Assembly: GCA_021292105.1 (NCBI GenBank)
Contig: CM037869.1
Location: forward strand, 36,583,835 to 36,647,834
Source of the DNA: Anadara kagoshimensis
Taxonomy: Eukaryota > Mollusca > Bivalvia > Arcoida > Arcidae
Direction of reading: 5' to 3'
Length of the DNA: 64,000 nt
The stretch's first letter is position 1, and each line of letters opens with the position of its first letter. A program made the position numbers and the translations under genes. The notes under the pieces were generated by a model. It made no database searches, had not been told where the DNA came from, and saw only the letters and a program-made list of their open reading frames with translations. This document shows positions 1 to 64,000 of this stretch, in pieces.

Positions 1-1555
1 ATACTACACCATGGAAATAGTAAATCACCGATGTAGCGAAATCATCCGAAAATTTGACCACTAAAATCTTGCACTGGCAATTAAAAAATCTTTACTTAAC
101 TCATTAGAGGTATAAAACTTCAAATAAAATCCACTAAACAACGAACTCCACCTCCAAACTAAACATTAATTTTTTCTTTGCAAAAACTACAAACAGAACA
201 AAAATTCTACTTATTAAAAGCAAAATTGACAAAGTTAGCTTTTTAAAAAACTGCGTAAAACTTTTTACAACTGCAAAAACATTTTTATCTTTCCTATAAG
301 AGATTAGAAAACATTTCTTTAATCCTAAACAAAACTTTCTCCCCTCGAAAAATTAAAAACAGACAACTAGCCTCCAATTTTTTTGCTCCTATTATAGGGT
401 AAATTTCCATTTTTGGTCAAATTTCAATAAAAAAGTCTATAAAATTTTCGTATACTACACCATGGAAATAGTAAATCACCGATGTAGCGAAATCATCCGA
501 AAATTTGACCACTAAAATCTTGCACTGGCAATTAAAAAATCTTTACTTAACTCATTAGAGGTATAAAACTTCAAATAAAATCCACTAAACAACGAACTCC
601 ACCTCCAAACTAAACATTAATTTTTTCTTTGCAAAAACTACAAACAGAACAAAAATTCTACTTATTAAAAGCAAAATTGACAAAGTTAGCTTTTTAAAAA
701 ACTGCGTAAAACTTTTTACAACTGCAAAAACATTTTTATCTTTCCTATAAGAGATTAGAAAACATTTCTTTAATCCTAAACAAAACTTTCTCCCCTCGAA
801 AAATTAAAAACAGACAACTAGCCTCCAATTTTTTTGCTCCTATTATAGGGTAAATTTCCATTTTTGGTCAAATTTCAATAAAAAAGTCTATAAAATTTTC
901 GTATACTACACCATGGAAATAGTAAATCACCGATGTAGCGAAATCATCCGAAAATTTGACCACTAAAATCTTGCACTGGCAATTAAAAAATCTTTACTTA
1001 ACTCATTAGAGGTATAAAACTTCAAATAAAATCCACTAAACAACGAACTCCACCTCCAAACTAAACATTAATTTTTTTCTTTGCAAAAACTACAAACAGA
1101 ACAAAAATTCTACTTATTAAAAGCAAAATTGACAAAGTTAGCTTTTTAAAAAACTGCGTAAAACTTTTTACAACTGCAAAAATATTTTTATCTTTCCTAT
1201 AAGAGATTAGAAAACATTTCTTTAATCCTAAACAAAACTTTCTCCCCTCGAAAAATTAAAAACAGACAACTAGCCTCCAATTTTTTTGCTCCTATTATAG
1301 GGTAAATTTCCTTTTTGGTCAAATTTCAATAAAAAAGTCTATAAAATTTTCGTATACTACACCATGGAAATAGTAAATCACCGATGTAGCGAAATCATCC
1401 GAAAATTTGACCACTAAAATCTTGCACTGGCAATTAAAAAATCTTTACTCAACTCATTAGAGGTATAAAACTTCAAATAAAATCCACTAAACAACGAACT
1501 CCACCTCCAAACTAAACATTAATTTTTTCTTTGCAAAAACTACAAACAGAGCAAA
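1..1555. repeat. Satellite module A, block 1 (451-bp tandem unit, about 3.4 copies)
   Basis: The motif ATACTACACCATGGAAATAG recurs at 1, 452, 903 and 1354, giving an exact 451-bp period. Copies differ by only a few single-base changes or indels (for example in the T-run near 1075 and the shortened CATTTTTGG near 1311). The fourth copy stops near 1555, where ACAGAACAAAAATTC is replaced by ACAGAGCAAATTATA, the start of module B. The window opens inside this array. No frame is convincingly coding and the unit is roughly 70% A+T by eye. This is satellite DNA; chromosomal position is unknown. Confidence 0.95.
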
Positions 1556-2146
1556 TTATAAAATATACCCCGCAAAAGTAAAACTAATCCTCTATTCAAG
1601 ATAAAAGAAAGATCCCCAATCCCTTATACTAGCACCCCTTTCGCGATGGGCGGTCAGTTTCTTTTTCCTTAGAATTAAAAACCTAATTTCTATGAAGTAA
1701 AAGATAGTTTTTTTAAAAAAAAATAATTGACTCAGAATTTTCTTTTTTGTGAATTTCTGTGACACTTTTTTCACATTTTTTAACCGTTGGAATGAAAATT
1801 GGTATGCTTTTTACTCGCCACCTAAAAGTTTTTTTTGGAATTTTCAAAACAGGTCGAAAATAATCCCTATAAAAATTTAGATCACCTGAACGACGACACT
1901 TTTAAAATTAGTTTTAACGTATACCCCCCTTACAAAAATTGACGATTTTTACGCAAAATTTAATCTCCCCTCAAAAAAAGCCAATATTCTTAAGAAAGAC
2001 ACTCTCGGAAGTTACGCCAAAAAATCCTTCTCCAATCTTGCAGAAGGAGAGGCAGCTCAAGCCTGAGAGATTAACTTTCTTCTATATTTAATTATCTTAA
2101 TTTATTTACACCTAAATTTATTAAATAGAAACACCTTAAAAACTTA
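1556..2146. repeat. Satellite module B, copy 1
   Basis: A block of about 590 bp repeated at 7956-8555 and 8954-9554. It contains a GC-richer island (CTTTCGCGATGGGCGGTCAG near 1638), the string AACGACGACACTTTT, and CTTCTCCAATCTTGCAGAAG near the end. It always follows a truncated module A and ends in AAATAGAAACACCTTAAAAAC plus TTAC, a 3' segment it shares with module C. The open frames across it are repeated with the module and look spurious. No RNA gene was recognised. Confidence 0.9.
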
Positions 2147-5100
2147 CCTAAACCATATAAAACAGTCTTAGTAGCTCTCACTTATTTTCTTTATCTCTCC
2201 CACCCTATATCAATACTACCATATACCCCTATATATAGGTGTATATTGTAGTATAGATATCTTATAATATGTATATAGTATAAATATAGTATTTGTATAG
2301 ATATGTAGATAGAAATATACTTATATAATATATATTTATATATATATAATATAGTACACATACTAGGTTCTCCTAAAAAGGGATACAAATATCCCATTGG
2401 AGCTGGCTCTGATGACCCCATTCAATTTCTATTTGAAAGTTAATACAAAGTTTTTACTATGAAAATAACTGAATAACAGTTACATAGCGGTTTTTCAAAA
2501 GTCGGTTTTAATTAACTATAACACTGGGATGCTACCCGTGCAAAAAACATACACCCGTTCTTTCGGGAGTAAAATAAGTAGGGTTGTAAGGGGAAAGTAA
2601 TACAAGTTTTTTTCTTAGTGATAAAAACTAAAATTTATTTACCATACATTTTGTCTGCAATTATTTTTTTGGGGGCCAAAATGCAATTTTTTTGCAAAAA
2701 ATCCCTAAATCGACAAAAATGACCCCATTTTTAGACTAAGGATTTGAAAACGGCAAAAAAATCGAAAAAAAATTTTTATAGACCTCTTAACCACCTCAGC
2801 ATTAAATTTCCTCTAAATAACTCCCATACATTTTTGGTCCAACTTTTCCCTAATCACAGACCTTAAAACTTATCTCAATTTCTTTACACTTAAATTTATT
2901 AAATAGAAACATCTTAAAAACTTACCTAAACCATATAAAACAGTCTTAGTAGCTCTCACTTATTTTCTTTATCTCTCCCACCCTATATCAATACTACCAT
3001 ATACCCCTATATATAGGTGTATATTGTAGTATAGATATCTTATAATATGTATATAGTATAAATATAGTATTTGTATAGATATGTAGATAGAAATATACTT
3101 ATATAATATATATTTATATATATATATATAATATAGTACACATACTAGGTTCTCCTAAAAAGGGATACAAATATCCCATTGGAGCTGGCTCTGATGACCC
3201 CATTCAAATTCTATTTGAAAGTTAATACAAAGTTTTTACTATGAAAATAACTGAATAACAGTTACATAGCGGTTTTTCGAAAAGTCGGTTTTAAATAGTT
3301 ATTGGCACTAGCTTGTTATCTGTGCAAAAAATACACACCTGTTTTGTCACGAGAACGCATACAAATTATTAGGAAAATTTTATAGGCCTTTTTTTCAAGA
3401 CAGAAAAATTTGCAAAAACTAAAATTTATTTACCATACATTTTGTCTGCAATTATTTTTTTGGGGGCCAAAATGCAATTTTTTTGCAAAAAATCCCTAAA
3501 TCGACAAAAATGACCCCATTTTTAGACTAAGGATTTGAAAACGGCAAAAAAATCGAAAAAAAATTTTTATAGACCTCTTATCCACCTCAGCATTAAATTT
3601 CCTCTAAATAACTCCCATACATTTTTGGTCCAACTTTTCCCTAATCACAGACCTTAAAACTTATCTCAATTTCTTTACATTTAAATTTATTAAATAGAAA
3701 CACCTTAAAAACTTACCTAAACCATATAAAACAGTCTTAGTAGCTCTCACTTATTTTCTTTATCTCTCCCACCCTATATCAATACTACCATATACCCCTA
3801 TATATAGGTGTATATTGTAGTATAGATATCTTATAATATGTATATAGTATAAATATAGTATTTGTATAGATATGTAGATAGAAATATACTTATATAATAT
3901 ATATTTATATATATATATATAATATAGTACACATACTAGGTTCTCCTAAAAAAGGATACAAATATCCCATTGGAGCTGGCTCTGATGACCCCATTCAAAT
4001 TCTATTTGAAAGTTAATACAAAGTTTTTACTATGAAAATAACTGAATAACAGTTACATAGCGGTTTTTCGAAAAGTCGGTTTTAAATAGTTATTGGCACT
4101 AGCTTGTTATCTGTGCAAAAAATACACACCTGTTTTGTCACGAGAACGCATACAAATTATTAGGAAAATTTTATAGGCCTTTTTTTCAAGACAGAAAAAT
4201 TTGCAAAAACTAAAATTTATTTACCATACATTTTGTCTGCAATTATTTTTTTGGGGGCCAAAATGCAATTTTTTTGCAAAAAATCCCTAAATCGACAAAA
4301 ATGACCCCATTTTTAGACTAAGGATTTGAAAACGGCAAAAAAATCGAAAAAAAATTTTTATAGACCTCTTATCCACCTCAGCATTAAATTTCCTCTAAAT
4401 AACTCCCATACATTTTTAGTCCAACTTTTCCCTAATCACAGACCTTAAAACTTATCTCAATTTCTTTACATTTAAATTTATTAAATAGAAACACCTTAAA
4501 AACTTACCTAAACCATATAAAACAGTCTTAGTAGCTCTCACTTATTTTCTTTATCTCTCCCACCCTATATCAATACTACCATATACCCCTATATATAGGT
4601 GTATATTGTAGTATAGATATCTTATAATATGTATATAGTATAAACATAGTATTTGTATAGATATGTAGATAGAAATATACTTATATAATATATATTTATA
4701 TATATATATAATATAGTACACATACTAGGTTCTCCTAAAAAAGGATACAAATATCCCATTGGAGCTGGCTCTGATGACCCCATTCAAATTCTATTTGAAA
4801 GTTAATACAAAGTTTTTACTATGAAAATAACTGAATAACAGTTACATAGCGGTTTTTCGAAAAGTCGGTTTTAAATAGTTATTGGCACTAGCTTGTTATC
4901 TGTGCAAAAAATACACACCTGTTTTGTCACGAGAACGCATACAAATTATTAGGAAAATTTTATAGGCTTTTTTTCAAGACAGAAAAATTTGCAAAAACTA
5001 AAATTTATTTACCATACATTTTGTCTGCAATTATTTTTTTGGGGGCCAAAATGCAATTTTTTTGCAAAAAATCCCTAAATCGACAAAAATGACCCCATTT

Positions 5101-5295
5101 TTAGACTAAGGATTTGAAAACGGCAAAAAAATCGAAAAAAAATTTTTATAGACCTCTTAACCACCTCAGCATTAAATTTCCTCTAAATAACTCCCATACA
5201 TTTTTGGTCCAACTTTTCCCTAATCACAGACCTTAAAACTTATCTCAATTTCTTTACACTTAAATTTATTAAATAGAAACACCTTAAAAACTTAC
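2147..5295. repeat. Satellite module C, four tandem copies (778-791 bp)
   Basis: CCTAAACCATATAAAACAG recurs at 2147, 2925, 3716 and 4507, giving periods of 778, 791 and 791. Each unit holds an AT-rich tract of TATA-type microsatellite (about 2220-2350 in the first copy), a short hairpin GGGATA-caaa-TATCCC, and a block starting AATGCAATTTTTTTGC that is related to module D. The first copy carries a different internal cassette from copies 2-4 (see findings). The last copy ends at 5295, joined directly to module A. Confidence 0.95.
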
Positions 5296-7955
5296 AGCTA
5301 AGTTGAAAATATTTTTACAACTGCAAAAACATTTTTATCTTTCCTATAAGAGATTAGAAAACATTTCTTTAATCCTAAACAAAACTTTCTCCCCTCGAAA
5401 AATTAAAAACAGACAACTAGCCTCCAATTTTTTTGCTCCTATTATAGGGTAAATTTCCATTTTTGGTCAAATTTCAATAAAAAAGTCTATAAAATTTTCG
5501 TATACTACACCATGGAAATAGTAAATCACCGATGTAGCGAAATCATCCGAAAATTTGACCACTAAAATCTTGCACTGGCAATTAAAAAATCTTTACTTAA
5601 CTCATTAGAGGTATAAAACTTCAAATAAAATCCACTAAACAACGAACTCCACCTCCAAACTAAACATTAATTTTTTCTTTGCAAAAACTACAAACAGAAC
5701 AAAAATTCTACTTATTAAAAGCAAAATTGACAAAGTTAGCTTTTTAAAAAACTGCGTAAAACTTTTTACAACTGCAAAAATATTTTTATCTTTCCTATAA
5801 GAGATTAGAAAACATTTCTTTAATCCTAAACAAAACTTTCTCCCCTCGAAAAATTAAAAACAGACAACTAGCCTCCAATTTTTTTGCTCCTATTATAGGG
5901 TAAATTTCCATTTTTGGTCAAATTTCAATAAAAAAGTTTATAAAATTTTCGTATACTACACCATGGAAATAGTAAATCACCGATGTAGCGAAATCATCCG
6001 AAAATTTGACCACTAAAATCTTGCACTGGCAATTAAAAAATCTTTACTCAACTCATTAGAGGTATAAAACTTCAAATAAAATCCACTAAACAACGAACTC
6101 CACCTCCAAACTAAACATTAATTTTTTCTTTGCAAAAACTACAAACAGAACAAAAATTCTACTTATTAAAAGCAAAATTGACAAAGTTAGCTTTTTAAAA
6201 AACTGCGTAAAACTTTTTACAACTGCAAAAACATTTTTATCTTTCCTATAAGAGATTAGAAAACATTTCTTTAATCCTAAACAAAACTTTCTCCCCTCGA
6301 AAAATTATAAACAGACAACTAGCCTCCAATTTTTTTGCTCCTATTATAGGGTAAATTTCCATTTTTGGTCAAATTTCAATAAAAAAGTCTATAAAATTTT
6401 CGTATACTACACCATGGAAATAGTAAATCACCGATGTAGCGAAATCATCCGAAAATTTGACCACTAAAATCTTGCACTGGCAATTAAAAAATCTTTACTT
6501 AACTCATTAGAGGTATAAAACTTCAAATAAAATCCACTAAACAACGAACTCCACCTCCAAACTAAACATTAATTTTTTCTTTGCAAAAACTACAAACAAA
6601 ACGAAAATTCTACTTATTAAAAGCAAAATTGACAAAGTTAGCTTTTTAAAAAACTGCGTAAAACTTTTTACAACTGCAAAAACATTTTTATCTTTCTTAT
6701 AAGAGATTAGAAAACATTTCTTTAATCCTAAACAAAACTTTCTCCCCTCGAAAAATTAAAAACAGACAACTAGCCTCCAATTTTTTTGCTCCTATTATAG
6801 GGTAAATTTCCATTTTTGGTCAAATTTCAATAAAAAAGTCTATAAAATTTTCGTATACTACACCATGGAAATAGTAAATCACCGATGTAGCGAAATCATC
6901 CGAAAATTTGACCACTAAAATCTTGCACTGGCAATTAAAAAATCTTTACTTAACTCATTAGAGGTATAAAACTTCAAATAAAATCCACTAAACAACGAAC
7001 TCCACCTCCAAACTAAACATTAATTTTTTCTTTGCAAAAACTACAAACAGAACAAAAATTCTACTTATTAAAAGCAAAATTGACAAAGTTAGCTTTTTAA
7101 AAAACTGCGTAAAACTTTTTACAACTGCAAAAATATTTTTATCTTTCCTATAAGAGATTAGAAAACATTTCTTTAATCCTAAACAAAACTTTCTCCCCTC
7201 GAAAAATTAAAAACAGACAACTAGCCTCCAATTTTTTTGCTCCTATTATAGGGTAAATTTCCATTTTTGGTCAAATTTCAATAAAAAAGTCTATAAAATT
7301 TTCGTATACTACACCATGGAAATAGTAAATCACCGATGTAGCGAAATCATCCGAAAATTTGACCACTAAAATCTTGCACTGGCAATTAAAAAATCTTTAC
7401 TTAACTCATTAGAGGTATAAAACTTCAAATAAAATCCGCTAAACAACAAACTCCTCCTCCAAACTAAACATTAATTTTTTTCTTTGCAAAAACTTACAAA
7501 CAGAACAAAAATTCTACTTATTAAAAGCAAAATTGACAAAGTTAGCTTTTTAAAAAACTGCGTAAAACTTTTTACAACTGCAAAAACATTTTTATCTTTC
7601 CTATAAGAGATTAGAAAACATTTCTTTAATCCTAAACAAAACTTTCTCCCCTCGAAAAATTAAAAACAGACAACTAGCCTCCAATTTTTTTGCTCCTATT
7701 ATAGGGTAAATTTCCATTTTTGGTCAAATTTCAATAAAAAAGTCTATAAAATTTTCGTATACTACACCATGGAAATAGTAAATCACCGATGTAGCGAAAT
7801 CATCCGAAAATTTGACCACTAAAATCTTGCACTGGCAATTAAAAAATCTTTACTCAACTCATTAGAGGTATAAAACTTCAAATAAAATCCACTAAACAAC
7901 GAACTCCACCTCCAAACTAAACATTAATTTTTTTCTTTGCAAAAACTACAAACAG
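5296..7955. repeat. Satellite module A, block 2 (about 5.9 copies)
   Basis: It starts with an atypical joint (AGCTAAGTTGAAAATA) that drops into module A in mid-unit. The unit anchor ATACTACACC then occurs at 5502, 5953, 6404, 6855, 7306 and 7759, giving periods of 451, 451, 451, 451 and 453. The last copy again stops at ACAGAGCAAATTATA. Sequence identity to block 1 is very high, with scattered single-base variants. Confidence 0.95.
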
Positions 7956-8555
7956 AGCAAATTATAAAATATACCCCGCAAAAGTAAAACTAATCCTCTA
8001 TTCAAGATAAAAGAAAGATCCCCAATCCCTTATACTAGCACCCCTTTCGCGATGGGCGGTCAGTTTCTTTTTCCTTAGAATTAAAAACCTAATTTCTATG
8101 AAGTAAAAGATAGTTTTTTTAAAAATTAAAATAATTGACTCAGAATTTTCTTTTTTGTGAATTTCTGTGACACTTTTTTCACATTTTTTAACCGTTGGAA
8201 TGAAAATTGGTATGCTTTTTACTCGCCACCTAAAAGTTTTTTTTGGAATTTTCAAAACAGGTCGAAAATAATCCCTATAAAAATTTAGATCACCTGAACG
8301 ACGACACTTTTAAAATTAGTTTTAACGTATACCCCCCTTACAAAAATTGACGATTTTTACGCAAAATTTAATCTCCCCTCAAAAAAAGCCAATATTCTTA
8401 AGAAAGACACTCTCGGAAGTTACGCCAAAAAATCCTTCTCCAATCTTGCAGAAGGAGAGGCAGCTCAAGCCTGAGAGATTAACTTTCTTCTATATTTAAT
8501 TATCTTAATTTATTTACACCTAAATTTATTAAATAGAAACACCTTAAAAACTTAC
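7956..8555. repeat. Satellite module B, copy 2
   Basis: Near-identical to 1556-2146, including the CGCGATGGGCGGTCAG island near 8047. Here it is followed not by module C but by the AGCTAAGTTGAAAATA joint and another partial module A. This shows that modules are joined in more than one order. Confidence 0.9.
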
Positions 8556-8953
8556 AGCTAAGTTGAAAATATTTTTACAACTGCAAAAACATTTTTATCT
8601 TTCCTATAAGAGATTAGAAAACATTTCTTTAATCCTAAACAAAACTTTCTCCCCCTCGAAAAATTAAAAACAGACAACTAGCCTCCAATTTTTTTGCTCC
8701 TATTATAGGGTAAATTTCCATTTTTGGTCAAATTTCAATAAAAAAGTCTATAAAATTTTCGTATACTACACCATGGAAATAGTAATTCACCGATGTAGCG
8801 AAATCATCCGAAAATTTGACCACTAAAATCTTGCACTGGCAATTAAAAAATCTTTACTTAACTCATTAGAGGTATAAAACTTCAAATAAAATCCACTAAA
8901 CAACAAACTCCACCTCCAAACTAAACATTAATTTTTTCTTTGCAAAAACTACA
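8556..8953. repeat. Satellite module A, block 3 (single partial copy)
   Basis: One partial 451-bp unit, with the anchor ATACTACACC at 8763. It begins with the same irregular joint as 5296 and ends at ACAGAGCAAATTATA. Confidence 0.9.
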
Positions 8954-9554
8954 AACAGAGCAAATTATAAAATATACCCCACAAAAGTAAAACTAATCCC
9001 CTATTTAAGATAAAAGAGAGATCCCCAATCCCCTACACTAGCACCCCTTTCGCGATGGGCGGTCAGTTTCTTTTTCCTTAGAATTAAAAACCTAATTTCT
9101 ATGAAGTAAAAGATAGTTTTTTTAAAAATTAAAATAATTGACTCAGAAATTTCTTTTTTGTGAATTTCTGTGACACTTTTTTCACATTTTTAACCGTTGG
9201 AATGAAAATTGGTATGCTTTTTACTCGCCACCTAAAAGTTTTTTTGGAATTTTCAAATCAGGTCGAAAATAATCCCTATAAAAATTTAGATCACCTGAAC
9301 GACGACACTTTTAAAATTAGTTTTAACGTATACCCCCCTTACAAAAATTGACGATTTTACGCAAAATTTAATCTCCCCTCAAAAAAGCCAATATTCTTAA
9401 GAAAGACACTCTCGTAAGTTACGCCAAAAAATCCTTCTCCAATCTTGCAGAAGGAGATGCAGGCTCAAGCCTGAGAGATTAACTTTCTTCTGTATTTAAT
9501 TATCTTAATTTATTTACACCTAAATTTATTAAATAGAAACACCTTAAAAACTTA
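8954..9554. repeat. Satellite module B, copy 3 (most diverged)
   Basis: The same module as at 1556 and 7956, but with more substitutions (for example CCCCACAAAAG for CCCCGCAAAAG, and GAGATGCAGGC near 9454). It passes into module C at 9555 through the shared AAACTTAC end. Confidence 0.9.
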
Positions 9555-10075
9555 CCTAAACCATATAAAACAGTCTTAGTAGCTCTCACTTATTTTCTTT
9601 ATCTCTCCCACCCTATATTAATACTACCATATACCCCTATATATAGGTGTATATTGTAGTATAGATATCTTATAATATGTATATAGTATAAATATAGTAT
9701 TTGTATAGATATGTAGATAGAAATATACTTATATATATATATTTATATATATAATATAGTACACATACTAGGTTCTCCTAAAAAGGGATACAAATATCCC
9801 ATTGGAGCCGGTTCTGATGACCCCATTCAAATTCTATTTGAAAGTTAATACAAAGTTTTTACTATGAAAATAACTGAATAACAGTTACATAGCGGTTTTT
9901 CGAAAAGTCGGTTTTAATTAACTATAACACTGGGATGCTACCCGTGCAAAAAACATACACCCGTTCTTTCGGGAGTAAAATAAGTAGGGTTGTAAGGGGA
10001 AAGTAATACAAGTTTTTTTCTTAGTGATAAAAACTAAAATTTATTTACCATACATTTTGTTTGCAATTATTTTTT
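9555..10075. repeat. Satellite module C, truncated copy with the type-1 cassette
   Basis: It begins CCTAAACCATATAAAACAG and keeps the TATA-rich tract and hairpin. It carries the same internal cassette (TTAATTAACTATAACACTGG near 9912) as the copy at 2147, not that of 2925-5295. Near 10070 it merges seamlessly into module D through the AATGCAATTTTTTC block. Confidence 0.9.
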
Positions 10076-13000
10076 GGGGCCAAAATGCAATTTTTTCACA
10101 AAAATTCCTTAAATCGACAAAAATAACCCTGTTTTGAGACTAAGAAATTGAAAACGGCAAAAAAATAAAAAAAAGTTATTTTTATATAACCAGGGCATCT
10201 CAGCACTAAATTTCTTTAAATTTTCTCCCATACATTTTTGACCTTTTAAATAAGATAAATAATTAGTAATTGTCCATAAGTCATTTTTTAAAAGTGTGAA
10301 AAAAAACCAAAAAAATCAGCTTGAATAGAAAGTACCATTAATTTTGTTCTAACTAGAAATTTTCAAATTCGAAAGAGTCCGCCAAAGCCAAATGAGAATT
10401 TTTTCACAAAAATTCCTTAAATCGACAAAAATAACCCTGTTTTGAGACTAAGAAATTGAAAACGGCAAAAAAATAAAAAAAGTTATTTTTATATAACCAG
10501 GGCATCTCAGCACTAAATTTCTTTAAATTTTCTCCCATACATTTTGACCTTTTAAATAAGATAAATAATTAGTAATTGTCCATAAGTCATTTTTTAAAAG
10601 TGTGAAAAAAAAACCAAAAAAATCAGCTTGAATAGAAAGTACCATTAATTTTGTTCTAACTAGAAATTTTCAAATTCGAAAGAGTCCGCCAAATGAGAAT
10701 TTTTTCACAAAAATTCCTTAAATCGACAAAAATAACCCTGTTTTGAGACTAAGAAATTGAAAACGGCAAAAAAATAAAAAAAGTTATTTTTATATAACCA
10801 GGGCATCTCAGCACTAAATTTCTTTAAATTTTCTCCCATACATTTTTGACCTTTTAAATAAGATAAATAATTAGTAATTGTCCATAAGTCATTTTTTAAA
10901 AGTGTGAAAAAAAACCAAAAAAATCAGCTTGAATAGAAAGTACCATTAATTTTGTTCTAACTAGAAATTTTCAAATTCGAAGAGTCCGCCAAATGAGAAT
11001 TTTTTCACAAAAATTCCTTAAATCGACAAAAATAACCCTGTTTTGAGACTAAGAAATTGAAAACGGCAAAAAAAATAAAAAAAGTTATTTTTATATAACC
11101 AGGGCATCTCAGCACTAAATTTCTTTAAATTTTCTCCCATACATTTTTGACCTTTTAAATAAGATAAATAATTAGTAATTGTCCATAAGTCATTTTTTAA
11201 AAGTGTGAAAAAAAACCAAAAAAATCAGCTTGAATAGAAAGTACCATTAATTTTGTTCTAACTAGAAATTTTCAAATTCGAAAGAGTCCGCCAAATGAGA
11301 ATTTTTCACAAAAATTCCTTAAATCGACAAAAATAACCCTGTTTTGAGACTAAGAAATTGAAAACGGCAAAAAAATAAAAAAAAGTTATTTTTATATAAC
11401 CAGGGCATCTCAGCACTAAATTTCTTTAAATTTTCTCCCATACATTTTTGACCTTTTAAATAAGATAAATAATTAGTAATTGTCCATAAGTCATTTTTTA
11501 AAGTGTGAAAAAAAACCAAAAAAATCAGCTTGAATAGAAAGTACCATTAATTTTGTTCTAACTAGAAATTTTCAAATTCGAAAGAGTCCGCCAAATGAGA
11601 ATTTTTTCACAAAAATTCCTTAAATCGACAAAAATAACCCTGTTTTGAGACTAAGAAATTGAAAACGGCAAAAAAATAAAAAAAAGTTATTTTTATATAA
11701 CCAGGGCATCTCAGCACTAAATTTCTTTAAATTTTCTCCCATACATTTTTGACCTTTTAAATAAGATAAATAATTAGTAATTGTCCATAAGTCATTTTTT
11801 AAAAGTGTGAAAAAAAACCAAAAAAATCAGCTTGAATAGAAAGTACCATTAATTTTGTTCTAACTAGAAATTTTCAAATTCGAAAGAGTCCGCCAAATGA
11901 GAATTTTTTCACAAAAATTCCTTAAATCGACAAAAATAACCCTGTTTTGAGACTAAGAAATTGAAAACGGCAAAAAAATAAAAAAAAAGTTATTTTTATA
12001 TAACCAGGCATCTCAGCACTAAATTTCTTTAAATTTTCTCCATACATTTTTGACCTTTTAAATAAGATAAATAATTAGTAATTGTCCATAAGTCATTTTT
12101 TAAAAGTGTGAAAAAAAACCAAAAAAATCAGCTTGAATAGAAAGTACCATTAATTTTGTTCTAACTAGAAATTTTCAAATTCGAAAGAGTCCGCCAAATG
12201 AGAATTTTTTCACAAAAATTCCTTAAATCGACAAAAATAACCCTGTTTTGAGACTAAGAAATTGAAACGGCAAAAAAATAAAAAAAAGTTATTTTTATAT
12301 AACCAGGGCATCTCAGCACTAAATTTCTTTGAATTTTCTCCCATACATTTTTGACCTTTTAAATAAGATAAATAATTAGTAATTGTCCATAAGTCATTTT
12401 TTAAAAGTGTGAAAAAAAACCAAAAAAATCAGCTTGAATAGAAAGTACCATTAATTTTGTTCTAACTAGAAATTTTCAAATTCGAAAGAGTCCCGCCAAA
12501 TGAGAATTTTTTCACAAAAATTCCTTAAATCGACAAAAATACCTGTTTTGAGACTAAGAAATTGAAAACGGCAAAAATAAAAAAAAGTTATTTTTATATA
12601 ACCAGGGCATCTCAGCACTAAATTTCTTTAAATTTTCTCCCATACATTTTTGACCTTTTAAATAAGATAAATAATTAGTAATTGTCCATAAGTCATTTTT
12701 AAAGTGTGAAAAAAACCAAAAAAATCAGCTTGAATAGAAGTACCATTAATTTTGTTCTAACTAGAAATTTTCAAATTCGAAAGAGTCCGCCAAATGAGAA
12801 TTTTTTTCACAAAAATTCCTTAAATCGACAAAAATAACCCTGTTTTGAGACTAAGAAATTGAAAACGGCAAAAAAATAAAAAAAAGTTATTTTTATATAA
12901 CCGGGCATCTCAGCACTAAATTTCTTTAAATTTTCTCCCATACATTTTTGACCTTTTAAATAAGATAAATAATTAGTAATTGTCCATAAGTCATTTTTTA

Positions 13001-13129
13001 AAAGTGTGAAAAAAAACCAAAAAAATCAGCTTGATAGAAAGTACCATTAATTTTGTTCTAACTAGAAATTTTCAAATTCGAAAGAGTCCGCCAAATGAGA
13101 ATTTTTTCACAAAAATTCCTTAAATCGAC
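10076..13129. repeat. Satellite module D, about ten tandem copies of about 301 bp
   Basis: The string TTCACAAAAATTCC recurs at 10095, 10403, 10704, 11004, 11305, 11606, 11908, 12209, 12511, 12806 and 13106, with spacing 295-308 and mostly 300-302. Units run GAGTCCGCCAAATGAGAA ... AAACGGCAAAAAAATA ... CATACATTTTTGACC. The array is cut off by the assembly gap. Copies after about 12000 show more single-base losses in homopolymers than earlier ones. Confidence 0.95.
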
Positions 13130-14129
13130 NNNNNNNNNNNNNNNNNNNNNNNNNNNNNNNNNNNNNNNNNNNNNNNNNNNNNNNNNNNNNNNNNNNNNNN
13201 NNNNNNNNNNNNNNNNNNNNNNNNNNNNNNNNNNNNNNNNNNNNNNNNNNNNNNNNNNNNNNNNNNNNNNNNNNNNNNNNNNNNNNNNNNNNNNNNNNNN
13301 NNNNNNNNNNNNNNNNNNNNNNNNNNNNNNNNNNNNNNNNNNNNNNNNNNNNNNNNNNNNNNNNNNNNNNNNNNNNNNNNNNNNNNNNNNNNNNNNNNNN
13401 NNNNNNNNNNNNNNNNNNNNNNNNNNNNNNNNNNNNNNNNNNNNNNNNNNNNNNNNNNNNNNNNNNNNNNNNNNNNNNNNNNNNNNNNNNNNNNNNNNNN
13501 NNNNNNNNNNNNNNNNNNNNNNNNNNNNNNNNNNNNNNNNNNNNNNNNNNNNNNNNNNNNNNNNNNNNNNNNNNNNNNNNNNNNNNNNNNNNNNNNNNNN
13601 NNNNNNNNNNNNNNNNNNNNNNNNNNNNNNNNNNNNNNNNNNNNNNNNNNNNNNNNNNNNNNNNNNNNNNNNNNNNNNNNNNNNNNNNNNNNNNNNNNNN
13701 NNNNNNNNNNNNNNNNNNNNNNNNNNNNNNNNNNNNNNNNNNNNNNNNNNNNNNNNNNNNNNNNNNNNNNNNNNNNNNNNNNNNNNNNNNNNNNNNNNNN
13801 NNNNNNNNNNNNNNNNNNNNNNNNNNNNNNNNNNNNNNNNNNNNNNNNNNNNNNNNNNNNNNNNNNNNNNNNNNNNNNNNNNNNNNNNNNNNNNNNNNNN
13901 NNNNNNNNNNNNNNNNNNNNNNNNNNNNNNNNNNNNNNNNNNNNNNNNNNNNNNNNNNNNNNNNNNNNNNNNNNNNNNNNNNNNNNNNNNNNNNNNNNNN
14001 NNNNNNNNNNNNNNNNNNNNNNNNNNNNNNNNNNNNNNNNNNNNNNNNNNNNNNNNNNNNNNNNNNNNNNNNNNNNNNNNNNNNNNNNNNNNNNNNNNNN
14101 NNNNNNNNNNNNNNNNNNNNNNNNNNNNN
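13130..14129. other. Assembly gap of exactly 1000 N
   Basis: One thousand consecutive N, a round scaffold-gap length. It lies at the end of the 301-bp array, so the true array length is unknown. Open frames drawn through it are meaningless. Confidence 0.99.
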
Positions 14130-14277
14130 AGTTGTTTATATGAACTTTGATTGGAAACTTAATATCAATTAATGCAAGAAAAAAAAGATACATTTGTCAA
14201 ATGTACACTATATGTCTTTCGATCACAAAATGTTAGAAACACTCATGTTAAAGAATAAACAACCAAAATAACAGTAA

Positions 14278-14472
14278 GACCGCCTCAGTGGTAGAGTGTT
14301 CACCTAGAGAGCAGGAGAGTGGGAGGTCGTGGGTTCAAACCCTGTCCAGGTCATATATAAGACTTTAAAATTTGAGATACTGCTTCCTCACCTGGCGCTC
14401 GTTCTAAAGAGAATAGAGGTAAAATTGCTGATGCAACGTTAAACAACATTCCAACTAACCAACCAAGCAAAG
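14278..14472 (+). mobile_element. tRNA-derived SINE (head family 1), internally deleted
   Basis: The head resembles a tRNA: an A-box-like CTCAGTGGTAGAGTG and a B-box-like GGGTTCAAACCC. It is followed by the family body (ATACTGCTTCCTCACCTGGC) and the tail GCTGATGCAACGTTAAACAAC with a CCAAC-type end. It is flanked by the direct repeat TAACAGTAA (14269-14277 and 14473-14481). About 200 bp of the body seen in the copy at 62522 are missing. Confidence 0.85.
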
Positions 14473-14481
14473 TAACAGTAA

Positions 14482-15039
14482 ATTATGGTAACCATAATTA
14501 TGAACTTTGATTATCAATTAATACTTGATAATGTAGTAATAATAATAACCCATTAAATAAACAAACAAACAAAAAATAAATCTATAATAAATAAATAAAA
14601 TGAAACAAATAAATAAAAAGAGTAAGGTAACATAAAAATGGGATGACCAATTTATGAGTAATAATGAAAAAATTTCTTGAATTGGGAACGAGTTGTCTCT
14701 AGTTGGGTACAAATTGTCTCTGATGAGGCAGCAGTTGTCTCAGTATGGGTACGAGTTGTCCTGTGTGCAAGTTGATTTGATACCCTTTTTAAATTTCTAT
14801 TGCATGCAATCAACATTTTGATACATAAATAAACAAATTAAATATACATATATGTATGTTATATTTAAATCAAATAGATCTACATGTATATAAATTGGAA
14901 ATAAAAGCCACCAGATCCGGAAAGAACAAAGTTCCTAGTGAAGAACTAGTAAAAAGATTGTTAGTAACGGTGCTGGATTCAGTAAGACTTTGTACATCAC
15001 CAATGGTACCCTTAATGATGGATGTGTAACCATGAAATG
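14482..15039. other. Low-copy AT-rich DNA, no gene seen
   Basis: Contains AT-rich simple sequence (about 14520-14640) and a degenerate short tandem repeat at 14682-14765 based on GGGTACGAGTTGTCTCT, three to four imperfect copies. No splice-flanked open frame was found. Confidence 0.6.
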
Positions 15040-15386
15040 AATGAATGCTTAATGGTGTTTAACATTCCAGTCAAGAATATTTCACTTATATCAAGACGTT
15101 GCCAGCTATAGGTAAAGGTGCAGAAATTTTGCCTTTGCATTGCACATCATAGAGTAGAGTTCTTTACTGTGCCACCCTTGCTGTGACACAAGACCTCATT
15201 CATTTTAAGTTCCCTTCCGAAAAAAAACATGACTATCATTTTGTAATGCTGAGTGCTTGGCGAAACAACAGTCACTACCCACTTTCAAGTCATGGCCTGG
15301 TTAGACCCAGTCGGGTATCGAACACAGAACCTCCCACTTGTGGAGTGAGCACTCTACAAACTGAGCTATCGCAAGTGGCTTTAACC
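15040..15386 (-). mobile_element. tRNA-derived SINE with a TATAAGTGAAATATTCTTGAC-type tail, minus strand
   Basis: Read on the minus strand it starts GCCACTTGCGATAGCTCAG, followed by a B-box-like TGTTCGATACC. It ends in the tail seen here in plus orientation as CAAGAATATTTCACTTATAT, then AACACCATTAAGC and a short (ATTC)n run. The same tail family recurs at 30240-31862. The open frame at 15183-15410 is only this SINE. Confidence 0.8.
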
Positions 15387-15911
15387 ATGAAAGTATGCAA
15401 AAATTCCTAATACTGGTGTTAGAAAATAAGTTATAACTCTGCTGACATTAACATTTGAAATAAATCAAGATTCAAGTTACAAAAAGGTTCCCTAAAAAAC
15501 GATCGTTTTCACCTTTAAATGGAGCTTATTAAATTAATGGAAAGGTGTTTACCATGTCCGAGTGCTAATATGTCTCATTAATCAGAATTACAGATTTCAT
15601 ATTTGGATAAATATAGGCCTACTGTACATTTAGAACAATAAAAAATAATAAAATTTATGTAGATTCTAGTATACAGTATAAATAATATTTTCGAAAACCA
15701 TATTGAATGTAAAAGCATGGGTTAATCTAGAAACAGTTAATATAGACTGGTTTTCCCAGTAGAAACATAAAAAATACAGGTTTTCCTAGTAAAATATAAA
15801 CAAATGCTAGATCTAGATGATAGTTCGGCTACCGTCACTCGTCGTCGATTTTATCAGTTACTGACGCGAGATCTCGGACATCGCGAGATCTAGATCATTT
15901 CATCAATCAAC
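15387..15911. other. Upstream region of the host gene
   Basis: Unique-looking AT-rich DNA leading to the start codon at 15912. The last 85 bases are GC-richer and contain the palindrome CGAGATCTCG (15867-15876) and a second CGCGAGATC (15882-15890). No TATA box is obvious in the last 100 bases. The transcription start cannot be placed. Confidence 0.4.
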
Positions 15912-16333
15912 ATGTCGGAAGATAGTCAACAAAGAGGTAGGTCGGATTCTTCCTCAAGTGGATCTTCAGACAGTAAAGGGAACGCAAGTGGAAATGATTC
16001 GTCTGCATCGTCAACATTCACAAGCAGTCAAACAGATATACCTAGACGCACTTCGGACTGGACTTCAGATCATGTTAATTCTCTACAGATAACGGTTCAT
16101 CGATCACAAGCATGTTCACCTAAAAATATTATCCGAATGATATTTCCCATAACTTCATTTGAAAAACGAGCACAAAATATTGCAAAAGATGTATCCCTTT
16201 GTTTAGGAATGAAAAGCTTAAAATTTAAGAGTTTAAATAAGATTCCATTGCATAATGTGAAGATTTTTAACAGTGATGGACCAATGTGGGAGGTTGATAC
16301 AGAGAAGGAAAGTGAATGGAATAATAGCCATAG
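15912..16333 (+). CDS. Host gene exon 1: serine-rich N-terminus of an unrecognised protein
   Basis: Opens with ATG in the context CATCAACATGTCGG after a GC-richer upstream patch and runs 140 codons plus two bases to a donor site, AG|GTAAAT (16334). Residues 5-42 are rich in Ser, Gly and Asp and probably disordered. From about residue 60 the sequence looks ordered (NIIRMIFPITSFEKRA, then FKSLNKIPLHNV). The two leftover bases AG are completed to Arg by the first base of exon 2. Codon use and composition differ from the surrounding repeats. I do not recognise the family from this exon. It is supported by in-frame joining to two further exons. If unspliced, the frame stops at once at 16335. Confidence 0.75.
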
Positions 16334-16589
16334 GTAAATTTGAAGCTGCATCAAGTTTTGTACAGTAACCCTAAATGATGCAATACGAAATAAATGATTC
16401 CACACCGATGTGGTACTCCTTTCTCTGCACCACACAAGTATTAGTTTATTAGTTTATCAACTTATGATAAATGGGTCTACATTTTGCTGCTATTTCTATA
16501 TCTAATATTTATTGTTAAACCAAATGTACAGCATCATACCAAAAGTATTTGTGATTTTGAATTTCATATTTTTCTATGTTTTGTTGTCA

Positions 16590-17406
16590 TTTTTAGCTCA
16601 CCTGGCTAAAGCCAGCATGAGCTTATGGTATGATGTGACGTGTGTATGCGAGTCGTGCATGCATCCATAAACTTTACTTAAACAACTTTTTCTCCTGAAA
16701 CACTTGACAGATTTTGAGTGAAACTTGGGTGGAATGATCCACAAAAAATGCCATTTAAATTTTGAGAAAATGATCGACCTTGATATAAGTTCAAGGTCAC
16801 AATGTCTGAAAATGTGACCTTAGGTGGAAAATCACTAAAATGACTTCTGATAATAAATGGAAAGACCTAGGTTCCCCAAACTAAATATACTCAATCAGCA
16901 TGTTAAGTTCTACAAAATTTGCAAATAGATTTGCCCTTGACTATAGTTCAGGGTCATAGTGACCTTGTATGTAAAAATGCTAGAAATGACTTTTTGCCAT
17001 GAACCAAAAGGCCTATAGACACCAAACTTCATATATAGAATCAGTGTGTTGACTTCTACAAAGTTTGTGAATAGATTTGACCTTAGTTTGAGGTCACTGT
17101 GACCTTGTATGTAAACGCGCTAGAAATGACCTTTTTATGAACCAAAAGGCCTATAGAAATCACTTTGTAGACAGAATCAGCATGTTGACTTCTACAAAGT
17201 TTGCGAATTGATATGACCTTGACCTTACTTCAAGGTTACAGTGACCTTGTATGTAAAATGCTAAATATGACTTTTTGTCATGACGCATAAAGAATATTTT
17301 CATAAGCTTTATACTTGAAATCATGGGTTATAGTGGCCGAAAATTGCTTTGATTTTGGCTAATGCACATCTTGTTAGTGAAATAGGTCCTGTTTGGCCTT
17401 TTGTTT
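16590..17406 (+). mobile_element. HINE/pearl-like non-autonomous element in intron 1
   Basis: Begins TTTTTAGCTCACCTGGC and ends near TGGCCTTTTGTTT, with a degraded 3' hairpin. Inside are several copies of a roughly 146-bp core repeat containing CCAAAAGGCCTATAGA and AAGGTCACAGTGACC. The 5' end and core match the longer copy at 45573-47844. Class assignment (Helentron-associated, pearl-like) is inferred from structure. Confidence 0.75.
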
Positions 17407-18440
17407 GAAAAATTGTCTTTTTACCTTTATTTCCATTTTTGCAAAGATACACTGAGGCAAGAGGCAACTATAGCTTGTTATAATAAGCAATATTGCTAAC
17501 AATTCCCTGTACTCATTCAGAAAATAATGTACATTTGTAATGTGATTGTAATGAAGAAATTGACACCTTGATTTTTTCAGAATGATTGAAATAAACATAT
17601 TTGCTGTGTAATAAATTGATTTTCATTATACACGTTGGGCGCCATTGAAACCGGGTAGCTTAGCCTAATTATTAATAATTAAAATACTAACTAGTCCCGT
17701 AGTTTTAAATAGACGTTTTATTACATACTCATGATACTGGGTCGATCCAGAAGTGTTTACATTTTAAAGCCTAAAAATATACAAAAGTGTAATATTTTGA
17801 GAATTATATAAATTCATTTTATAATGATATGATATATAAATTGATTAATTTCAAATACACTTTAAATATAAATAGAAATAAGAAAATAATCTAACATACC
17901 AGACTGGTTTGCAGTAATATCAATTACTACGGCACAGTTCCAAAACACATGCTTTCAGTTAGAAAACAAGATCCAGAACAAATAGAATAAGAAATTTTAG
18001 TGAGTAGTGTTTTGATTTTATTTTTAGCATAGAACCAGTCTGACCAGTCAGTCACGTGATGAATGTCCACTGTCGTAGTCAATACATGTACATGCAATAT
18101 ACGTCACAAAAGACATTCACATTTACATAACATTACTATACAAAACGTAACACAGTTCAACATGGACAGACAAGGCAGCTCAACTGGCAATATTTTAAAA
18201 ACTACACCAGGTTACATAAATATTCAATTCAGTAATAAGTAACATGTAATAGTCAGTGCAAGTAATAGTCAGCTGGTTTTTGCTGTAGGATGTTTACAGT
18301 TAAGTTCCATATTGTGCAAATAAGAGGCATTTATAGGACTAATATCTACAGGCTCCTGTACAAGTCCTTTAAAGGCATTTGATTTCTTGTCTAAAAAACA
18401 AATAACAATTTTAGAATTATTTATAAAAAAATGATTTACT
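17407..18440. other. Intronic low-copy DNA, no exon supported
   Basis: AT-rich sequence without recognised repeats. An ATG at 18162 opens 26 codons (MDRQGSSTGN...) but has no good donor before its stop, so it is not called. Nothing else coding was seen. Confidence 0.5.
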
Positions 18441-18990
18441 TTTTAGCTCACCTGAGGACAAAGTGCATACATATAAGGGTATATATAGGAATCGCAATGC
18501 CGTACAGTCTATGTATCCATTTCTGTCTGTGCATATTCTGTCGGAGTCATGTGTAAATCTTCTCTGAGCCATAACTCATAGTTGCTTTTGAACATACATA
18601 AATTATCTTCATGACCCAGTGGTGTGTCATTACCTTGATCCAATGTCATATCTAAGAGGTCAAGTCACAGATTGTGCATGTTTAAAAAAATTGTGTCTGG
18701 CCTGTAAGTCATTCCTGCTTTCAAGGAATTTCATGAAACATACAGGTATTATCAGTGGACCAAGGGTATGCCATGATCTCTGAAAAGTCAGGGTCACAGA
18801 GTGTAAGTGTTTGAAAATCTTGTCCTGGCTATGTTAATGCTTCTTTGGAGAGATGTCATGAACACAAAAGATTTCCATGGCTGTAGGCTGAACAAGTTCA
18901 TATTAGAAAGGTCAAGTTCACAGTCAAAAAGTTTGTGTATGGTTGAAAATTGTGTCCAGGCTATAAATCATATATAGCTGTTTTGCAGGA
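18441..18990 (+). mobile_element. 5' part of a HINE/pearl-like element
   Basis: Starts TTTTTAGCTCACCTGAGGAC and continues with the CTTGATCCAATG and AAGGTCAAG phrases typical of the family cores. The 3' end is missing: at 18991 another member of the superfamily begins. Heavily decayed. Confidence 0.6.
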
Positions 18991-19579
18991 TTTTTATATC
19001 ACCGTGCTAAAGCCTGCATGATTTTATGACGTGATGTGGTGTATGTGTGTGCGTGCGTGTGTCTGTAAACTTTACTAAAATGACTTCTTCTCACAAACCA
19101 CTAGGCCAAGGTCAAATGCAACGGTTTTTAAAACTGTTTTTTTATTATTTTATGGATAGGTTATACATTCAAAAGAAAAGATTTAGAAAAAATAATTTTT
19201 TAATTTTTCAAATATTGTAGATATACATCAAACAATTTCACAGTTGTAATTTATCTGGTATGACTTATCGTTCCTGATTGATAATCCTGGTGATGTCACG
19301 GTTACCTATAAGAAACCAACATATATATTATATACACCTGTATTGTGTAATGATATAGAGAGTAAAATAATATAATGTCATAGACGTAAGTCTTTCTTGA
19401 TTTTTTATAGAACAAATGTTTCCTAGAAACAAAATGTTACAAAAACAATTTCAACAGAATTTTATCAAACTAGAACACATCAAATCATAATTAAAAAGTC
19501 CCTCTTCACATACACACAAACTAAGAGAGAGAGAGAGAGAGTCTCTTTTAAATAAACTCTTTATTTCGATGTCAACCGA

Positions 19580-20754
19580 TTTTCAGCTCACCTGAGCACA
19601 AAGTGCTCAAGTGAGCTATTGTGATCAGTCTTTGTCTGTCGTCCCTCGTGCATCATGCATCAACTTTTGCTTGTTAACACTCTAGTGGCCACAATTTTTA
19701 TCCAATCTACCTCAAACTTCCCCTAAGGCATCTTCTTGACAAAAGCCAGCTCAAGTTCGTATATGGGTCATGGTGGGTCAATAAGTAGGTCACTAGGTCA
19801 AAGCATAGAAAAACCTTGTTAACACTCTTGAAGCCCCAATTTTTAGTCCCATCTTCATCATACTTGCTCAGAATGATCCTCTTGACAAAAGCTAGGTCAA
19901 GTTCATATATCGTCCATGTTGGGTCAATAAGTAGGTCATGGGGTCAAATCATAGAAAAACCTTGTTAACACTCTTGAGGCCTCAATTTTAGTCCAATGTT
20001 CATCAAACTTGCTCAGAATGATCCTCTTGACAAAAGCTAGGTCAAGTTCATATATGGGTCATATTGGGTGAATAAGTAGGTCACGGGGTCAAATCATAAA
20101 AAAACCTTGTTAACACTCTTGAAGCCCCAATTTTGGTAACTTGCTCAGAATGATCCTCTTGACAAAAGCTAGCTCCAGTTTGTGTATAGGCCATGTTGGG
20201 TCATCTTCTTGATAAAAGCCAGCTCAAGTTCGTATATGGGTCATGTTGGGTCAATAAGTAGGACACTAGGTCAAAGCATAGAAAAACCTTGTTAACACTC
20301 TTGAAGCCCCAATTTTAGTCCCATCTTCATCATACTTGCTCAGAATGATCCTCTTGACAAAAGCTAGGTCAAGTTCATATATCGTCCATGTTGGGTCAAT
20401 AAGTAGGTCATGGGGTCAAATCATAGAAAAACCTTGTTAACACTCTTGAGGCCTCAATTTTAGTCCAATGTTCATCAAACTTGCTCAGAATGATCTTCTT
20501 GATAAAACCTAGCTCCAGTTCATATATGGGCAATTTGGGTCAACATACCTGCCAACATTTGAAAATTCCCATGGGGAGAAAGCGCGTGAACGACACTTTC
20601 AAATTGGGGGAACAAGCGTGCGGACAACATTTTAAAAGTCTAAAAATATTGGTGTTTGTGATCTACTGATTTTTTGAAGATTAAATAAAACATATAAAGA
20701 ATTAATTAAAAATTAATAATTATAAACTAATCTAATTTTCATCCATACATTTAT

Positions 20755-20793
<39 letters not shown>

Positions 20794-22240
20794 TAATTGA
20801 CAATTTTAAATTGAAAATTAACCAATTTTTTTTTTTTAAAAAGTTATTAACATAAAGAGAGAGAGAGAATTAAAAAATAATACTAAAAATAGTAGGAGAT
20901 ATATATTTTTGTTTTGAAAGTCAATATTATATTAATATTTTTTTTTATTTATTTATTTATTTTTTTTTTTATTTTTTTTTATACTTCTGTGTATCTGGAG
21001 TTAGTTCAGCACCTACTACAAGTTACAACTAAATTAAAATAAGTGGAAATTTTAGAATATATTAATTCTAAATAAAGTTTTAAAAAAATGTCTCGTGTGT
21101 GTATTGAGTATTTTGGTAACTATACAGGAAGTGCTCCAGTACGCTGGAGGGAGTTCCAGAAAGCACAAACATATCTGACTTTATAAACAACACAATGTCA
21201 GGTCTTGAATTAAGTCACCAGTACACTTTCGAGGTTCCATTGTGTATAATAAGAGATCAAGAAGCCATACAACAGTAATCTGACAATAAACAAACTGGAT
21301 ACTTATCAATTTGCTGTAAAAACGACCCTCACTAGGAATTACAACTTGAAGGTAAAATAATAAAATTTGCAGTTTCGTTTTTTCCACTGTATTTTGCAAT
21401 ATTTATTTGATTTTTCATTCCCGTTCTTGGTTTCAGTGCAATAGAGACATTTTAAATCAAATATGGTTGTTTTAAAATTGGGAGAAATTGCCTTTATAGG
21501 GGGAAATTTTCAGAAATCGAGAGAAATGGGGTATTTTTACTCAATCGGGTGGGAGGCGGGAGAAAGTGGTCAAAATCGGGAGACTCCCAACTAAATCTGG
21601 AGAGTTGGCAGGTATGGGTCAATAAGTAGGTCACGAGGTCAAATCTTAGAAAAACCTTGTTAACACTCTTGAAGCCACAATTTAAGTCTAATCTTCATCA
21701 AACTTGCTCAGAATGATCTTCTTGACATAGATGTCTTGACAAAAGCTAGCTCCATTTCGTATATGGGCCATGTTGGGTCAGTAAGTAGGTCACAAGGTCA
21801 AATCGTAGAAAAACCTTGTTAACACTCTTGAAGCTCCAAATTTAGTTCAATCTTCATGAAACTTCCTCAGAATGATTCTTTTTGCAACAGCTAGCTCCAG
21901 TTAGTATAACACACTTGAAGCCCCAGTGTAAGTCCAGTCTTCATCAAATTTGCTCAGAATGATCCTCTTGACAAAAGCTAGCTCCAGTTCTTATATGGGC
22001 CATTTTGGCTGAATAAGTAGGTGACGACGTGAAATCATAGAAAAACCTTGTTAACACTCTTGAAGCCACATGTTTAGTCCAATCTTCATCAAATTTGCTC
22101 AGAAAGATCCTCTTGACAAAAGCTAGCTCCAGTTCATATGGGCCATGTTGGGTCAATAAGTAGGTCACTTAGTCATCATATCAGAACTGCTTACAAATTA
22201 TTCTCAGGTGAGCGCCAGGGCCTTCATGGCCCTCTTGTTT
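19580..22240 (+). mobile_element. HINE/pearl-like element with about 146-bp core repeats, interrupted
   Basis: 5' end TTTTCAGCTCACCTGAGCAC, then core units containing CTTGACAAAAGCTAGCTC, GGGTCAATAAGTAGGTCA and CCTTGTTAACACTCTTGAAG. CCTTGTTAACAC at 19814, 19960 and 20105 gives periods of 146 and 145. 3' end CTCAGGTGAGCGCCAGGGCC and CATGGCCCTCTTGTTT. It is interrupted by the TIR element 20544-21616. Its insertion splits one copy of a 250-bp tandem duplication (CTTTATTTCGATGTCAACC on the left, GTTTATTACCTGTTG on the right). Confidence 0.8.
20544..21616. mobile_element. Non-autonomous DNA transposon with 13-bp perfect TIRs
   Basis: CATACCTGCCAAC (20544-20556) is matched by GTTGGCAGGTATG (21604-21616). 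It is flanked by GGTCAA on both sides (20538-20543 and 21617-21622), a 6-bp target-site duplication that restores the host phrase TGGGTCAATAAGTAGG. The interior has a long T-run (20757-20793), TTTA-rich simple sequence and GGGAGA-rich ends. There is no transposase. The superfamily is not determined; a 6-bp duplication would suit few families. Confidence 0.8.
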
Positions 22241-22730
22241 TGTTTATTACCTGTTGTTTTAGATCTATCCAGGATTACTATGATTAACAAATAGATTAAT
22301 ATAGTGATATATATTGACAATTAACATATTAATTAATATATCGATGACTTCTTTCTGTCGATAGAATATGCTGAAGTTCATCAGGGGGAATGTTATTTGA
22401 AGTATTAATTCTGGACACATGGACATAGAATTGAGAGAGAGAGTCTCTTTTTAATAAATTCTTTATTTCGGTGACAACCAATTTTTTTTTTTTAATTTTT
22501 TTTGGTTTATTTCCCGTTGCTTTAGATCTGTACAAGATTATAATAGATAGATTAATATCGATATATCTTGATAATTAACGGATTAACTAATATATCGATG
22601 ACTTCTTTTTGCAGATATAATATACCGAAGTTTATCAAGTGGGATGTTATTTGAAGTGTTTATTAATTCCCAACACATGGACATAGAATTGAGAGCGAGA
22701 GAGAGAGAGAAAGAGAAATTATAATAAAGT
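22241..22730. repeat. Tandem duplication of about 250 bp with GA microsatellite
   Basis: Two imperfect copies (about 22245-22490 and 22500-22730) share TGACTTCTTT, AATATATCGATGACTTC, GAATGTTATTTGAAG or its variant, and ACACATGGACATAGAATTG followed by (GA)n. A third, partial copy lies at 19500-19579 on the other side of the inserted HINE, so the duplication predates that insertion. Confidence 0.7.
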
Positions 22731-23502
22731 TTCTAAAAGTTGTTTCATTATAAAATATTAAAATCAGAAGTTTTGGTTTAAAGTGTTTATAATTCTTAAT
22801 AAGATATTAACTTAATGCCTCCGATTCATGAAATATAAGTATATACATGTATCTTTTTCGAATTCAGCGTCGTGGTACAAAATCCATTTTCTTCATCTTA
22901 TAGAATTAACATTCAATTCGTGCAATTATAAAATAAAAATATTTTGGCAACTAATTGAAATAATATTGAAAGGTTTGGTTCATTTAAGAGATAAATAAAG
23001 CTAAATCTATATTTTATCAATACATTTTAATGGCTGAGACATCATATAAATCAATAAATAAATAAATTGTTGGTCATAAAGTGTATAAGAGTGCTACTCG
23101 CAACACATTTTATCTGTTTGTAGCTTTTCAGAAATAATTGACTGAAAAGTGATTAAAGGCATGTTAATCAGAAAAATAATTCAACTAAACAACTGGTTTT
23201 TTTTTTTTTTTTTGGGGGGGGGGGATTATAAATGTACTTGAAGTTAAATAACCGCCTGAAAACTGATCAATTTATTTTGTCGCCCAACTGCATGAAGATT
23301 GATACAGCTGTCAATAGGTAACTCTTACGTCACACCTAATATCAAATCAAGAACGATAATTTAGTATTTTGTTACATTCCCGTTTAGAGTAATTTAATTC
23401 CTTAATTTACGGTTTTAATATGACATTTTACTAAAAATAAATATACCCTGTGAATTACCAGGACATGAAGTTTTAAAAATATTTAAAACATGAAAAACAT
23501 TG
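22731..23502. other. Low-copy interior of the 4.4-kb insertion, no gene seen
   Basis: AT-rich sequence with a T18-G11 homopolymer pair near 23194-23224. No open frame of note. Confidence 0.5.
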
Positions 23503-24273
23503 AAAACCGTTGCATTTGACCTTTAAACTTGGTTCATATAGTCCCCTGGTAATGTCAGTTAAAAAACTTGTTTTTGGTGTGGCTACGCCCACCAAGATGG
23601 CCGCCATTACTATAAATAGCAAAAACACTTCAAAATCTTCTCCTCCAGAACTGCTTGGCAGATTTTTTTGAAATTTGGTAGGAATGTTCTCCACCTGAGG
23701 CTCTTTCAAAATGATGTTTTTTGTGTCAATAGGAAATCCAAGATGGCCGCCACTTGTTACTACAAATAGAATATTTTGTAAAATTTTTATTTTTGATATT
23801 TTTTATGGTTGTTTTGATTGTATATTATTCTGTGAATAGTTCTAATAGCAAGTTTAGTATTTTCTGTCGAAACATTGGCCCCACCCATATTCCAAGATGG
23901 TCGCCTGTGCTAAATCGTAAAATTTACTAATATGACTTCTTCTCATAAACCGCTATGCTAATTTCATTTAAAGTTAGTGCGTACAGTCCCCAGGTGATGC
24001 CGATTAAAAATGGTGTTTTTGGTATGGCCGCCATTACTATAAATAGCAAAATCACTTAAAAATCCACACCCACCAAGATGGCCATGGTTACTATAAATAG
24101 CCAAAACACTTAAAAAATCTTCTCCTCCAGAACCGCTTGTCAGATTTTTTTTTGAATAATTGGTAGGAATGTTCTGCAGCTGAGGCTCTTCCAAAATAGT
24201 GTTTTTTGTGTCAGTAGGAAATCCAAGATTGCTGCCACTTGTTACTAAAAATAGAACATTTTTAAAAATGTTA

Positions 24274-26161
24274 TTTTTAGCTCACCTGAGCTGAAAGCTC
24301 AGATGAGCTATTGCTATCTATACCCGTCCGTCGTGCGTCGTCGCGTCGTCGTCCGTCGTGCGTCGTGCGTAAACTTTTTACATTTTAATCTTCTCCTCTG
24401 AAACTACCAGGCCAAAATTAATGAAACTTGGTCAGCATCATGCCTGGGTGAAGCCCTTTCAGATTTGCACAAATGAAGGAGTTATGTCCCCTTGGGGCCC
24501 CATTAGGGGGGAAAAAGTAAAAAACTTTAAAAATCTTCTCCTCTGAATCTACAAGAGATATACCTTAGTAATTTCATTTATAATATTCTTAGGTCATCTA
24601 TTTTCAGATTTGCACAAATGAAAGCCGTGGGGCACTAAATGGGGAATTGGCAAGGTACTTAAGGGGGAAATGGCTAAAATTAATGTATTTGTCAATATAG
24701 CTTGAAAACTATAAACTTTTTGTATAGGCATGTATATTGGAATATTGTAGGTATTAGCCTAACGGTCATTTTGATATATGAACGAAGGTCATAGGATCAA
24801 AGGTCAAGGTCATAGACACGAACGTATACTTAAAAGGCTAATTATCTCAAAAACTAGTAACATTTTGTATAGGCATGTATATTAGAATATTGTAGGTATT
24901 AGCTTAATGGTCATTTTGATATTCGAATGAAGTTCATAGGTTCAAAGGTCAAGGTCATAGGCACGAACAAATACTTAAAAGGCTAATTATCTCAAAAACT
25001 ATAAATTTTTTGTATAGGCATGTATATTGGAATATTGTAGGTATTAGCCTATCGGTCATTTTGATATATGAACGAAGGTCATAGGCTCAAAGGTCAAGGT
25101 TATAGACACAAACGAATACTTAAAAGGCTAATTATCTCAAAAACTATAAACATTTTGTATAGGCATGTATATTGGAATATTATAGGTATTAGCCTAACGG
25201 TCATTTTGATATTCGATTGAAGGTCATAGGTTCAAAGGTCAAGGCCTAAGGTATTAACAAATACTTAAAAGGCTAATTATTTAAAAAACTATAAACTTTT
25301 TGTATAGGCATGTATATAGGATTATTGTAGGTATTAGCCTAACGGTCATTTTGATATATGAATGAAGGTCATAGGCTCAAAGGTCAAGGTTATAGACACA
25401 AACGAATACTAAAAGGCTAATTATCTGAAAAAACTATAATTTTTTTGTATAGGCATGTATATTGGAATATTGTAGGTATTAGCCTTATGGTCATTTTCAT
25501 TTATGATTGAAGGTTATAGATTCAAAGGTCAAGGTCATAGACAATGATGAATGCTTAACAGGTTTATTAACTCAAAAACTATTAACCTTTTGTATAGACA
25601 TGTATATTGGAATATTGTAGGTATTAGTCAAACAGTCATTTTGATATATGAATGAAGTTCATAGGTTCAAAGGTCAAGGTCATAGGCATGAACAAAAACT
25701 TAAAAGGCTAATTATCTCAAAAACTATAAATTTTTTGTATAGGCATGTATATTGGAATATTGTAGGTATTAGCCTAACGGTCATTTGATATATGAATGAA
25801 GGTCATAGGTTCAAAGGTCAAGGTTATAGACACAAACGAATACTTAAAAGGCTAATTATCTCAAAAACTAAAAAAATTTTGTATAGCCATGTATATTGGA
25901 ATATTGTAGGTATTAGTTTTATGGTCATTTTCATTTATGATTGAAGGTTATAGATTCAAAGGTCAAGGTCATAGACAATGATGAATGCTTAAAAGGTTTA
26001 TTAACTCAAAAACTATTAACCTTTTGTATAAACATGTATATTAGAATATTGTAAGATTTTGCAAAACTTTTTGTAAATTATTAATGTCATTGACAATAGA
26101 ACCTCTGCATGACATTTTTACTAAGACTCAGGTGAGCGTTAAGGCCCATGGGCCTCTTGTT
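24274..26161 (+). mobile_element. HINE/pearl-like element with about nine 145-bp core repeats
   Basis: Begins TTTTTAGCTCACCTGAGCTG and ends CTCAGGTGAGCGTTAAGGCC, then CATGGGCCTCTTGTT with an 11-bp-scale hairpin. TGTATAGGCATGTAT recurs at 24721, 24866, 25011, 25156, 25301, 25446, 25591, 25736, 25880 and 26024, spacing 144-145. Each unit also has GGTCATTTTGATATATGAA and AAAGGTCAAGGTCATAG. It is inserted in a T-run of the host element. Confidence 0.85.
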
Positions 26162-27021
26162 GATCTTTTTTATGGTTGTTTTGATTGTATATTATTGTAT
26201 GAATGGTTCTAAAAGCAACTTTAGTAACTTTTTCGAAATTTTGGCCCCACCAATATTCCAAGATGGCCACCAGTGTTAAATCATAAACTTAACTAAAATG
26301 ACTTCTTCTCATAAACCACTAGGCTAATTTCATTTAAACTTAACAGGTGATGCCAATTAAAAATATTTTTTTTTTGTGTGGCCATGCCCGCTGTTACTAT
26401 AAATAGCAAAAACATTTAAAAATCATCTTCTTCTGCAGAACCGCTTTGGTAGGAATGTTCTCCAACTGGGGCTCTTCCAAAATATTGTTTTTCGTGTCAA
26501 TAGGAAATCTAAGATGGCTGCTACTTGTTACTAAAACCAGAACATTCTGTAAAATTTTTATTTTAATCTTTTTTTTTTGTGGTCCCTCTGATTGTATGTT
26601 ATATGTATTTATGGTTCCAAAAGCTAATTTAGTAATTTTGTCAAAATTATGGCCCATTCCATATTCCAAGATGGCCGCCAAAGCTAGACTTAGGATTTTA
26701 ATAAAACAAAAAGCAGAGTAATCAAACTTAAAGAATTAGTACGTTTAGTTCTACAAAGTTTCAGTTTTGACTAATGTGTTCCAGGTGAGCGATACAGGCT
26801 CTATTGGGCCTCTTGTTGTAAATTGTTTAATATGAATATAGGCACTACCTATAGAAAAATTCATTATAACTCACAGAATACACATCTGGTATCAAATCAT
26901 TTATTAGAAAGATTTTGTCAATGTATACATATTTGTAGCTTTCTTTGCTAGGCTTATTTTTTAAAACTTTTTTTTATTTAATACAAACCTAATACATGTA
27001 TAATAACATTTTCTTTTGTAG

Positions 27022-27159
27022 ATTTAAATTAGGAGGCAGAAAATTTGGCAGATATCTATTTTTCTTGGTTCTTTTGTCACAGCAAGGAAAGACTCTTACA
27101 GAGAAAATGTACCAGACTTTGTTTCAGTACTTTATAGATATGTTTGGAGTGGAGAGTTA
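27022..27159 (+). CDS. Host gene exon 2
   Basis: Bounded by a pyrimidine-rich acceptor (TTTTCTTTTGTAG|A) and a consensus donor (TTA|GTAAGT at 27160). With the two bases carried from exon 1 it reads open through 45 codons as residues 142-186: KLGGRKFGRYLFFLVLL, then QQGKTLTEKMYQTLFQ. This is an amphipathic, helix-rich stretch. Two bases (TA) pass to exon 3. The exact phase fit on both sides and the lack of repeat similarity make it a genuine exon. Confidence 0.78.
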
Positions 27160-27972
27160 GTAAGTACTTAATGACGCTTAGTGTCGTGTAAATCATTTTA
27201 TTAGATTGGGTGGTGACATACAGATTGTTAGTCTGCAAATATTCAAATCACCAACATGTCTAATTTTATCTCTTATTTTTAGCTAACTTGACCAAAAGTC
27301 ATTTGAGCTTATGGCATGATAAAGAATATTTGTTTGATTTGGTGCTTGACATGTATCTTCTCAGACCACTAGTTCTCTTTAAAATTCAAAATTCTGCAAA
27401 TAACAGTTTCATCATTTAAATTATATCACTGGTGTGTCATTTTATATTTGATAATACTTGCACCACAATGTACATGTACTTGCGAAATGTTGGGATTTAA
27501 GATGTAATTATTATTCTGTTATGAAGTACATGTGTCTTATACATTAATTCATAGTAAATATTGCAGTACGTATTTATACATATTATTTTATTTAGAAACA
27601 GGCTATACCCTTAAAAATCTCTCATTCCTACTTAGCCAACATTAAAAACCTCACCTGTACAAAATTTCAAAATGTTGTCTTAGTTGGAATGAACCTGTAA
27701 AAGATATCAGCATCATGGATGATGGTTTGGGATGTACAGTAGATTTTAATAACCATATATTTTTATTTTAATACACTTATTTCCACTACCGATAATCTGA
27801 ATAATACAGATTAACTTCATACACACCACATCCAGATAACACCGCATTGACTGTCCGCAATAAAACAGCAGCTTATTTTTAACCCCAAGATGATGTTAGC
27901 CCAATGTCAGCCCAAAGGGGGTTCCCCCGACCAAAGTACTCATGCCAGTGTGTACGAATAGGACACACAATG
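27160..27972. other. Intron 2 start: low-copy DNA with a short HINE 5' remnant
   Basis: At 27277-27340 a decayed 5' end (TTTTTAGCTAACTTGACC ... GAGCTTATGGCATGAT) of the HINE superfamily is visible. From about 27890 a segment begins that is duplicated at 29440-29700. No gene. Confidence 0.5.
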
Positions 27973-28747
27973 CAGGGGTTGAAAATTTTATCAGATGAGC
28001 AAAAGCCCAGGGCTTTTTGATACAGAAAATCAAAACCCCGCAATTTTTTTTATGAAGTCCGGTGTTTGATAAACGACAGAATCAAAAAAGATATATGCCT
28101 GTAGCTTTCGGGTTATTCAAGTCCTAAAACCAGTGTTTGTACACGCTAAGTGTTCCTGTTTCGAATTATGTATTTTTAATGGATCTATGTGCAAATTTTT
28201 GGTATAACGACAAAGCATCATTTCTATCGGCAGTTTGAGGGTGTTTTTGGCAATATTTACAAAATATTTCCGCATTATCGGATTTATGCTCATCATAGAT
28301 GACCCATGGAAATTTGTTGACCCAATACTGTTGAAACAATCGGAAATGCTTCTCCTTATCATATGTGGCGTCTTTATTGTCTTGTGACTTTCTTTTCTTG
28401 CCACTGGAACCCAATGCAGTCTGCTTGTTCGACTTGAAATTAAACTTGAATAGCGACATGACTGATCGATTACTGGCGCATTAATGATATAGATTTTCTT
28501 TATCAACAGAATGCTTAAGCTACCGCCTATGACTAGCATTTCTTACAAGCGCAGTAATGATCAAATATGAATGTAAAGAACAACAGGCAATGTGACTACA
28601 GACCAGACGACAGTCGATAATAAATTAATAAATTTCATTAGTCCTTTAAGTATTAAAGCCCGGTGGGCTTTTCAGTGAAATTTTTGCCAAGTCCTCCTAG
28701 ACATATTTTAGTCCCGGGCATCGGGCTTGAAGAATTTTCAACCCCTG
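27973..28747. mobile_element. hAT-like DNA transposon remnant with TIRs
   Basis: The terminal inverted repeat CAGGGGTTGAAAATT at 27973 is matched by AATTTTCAACCCCTG ending 28747. It is flanked by CAATG on both sides (27968-27972 and 28748-28752). The CAGGG start is typical of hAT elements, but those usually duplicate 8 bp, so the class is tentative. It carries a minus-strand zinc-finger frame (28166-28459). A second copy of the surrounding DNA at 29440-29700 lacks the element. Confidence 0.75.
28166..28459 (-). CDS. hAT-type zinc-finger (TTF/BED-like) N-terminal fragment, 97 aa
   Basis: The frame starts MSLFKFNFKSNKQ, has a lysine-rich stretch (GKKRKSQDNK) and then WVNKFPWVIYDEH followed by FCKYCQKH. 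An aromatic-Pro-Trp...Tyr-Asp block before a C-x2-C pair is characteristic of the TTF-type zinc finger at the N-terminus of hAT transposases and of ZNF862-type proteins derived from them. The second metal-binding half and the catalytic RNase-H domain are absent, so this is a leftover first portion lying within TIRs. The family call rests on pattern only. Confidence 0.6.
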   Translation of the reverse strand: MSLFKFNFKSNKQTALGSSGKKRKSQDNKDATYDKEKHFRLFQQYWVNKFPWVIYDEHKSDNAEIFCKYCQKHPQTADRNDALSLYQKFAHRSIKNT

Positions 28748-29715
28748 CAATGCACCAATTTGGTTAAAATTCATTTATTTTGTATGTCATGTAGTTTCAA
28801 ATGATATATTGTTTGAACTGATGTACTTCGTAGCAAATTATTTCAGCCCTATATAATACTATTTGCATTTGACAGTTTTTAAGGTACTTTTTGGAACCGG
28901 GGCCACTTGACTCGGAAGTGTTTAATGAGACCTTAAGCAAAAAAAAAATTTTTTTTAATTGTTACACAATTCAGCATTTTTGAAAACTTTTACTCATTAC
29001 AAGTAAAATGAGGGGTTATTCATTCCATTCTGTCAACTTTAACTCATTTTATGGTTGTTTATGCCCTGCTACTTATTTAGCAGATATTGCAAATTCAGTC
29101 CTGCAACGCATATTTTAGCATAAGAGTAGGTCCCACAACCTTGCAACAGTCAAATATTACCTCCATTATTGAAGTAATGGTACTAATGACATATTTTCGG
29201 GGTTATGGCCATTATTTCTTAAGGTCTCATACAACACTTTGGCCTTCCCCATAGGGTCCCATGTTAAATTCAACGTTTTTGTGGTGCCACTGCAAGATTC
29301 TGTTCATGGTTGGCCCAATAAATGATATATCATCTTGAAGCAAATTAAAAACTGTTCAAAACTATGTTGTAAAAAGGGGACCTTCACTATTTACTTTTTT
29401 AGCTAATTGAGATTATACCAACACCGCACGGAAATTGGATATTGACTACTTATGCCAATTTCATCCTAAAGGGGGTTCCCCTGACCGAAGTACTCATGCC
29501 AGTTTACAAATATGACACAATGCACCAATTTGGTTAAAACCCATTTATTTGGTATGTCATCAAGTTTCAAATGATGTATTGTTTGAACTGATGTGTAGCA
29601 GATTATTTCAGTCCTATACAATACTATTAGCATTTGACAGTTTTTAAGGTACTATTTGGAACCCGGGCCACTTGACCCGGAAGTGTTTAATGAGACCTGA
29701 TGGGGAATTAATGTT

Positions 29716-30239
29716 GTCTCCCTTGGTCAGTAAATATGAAAGGTTGATTTTTGTTCTAACTATATCGACCAAATCATACGGCATACATTGGTAACACCCG
29801 CCCAACTGTCAGCTTCCGATTTCTTCCATATAAAGAAAAATAAATACAACTTACAGGTTCTTACTAAATAAAGAATGGAACGAATCAGAGGAGTGACGAA
29901 TTTTCATTCGGAACTCACTCTGTGAGTGAAATGAGTAAGACGGCTAAAATTACCTAATCGACAGGCTATTATAGGCCTTTGGGTGTGAACCAGACCGCCC
30001 CTTAGATTTCTCTAGAAGTTCTGTGTTTATGGAGTCCAATGCGATCTAGCTTTCTAGCTAGGTTAAATTATCGTGAAAAATCCCGATCATACTTAATTTT
30101 GGGGCTAAACATGCCAAAATCGCACTTTTCATACCAAGGTTGAGTTTAAACCACTCTAGCTCATTAACCGTTCTATCTATCAACTTGGCGTCAACAGACA
30201 AAAAATTCTTAAAGATGTTACCGAAAAAACGGTATTTTT
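29716..30239. other. Intronic low-copy DNA
   Basis: No repeat family or open frame recognised. Confidence 0.4.
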
Positions 30240-30480
30240 AGATTTTTTTCTAGTGACCTCATCTCCTAGGTTTGAATTCTGCTCGGGCAGATCCTATCAT
30301 CCTATCGTATGAAAGTTTGTCAGTTCACTTGCGGAAGGTAGGTGATTTTCTTTGGGTACTCTGGTTTTCTCAACCATCCCTGAACTGAGCGCCTCGGAAT
30401 CAGCGAAAGAATCTTGACTGAAGCGTTAAATTTCATTACACCATTCCATCCATTCACCAGGTTTCCTTCACAATAACTGA
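30240..30480 (+). mobile_element. Decayed SINE, 5' truncated
   Basis: Keeps a B-box-like GGTTTGAATTCTGCTCGGGC and the body AGTTCACTTGCGGAAGGTAGG. The tail is CGCCTCGGAATCAGCGAAAG followed by AATCTTGACTG. It is the same family as 31058-31290; a second tail fragment follows at 30478-30515. Confidence 0.6.
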
Positions 30481-30599
30481 ACTGACCGCCTCGACATAAG
30501 TGAAAAACATTTCCATTTTACGATATGCCAAACATTATTCAACATGCTAGTAATAGATTTGAAAGTGAACTGTGCGCCTCTATGCAAGATGAATAATCT

Positions 30600-31862
30600 T
30601 GAAAATGACATTTACTACTTTAGTTCACACAGAAGAAATTTTATAGAAGAAACTTGAAATGTACGGTTTATAATTTGACTTGTACATTTCATAACAGAAA
30701 TTTTCATGACGACACATTGTAAATTTCATTTCAAAACTATGCCACTGAAAATTTAACGGGATAAAGTGGAGATTAATAATTTTGTGTTAGAATCACAGAC
30801 TTTTACACAAGATACCACTGTGTAGCTCAGTTGGTAATATGTTCGCTTCGTAAGGAGGTTGTTGGTTCGCTCCCCGGCCGTGTCTGGCCAAAGACTTGAA
30901 AGTAGGTAGCACTCGGAAATCATTACTTCACTCCACTTAGAATAGAACGTGTCTCAATACAGTATAAACTTATAAATTGTATTAATGTAGGAAATGAAAT
31001 GAAAAAAAATCATCTCAAGAATTTACATAAACTTTTTCCTTAAGGTTAAAAAAATGGGCGCCTCAATGACCGAGTGATCTACAGCGCACTTACGGATCAC
31101 AGCGCCTCTCACCGCCAAGGTTTGAATCCCGCTCGGGAGATCCTAGTGTGAAAAAAAATTGTCACTTCACTTGCCGAGGGTAGGTGGTTTTCCGGCGGTC
31201 GCTCCGGTTCCCTCCACCATCCCTAAACTAACCGCCTCGACATTTAGTGAAAGAATCTTGACTGGGGCGTAAAACTTAATAAATCCAAGGCTAATTAATG
31301 TAAATGACATGTTATTAAGGCGATTGATGATTTAACTTTCTGAATTTTAGTAAAATGTCTACTTTGAACAGTTCACACACAATAAATTTTGAAGAGAAAC
31401 TTGAAATGTGCGGTTTATTATTATATTTGCACATTTCATGACAACAGAAAGTTTCATGACGACATAATTGTAATTTTCATTAAAAACAAATTTAATGGTA
31501 AATATTTAAAAAAAAAAAAAAAATCGCGGAATAAACTGTAGTTTAATTTGTCTGTTAAATTTATCTCTTCCTGAAAAATGTTTATTTGCAGTCAAGATCA
31601 ATTTTAATTGTATTACTGTGTTACTCAGTTGGCAGAGTGGGAGGTTGTTGGTTCGATCCCCGGTCGGGTTTGATCCAAGGCTTGAAATTAGGTAGTAACT
31701 ATTCTGTCGCCTATCCCTCCGATTCACTCGGCATTGAAAGTCACGGAAATTTAAAATAAACGAAGTCCCAAAAATATTGCACCTTCGCTTATAGCTGGCG
31801 ATGTCTCGATATAAGTGAAATATTCTTGACTAGGACATTAAACACCATTACTCACTCACTCT
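30600..31862 (+). repeat. Imperfect tandem duplication carrying three SINE copies
   Basis: A block with GAAACTTGAAATGTACGG and TTTCATGACGACA occurs at 30600-30815 and again at 31350-31610. Each is followed by a SINE. SINE fragments: 30820-30960 (TGTAGCTCAGTTGGTAATAT head), 31058-31290 (head with CGAGTGATCTACAGCGC and B-box GGTTTGAATCCC, tail TTAGTGAAAGAATCTTGACTG) and 31612-31862 (head GTTACTCAGTTGGCAGAG, B-box GGTTCGATCCC, tail GATATAAGTGAAATATTC). All heads resemble tRNA genes but are degenerate. Confidence 0.7.
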
Positions 31863-32387
31863 CTTGGCACATTAAGTATTGCACTTACGGTGGTGCTGTG
31901 TCAGCCAGATCACATAATGCTACTATAAAGGAGGGTGTCTGCTTTGTACTAGAACACATTTATAAAAACTCAAAAACAAATGGAATAAATGTATCAGAAA
32001 TTTCCCTGTATTTGTATGTTTTATACCGTTGTAATGTGCTAAGTTTCGATTTTGCTAATTTGTTGAATATGGATCGGGATGTAGGTTTGTTTGATTTAAT
32101 ATAATGTGAAACACAATGTACATATGTATAGTTAAAAGTAAAACACGTGGGCTTCCAATAAGCCGGAAGGTGGTGCTATCTATAAATAAAGCAGCCAAAA
32201 GTAGAATAGAAAAAGCCGCGACTTAGCGCATGCAATTTGGTGAAAATTTTCCATACCAATTTTCTGTATTAAACAGCCCTTTCAATGCCGACGTCACAGA
32301 AAAAGATGAATAAATTATCTCTTATCCAATCAACGATAAGCATGTCGAACTGCCTACAAGAAGCCATGTTTTTTGGACAAATGCAAC

Positions 32388-32455
32388 ATGACTGACGGTA
32401 GTCAATGTGGCATTATTAGACATTATTTTGCAGCTGTTATGGAATATTATCTGTC
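32388..32455 (+). CDS. Candidate small first exon (speculative)
   Basis: ATG followed by 22 codons (MTDGSQCGIIRHYFAAVM...) and two bases, then a strong donor C|GTAAGT at 32456. A CCAAT motif lies about 55 bp upstream in an otherwise low-copy stretch. It joins in frame to 32713-32758. No homology is recognised, and a chance alignment of short open segments with splice signals is quite possible. Confidence 0.3.
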
Positions 32456-32712
32456 GTAAGTAACTTAACAGAATGTTTAAGCACATAATGGACAGCCGAC
32501 AAGGGTTTTTGACTGAGAAAGCTTGGGGTTTTCTTGGGGAAATTCCCCAACAACTGCAACAAACAAAGCGTCCATGCCATCAGTTTGCTAGAACACGGCT
32601 GTCAAATATTTAAATGTTACAGGTTGGTAAATAAGAACTACAAAGATGGGATTGTTTAATAGATATATATCTTGACAAGGCATTTCTAATGTACGTTTAT
32701 CCTTGAAGCAAG

Positions 32713-32758
32713 CGATGGAGAGGCATCATCTCTGACTGACGACATAAACACTGAACAG
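32713..32758 (+). CDS. Candidate small second exon (speculative)
   Basis: With TC carried from 32455 it reads S-DGEASSLTDDINTEQ and ends at a good donor, CAG|GTATGT. The acceptor (TTGAAGCAAG|C) has a weak pyrimidine tract. No third exon was found before the minisatellite at 33518. It would be a second gene nested in intron 2 of the first, or chance. Confidence 0.28.
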
Positions 32759-33517
32759 GTATGTTTACTCCTACACACAATGAAAATTGTAATGATTGTT
32801 CATCTCTTGACATGGTTCGTATTCCCTGTGGTGTCGAGGTTAATATGTAAAATTACTGTATTTTGTTAGGCAGGTCCACATGGTGCACGTGTATGAAAAG
32901 GGGAGAAACACAACAAAATCAACTTCGTCACAGAGTGCATGGATGAGGATCAGATAATTGTTTATAACAGTTTAATAATGTGTACAGACAACACACTGCC
33001 CCTCCCAAACCCATATAAACGTTTATTTGCACACATTACCTATAGCTAGGTTTCCATAAATTTAAAATTATTAATAGCCAAATTTCCAAAATTGTGAAAA
33101 TGCAGTCCTTTTAAAAGTATTTTTTCATAAGTTTGCTTAAACAGGTTACTTTTTCAAAGAATCTTTCAGAAATTAGACTGTTAGTAGCCAATGGTGATTT
33201 TGGCTACCAGTAATTACCTATTTTCTCTGTGGCTCTCTGGATCCAAGTTGGATTGCATCACAACTCCACAGAATTTGTCATTTGTTTATCAATCATGCAG
33301 ATGTTACCTTGAACAGGTATAATTATATTCAAAAAGTTTTATGCCGTAATCATAGTATTGTTGATAAAGTCGATGTCTCTGTCAGGATTGCCCTGGATAT
33401 GTTTGACGTTTCATGTTCCTTTCACACAATTTTGATTGCACACATGGCGGGGTATCTAGCTAAACAGGATGTGCAGGCAAAATTTCTGCATCTTCATCAA
33501 TTCTGTAGCTTGCAGCC
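32759..33517. other. Low-copy DNA upstream of the minisatellite
   Basis: No repeat or convincing exon. An open frame starting at 33282 merely runs into the 39-bp array. Confidence 0.4.
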
Positions 33518-35757
33518 TCTCAATTTCAGTGAAATTTTCTTGATTATATCACTGCATCTTAATATAAGTGAAAGAATCTTGACTGTACCACTGCATCTCA
33601 ATATAAGTGAAATAATCTTGACCGTACCACTGCATCTCAATATAAGTTAAAGAATCTTGACCGTAACACTACGTCTCAATATAAGTGAAATAATCTTGAC
33701 CGTACCACTGCATCTCAATATAAGTTAAAGAATCTTGACCGTAACACTACGTCTCAATATAAGTGAAATAATCTTGGCGGTATCATTGCGTCTCGGTATA
33801 ACATGTATAAGTGAAATAATCTTGATGGTATCACTGTGTCTCTATATAAGTGAAAGAATCTTGACCGTACCACTGCGTCTCGGTATAAGTGGAAGAATCT
33901 TGACCGTACCACTGCGTCTCAATATAAGTGAAATAATCTTGACCGTACCACTGCATTTTGATCTAAGTGAAAGAATCTTGACTGGCCTACCACTGCATCT
34001 TAATATAAGCGAAATTTTCTTGACTGTACCACTGCGTCTCAATATCAATAAAATTATCTTAGCTGTATCACTGCGTCTCAGTACCAGTGAAATAACCTTA
34101 ACCGTACCACTGCGTCTCAATATAAGTGCAATAATCTTGACCGTACCACTGCATTTTGATATAAGTGAAAGAATCTTGACTGGCGTACCACTGCATATCA
34201 GTATAAGTGAAAGAATCTTGACCATACCACTGCGTCTCGTAATAAATGAAGTAATTTTGACCATAACACTGTGTCTCAATATAAGTGAAAGAATCTTGAT
34301 CGTACCACTGCGTCTAATATAAGTGAAAGAATCTTGGCGGTATCACTGCGTCATAGTACAAGTGAAAGAATCTTGACCGTACCACTGCGTCTCAATATAA
34401 GTGAAAGAATCTTGACCGTACCACTGCGTCTCAATATAAGTGAAAGAATCTTGACCATACCACTGCATCTCAATATAAGTGAAATAATCTTGGCGGTATC
34501 ACTGCGTCATAGTATAAGTGAAAGAATCTTTATCCTACCACTGCATCCCAATATAAGTGTAATAATCTTCGCGGTATCACTGCATATCGATAGAAGTGAA
34601 AGAATCTTGACCATACCACTGCGTCTCAATATAAGTGAAATAATCTTGGCGGTATCGCAGCGTCTCAATATAAGGGAAATAATCTTGGCGGTATCGCAAC
34701 GTCTTAATATAAGGGAAATAATCTTAACCGTACCACTGCGTCTCAATATAAGTGAAAAAATCTTGACAGTACCACTGCATCTCAGTATAAGTGAAAGAAT
34801 CTTGACCGTACCACTGCATCTCAATATAAGTGAAATAATATTGGCTGTATCACTGCGTCTCAGTATAAGTGAAAGAATCTTGACCGTACCACTGCATCTC
34901 AATATAAGTGAAATAATATTGGTGGTATCACTGCGTCTCAGTATAAGTGAAAGAATCTTGATCGTACCACTGCGTCTCAATATAAGTGAAAGAATCTTGA
35001 CCATACCACTGCGTCTCAATATAAGTGAAATAATCTTGGCGGTATCACTGCGTCATAGTATAAGTGAAATAATCTTAACCGTACCACTTTGTCTCAATAT
35101 AAGTGAAAGAATCTTGACAGTACCACTGCATCTCGGTATAAGTGAAAGAATCTTAGCGGTATCACTGCATCTCAGTATAAGTGAAAGAATCTTAACCGTA
35201 CCACTGTGTCTCGATATAAGAGAAAGAATCTTGACCGTACCACTGTGTCTCTATATAAGTGCAATAATCTTGACCGTACCACTGCATTTTGATATAAGTG
35301 AAAGAATCTTAACTGGCGTACCACTGCATATCAATATAAGTGAAAGAATCTTGACCGTACCACTGCGTCTCAATATAAGTGAAATAATCTTGGCGGTAAC
35401 GCAGTGTTTGGTATAAGGGAAATAATCTTAACCGTACCACTGCGTCTCAATATAAGTGAAAGAATCTTGACAGTACCACTGCGTCTCAATATAAGTGAAA
35501 TAATCTTGGCGGTATCACTGCGTTTCAGTATAAGTGAAAGAATCTTGACCGTACCACTGCGTCTCAATATAAGTGAAAGAATCTTGACTGTACCACTGCC
35601 TCTCTATATAAATATAATAATCTTGACCATACCACTGCGTCTCTATATAAGTGAAAGAATCTTGACTGTACCACTGCGTCTCTATATAAATGCAATAATC
35701 TTGACCGTACCACTGCGCCTCGATATAAGTGAAACAATCTTGACCGTACCACTAATC
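33518..35757 (+). repeat. 39-bp minisatellite, about 57 units, resembling a SINE tail
   Basis: The unit is approximately CCACTGCGTCTCAATATAAG followed by TGAAAGAATCTTGACCGTA. Variants alternate GAAAGAATCTTGACCGTACC with GAAATAATCTTGGCGGTATC. A core of about 30 bp (TCTCAATATAAGTGAAATAA, TCTTGAC) matches the SINE tail at 31805-31835 (TCTCGATATAAGTGAAATAT, TCTTGAC). As 39 is a multiple of three and the unit has no stop in several frames, long open frames appear on both strands: plus repeats of RLNISERILTVPL and minus repeats of RRSGTVKILSLIL. I treat these as non-genic. Confidence 0.93.
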
Positions 35758-35981
35758 TTGATGTAATCAGTGCTCCCATGGCAGTCACTTGTAATGCAAA
35801 ATGTTTTAATTAGCTGTGTACACAAATTAAGAGATACGCGAATTATGTAAAATAACTGCATATTTTTTATTCATACGCAGCGTGAACAGTATAAAAATAT
35901 CATATTCACTGATTTATTCAAATACTGACCTTTTCTATTTCATAATCGCGTACAGTACAAGAATAACTACACATGGCAATG

Positions 35982-36096
35982 TCGACTTTTATTTGGCATG
36001 GCTAAAGACATGATCTATAGAATTGACAGGATTGACCATTCGACTTTTATTTTTGGCATTGCTAAAGACATGATCGATAGAATTGACAGGATGCGG
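35982..36096. repeat. 58-bp tandem duplication
   Basis: TCGACTTTTATTTGGCATGG at 35982 recurs as TCGACTTTTATTTTTGGCAT at 36040. Both are followed by CTAAAGACATGATC and TAGAATTGACAGGAT. Two copies only. Confidence 0.75.
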
Positions 36097-37642
36097 GTTA
36101 GGTCTGTCATGTGCTGGTTTGAATGTTTATAGAAATAATACATGTTCAGTCATATGCTGTTTTAAGATTGCTGAAAAATCGATGTATATTTGCAGAGGTA
36201 TAACAAAATGAGGTTAAATTCATTACCGAGTTTTTATCTTTGTTGTTGTGCTACCTGTGCGATTTTAAACGATTTGATTCAATGTTACGTCTTCTGTGAA
36301 GCACGGGGGCAAATTTGTCATCTCCTCTAGATCGTTCCATTCTTTCCCATGAAACCCCTTAAGGTGTCGCCCAACTAGTAAAATATAATCTGGGATTGAA
36401 TAATGAATTATTGGCAAACAAAAAATGTCATCTTTTGTCGTTTTAAAACTTGGAATCTGTATAAAAATTGGATCATGACATCCTGTTTACATTTGTAGCA
36501 CATCACGTGACGATCATGTGGTTTTGATAAGTATAAAACTTAAACTTGATTAAGTCGTTTAAACAATAAAAAATAATTTGAAAATAATAATTTATTTAGT
36601 TGTAAAATTATTGAAATTGCTTTGACTTTAAAAAAAATACGAAAATAAATTGAATATTGCTGTTACATCTGGGTTGTGTCATTACCAGTAATTTAATAAA
36701 TATGATGCTGGCATGGTGATATATTTCTTTGGTAGATTAGAGAAACATAAACAGAAATCGATCTTTGAAGAAGGTAAATTTGTGATTTTATTGATTTTTT
36801 TACAAGTAAATTAAGTAATTATTCAATCTTAAGCATAGTTGAATAATCAAACTGGCAATAATAGGGTTTTTCAACTTTTTGACAATGCCAATTTGCCAAT
36901 AGATTTACAGTTCAAAATCAAGAAAATAGCTTTGGATTTTGTTATGATATGTGGCTAACTGATATATTCTTTTATCTTTTATCACGATTACATGGATTTC
37001 ACTGTACAGACAATCGTTTGCGACTCACCAGAGATTTGGGTAAAATGTAAAAGTTGTGTTTTCATGTGTAATGCGCACCCCCATAGTTTTATGAGAAAAA
37101 ACAACAGATTTATGGTACATGAGTCAATGAACACAGACATGTGTGACTGACTCGGTCTGGGATGGAGGATTTCACTTAGCACTTGTTTTATAATTTGTTC
37201 TTTCTTTTTTTACATTTTATTATGAAATATAAAAACAAACAGTTAAAAATAAACACAACAACACAGATTAAAATTAAATTCTTTAATAAATTTGCCCAAA
37301 ATGATAGTTTTTCAGACTGATGATATGACAGATTGTCTACTCGGCAGCTTTTAAAAATCGCAGTTAAACGGGTATAAGTCATGCATTTTGATTTCCCACC
37401 TATTTACTCATTCATAAGTTTTAAGTCTGAACTATTGTCATTAAAAAGGAATTTACACATGGAACAGACTTTGATACACATCGAAGTGACAGGGTTATTG
37501 TGTTCATACTTTCAACCAGAATTTGAGTGAGAAATCTTGACCGCACTCTCCTGATACCTGTAATGCATCAATGTTACATGTAATTCATTGTTAATAAAAG
37601 TGGGAATTTTTTCCTGGTGGTGGACGGTTTTACCTGTCCACC
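36097..37642. other. Intronic low-copy AT-rich DNA
   Basis: No repeat family, RNA or exon that I can support. Short open frames on the minus strand near 36988-37382 lack splice context. Confidence 0.4.
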
Positions 37643-38235
37643 GTGAGAAAAATATTTTTGATCCGTTATTTCTTCAGTCGCGGTGAATGTCTGTGGGTCA
37701 CGATGGACCATGGTGAAAAATTGATCCCCTCGTATTGTTTCTTGAGGTTGGTTAAGCTGAAAACTGCCTTGGCGCCATCTTATGCAAATCTTTTCATGGC
37801 CGACTTAGAACAGAGAATGATAAATCAATTCTCTGTTAAACCCAACAAAACGAAACAAACCCTTGCCTTAGACGCAACTGCCAATATTGCGCTAAAATTA
37901 AGAAAAACAAAAAGTTTTCATCGTGTATAACCGGGTACAAATACTCAAAGAATATCATCGGCGATTGTGAGACAAGAAATATCATTTACCTTATTTCTTG
38001 CTCAAAATGTCGCAAACAATATGTTGGCCAAAGCAAAAGACCGTTTCGACAAAGAATGTACGAACATATTCGTTACATTGAGATCATACAAGTACTAACT
38101 AGTGACCCAGATGATACATTCTCCCAGAAACACCGGGATGACAGTGAGGATTATTGGATCCTCAAATTAAAAACGCTCAAACCCAAGGGAATTAATGACA
38201 GGCTCTCGGCAAGGCGACAACACTCTGTCTTTTAA
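37643..38235 (+). pseudogene. Penelope-like retroelement fragment: RT tail plus GIY-YIG endonuclease
   Basis: The first frame (37643-37930) contains ALAPSYANLFMADLEQRM, resembling the late reverse-transcriptase motif of Penelope-like elements. A shifted frame from 37924 to the stop at 38233 reads NIIYLISCSKCRKQYVGQ, then KRPFRQRMYEHI and EDYWILKLKTL. This has the IYL...QYVGQ...R...EH layout of the GIY-YIG nuclease used by canonical Penelope-like elements. The usual GIY is IYL-like here. The N-terminal RT is missing, a frameshift separates the parts, and the sequence passes at about 38240 into a HINE core. Not functional. Confidence 0.75.
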
Positions 38236-38246
38236 TTTATTCACTA

Positions 38247-39235
38247 TAGACATCAAACTTCATATATAGAATCAGTGTGTAGACTTCTACAAAGTTTGCG
38301 AATAGATTTGACCTTGGTCTTAGTTCAAGGTCACAATGACCTTTTATGTAAAATGCTAAAATGACTTTTCATGAACCAAAAGGCCTATAGACATCAAACT
38401 TCATATATAGAATCAGTGTGTAGACTTCTACAAAGTTTGTGAATAGATTTGACCTGGACCTTAGTTCCAGGTCACAGTGACCTTGTGTGTAAACATGCTA
38501 AAAATGACTTTTCTCATAAACCAAAAGGCCTAGAGACACCAAACTTTGTATATAGAATCAGCATGTTGAATTCTGCGAAGTTTGCGAACAGATTTGATCT
38601 TGACTTTAGTTCAAGGTCACATTGACCTTGTATGTAAAAATGCTAGAAATGACTTTTTGTCATGAACCACAGGACCTATAGACATTAAACTTCAAATATA
38701 AAATCAGTGTTTACACTTCTACAAAGTTTGCAGATAGATTTGACCTTAGTTTCAGGTCACAGTGACCTAGTATATAAAAATGCTAGAGATGACTTTTTCT
38801 TGTGAACCAAAAGGTCTATGGACATCAAACTTCATATATAGAATCAGTGTATAGACTTCTGCGAAGTTTGCAAACAGATTTGACCTTGACCTTAGTTCAA
38901 GGTTACAGTGGTTAAAAAATGATAAAAATGACTTCTTTTCATGAACCTAAAGATCTATAGACATCATTGTGTAGACTTATACAAATTTTGTGAATAGATT
39001 TGATCTTGACTTGCATGTCATTTGTGCAAAAAAAAAAGGCTAAGAATGACTTTTTGTCATGACCCATAAGGAATATAGTCATCAAACTTCTTACATAAAG
39101 TCATTGTGGTGAGTTCTAAAAGGTTACAAATAGATTTGTCCTTGGTCTTTATACATGGTGATAGTGGCAGAAAATTGCTTTGATTTTGGCTAATGCACAC
39201 CAAGTGAGAGATACAGGCCCTTTTGGGCCTCTTGT
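38247..39235 (+). mobile_element. 5'-truncated HINE/pearl-like element (146-bp core)
   Basis: Core units with CCAAAAGGCCTATAGACATC, TTCATATATAGAATCAGTG and TTCAAGGTCACA, as in 45573-47844. 3' end CCAAGTGAGAGATACAGGCC, then TTTTGGGCCTCTTGTT. No 5' end is present; it starts abruptly just after the Penelope-like stop codon. Confidence 0.75.
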
Positions 39236-40636
39236 TAAAATTAGAATCGTGACGTCATGGAAAAACCGGTTCAAGTACATTACGACATATGACGATGCTT
39301 AAAGCTGCATTAAGGTTTTCTATGCAAAAATATGAAATGGCATAATTTTTTTTTACTATGCATCCAATGAAAACATTAAACTTAACTTTTATCAAAAACG
39401 CTCTCTCAAGCCCACAAACCAAAGGTTTTCAGCTAGGGCTTTTCCCGAGCGAATTCTATTTAAAACATCGATCACGTGATCACGTGACGTCAACTAATAA
39501 TTAGACCGGGCCTGTAGATGCGAGACGGTGCATGGAACATGAAAATACATTGAATAAAACACACAAATTGATTAAATATATCATTTTGACTGCATAAAAA
39601 GATTAGCAACAATATTATAAACAACTCCAGTTATTTTTGATGGACGTAATTCGGAAATATCTCATATATTTTGTTGATTGAATCGATGCCCTCAGGATTC
39701 TTTAGTGGTTTTAATACATGTACATGTATATATATGTCCTGAACATCATTCTGATGTATACAACAAGTCCATTTAATATTATGGCATTGTACTAAGTATT
39801 GCATGAGAAGGCGTGATTGTATATATATGACAAGATGTCAACATTACCTGTATGCACTGTTTAGACTTGTTCGTGTTTATAAACACTTGTGACATCAGAT
39901 TGGGAACGACCTATACATAGTATAGTTGTTTCATTTGTACCCATTTATCCATTTGAACCAGACCGATTTGAATCCTTGGGTTCAGTTAGCCCTTTTTCTT
40001 TTATTTGAAGAATCTGATACGTTCTCATGCAAAAACGTTATCTTTCTACCGACAGCAATTGTTTATTGACACATGAATTTTCACGCACGCTTGAAGCTGA
40101 CTCTAAAGGTCATAGAGGTCAGTGAACTGTTACCCCACCGATTTGGGATTCCCATTAAAATATATATGATAGGGGCGAAATTTTAGAAAATGACTTTCAC
40201 AGATCGTGATTAGAAGGTATCTATATATGAAAAAAAATATTGTTAGAAAAACCAAAAAAATTCAGAAAATTGGAAAACTTAATGCAGCTTTAAATTGGTA
40301 TAAAAGCACAGAAGTCCATTAAAATTTATCATTTGTGACTATGTAAGAGATAAAGAACATCATTATGAATACATCTGGATAATTATTAAAGACGGACAAT
40401 ACCATACAATAACAGCATCGCATTCGAAGCTCAGTGTATCATTGCGCATGCCTTAAACTAAAAATAATCATCGTCGAACTAGTGCCCCACTGGTAAGAGG
40501 ATTCCGTTTATTTACAGTAGATAGAAGGAAAATTTCAGAAAATGAATCGCACGATAGTGATTAGAAGTTATCTATTTAAAAAAAAATATTTAGAAAATCA
40601 AAAATTCAGAAAATTGGAAAACTTGATGCAGCTTTA
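39236..40636. mobile_element. TTAA-flanked element (39303-40289) inserted in a relative of itself
   Basis: The inner element starts AGCTGCATTAAGGTTTTC after TTAA (39299-39302) and ends GGAAAACTTAATGCAGCT before TTAA (40290-40293), 987 bp with no protein frame. A second right end (GGAAAACTTGATGCAGCT, TTAA) lies at 40614-40635. The outer sequence (GAATCGTGACGTCATGG at 39244, GCGCATGCCTTAAACTAAAA near 40447) recurs at 62198-62416, where the inner element is absent. TTAA duplication suggests a piggyBac- or Kolobok-type transposase acting in trans. Confidence 0.75.
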
Positions 40637-41569
40637 ACATATGTAACAGGTTTTATAGAAATAATTTTTATTGGGTTGCTATTAGCGAAATATTCAAATA
40701 TTAAGCTAATTCTTTGAAAATCTTCTACTCAAAAACTACTGGAGCTATTTGAACCTACTTTGGTGTGTAAGGTCCCTAGGTAATGCAGATTAAAGTTTGC
40801 ACAAATCAACTTCATGGTCACCGTTACTATAAATAGCAAAAAGTGTTAAATGGCTGATACACAATTATTTATTAACCGATTTAGTTAAAATGTGGCATAT
40901 TGAAAGTAAAGGCATAGCCATTTAACATGTGTAACAGGTTTTTCAGAAACGATTTTTATTGGGTCACTATTGGCGAAATATTCAAATAAGGTGTTTACCC
41001 AATTCTTTGAAAATCTTCTACTCAGAAACTACTGGAGCTATTTGAACCTAATTTGGTGTGAAAGGTTCCTAGGTGATGCAGACACAAGTTTGCACAAAAC
41101 AACTTTCTGCGGCATCCAAGATGGCCACCATTACTATAAATAGTAAAAAGTGATAAATGGCTGATACACGATTATTTATTAACCGATTTAGTTCAAATTT
41201 GGTATATAGAAAGTAGATGCATAGCCATTTAGCATATATAACAGGTTTTTTAAAAACAATTTTTATTGGGTCGCTATTAGTGGAATATTCAAATAAGGTG
41301 CTATATTTAGCCAATTTCTTGAACATCTTCTCCTCAGAAACTACTGGACCCGTTTGAACCTACTTTGGTGTGTAAGATCCGTAGGTAATGCAGAATAAAG
41401 TTTGCTCAAATCAACTTCCTGCAGCATTCAAGATGGCCGCCATTACTATAAATAGCAAAAAGTGATAAATGGCTGATACACATTTATTTATCATCTGATT
41501 TAGTTCAAATTTGGTATATAGAAAGTAGATGTATAGCCATTTCACTTGTATATCATTTTTTCCGAAACA
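40637..41569 (+). mobile_element. HINE core fragment (about 290-305-bp units)
   Basis: Three imperfect units with GTAACAGGTTTTT, TTTTTATTGGGTCGCTATTA, TTGAACCTACTTTGGTGTG and TCCAAGATGGCC. They relate to the cores of 43349-45297. Neither terminus is present. Confidence 0.65.
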
Positions 41570-41664
41570 TTTTTAGCTCAACTGGCAATAGCAGCATGGC
41601 TGTGTGAAATTTACATGCAAATAAAGTTACCAGTTGAGCAATACAGGCCCTTTTGGGCCTCTTG
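41570..41664 (+). mobile_element. Minimal 95-bp HINE with both ends and no core
   Basis: TTTTTAGCTCAACTGGCAAT at the 5' end and CCAGTTGAGCAATACAGGCC then CTTTTGGGCCTCTTG at the 3' end are separated by about 35 bp. The sub-terminal inverted repeat (GCTCAACTGG / CCAGTTGAGC, exact) and the 3' hairpin are intact. Confidence 0.75.
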
Positions 41665-42227
41665 AGATTTTTAGCTATTTTTAGGAAAATTAATTATTTT
41701 TGTGCTTTATTCCTTTTTCTCTTTGAATCACATTTGTCAATTTTCTCCATAAAAAATCAAAATTTTGACAGCCACATACTGAGGTTTTTTGCTTTCAGTA
41801 ATCAAAATCACATGGAGCATGTGGACCCAAAAGGCAGTTATCATAAATGATTTTGACTAAGTATTTCCGGTTGCATTGCATATTACTACAAAGATGACTT
41901 TTCCCAGAAATAACCTCACTAAGTGACGATATAAAATTATGACAAAAATTAATTTGCCTGACCCCACAAGGAAAGCATGCAGACAACTTGTCTGACGAGA
42001 AGATTGTCTTGCACAGAACAACCAATCATTTATGTTGAGCCCTGTGAATACATTTAAAAAAAAAAAGGTCAAGGTCAAAACTAAGTCACTGTTTTGTTTT
42101 TGTTTTTTTTTTTTTTTTTGCATAATTGATAATTTTACCATGGTCTGATTGAAATAAAGTTGCTAAATTATATCCATTAGGGTATACTATCAATGCACAT
42201 TTTAAAATAAAATTTTCTTAATTTTAG

Positions 42228-42348
42228 TATAGGTGGTGCCATTCCAGAGCATGAAATGCTTATAAAAGGAAAAAAGATAGTGTCAATCCCAGATTTGTTA
42301 GTGATGAAAGGGGATCCTCAGTTGATGCAATTGGTTGCTGTTTGTGAG
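42228..42348 (+). CDS. Host gene exon 3 with possible PD-(D/E)XK-like motif
   Basis: Acceptor CTTAATTTTAG|T and donor GAG|GTAAAA. It completes Tyr187 and reads 40 more codons: IGGAIPEHEMLIKGKKIVSI, then PDLLVMKGDP and LVAVCE, ending at Glu227. The layout Pro-Asp (208-209), then 18 residues to Glu in a beta-strand-like LVAVCE, is what the PD-(D/E)XK nuclease superfamily shows before its ExK. If the donor is not used, the frame continues V-K-K-N and stops at 42379-42381, giving a literal E-V-K. The function is unproven and no later exon was identified in the window. Confidence 0.75.
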
Positions 42349-42414
42349 GTAAAAAAAAATGTAATAGAAAATTTATGTTAATATAGTACTTTTTGAAGTA
42401 TTTTTTTCACAAAG

Positions 42415-43348
42415 CTTTTTTAGTTTTTTTTTTGTAATGTAAATTTTTATTGACATAGAACAATCACAATCGATACATGTACTGTTATTTACACAAAATA
42501 CAAAAAACAATAGATAAATCAACATACCCAATAATGTTGAAATAAATTATACAAATATCAAATATAAATAATATTATACAGTTACTTTTTGTAATAAATG
42601 TAGTATAATTGTCATGTGCTACTTTTGATCTTATAGAGCAATGCATTCAAAGGTAGCTTATTTAGATATATTATTTTATAAAGATTCAAAAAAGCACCTG
42701 ACATGATTGATGCTGTCAGAGGAAAGGGGTGATAGAGAGAAAAAAATTCAACCTAGAACAGCTCTCCAAAAGGTCTCCAAAATTTTTCAAACTCTTCAAT
42801 TGCATTTGTTTTAATTGCTATATGGTTCTGGGTGATAAAATGAGCTTGATAGTATGAAATAAATTCTTGAATATTGAGTGTTTTTCCTTTAACTTTCGTT
42901 CTAAAAATAAAATTTCTAACTAAAATATATAAAACATTTATAGGTTTTGTTTCAAAATTCCAAATATCGCTTCTTTTTCATTGATGTATAAGTCTATTTG
43001 ACATTTTGCTTTTATTAATTTTGTTATTTTCATCCAAAAATCATTTACAATTTGGCATTCCCAGAATAAATGAGTAGTTGTTTCACAAAATATTTTACAG
43101 AAGGTACATTTGTCATCTAATCTTATTTGTAACTTTTACAAATAATTGTTTGTGGCAAGTAATTTATCGTTTATTCTGTATTGAAACCATTGTAAATATG
43201 AGTTTTGTGTTGTATAAAAAGGGAGACAATTAGTATTATTCCATTCTTTTTCGCCAAATAAAAATTCACTTGTCCACTTTAATTCTTATGTTTTACATCT
43301 TTTGGATTTGAGAAATAAACTATACATATCTTTGCTACCTTTTTCTGA
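42415..43348 (-). pseudogene. LINE segment: ORF2 C-terminus, 3' UTR and poly(A)
   Basis: On the minus strand the frame reads FLFGEKEWNNTNCLPFYT, WFQYRIND and CTFCKIFCETTTHLFWEC, the C-terminal zinc knuckle found in L1/Tx1-group ORF2 proteins, and ends near WRPFGELF (about 42750-42770) with internal stops. The 3' UTR runs to an A-rich end (T-run at about 42420-42432 on the plus strand). This is the 3' end of the LINE that extends to about 57900. It sits 70 bp downstream of host exon 3. Confidence 0.85.
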
Positions 43349-44244
43349 TTTTTTAGCTCAACTGGCTATAGCCACTGAGCTTATGCCATGGTGAAGCGTG
43401 TGTCTGTGCGTGCATCCGTGTGTAAACTTTAATCTTCTCTGAAACCACTGGGCCAATTGGAACCAAATTTGGTGTGGAAAGTCCCTAGGTGGAGTAGATT
43501 AAAGTGTGGACAAATCAACTTCCTGCGGCATCCAAGATGGCCGGCTTTGCAAAAACCTATAAATAGGCGTTATATTTTTTTTTTGGACAGATTTAGTTCA
43601 AAATTGAGATTTAGGAAGTAGATGTCTAGCCATTTAATATATGTAACGGGTTTTTCTGTAAATTTCTGTAAATGTTTGCTCATAATTAGCAGAATATGCA
43701 AATTAGATGCTAAATTTAGACAATCCTTTGAAAATCTTCTCTGAAACTGCAAAGCCAAATGAAGCCAAATTGGGGGTGAAATGTCCCTAGGTGGAGTAGA
43801 TTAAAGTTTGTACAAATCAACTTCCTGCGGCATTCAAGATGGCCACCATTGCTGTAAATAGCAAAAACCTATAAATGTTCATTACATGTTTATTGATGGA
43901 CCGATTTAGTTCAATCTTGAGATTTAGAAAGTAGATGTCTTGACATTTAATATATGTAATAGGTTTTTATGTAACTTTTTCTATATGCTCATAATTAGCA
44001 GAATATGCAAATTAGATGCTTAATTTAGACAATTCTTTGAAAATCTTCTTCTTTGAAACCACATTAAACCTATTAATGGTCATTACACAAATATTTATCA
44101 ACAAATGTAGTTCAAATTTGAGATTTAGAAAGTAGATGTCTAGCCATTTAATATCTGTAATGGTTTTGTTGACTCAGTTTTCACAATATGAGATGCAACT
44201 TGTCTGCCAGTTGAGCAATACAGGCCCTATTGGGCCTCTTGTTT
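43349..44244 (+). mobile_element. HINE/pearl-like element inserted in the LINE
   Basis: 5' TTTTTTAGCTCAACTGGC, 3' GCCAGTTGAGCAATACAGGC, then CCTATTGGGCCTCTTGTTT. Core with CCACTGGGCCAATTGGAACC and TTCCTGCGGCATCCAAGATG. Deleting it with one TTT rejoins the LINE frame exactly (EIIK|SEKGSKDMY), so the target was GATTTAAT. Confidence 0.9.
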
Positions 44245-44372
44245 AATAATTTCAAAATATGGAAAATATGGACATGTTAGTTTATTATTTTGCTTTTGAA
44301 ATTTTCTTGAATTTGATTTTACTTCATTTATTACTCCTAAATATTCTAAAAAATTTGATTTTAACTGATGCG
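44245..44372 (-). pseudogene. LINE segment between two HINE insertions
   Basis: Minus-strand frame HQLKSNFLEYLGVINEV continues the ORF2 C-terminal region. Only 128 bp of LINE separate two independent insertions of closely related elements. Confidence 0.8.
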
Positions 44373-45297
44373 TTTTTAGCTCAACTGGCTATAGCCAGCT
44401 GAGCTTATGCCATGGTGAAGCATGTGTCCGTGCGTCCGTAAACTTTAATCTTCTCCTCTGAAACCACTGGGCCAATTGGAACCAAATTTGGTGTGGAAAG
44501 TCCCTAGGTGGAGTAGATTAAAGTTTGTACAAATCAACTTCCTGCGGTATCCAAGATGGCCACCATTGCTATAAATAGCAAAAACCTATAAATGGTCATT
44601 ACATGTTTATTGTTGGACCGATCTAGTTCAAATTTGAGATTTAGAAAGTAGATGTCTAGCCATTTAATATATGTAACGGGTTTTTCTGTAACTTTTTCTG
44701 TTTGCTCGTAATTAGCGTAATATGCAAATTAGATGCTAAATTTAGTCGATTCTTTGAAAATCTTCTTCTCTGAAACCACATACCCAAATGATGCCAAATT
44801 TGGTGTGGAAAGTCCCTAGGTGGAGTAGATTAAAGTTTGTACAAGTCAACTTCCTGCAAGTCAACTTCCTGCGGCATCCAAGATGGCCGCCATTTCTATA
44901 AATAGCAAAAACCTATAAATGGTCATTACATGTTTATTTTTGGACCGATTTAGTTCAAATTTGAGATTTAGAAAGTAGATGTCTAGCCATTTGATATATG
45001 CAACAGGTTTTTCTGTAACTTTTTCTGTTTGCTCATAATTAGTAGAATATGCAAATTAGATGCTTCTCTGAAACCACATAGCCTAATGAAGCCAAATTTG
45101 GGGTAAAAAGTCCCTAGGTGAAGTAGATTAAAGTTTGTACAAATCAACTTCCTGCGGCATACAAGATGGCCACTATTACTATAAATAGATGTCTAGCTAT
45201 AAAATATATGTAATAGTTTCGTTGACTCAGTTTTCACAATATGAGATGGAACTTGTCTGCCAGTTGAGCAATACAGGCCCTATTGGGCCTCTTGTTT
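44373..45297 (+). mobile_element. HINE/pearl-like element inserted in the LINE
   Basis: Same subfamily as 43349-44244: 5' TTTTTAGCTCAACTGGCTAT, 3' CCAGTTGAGCAATACAGGCC and TGGGCCTCTTGTTT. It contains two to three core units with TTCCTGCGG and AAGATGGCC. The target site in the LINE was GCGTTTGTAATTC, where the TTT is now found on both sides. Confidence 0.9.
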
Positions 45298-45572
45298 GTA
45301 ATTCATCAAAAGAATAAAACTCATCATTATTGTTCATGAGATCGCTTATAAATATAGCCCCTTGTTGTATCCAATGTTTTGAAGATACTATTTTCTTGTC
45401 AATTGTTAACTCAGAATTATTCCAAATACTAGATTAAAGATATTGAAACCATGTTTTACAACAGTTTATCTCATTTAGCTCATTAAACATTTACAAAACT
45501 TGTTGCCAAAAAATGTTGATTTCTTTACTGGGTATTGTATTTGTTATTAGACTATTCGTTGTGATCCCCACG
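45298..45572 (-). pseudogene. LINE segment, ORF2 post-RT region
   Basis: Minus-strand frame includes IWNNSELTIDKKIVSSKHW, then QQGAIFISDLMNNNDEFYSF, which are conserved phrases of the region after the reverse transcriptase in L1/Tx1-like ORF2. Internal stops are present. Confidence 0.8.
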
Positions 45573-47844
45573 TTTTTAGCTCACCTGGCTAAAACCAGCG
45601 TGAGCTTATGGTATGATGCGGCATGTGTATGTGTGTGCGTGCGTCCGTCCGTCCGTAAACTTTACTTAAACAACTTCTTCTCCTGAACCGAAAGAGCTAG
45701 GATCCCCAAACTAAATATACTTAATCAGCATGTTAAGTTTTACAAAGTTTGTGAATAGATTTGACTTTGACCTTAGTTCAAGGTCACAGTGACCTAGTAT
45801 GTAAAATGCCAAAAATGACTTCTTCTCATGAACCAAAAGGCCTATAGACATCAAACTTCATATATAGAATCAGTATGTAGACTTCTACAAAGTTTGCGAA
45901 TAGATTTGACCTTGGCCTCAGTTCAAGGTCACATTGACCTTTTATGTAAAAATGCTAAAAACGACTTCTTCTCGTGAACCAAAAGGCCTATAGACATCAA
46001 ACTTCATATATAGAATCAGTATGTAGACTTCTACAAAGTTTGCGAATAGATTTGACCTTGGCCTTAGTTCAAGGTCACATTGACCTTTTATGTAAAAATG
46101 CTAAAAACGACTTCTTCTCGTGAACCAAAAGGCCTATAGAAATCAAACTTCATACATATAATCAGTGTGTAGACTTCTACAAAGTTTGCGAATAGATTTG
46201 ACCTTGGCCTTAGTTCAAGGTCACATTGACCTTTTATGTAAAAATGCTAAAAACGACTTCTTCTCGTGAACTAAAAGGCCTATAGACATCAAACTTCATA
46301 TATAGAATCAGTATGTAGACTTCTACAAAGTTTGCGAATAGATTTGACCTTGGCCTTAGTTCAAGGTCACATTGACCTTTTATGTAAAAATGCTAAAAAT
46401 GACATCTTTTTGTGAACCAAAAGGCCTATAAATCAAACTTCATATATAGAATCAGTGTGTTGACTCCTACAAAGTTTGCGAATAGATTTGACCTTGGCCT
46501 TAGTTCAAGGTCACATTGACCTTTTATGTAAAAATGCTAAAAACGACTTCTTTCGTGAACCAAAAGGCCTATAGAATCAAACTTCATATATAGAATCAGT
46601 GTGTTGACTCCTACAAAGTTTGCGAATAGATTTGACCTTGGCCTTAGTTCAAGGTCACATTGACCTTTTATGTAAAAATGCTAAAAATGACTCTTTTTGT
46701 GAACCAAAAGGCCTATAAACATCAACTTCATATATAGAATCAGTGTGTTGACTCCTACAAAGTTTGCGAATAGATTTGACCTTGGCCTTAGTTCAAGGTC
46801 ACATTGACCTTTTATGTAAAAATGCTAAAAATGACTTCTTTTCGTGAATCAAAAGGCCTATAGACATCAAACTTCATATATAGAATCAGTGTGTTGACTC
46901 CTACAAAGTTTGCGGATAGATTTGACCTGGACCTTAGTTCAAGGTCACATTGACCTTGTATGTAAAAATGCTAAAAATGACTTCTTTTCATGAACCAAAA
47001 GGCCTATAAACATCAAACTTCATATATAGAATCAGCATGCTGCAAAGTTTGTGAATTGATTTGATCTTGACCTTAGATCAAGGTTACAGTGGTTAAAAAT
47101 GATAAAAATGACATCTTTTCATGAACCTAAAGTTCTATAGACATCAAACTTCAAATATAGAATCAGTGTGTAGACTTCTACAAATTTTGTGAATAGATTT
47201 GATCTTGACTCGCATGTCATTTGTGCAAAAAAAAAATGCTAAGAATGACTTTTTGTCATGACCCATAAGGAATATAGTCATCAAACTTCATACATAAAGT
47301 CATTGTGGTGAGTTCTGAAAAGTTACAAATAGATTTGTCCTTGGTCTTTATACAGTGGTAGAGCGTCCGCCTCGAGAGCGGGAGGTCGTGGGTTCGAACC
47401 CCGGCCGGGTCATACATAAGACTTAAAAATTTGAGATACTGCTTCCTCACCTGGCACTCGGTATTAAGAGGACAGAGTATCGACTGGTTAACCTGGTGCC
47501 AGGATAATGTGACTGGGGGAGTGGTATGCTTGTCTGTGGCATACTGACTCGGTGAGCTAGCACCTTAACAAAAAGTCGCCCTGAGTGCGCGCTAGTGCAA
47601 GGCAGACCATATAACACACTCGCACATCTCACGCATACACAAACTTGTTCTTAGATTAATCCTTAGAGATTAATAAACTTGTTCTCGTCACGAATAGCTG
47701 AAAAATTGCTGATGTGACGTTAAACAACATTACAACCAACCAACCAACCTTGGTCTTTATACATGGTCATAGTGGCAGAAAATTGCTTTGATTTTGGCTA
47801 ATGCACACCAGGTGAGCGATACAGGCCCTTTTGGGCCTCTTGTT
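45573..47844 (+). mobile_element. HINE/pearl-like element with about ten 146-bp core repeats and a SINE insertion
   Basis: 5' TTTTTAGCTCACCTGGCTAA, 3' CCAGGTGAGCGATACAGGCC and CTTTTGGGCCTCTTGTT. The phrase GAACCAAAAGGCCTATAGA recurs at about 45830, 45976, 46122, 46268, 46414, 46557, 46701, 46846 and 46992, spacing 143-146. Units contain AATAGATTTGACCTTGG and TTCAAGGTCACATTGACC. The LINE target was CACGTTGATT. The SINE at 47355-47747 lies inside. Confidence 0.92.
47355..47747 (+). mobile_element. tRNA-derived SINE (head family 1), 5' truncated
   Basis: Starts GTGGTAGAGCGTCCGCC, with B box GGGTTCGAACCCC, body ACCTGGTGCCAGGATAATGT, tail GCTGATGTGACGTTAAACAAC and a (CCAA)n end. It is flanked by a 16-bp duplication, CCTTGGTCTTTATACA (47339-47354 and 47748-47763), within a HINE. 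This dates it after that insertion. The first dozen bases of the head are lost. Confidence 0.93.
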
Positions 47845-48085
47845 GATTAATTAAATTAATTTAGACTTTAGTCATATTATTCTGTGAATCCCGGTTAACT
47901 TTATTGCGTTTATGAAACTTTCAAGGTCAATCATTTTCAGTCAGTTTTGAATAATTACTGAACGTTTAATTTTTCTGGCTTTGAGTTCCATACAAAATTG
48001 AAAAATGAGTTGTGGAGATACTTTATGGTCTTTTCAGGAGGATTAGGGAGAGACAAAAATAAATAATTAAGTTTAGATATTACAA
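47845..48085 (-). pseudogene. LINE segment, ORF2 thumb region
   Basis: Minus-strand frame LNYLFLSLPNPPEKTIKYL, FFNFVWNSKPEKLN and MIDLESFINAIKLTGIHRI. These correspond to the conserved LP-x-P and NGGLK-type blocks after the RT catalytic core. At least two stops are seen. Confidence 0.85.
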
Positions 48086-48466
48086 TTGTTGTAATTGTTG
48101 TAATGGTGCTTAACGTCGCATCAGCAATTTTTCAGCTATTCGCGACGAAATCTATTTTTTTTAATCTCAAGGATTAATCTATACACAAGTTCATGAGGTG
48201 CGTGAGTTGTGCAGTATTTGTGATCTGCTTTGTACTAGAGTGCACTGATGGCGACCTTTAGAGTGCTAGCACACTGGTAAACAATGTCGCAGATTAACAT
48301 TGCACACCACTCGGTCACATTATACTGACACCGAGCCAACCAGTAAGGGCCAACGGCAAGGAAAATTCACTTTCTCACATGTGGCCCGACCGGGGATCGA
48401 ACCCACAGCGGTGAGAGACCTTGGATTTGAAGGCCAACACCTTAACCACTCGGCCACCGCGGCCCC
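48086..48466 (-). mobile_element. tRNA-derived SINE with a different (Ser/Leu-like) tRNA head
   Basis: On the minus strand it starts GGGGCCGCGGTGGCCGAGTG, with the long GTTAAGG A-box form typical of class II tRNAs and B box GGGTTCGATCCCC. The body and tail (GATTAATCCTTGAGATTAA, GAATAGCTGAAAAATTGCTG, ATGCGACGTTAA) match the head-family-1 SINEs. It is flanked by AGATATTACAA (48075-48085 and 48467-48477), inserted in the LINE. Confidence 0.92.
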
Positions 48467-49292
48467 AGATATTACAAGTGTTTTTATAATCGTTATTCTT
48501 CCAAGTGGTGTAAGATTCATAGAAGACCAAAGTTTCAGTATTAATTTTATTTCCTTAATTCTTTTGTCATAATTCAAATCTATTATTTTGAATAAATTTA
48601 TTGAAAAATTTATACCTAACAAAGAAAAAATTTTGCATTACATTCAAATTTATACCTATGATTAAAAGTTTCTCCACAAAACTTTTTACAACCTATCCAA
48701 ACAGATTTACATTTAGATTCATTGATATTTAGACCAGATATTTTTGCAAAATAGTCAAAAAACTTTTAAAGTTTCTTATAAAGAAGAATTTGATCCGTCT
48801 AAAATAAAAATGGTACATCATCTGCAAATTGAGATATTTTGTGTTCTTCGGTACTGATTGTGATTCCCTTAATACTCTTATTATTTTCGACTAGGATATA
48901 TAATATTTCTGCACATAGTAAAAGGATATAGCTTGAAATTGGATCTCCTTGTCTAACCCCTCGTGATATTGAAAAAAAAATCAGATAAATAATTATTCTG
49001 TGTTACTGCTGCAGTGATATTTGTGTAGAAAACTTTAATCTGTTTTTTTACTTTCTCCAAAATTAAAGAAATTTAAAACTTCAAATAAAAACGGCCAGGC
49101 TACACTATCATATGCTTTTTGAAAATCGATCAGAAACAACATTCCAGGGAGATTTTTCCGTTTTGTAAATTCCATGATATTGTATATTAATATTTTCTCC
49201 AATATATCGCCCGCTTATAAATCTGGTTTGGTTTTCTGAAATTACGTTACTTAGGACCAGTTTTAATCTATTAGCTATACAGCCAGATGCTA
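48467..49292 (-). pseudogene. LINE segment: reverse transcriptase catalytic core
   Basis: Minus-strand frames, broken by stops and shifts, show VLSNVISENQTRFISGRYIG, then LIDFQKAYDSVAW (first catalytic Asp), a GVRQGDPIS-like block and ISQFADD (catalytic pair), then LLGINFSINLFKI and SSMNLTPLGRITIIKTLVIS. FADD and the thumb motifs are those of the L1/Tx1 group. The protein is inactive as it stands. Confidence 0.9.
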
Positions 49293-49999
49293 TTTTTAGC
49301 TCACCTGAGCACAAAGTGCTCAAGTGAGCTATTGTGATCAGTCTTTGTCGTCCGTCGTGCGTCAACTTTTGCTTGTTAACACTCTAGTGGCCACAATTTT
49401 TATCCAATCTACCTCAAACTTGCCCTAAGGCATCTTCTTGACAAAAGCCAGCTCAAGTTCGTATATGGGTCATGTCGGGTCAATAAGTAGGTCACAAGGT
49501 CAAATCATAGGAAAGCATTGTTAACACTCTTGAAGCCCAATTTTAGTCCAATCTTCATCAAACTTGCTCAGAATGATCCTCTTGACAAAAGCTAGCTGTA
49601 GTTCGTATATTTGCCATGTTGGGTCAATAAGTAGGTCAGGAGGTCAAATCTTAGAAAAACCTTGTTAACACTATGGAAGCCCCAATTTTAGTCCAGTCTT
49701 CATCAAACTTGCTCAGAATGACCCTCTTGACAAAAGCTAGGTCAAGTTCATATATCGGCCATGTTGGGTCAATAAGTAGGTCACGAGGTCAAATCTTAGA
49801 AAAACCTTGTTAACACTATGGAAGCCCCAATTTTAGTCCAGTCTTCATCAAACTTGCTCAGAATGATCCTCTTGACAAGAGCTAGCTCCATTTCGTATAT
49901 GGGCCATATTGGATCAATAAGTAGATCACTTAGTCATCATACCAGACCTCCTTACAAATTATTCTCAGGTGAGCGCCAGGGCCTTCATGGCCCTCTTGT
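49293..49999 (+). mobile_element. HINE/pearl-like element inserted in the RT domain
   Basis: 5' TTTTTAGCTCACCTGAGCAC, core of CTTGACAAAAGCTAGC and CCTTGTTAACACTATGGAAG units (about 146 bp), 3' CTCAGGTGAGCGCCAGGGCC and CATGGCCCTCTTGT. It sits between codons of NVEY|KIASGC of the LINE; removing it leaves the frame intact with the T-run of the target. Confidence 0.9.
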
Positions 50000-51491
50000 A
50001 TATTCCACGTTTAAGAGAGATATGGGCCTCCAGTTATTTAAAAATTGTCTATCTTTATCCCCCTTTGGTATACATGTTATAATCCCTGCTCTTTGAGTTA
50101 TAGATAAATGACCCAATGAATACCCGTAATTTATTGAACGTATAATAAAGTCCCCTAAATCTTTCCAAAATACTTCAAAAAATTCAGTTGTAAACCCATC
50201 AGACCCTGAACATTTATAATTTTTCATATGTTTTAACGTCTTCAGAGCCTCACTATAAGTAATTTCTCCTTCTATATACTTTGCCTCCTTGTCTGATACT
50301 TTAGGTTTGTTAAAACTTTTAAAATGTTCTTCAAGATTTATTGGTTCTACTGGTTTTTCAGAATATAAACTTTTATAAAACAATTTTACTTCTTCAAGGA
50401 TTTCTTTTTGATCATTTAGTTCCGTGCCATCTGTCTTTTTTATTTTAGTTATTGTTTTTGATATATAATTTTTATTTTCAAGATTACAAAAAAGTGAGAC
50501 GGTTTTTCTCCCTCTAAAATCCATTGTGCTCTTGACCTTACTAGATGACCTTTAAGTTTTTCTTTCCTTATGTTTTCTAAGTCAGATTTCTTTTTTTTTC
50601 GATAATGTTGTAGTTTTTTTTAATGTTATCAATATCTGTCTCAAATTTATTTATGTTGTCTAATAATTGTTTTTCCTTTTTATCTATTTGTTTTTTTTCT
50701 ATAACCACTGTAAGAAATTGTTTGCCCCCTAATTTCCATAAGTAAGGTTTCTAAAAATAGTTGATCTGAAATTGTAAATTGAATTGATTTATTATCAATG
50801 GCATCTATGTTTTTCAAGTTATAAATTGGCACGCTATATTGGAGTTTAACTGTTGAAATGGTATTTTTAATTTTTTCTAAATATTTTTTATCTTCAAGTA
50901 AATGTTATTAATTTCCATAAGCCTCTGCCTACAGAAAACTCGTTTAATTTCATTGATAATATTACCATTGATTGAATGGTCTGATCTATAACTAGGGTCA
51001 ATGTCTATTTTTGAAATTCTGTTGATTAGGGAGCTGCTTATTTAAAAGAAGTCTAATCTAGCTTGTTTAAAAGGGTTTTTTCTGCGCCATGTATATCTCC
51101 GTAAATTTGGGTACAAGTATCTGAACGGGTCTACTATACTAGTCTCATCTATTATTTCTAATAATTTATCTCTTGCTTTTGGGTTATTTATGTTTTTATA
51201 GTTATTAGTGTCCAATTCTGGTTTAAAAAACAAGATTAAAATCACCGCATATTATAATATTTTTGTTATCAAACTTATTACATACAATTTCTTTAGGTTT
51301 GCTATAAAAAGAAGGGCTATTAGTATTTGGGCCATATATTGTTTTTAACGTAAATGAGTGTTTTTCTACTGTTATATTTAGAGTTAGAAAGTTGACATCC
51401 TCTTGTTTACATTGTGAATTTATTTTGTACTCAAAATTATCTTTAAATAGTATACATACTCCTCTAGCAGCAGTATTATATGAACATGATA
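50000..51491 (-). pseudogene. LINE segment: AP-endonuclease domain and N-terminal half of RT
   Basis: From high to low coordinates on the minus strand: KTIYGPN, then IIICGDFNLVF with the catalytic Asp/Asn (near 51250), a frameshift, RRYTWRRKNPFKQARLDFF (51042-51110) and YRSDHS with the final catalytic Asp-His (near 50975). Next come a linker, QWILEGEKPSHFF and the 180-codon frame 49985-50524 with CSGSDGFTTEFFEVFWKDLG and IPKGDKDRQFLNNWRPISLL. The order endonuclease then RT fits an APE-type LINE. Frameshifts and stops show it is dead. Confidence 0.9.
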
Positions 51492-52117
51492 CTACTTTAC
51501 CACCCTTTGGGCTGAAATAAAATTTTCATCATTTGGACCAAAATGTACGTCTTGTAAACAGTAAATATTAGTATCTTTAGCATTAAGAGAATTAAAAAGA
51601 TCTCTTCCATATGTCCATATTTTGAATCTTTTAAAACCGAGTTTCTCTCCTTTAGGATTCCACCGTGACACAATTACAAGGAAATTTCCTATTTCTTTAT
51701 CCAGTAGCATGTTTAGAATTTTCTTACCAGCTCCATATTCGCTGTCATCGTCAATTGAATCTTTTAAATACCCATGTCTATCCAGAAAGGTGCATGCTAA
51801 TACATTGTGGTTGGCTTCAATGATATGGGGTTCCTTAATAATCTGGAGTGCGGCTTCTCTAGCTTCCGCTATGCTTTTTACTCTTACTGCATGTGATTGG
51901 AACCTATTTTCTCCTACTGTTGTAACATAACTGTGTTTAATATTATATTTTAGGTATCGATTAGTTCTCCTTGTGCACGTCTCGGTCCGGAAATATAAGT
52001 TTGTCACCACTTACTTTAGTATTAACCCCACCTTCTCTATACTGATCCCTGAGGTAAAAAGCTCTTTTGTGTTTTTTGCGTTGGGCTTCTGGGTAGTGAC
52101 TGTAAACCCTTATACCG
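51492..52117 (-). pseudogene. LINE ORF1 C-terminus with an IMPACT/UPF0029-like domain, running into the endonuclease
   Basis: Next to the HINE the frame reads GIRVYSHYPEAQRKKHKR and DKLIFPDRDVH, the C-terminal part of a Tx1/L1-like ORF1, with a stop near 51958. A shifted frame (51492-52010, 172 codons) reads SHAVRVKSIAEAREAALQI, EANHNVLACTF, DDDSEYGAGKKIL (87-99) and LVIVSRWNPKGEKLGFKRF (111-129). The DD-x-E..G.G, V-V-SRW and LG-x-x-RFK blocks are the signature of the IMPACT N-terminal (UPF0029/YigZ) fold. From residue 149 it reads IYCLQDVHFGPNDENFI, the start of the endonuclease. Either the ORF1 domain is fused to ORF2 or a deletion joined them; about 20 early endonuclease residues are missing. 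Confidence 0.75.
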
Positions 52118-52174
52118 TTTTTAGCTCCCCTGGCCTAAAGGCCATGTGAGCTTTTGCCATCACTCAGCGTCCAT

Positions 52175-52205
<31 letters not shown>

Positions 52206-53887
52206 CAGTCAGTCAGTCAGTCTGTCCGTCTGTAAACTTTTCACATTTTGGCTATCTCCTCTGAAACCCCTGAACCAATTTTAACCAAACTTTACAGGAA
52301 TGTTGTATAGAAGGTCCTTTACATAGATTGCCAAAATTTTTCTGATCTGCCAAAAAACATGGCTGCCAGCGCAGAAGATAGTTTAACATTGGACCCTATG
52401 GGAAAAACGAATTTTTGGCTATCTTCTCAGAAATGACTGAAGCGAATATAACCAAACTTTACAGAAATGATGTATAGAAGGTCCTTTTCTTTGATTGCCA
52501 AAATTTTTTTGATCCGCCAAAAAACATGGCTGCCAGCGCAGAAGATAGTTTAACATTGGACCCTATGGGAAAAGCATATATATGCTATCTCCTCTGAAGC
52601 TAGTGAAGCATATTGAACCAAACTTTACAGGAATGATGTATAGAAGGTCCTTTACATAGATTGCCAAAATTTTTCTGATTGGCCAAAAAACATAACTGCC
52701 AGCGCAGAAGATAGTTTAACATTGGAACCTATGGGAAAAATGAATTTTTGGCTATCTTCTCAGAAATGACTAAAGAGAATTTAACCAAACTTTACAGAAA
52801 TGATGTATAGAAGGTCCTTTACTTTGATTGCCGAAATTTTTCTGATCTGCCAAAAAACATGGCCGCCAGGGCAGAAGATAGTTTAACATTGGATCCTATG
52901 GGAAAAGCATATATATGCTATCTCCTCTGAAGCTAGTGAAGCAAATTGAACCAAACTTTACAGGAATGATGTATAGAACGTTCTTTACTTTGATTGCCAA
53001 AATTTTTCTGATCTGCCTAAAAACATGGCTGCCAGCGCAGAAGATAGTTTAACATTGGACCCTATGGGAAAAACGAATTTTTGGCTATCTTCTCAGAAAT
53101 GACTGAAGCAAATTTAACCAAACTTTACAGAAATGATGTATAGAAGGTCCTTTACTTTGATTGCCGAAATTTTTCTGATCTACCAAAAAACATGGCTGCC
53201 AGCGCAGAAGATAGTTTAACATTGGACCCTATGGGAAAGGCATATATATGCTATCTCCTCTGAAGCTAGTGAAGCAAATTGAACCAAACTTTACAGGAAT
53301 GATGTATAGAAGGTCCTTTACATAGATTGCCAAAATTTTTCTGATTGGCCAAAAAACATGGCTGCCAGCACAGAAGATAGTTTAACATTGGACCCTATGG
53401 GAAAAATGAATTTTTGGCTATCTTCTCAGAAATGACTGAAGCGAATTTAACCAAACTTACAGAAATGATGTATAGAAGGTCCTTAACTTTGATTGCCGAA
53501 ATTTTTCTGATCTGCCAAAAAACATGGCCGCCAGGGCAGAAGATAGTTTAACATTGGACCCTATGGGAAAAGCATATATATGCTACCTCCTCTGAAGTGA
53601 GTGAAGCAAATTGAACCAAACTTTACAAAAATGATGAATGAAATAAATTCAACAAGATTGCCTCCTTACCTCCACTAAACACATGACCACCAACATAGAT
53701 AAAAAAACACATTTCAACCATCTCTTGAAACTACTGAAGCAATTCATCCATTCTATACAATAATTATATATATAAAACCCTTTACTACAATACAGCCAAA
53801 GATGTACCATTGTGGTTAATGAAATGTGTATATCCTTCCTCTTGTTTAATCTATCAAAAAGCTTTCTTTTGCATTTAAAATGATGCA

Positions 53888-54469
53888 TTTTGCAAGTTTA
53901 AACACAAAATAAAACTTGTCAGTAGCACTACCAGAGAAAAAGCTACATTCCATTTGATATGTCGATCACAGTGATTTTTCTTGGAAAGTCTAGCTGAACT
54001 AACATTGACCAAATTTTTTTATCAACAAAAAATATAACTTCCAGTGGGGTACATAGTCAGTCAAAAGCTGATCATAGTCGATCGATCAAAAGCTCATCAG
54101 AACTTTGTTTTAATTTATCTATGTAAATGGCCTCTAAATAAAACTTATTTATTTATTTATAGTTGAACATGGGACCAAATGCAAAAAAAAACCCCAAAAA
54201 ACTGCAATCTGATTAAAATAAGATCTCTCACTTGCTGCCCTTTTCTGATATAGTTGCTTCATGAGAGAGTTAAGGGTCATATGTGAATGACCTTATGGTA
54301 ATTAACTAAAACTGACCATTCAAATTGCACGTTTCATTTACAAAAAAGGCATAACACTTTCAAAATCTTGGAAACTGAAATTTCATTGGACAATAAATGT
54401 TGCAACAATAGGTCATTCACATATGCCCCTAAACGGTGTTTCCTTAGATCTCCAACCACGCCTATATCA
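53888..54469 (+). mobile_element. Unique 3' body of the outer 166-bp HINE
   Basis: Non-tandem part of the outer element. Its segment CACTTTCAAAATCTTGG ... CAATAAATGTTGCAAC (54356-54410) is the inverted counterpart of 54725-54785 in the nested element. No protein frame. Confidence 0.7.
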
Positions 54470-56354
54470 ACCAGAGGCTCAGTGTGGCTGAGCCTGTATC
54501 GCTCACCTGACTAAAATGCTTTTAAAGCAAATTTGTATTCCAGTGATGAAAAAATGTTTATATCAGACAGAATGGCTAAGGAAATCACTGTAGAACTATA
54601 TGTACCATTCACAGTTTTTTCAATCTGATTAAAATCACATCTCTCACTTGCTCCCCCATTTTTGATATAGGCGCGGAGTGGGAGATCTGAGGAAACACCG
54701 TTTAGGGGCATATGTGAATGAGCCATTGTTGTAACATTTATTGTCCAATGAAATTTCAGCTTCCGAGATTTTGAAAGTGTTTTGCCTTTATTGTATATGA
54801 AACGGGCAATTTGAATTTGTCAATCTAAGTAAAGGACCTTCCATACATCATTCCCATAAAGTTTGGTTTAATTTGCTTCAGTAGCTTTAGAGGAAATAGC
54901 AAATATATGCTAGTCCCATAGAGTTAAACTATGTTCTGTGCTGGCAGCCATCTTTTTTGGCGGATCAAAAAAATGTCCACAATCTAAGTAAAGAACCATC
55001 CATACATCAGTTCCTTTAAAGTTTGATTCAATTTGCTTTAGTAGCTTCAAAAGAAATAGCAAATATATGCTTTTCCCAAAGGGTCCAATGTGAAACAATG
55101 TTCTCCACTGGCAGCCATGTTTTATGGCAGATCAGGGAAATTTTGGCAATCTATGTAAAGGACCTTCTATACATCATTCCTGTAAAGTTTGGTTCAATTT
55201 GCTTTAGTCATTTCTGTGGACATAGTCAAAAATGCGTTTTTCCCATAGGGTCCAATGTTAAACTATCTTCTGCCCTGGCGGCCATGTTTTTCGGCGGATT
55301 AGAAAAATTTTGGCAATCTAAGTAAAGGACCTTCTATACATCATTCCTGTAAAGTTTGGTTAAATTCGCTTTAGTCATTTCTGAGGAGATAACCAAAATG
55401 CGTTTTTCCCATAGGGTCCCATGTTAAACTACCTTTTGCTCTGGCAGCCATGTTTTTTGGCCAATCAGAAAAATTTTGGCAATCTATGTAAAGGACCTCC
55501 AATACATTATTCCTCTAAAGTTTGATTAAGTTTGCTTCAATAGTTTCAGAGGAGATAGCCAAAATGTGTTTTTCCCATAGGGTCCAATGTTAAACTATGT
55601 TCCCCGCTGGCAGCCATATTTTTAGGCGGATCAGAAAAATTTCGGCAATCTTTGCAAAAGACCTTCCATACATTATTCCTGTAAAGTTTAATTGAATTCG
55701 CTTCAGTCGTTTCAGAGGAGATAGCCAAAATGTGCATTTTCCCATAGGGCCCAATGTTAAACTTTGTTTGGCCCTGGCGGCCATTTTTTTTGGCGGATCA
55801 GAAAAATTTGGGCAATCTTAGTAAATGACCTTGCATACATTATTCCTGTAAAGTTTGGTTCAAATTGGCTCAGCGGTTTCAAAGAAGATAGCAAATATAT
55901 GCTTTTCCCATAGGGTCCAATGTTAAACTATCTTCTGCGCTAGCGGCCATGTTTTTTGACGGATCAGAAAAATTTTGGCAATCTAAATATAGGACCTTCC
56001 TTACACCATTCCTGTAAAGTTTGGTTGAATTTGCTTCAGTCATTTCTGAGGAAATAGTCAAAAATGCATTTTTCTCATAGGGTCCAATGTTAAACTATCT
56101 TCTGCGCTGGCAGCCATGTTTTTTGGCGGATCAAAAACATTTCGGCAATCTAAGTAAAGGACCTTCCATACATCATTCCTGTAAAGTTTGGTTAAAATTG
56201 GTTCAGGGGTTTCAGAGGAGATAGCCAAAATGTGAAAAGTTTACAGACGGACTGACGGACTGACAGACTGACGGACTGACGGACGGACTGACGGACGACG
56301 GACGCCGAGTGATGGCAAAAGCTCACATGGCCTTTAGGCCAGGTGAGCTAAAAA
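54469..56354 (-). mobile_element. Nested minus-strand HINE of the same family
   Basis: Reading on the minus strand it starts TTTTAGCTCACCTGGCCTAA (56354 downwards), has a (GACT)n run at about 56245-56290 on the plus strand, 166-bp cores and ends with the GAGCCTGTATCGCTCACCTG complement at 54480-54515. It interrupts the outer copy at TATATCAA|AAATGGGGG. It is the only copy in the window in minus orientation. Confidence 0.88.
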
Positions 56355-56548
56355 TGGGGGAGCAAGTGAGAGATGTGATTTCAATCAGATTGAAAAAACT
56401 GATTAGTACATATAGTTCTACAGTGATTTCCTTAGCCATTCTGTATAATATGAAAAGTGCATTTGTTCATCACTGGAATACAAATTTGCTTTAAAAGCAT
56501 TTCAGTCAGGTGAGCGATACAGGCTCAGCTGCACTGAGCCTCTGGTTT

Positions 56549-56876
56549 AGTTTTTTGGCATTATCTAACACTAACACTTTTTGTGAATAATTGGTACAAC
56601 GGCCCACTATAGATCTTGGGTAAGTGTCGTTTGTGCTCGTTTTACTTCTGATACGATGGATTCTGTCAAACTTGACACAAAGTTGCTTAATTAGGACTGG
56701 TTACTTCTTAAAAAAAAATTTCTCCAAAAAAAGTGGGTGATTTTGGCTGTTAGGATTGTGAACCTAGCCTTTGAATGTAAAGAGATTGCTGAAAAAGTCA
56801 TACCTACATGTAAGATAGGTTATATCCATAAATATACATGCACATTAAGGTAGACTACTAAACTTATGGCAACATA
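56549..56876 (-). pseudogene. LINE segment: ORF1 RRM-like region
   Basis: The minus-strand frame reads LIKQLCVKFDRIHRIRSK, then RSIVGRCTNYSQKVLVLDNA ending KKL, which is continued by GIRVYSHYPEAQ across the HINE insertion. The phrase F-D-R-x-H-R followed by P-x-x-IV-x-x-x-x-x-Y is the RRM-type nucleic-acid-binding block of L1/Tx1 ORF1. A stop lies upstream (about 56700). Confidence 0.7.
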
Positions 56877-57655
56877 TTTTTAGCTCACCTGTGCACAAAA
56901 TACTCAAATAAGCTATTGTTGTGGGTCTTTGTCCATCCAGCGTGCATCAACGATTGATTGTTAACATTCTAGAAGCCACAATCTTTCATCAAATCTACCT
57001 AATACTTGCTAAATGTTATCCTCTTGACTAGCTAGCTTTGTAGTTTGTATATGAGTCATGTTGGATCAAAAAGTACATCACATGCTCAAATTATAAAAAA
57101 ATCAAGCTAACACTCTTGAGACCCCAATGGAAGTCCAGTCTTCACCAAACTTGCCCAGAATGGTCTTTTGCCAAAAAACCGGGTCAAGTTTGTATATGGG
57201 TCATGTTGGGTCATTGTGTAGGTCATTAGGACAAATTATTGGAAAACCTTGTTTACACTATTGAGACCCAAGTTTTAGTCCAATCTATATCAAACTTCCT
57301 GAGAATGACCGTCTTGACAAAAACTAGCTCAGGTTCGTATATGGTTCATTTTGGGTTAATCAGTAGGTCAGTAGTTCAACTATAGGAAAACCTTGTTTAC
57401 ATCCTGGAGGTGTCAATTATAGAACTTTATCAGAATGATCATTTAGAAAAAGCTGGCCTAAGTTCACATACAAGCCATGTTGGGTCAGTAAGTAGGTCAC
57501 TAGGTCAAATGATAGGAAAACCTTTTAACACGCTTGAAGCTTCAATTTAGTCTAATCTTCGAAGTTGATCAGAATAATTCTCTTGACAAATGCTAGTTTA
57601 AGTTGAAATATTGGTCATGTTGGGTTAATAAGAAACCCTATCATCAAACTTGTCA
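56877..57655 (+). mobile_element. HINE/pearl-like element, 3' truncated
   Basis: 5' TTTTTAGCTCACCTGTGCAC, core of CTTGACAAAAACTAGCTCAG and GGGTCATTGTGTAGGTCA units of about 146 bp. No 3' hairpin is found; the boundary near 57640-57660 is approximate. Confidence 0.7.
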
Positions 57656-57900
57656 GGTATTACAATATATTTTCCTCATTGCAGCTCATTGACTTCATGT
57701 GGCAGGTCTCTCTCTGGTCAATTCTTTTAGCTGAAAATGGGCCCAATTCACAATTGAAAGTCATATGGTTTTTCACAGTCACTAAATCCATTTTCATAAT
57801 TTCAATCTTTATGTCAAATATCATTCTAGATTGCTGTCATATAAATGGACAGAATTGATGTTATTAGAATTTGATTTAAGCATGTAATCATCTATATAAA
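57656..57900 (-). pseudogene. Possible LINE ORF1 N-terminal coiled-coil segment
   Basis: Minus-strand frame MIFDIKIEIMKMDLVTVKNH followed by MTFNCELGPFSAKRIDQRE, a charged heptad-like stretch compatible with the coiled coil at the start of LINE ORF1. It lies in the expected place and orientation, but similarity is weak. It may instead be unrelated DNA. Confidence 0.35.
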
Positions 57901-57955
57901 AGAGTATTGAAATAGTGTAATAGTATTTTTCATTTTCACAATTCATCTATTATGA

Positions 57956-58260
57956 CATTTAATAACTTATAAAAAAGAGAATCAACACCCTTGAGTGCGG
58001 TTGGTGGTGGAGTCTGCTGGTGGATCCTAATGGATTCAATAGAGTTCTGAAGAATTAAATAATAATTAAATAAATAACAGAAGACTCAACACTTCACAGA
58101 CTGCTATGGTATTTATTCTGGTACTGTTGATTCGACATGTTTCGCCATGCTAGGATGGCGTCATCAGGAATGCCCTGTTACAATTTTATCGAGCTAACGT
58201 ATAAAATGCGGTTGTTATTTATCACGTGATTCTTATTGTTGCGGTTTATAATTTATGAAT
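57956..58260 (-). mobile_element. Retroelement remnant with a hammerhead-ribozyme-like motif
   Basis: Minus strand 58174-58131 reads CAUUC-CUGAUGA-C-GCCAU-loop-AUGGC-GAAA-C(AU)G-UC-GAAUC. That gives stem I AUUC/GAAU, the invariant CUGAUGA and GAAA cores, stem II GCCAU/AUGGC with one extra C, a one-pair stem III, and a UC cleavage position. Penelope-like elements carry such ribozymes. The surrounding 300 bp contain no RT. Confidence 0.45.
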
Positions 58261-58344
58261 ATTGTAAACATACAGTAATGAAACAGATTGTTCTTGTGAT
58301 TCTATGTGTAACTTTTTGAAATTAATAAACTTACTGGAATAAAA

Positions 58345-58764
58345 TGGGTAACCACATTGAGATTCTAAATGTAGGCGATTTTTTGAAAATCTTCTCCAAA
58401 ACTAAAAAGCCAAATGAAATCAAATTAGGCATGGAAAGTCCCTAGGCAAGTAGATTAAAGTTCGTACATATCATCTTTCTGCGGCATCCAAGATGGCAGC
58501 CATTACTATAAATAACAAAAACCTATAAATGGTCATTACACACTTATTTATTGATTTGGTTCAATTTTAAGATCTCGAAATATATATATATATATATATA
58601 GCATAATTTGCAAATGAGATGCTAAATTTAGGCGATTCTTTCAAAATCTTCTTCTCCAATCACCATATGTAACAGATTTTTCTGTTTTGTTTACCCAATT
58701 TCACAAAATTAGATGCAACTTGTCTGCCAGTTGAGCAATATAGGCCCTATTAGCCCTCTTGTTT
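58345..58764 (+). mobile_element. 3' fragment of a HINE (43349-type)
   Basis: Core with GGAAAGTCCCTAGG, CTGCGGCATCCAAGATGGC, a (TA)n run at 58579-58600 and the 3' end GCCAGTTGAGCAATATAGGC, CTCTTGTTT. No 5' end. Confidence 0.75.
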
Positions 58765-58794
58765 GGAGTAAAATACATGGTAGCAGGTCAACTT

Positions 58795-59640
58795 GACCCA
58801 AGATAAAATTGCCCCTGTCAAATTCGTCCCCACTTTTCTCAAATTGCCACCATTCAAAAATCCCCCCACTTTTTGCAATATTCCCCCTATGTCAAAATGA
58901 CCCTCAACTTTGGTAAAATCCTTCCTTTTAGGAATTGTGAAAAATTATGATTTAGATTCAAAGAACCCTTTTATTATTTTTTCTTGTGATGGCTTTGATA
59001 TATCGCAAATATCAATTTTTGTATTGTAATGTAATTAATGGATTAATAAAGATGTCTCGCACCTGACAAAAAATAGGTATAATTTATGTAATCAGTTTAT
59101 TTGTAATAAGAAAAACTAAAAGTTTTTGTAAAAATACCATATACTTATAACAGTGGGTACAGTACAAAGAGAATATTAAATGTTTAGAAAAATAATACTA
59201 TCTACTATCTTTTTAAACTCTCTGAAATCATTCTTTTTTGTTTTTGGCACATTCAACGCATTATCTACTTGATGGCTTCCACTACATCAGTATTTATTGT
59301 ACTTGAAAATAATTTTGTCAGAAATAATATTGGCCGGTGTTTTAAAAATTAACAATTGCAAAAATAATGTGTAAATAAAATCATTGGTTCAAAATCAAAT
59401 TGTATGCACAGCAATTCCCTTTAACCACTAATGGCTGACAGATCAACACAAAATATGTTCTCAGCCTTCTGAAATCTCAATACGGTCATTCATAACGGCA
59501 ATTTTACAAAATTTGAAGGCAATTTTGAAATAGGGGGCAATATTGCGGAAAGTTGGGGGGGGGGATTGAATGGGGGTGATTTTGTATAAAGTGAGGGCCA
59601 ATTTGACATGGACAATTTAACCATGGGGTGATTTGATAGC
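58795..59640. mobile_element. Foldback element with about 110-bp imperfect inverted arms
   Basis: Left arm (about 58815-58920: TGTCAAATTCGTCCCCAC, TTGCAATATTCCCCCTATGTC) and right arm read in reverse (about 59620-59515: ATGTCAAATTGGCCCTCAC, CGCAATATTGCCCCCTATTTC) align at roughly 75-80% by eye. The middle is AT-rich and codes nothing. Confidence 0.65.
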
Positions 59641-60295
59641 ATTCAAATATATATTAATTTTCATGTGAAAAAATACAGGTTTTGAGAAAATGTGAAAATT
59701 TGTGTTAAATTTGAAAAAAATTAATATAATTATAACCTATTTTTGAAATAGAATTTGGTTGTGAAGTTAAATCTTGTGTATTATTACATACTGAATTAGA
59801 CCTGTAAGTAATTTTTTTATATTTATGGAAAAAATGCTTTTTTGTTCAACAAAATCTAGATTTTGAGAAAATGCTTTTATGACTTTGTTATTTAGAATAA
59901 TAGTTTGAAATTTGGTATACAGCATCAGTCAATGTAGTTCATAAATATAGGTAACAAATCTTAATATTAAATTTACAATTGACTGATTTTTGGGTAAAAA
60001 TTGCAAATTTTGAGAAAATATATTTATGACTTTGGTTTGTAAGATAATTGTTTGAAATTTAGTATAAAACAGGAAAAATCAGTTATTCAATATGTGTTAT
60101 AGCTTTTTACCATACAATCAGTGGTTGACTAATTTTGGATTTCAAAATGCAAATTAAAAAAAAGAATTATTAGTTTAATTTTTGTTAATTTAATTTTTTT
60201 CAAATTTTGTGTACAACATAATATAGTTAATATAGTTCTTAAATACATTGTGTATGCAGCAAATTTTACTATGCATTTTAATTTGACAAATTAAG
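59641..60295. repeat. AT-rich region with degenerate repeats of TTTTGAGAAAATG
   Basis: TTTTGAGAAAATG or a variant recurs at about 59680, 59860 and 60008, each followed by TTATGACTTTG-like and TTTGAAATTTGGTATA phrases about 150-180 bp apart. This is a decayed tandem array of unknown family. It seems to resume at 61310-61450 (TGAAATTGGTATACAACATC). Confidence 0.5.
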
Positions 60296-61260
60296 ACCCC
60301 CATCGTGATCACCTTGTCTGTCCATCCATCCGTCCGTCTGTCAGTCTGTCTGTCCATTTCCCTTCCCGCACAATATCTTGAGAAGGAATGGTGGAATTTT
60401 TATGAAACTTGTTTATGATAATTGGTACATAAGTTCCTCGCTCAAGTTCGATGTTCGACAAATTCAGTGGATATTTAATGAGGCTGCTGCAGTCTGATTG
60501 GCTGAATGTTTTCCGCTTGATATCTTCTGAAGGAATGATGGGATTTCGATGAAACTTGCTTGTGACACTAAGTAAGTCCTTCGCTCAAGTTCAATGTTTG
60601 ACATATTCCGTACATATTTAATTAGGCTGCTGCAAACTGATTGGCTGAATGTTTTCCGCAATATATCCTCTAAAGGAATATTAATGATGGGATTTTGATG
60701 AAACTTGTTTGTGATACTCAGTATATAAGTCTTTCGCTCAATTACGATGTTTGACAAGTTACATGCATATTTAATGAGACTGCTGCAATCTGATTGGCTG
60801 AATGTTTTCCGCATGATATCTTTAGTAGGAATGGTGGGATTTTAATGAAACTTGCTTGTGATTCTTGATACGTAAGTCCATCGCTCAAGTTTGATGTTCA
60901 ACAAATTCCATGCATATTTAATGAGCCTGCATACTATGCGATTTGCTGAATGTTTTGAGCATGGTATCTTCTGAAGGAATGGTGGGATTTTGATGAAACT
61001 TGCTTGTGATAGTCCTTACCTTACGGTTCTCACTCAGTATCTGTAGTAATCCCTTGTCTGTCTGTCCATCGATACATTTGTTCGTCCTTTTGTCCATTTT
61101 GTTTTCTTCAAGTTATCTTCTAAATGATTGATCGGATGTTGATGAAAGTTGCTTGTAATACGCGTACCTGTCCATATGTGTGTCTGCCCGTCTGATTCGC
61201 TGCTCGCTCAAGTTTATTGTTCCACAAATTCATGCAAATTTTATGAAGGTATTATGTGGA
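60296..61260 (+). repeat. Tandem array of about 143-153-bp units after a (TCYG)n run
   Basis: Begins CACCTTGTCTGTCCATCCAT with CCGTC repeats. GATTGGCTGAATGTTTTCCGC or a variant is at 60496, 60639, 60792 and 60940. Units also hold GGTGGGATTTTGATGAAACTTG. A similar start (GGAATCACCCTGTCTGATTG) appears at 63933 and runs off the window. Probably the core of another pearl-like family; termini not found. Confidence 0.65.
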
Positions 61261-62040
61261 GCCCTTCCTCAACATTGGTCTAGTTTTGTTTTAAAAATGA
61301 AAATACATATTTATGATATTCCTATGAAATTGGTATACAACATCAGTTAACATACATATGTAGTAAACATATGTTATAGGTAATGCTATATTGTTTATGG
61401 TTGACTGATTTTGTGTGAAAATTTTCTAATTCTGGTAAAGCTCATTTACAATTTTGTTATAAAGAATATTGGTTTGATTGGAGAACATACCTGAGCTTCA
61501 TTAACAAATTTGTTTGTAAAAATTAGAATTTTGCATATAAACCATTGTTGTTAGAATTTAAATCCAGAAATTAGGATATGCAATAAACTGTTCTTCTTTA
61601 CAGCTAGAAGCAAATTTTTTTAATGTTTGTTTATAAAGAAACATTTCAATTTAAATAATCTTTTTTGTATTTTCACTAAGCAACACATTTAAAGCTAACA
61701 GCTTTGATGCCCTGCAATAAAAATGTCATCAACATAATGTAAACCAAAATAAGAGGTTGACAGGTCTAGTTTTAATTTATCATGACTGTAATGAATTTAT
61801 ATTTTTAATCACATGTACTTATGTCTCACAATAACTACCGGTAACCAAATTGGAAAAAATTATCAACATGACAAGACCTAACATATTGGTTAATTTCATA
61901 ACTACCTTATATTATAGGAGTTGTTGTCTTTGAAATGTCAATTTTTTGCAAATTTTGCCGTTTTTGATTACTTGATTCCTATCTTGAAAGGTGATGTACG
62001 CAGATGGAAAAAACTTTAAGAAGCAAAAATGATCACTAAA
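61261..62040. other. AT-rich intergenic or intronic DNA, no gene seen
   Basis: Continuation of decayed repeats to about 61450, then no recognised feature. Confidence 0.4.
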
Positions 62041-62450
62041 TTTTTAAAGCTGCATTAAGTTTTCCTATGAAAAAATTAATACGGTGCCGATTTACTTATT
62101 TATGTTCCTAATGAACAATGTAACATTTTATTTGACCAGATGGACCCGCTTAATAGTAATAAATTAGATTTATAAATGTAGGTGTGATTTTAAATTTAGA
62201 ATCGTGACGTCATGGAAAAACCGGGTCAAGTATATTGCGACATATGACAATGCTTAAACACGGAATTTCATTCAAATTTATCATTTGTGACTTTGTAAGG
62301 GATAAAGAACATCATTAAGATTACATCGTGATTTTAAAGACGGGCAATACCATACAATAACAACATCGCATTCTAAGCTCAGTGTATCAGTGCGCATGCC
62401 TTAAACTAAAAATAAACATCGTGAATTATGAACTAGCTGGACAAGTAATA
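62041..62450 (+). mobile_element. TTAA-type element, left part, and empty-site relative of 39236-40470
   Basis: TTAA then AGCTGCATTAAGTTTTCC at 62046, followed after 150 bp by GAATCGTGACGTCATGG (62198), GACAATGCTTAAACACGG (62248) and GCGCATGCCTTAAACTAAAA (62392). It matches the outer sequence of 39236-40470 but without the 987-bp inner element. The right terminus is not found before the SINE. Confidence 0.65.
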
Positions 62451-62521
62451 ATTGGTGATTTAATATAATCGAGAACACTTAAATTAAGATCTTTACTTTT
62501 CAAAGGTCTTAATTACAGAGG

Positions 62522-62926
62522 ACTGCCTCGGTGGCTCAGTGGTAGAGCGTTCGCCTTGAGAGTGGAAGGTCGTGGGTTCGAACCCTGGCCGGGTCATACA
62601 TAAGACTTAAAAATTTGAGATACTGCTTCCTCACCTGGCTTGGTATAAAGAGGATAGAGTATCGACTGGTTCACCTGGTGCCAGGATAATGTGACTGGGG
62701 GAGTGGTATGCTTGTCTGTGGCATATTGACTCGGTGTACTAGCACCTTACCAAAAAGACGCCCTGAGTGTGGGCTAGTACAAGGCAGACCATAAACACAC
62801 TCGCGCACCTCACGCATACATGAACTTGTTCTTTGATTAATCCTTAGAGATTAATAAACTTGCTCTTGTCGATAATAGCTGAAAAATTGCTGATGCCACG
62901 TTAAACAACATTCCAATCCAATCAAT
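62522..62926 (+). mobile_element. Full-length tRNA-derived SINE (head family 1)
   Basis: Head GCCTCGGTGGCTCAGTGGTA with A and B boxes (GGGTTCGAACCC), body ACCTGGTGCCAGGATAATGT, GGCATATTGACTCGGTG and GATTAATCCTTAGAGATTAA, tail GCTGATGCCACGTTAAACAAC and an (AATCC)n-like end. It is flanked by an approximate duplication, TTAATTACAGAG / CTAAATACAGAG. This is the most complete member and may keep a usable internal pol III promoter. Confidence 0.9.
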
Positions 62927-62960
62927 CCTAAATACAGAGAAGCTCAACCTTTAAATTTAC

Positions 62961-63840
62961 TTGGGGACAAAACTTCAGAATTATCATGAATTACAAAATG
63001 TGGAGTTTGACACCTTATCCGACTGGATAAAGGTTGTGAGATCTTTCATTAAAACGATGATTGCCAAAATTAAAGGGTCTATGAGTACTAAATCTTCTTC
63101 AGTACTCTGGTATCCAGAAATTTCAGCAATTCTCAATGACATACACAACACATATGTTGTTGTCCCAGCTGACAAGGCTTCTAACATTATTCTCATTTGT
63201 AAGAGATTCTACATTAAATGTCTTATGAAGGAGCTTGGTTAAGATAGTATATCAAATAACCCTACATATAATAGAACTAATTTTACCAAATATGAGGTTC
63301 TTTCAAACCATAGGGGTTTCCTGAGTCTTTTGGTATTAATCTTAAAGAGGAAGAACTTGACCTTCCTTACTTGTATTGGATTCCTAAACTCCACAAAAAT
63401 CCATACAAGGAAAGATATTTAGCAGATTCAGCGAAATGTACTACTAAATCATTGTCAGTAACTCTTGCACAAATTTTAACAGCCGACAAAGATGGTCTTC
63501 AGGCTTATATAGATCAAATCTTCTCTACATCTGGCATCAACCAAATGTGGATTCTTAAAAATTCTAAAGAATTACTTGGACATCTTTAATTTTCACGCTA
63601 AACAGATGACCGCGAAATAAGCGAAAATTAATACATAGCGAAAATTAATACGTTTACAGTATATGAAAGGTAATGGCAACAAAACGTTGGAGTTTTTGAT
63701 AGATAACATATTTATTGTGTTTCATAATATATAATATTCCAACAAACAATTGGTATACCAATGGGTGCAAACTGCATTATTGCTTGCCAATTTGTTTCTT
63801 TATTCTTATGTATGAAAGGCTACATTAGAAAATTTATGAC
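62961..63840 (+). pseudogene. Reverse transcriptase fragment, Penelope-like or related, disrupted
   Basis: Frame 62961-63242 contains YVVVPADKASNIILICKRFY and CLMKELG. After a shift, 63371-63589 has YWIPKLHKNPYKERYL, QIFSTSGINQMWILKNSKEL. After about 110 bp of unrelated DNA the later frame reads KTLEFLIDNIFIVF and QTIGIPMGTNC-like residues (near 63690-63790). The PADK, YWIPKLHK and GIPMG blocks place it with retroelements whose RT precedes a GIY-YIG domain; the exact clade is uncertain. The catalytic region is lost in the break. Confidence 0.7.
63592..63690. mobile_element. Short insertion or replacement in the RT, GCGAAAATTAATAC repeats
   Basis: Contains two copies of AGCGAAAATTAATAC (about 63619-63650) and GTTTACAGTAT. 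It replaces the RT stretch between KNSKELL and LEFLIDNIF, so it is an insertion plus deletion. Family not recognised. Confidence 0.4.
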
Positions 63841-64000
63841 AACCGTGATGACTTCAATTTTTTTATTGTCAGCTTTCCTTTTCTATGCAGCAATGTACCT
63901 GCTTCCCCTAAACAAAGTCGGGTATAATGGAATCACCCTGTCTGATTGTCTGTCCGTCTGGTTGTCCATCCCAATATCGTGTCCACTCCATATCTTCCAT

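Follow-up and report, generated by a model that had tools for sequence, protein, structure and literature searches.

The locus

The window analysed here is a stretch of 64,000 nucleotides from the bivalve Anadara kagoshimensis (GenBank assembly GCA_021292105.1, contig CM037869.1), and it holds on its minus strand the remains of a LINE. Within these remains, an open frame of 172 codons (51492-52010) encodes a UPF0029 domain, the ancient domain of the IMPACT proteins, at 51621..51905 (minus strand), which represents the C-terminal domain of ORF1. Residues 36-130 of the frame match PF01205 in a Pfam scan (E 2.2e-15, 57 bits, cut-off 27), and among relatives of solved structure yeast Yih1 ranks first (E 1.1e-4). 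An IMPACT/UPF0029-like domain had been proposed at this place by a first-pass annotation made from the sequence alone, which named a PF01205 profile match as the way to check it; the significant match bears the proposal out, and the motifs then recognised correspond to DDxE-GAG, VxxSRW and LGxxRF, blocks of the UPF0029 family. An AlphaFold2 model had a mean pLDDT of 75.7 and a pTM of 0.69.

Upstream of the domain, by-eye comparison with the intact ORF1 of a related copy, L012, revealed a remnant of an L1-type CTD (GIRVYSHYPEAQRKKHKR...) at 51962..52116 (minus strand, edges approximate), frame-shifted relative to the UPF0029 frame. ORF1 of the window copy starts inside the CTD, of which only the end is left. 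The ORF1-type sequence that had been reported upstream is thus real as regards the CTD, in another frame, while the RRM-like part reported with it is not present in this copy. Past about 52116 the likeness to ORF1 ends and the sequence runs into a tandem-repeat array with a 166/333-bp period (52246..53636), adjoining the 5' edge of the LINE remnant.

Downstream, the N-terminal part of the ORF2 AP endonuclease (EN) occupies 51223..51608 (minus strand); it was recognised from residues 135-168 of the frame, which align with other copies independently of the UPF0029 part, and the match of this fragment to Exo_endo_phos (E 0.019) lies below the cut-off. The EN frame is broken near 51500 by a frame shift after residue 169. 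The end of ORF1 is joined to EN at 51609..51620 (minus strand), as placed by blastn (L009 4371/4383 against L012 4226/6052), and about 1.8 kb has been lost at this junction relative to L012-L015. The window copy shares the deletion between the ORF1 end and EN with L009, L010 and L011, and it is because of this deletion that UPF0029 and EN are directly fused in one frame in the window.

Two further pieces of ORF2 follow on the minus strand. A fragment at 49985..50551, covering the EN-RT linker and the start of the reverse transcriptase (RT), is collinear with ORF2 of L012-L016 at 90-93% DNA identity and gave no Pfam match when scanned alone; an RT fragment with the FADD motif lies at 48799..49002 and matches RVT_1 below the cut-off (E 0.0021, 18.2 bits, cut-off 29.6). 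The RT is split by an insertion at 49297..49992, seen as a gap in the alignment with L015, which carries a 145-bp tandem array (49372-49929). The ends of this insertion, read by eye, are inverted (GCTCACCTGAG/CTCAGGTGAGC), and it presumably resembles the satellite-bearing short elements of bivalves. With its ORF1 starting in the CTD, its EN frame-shifted and its RT split, the window copy is, as had been stated before, dead: an internally deleted derivative of a LINE family.

The closest copies, L009, L010 and L011, match residues 1-169 of the window frame at 100%. Identity between the window and L009 and L010 is 99.4-99.5% over 8.5 kb, and L009-L011 are 99.87-99.93% identical among themselves with the tandem repeats included, so that a larger duplicated unit must be common to the copies. 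This unit of at least 8.5 kb surrounds the dead LINE (about 46000-57000 of the window), has tandem arrays on both sides and was encountered on contigs C13, C9, C10 and C18.

Organisation of ORF1 and ORF2 in the family

The architecture of the family was studied in 20 loci of 10 kb, picked for long frames or for diversity and not at random. Open ORF1 frames measure 414-465 aa from stop to stop, with the UPF0029 domain at the C-terminal end, and PF01205 was found in all seven ORF1 proteins scanned (57.8-74.7 bits, cut-off 27), which confirms that the domain belongs to ORF1 of a LINE family. In a profile built from eight ORF1s, the C-terminal part aligns with Yih1 (E 2.9e-16), and the coiled coil, RRM and CTD align collinearly with human L1 ORF1p (2ykp, E 5e-6; structures of the same type: 2yko, E 6.6e-6, and 2ldy, E 1.4e-5), the coiled coil being assigned solely through this match to the L1 ORF1p structures. 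In the eight aligned ORF1s UPF0029 sits behind the RRM-CTD. These proteins are therefore like the type II ORF1p of L1, from which they differ by the added C-terminal domain and by not reaching the PF02994 cut-off in the Pfam scan of the seven proteins; a family search with Transposase_22 (PF02994) returned no place in this genome and none in the control genomes either, and is uninformative. With E values as high as 1 allowed, the scan showed no RWD domain in any of the seven ORF1 proteins.

ORF2 resembles that of L1 throughout. In L025 its frame spans 1271 aa between stops, contains EN, RT and zf-RVT domains and aligns from end to end with human L1 ORF2p (E 2e-97; best R2 protein, E 2e-23). 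Between the ORF1 stop and the ORF2 ATG (estimated for L018, L024 and L027) lies a spacer of 0.58-1.78 kb in nine families (L012, L017, L018, L019, L021, L022, L024, L025 and L027), with a GC content of 0.28-0.35 and, in some cases, frames of 108-120 aa. In this the LINE group is unlike mammalian L1, whose corresponding spacer is far shorter. The earlier placement of the domain between ORF1 and the endonuclease was correct in that AP-endonuclease sequence follows it; the domain, however, is the C-terminal end of ORF1 itself, and in open copies the spacer comes before EN. UPF0029 occupies the ORF1 C-terminus in divergent families. Both ORFs are open in one locus of the 20, L025, and a short A-run follows ORF2 of L019.

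Two loci have another arrangement: in L023 (4679-9771) and L026 (4739-10000), a repeat unit of about 105 bp is arrayed in tandem for kilobases downstream of the UPF0029-bearing ORF1, and no ORF2 frame of at least 150 aa was present within the 10 kb examined.

Copies in the genome and linkage to the endonuclease

All family-level statements refer to one genome, that of the host (1.115 Gb in 36 contigs). When it was searched with the 172-aa window protein, 150 of 554 candidate places were scored and all 150 had E <=1e-3, some of them matching the EN part only. In a search with the PF01205 family, the 150 places scored, out of 275 candidates, were all above the cut-off. Sampling every tenth row of the latter gave 15 places, three already known and 12 new; an L1-type ORF1 part lay upstream of the UPF0029 domain in nine of the 12, and in the other three (L131, L134 and L137) no ORF1 part was recognisable within about 640 bases upstream. 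Partial UPF0029 matches at L037-L042, considered as candidate exons of a host IMPACT gene, turned out to be LINE fragments. A search for ORF1 in viral contigs gave four pattern matches and no relatives.

The association with ORF2 was evaluated from the other side, using the N-terminal 60 aa of the L025 ORF2 as an EN probe (150 places scored of 748 candidates) and comparing the EN places with a list of 193 UPF0029 places. A UPF0029 domain was located upstream of the EN start, on the same strand and within 6 kb, at 50 of the 150 places, against 0/150 in the control (UPF0029 downstream, or upstream on the other strand). The distance was 134-1,754 bases in 46 cases and 2,314-5,680 in four.

The one-off insertion of a host IMPACT pseudogene beside an unrelated LINE, which the first-pass annotation had named as the case that would refute its proposal, is how the window copy with its odd fusion could look if taken by itself. 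It was rejected on the multicopy searches, with 150 scored places in each of the two, and on the EN linkage of 50/150 against 0/150; the recurrence of the same architecture in divergent families and the purifying selection described below also argue against it, and its probability is next to nil.

At the remaining 100 EN places no listed UPF0029 domain lay upstream. ORF2 frames of 1000 aa or more were present at 21 EN places; a listed domain was upstream in nine of them and not in 12. The frame around the domain in the nine is 462 aa long in L025 and 152-290 aa otherwise, so that an ORF1 frame of more than 400 aa accompanies a long ORF2 in 1/9. Six of the 12 places without a listed domain were examined over 0.9 kb taken 0.9-1.8 kb upstream: one begins inside UPF0029, one inside the spacer, and four contain nothing recognisable. 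This pattern fits what 5' truncation would give; LINE elements without the UPF0029 domain, which the first-pass annotation had listed among its refuting cases, possibly exist in the genome as well.

Origin of the domain

UPF0029 proteins range from bacteria to mammals, and the source of the LINE domain was addressed with a FastTree phylogeny of 12 LINE domains, Yih1 and 28 of 81 bacterial sequences. The LINE domains and Yih1 form a clade with support 0.997, and the LINE domains are monophyletic with respect to Yih1 at 0.97, a value resting on one eukaryotic outgroup sequence. An EPSG motif with two extra loop residues is found in 81/81 bacterial sequences, which had been gathered partly by that motif, and in neither Yih1 nor any of the 12 LINE domains. 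In terms of sequence, then, the LINE domain groups with Yih1 and is set apart from the YigZ of bacteria.

The host appears to have an intron-containing IMPACT gene of its own. A search with a Yih1 fragment found an IMPACT-type exon on contig C19 that encodes 45 aa, is 66% identical to Yih1 over 35 residues and has splice sites recognised by eye; a search for the host exon by a DNA pattern for GETAAGGR had no match. The motif G..RF is common to the LINE domains, Yih1 and this exon. The exon occurs with equal score at C19:29488231 and C19:28009838, 1.48 Mb apart, reflecting either a duplicate gene or an assembly duplication.

A domain taken from bacterial YigZ and not from a eukaryotic IMPACT gene would be conceivable given how widespread UPF0029 is in bacteria, and given a bacterial-like YigZ contig, C22, in the same assembly. 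Such a source is very improbable in view of the LINE and Yih1 clade, the distribution of EPSG and the shared G..RF. The earlier suggestion of a capture from the host agrees with the eukaryotic rather than bacterial type of the domain, and we infer a single capture from an IMPACT-type host gene, after which the ORF1 module would have spread among ORF2 lineages. It is highly probable that ORF1 of this LINE family, of which the window holds a dead copy, is a type II ORF1p (coiled coil, RRM, CTD) with a C-terminal UPF0029 domain of the eukaryotic IMPACT branch.

As for contig C22, it contains the top place of the PF01205 search (L029), which resembles bacterial YigZ. This place lies in a stretch of low GC (0.29) where the YigZ frame, of bacterial type, is accompanied by further frames that look bacterial, and the stretch appears to come from a contaminant or an associated microbe.

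Selection and conserved residues

The UPF0029 domain of the LINE ORF1 is under purifying selection across many lineages. In the single unsaturated close pair, L012 and L009, the domain has dS 0.28 and dN 0.04, a ratio of about 0.15. In L022/L023, pS and pN are 0.79 and 0.12 for UPF0029 and 0.78 and 0.20 for the rest of ORF1. Overall, pN was lower than pS in 21/21 comparisons from 11 chosen pairs, dS being saturated in 18 of the 21.

Within the shared core, the same H, D, E, R and G occur in 28/28 bacteria, Yih1 and 12/12 LINE domains, and the R and F of G..RF are present in Yih1 and all 12 LINEs and in none of the 28 bacteria. Positions fixed in bacteria are partly lost in the LINEs; one glycine of RWYGG, for instance, is retained in 1/12.

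Descent and probable exchange of the ORF1 module

Trees of the nine families were built from the ORF1 N-part, UPF0029, EN and RT. The ORF1 N-part and UPF0029 trees both join L021-L024 (support 100 and 60) and L025-L027 (100 and 88), and the EN and RT trees join L018-L021 (99 and 100) and then L027 (99 and 100). According to AU tests, 3/3 ORF1 data sets reject all three ORF2 trees and 3/3 ORF2 data sets reject all three ORF1 trees, in both directions with p 3.4e-4 or lower. For the UPF0029 data, the full ORF1 tree is acceptable (p 0.31) and the ORF1 N-part tree is not (p 0.006), which means that the signals of the ORF1 N-part and UPF0029 are close and not identical.

The arrangement of the elements was compared with that of other copies. 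Second copies collinear over UPF0029, spacer and ORF2 at 98.6-99.7% were found for the four families tested, L018, L021, L025 (over 2,757 of 3,600 bases) and L027, and the pairing of ORF1 with ORF2 is supported by other copies for L012, L019 and L024; L028, the second copy of L024, has about 1 kb extra in its spacer. From the conflict between the trees together with the collinear second copies it follows that UPF0029 stays with ORF1, with which it is cohesive and not with ORF2, and we conclude that the ORF1 module passed from one ORF2 lineage to another. Such an exchange shows a route by which a captured domain can reach further lineages of LINEs.

Relation to known elements

Additions to LINE ORF1 have been described, in the available parts of a survey, as PHD (types III and IIC), esterase (type IV) and zinc motifs (PMC4120745). 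The family described here is like the PHD and esterase types in having a modular ORF1 with an accessory domain and reticulation between ORF1 and ORF2, and is unlike them, as far as that account goes, in that the addition is C-terminal to the CTD (PMC4120745). The terms UPF0029 and 'IMPACT domain' have no occurrence in the main text of PMC4120745, nor has UPF0029 in that of PMC10294476, which reports, in the sections available, L1-Tx1 LINEs in 35 mollusc species classified by RT and EN; these bivalve L1-Tx1/Tx1 elements possibly belong to the same wide group as the present LINEs. No report of UPF0029/PF01205 joined with a retrotransposon was found among the papers examined, a set drawn from outside Repbase, preprints and most subscription journals. 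What is new here is an IMPACT-type domain captured into a type II ORF1; modular ORF1s with accessory domains were already known.

The LINE proteins resemble IMPACT and Yih1 in their UPF0029 domain, which is of the eukaryotic branch and keeps H, D, E, R and G as well as the G..RF motif. They differ in that no RWD was found in them and in being intron-free, multicopy and encoded in a retrotransposon ORF.

Possible function

The function of the ancient domain is stated as unknown in the accessible text of PMC4503747 and PMC7140605. The same texts report that IMPACT/Yih1 inhibits Gcn2, that both proteins associate with ribosomes, that the competition for Gcn1 maps to the RWD domain and the RWD-linker region, RWD by itself being inhibitory, and that the motifs shared by Yih1 and YigZ are clustered on one face of the ancient domain (PMC4503747, PMC7140605). 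The region binding Gcn1, actin and ribosomes overlaps the linker and is not assigned to the ancient domain alone in the available part of PMC4503747, and a suggestion repeated in that of PMC6822775 is that PF01205 counters the inhibition of translation in starvation.

A link with GCN1 and GCN2 had been drawn earlier from homology. If it held, UPF0029 would act as a decoy of the integrated stress response, engaging GCN1 or its neighbours and dampening GCN2, so that the element RNA could be translated under stress; the inhibition of Gcn2 and the ribosome association of IMPACT/Yih1 (PMC4503747, PMC7140605), like the suggested role in starvation (PMC6822775), would agree with this. The reading is weak, however, because in the sections available the activity is placed in the RWD/linker part of Yih1 (PMC4503747, PMC7140605), and that part is absent in ORF1, the seven proteins scanned having no RWD. 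The link is not supported by homology, and a decoy of this kind seems quite unlikely.

A broader role as an adaptor to translation can be formulated from the same comparison. ORF1p would coat the RNA of the element, its oligomer would present the UPF0029 domain, and this domain would bind a conserved part of the translation machinery. Such binding could hold the RNP near ribosomes, favour assembly in cis and help the element RNA to be translated despite the long ORF1-ORF2 spacer or under stress. The adaptor is retained as a tentative possibility because the shared core residues are kept, and its central step is weakened because ribosome binding by Yih1 is not assigned to the ancient domain alone in the text available (PMC4503747). 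In a fuller form, the captured IMPACT domain on ORF1p would be an adaptor to ribosomes or translation stress that keeps the RNP on translating ribosomes or shielded from the stress shut-off, and the module would have been exchanged among ORF2 lineages because it is advantageous; taken as a whole, this is unlikely.

The domain may instead give ORF1p a further surface for binding RNA or packing the RNP, with no relation to ribosomes or stress signalling. By its match to L1 ORF1p, the protein would be an RNA chaperone, UPF0029 is placed behind the RRM-CTD in the eight aligned ORF1s, and the same limit on the ribosome binding of Yih1 (PMC4503747, in its available part) would favour such a surface; against it, the invariance of H, D, E, R and G across 28 bacteria, Yih1 and 12 LINEs argues for a retained ancestral ligand-binding face and not for a new generic surface. 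An RNA or RNP surface is a serious possibility, if somewhat short of an even chance. Our best guess is that UPF0029 would serve as an accessory of the ORF1 RNP that binds either the translation machinery or RNA.

Of the two halves of a LINE, ORF1p is the less well understood, and its accessory domains reveal host systems that an element must engage. To our knowledge, no other retrotransposon has a translation-stress module of its own. The many diverged retrotransposon copies under selection constitute a natural mutagenesis data set for UPF0029, and a retrotransposition assay would give the domain a phenotype.

Other features of the window

Apart from the array next to the LINE, the window contains tandem arrays at 45741-47207, 54816-56231 and 57110-57401. 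A frame of 131 aa on the plus strand (37840-38235) recalls, on our assumption, the GIY-YIG endonuclease of Penelope-like elements.
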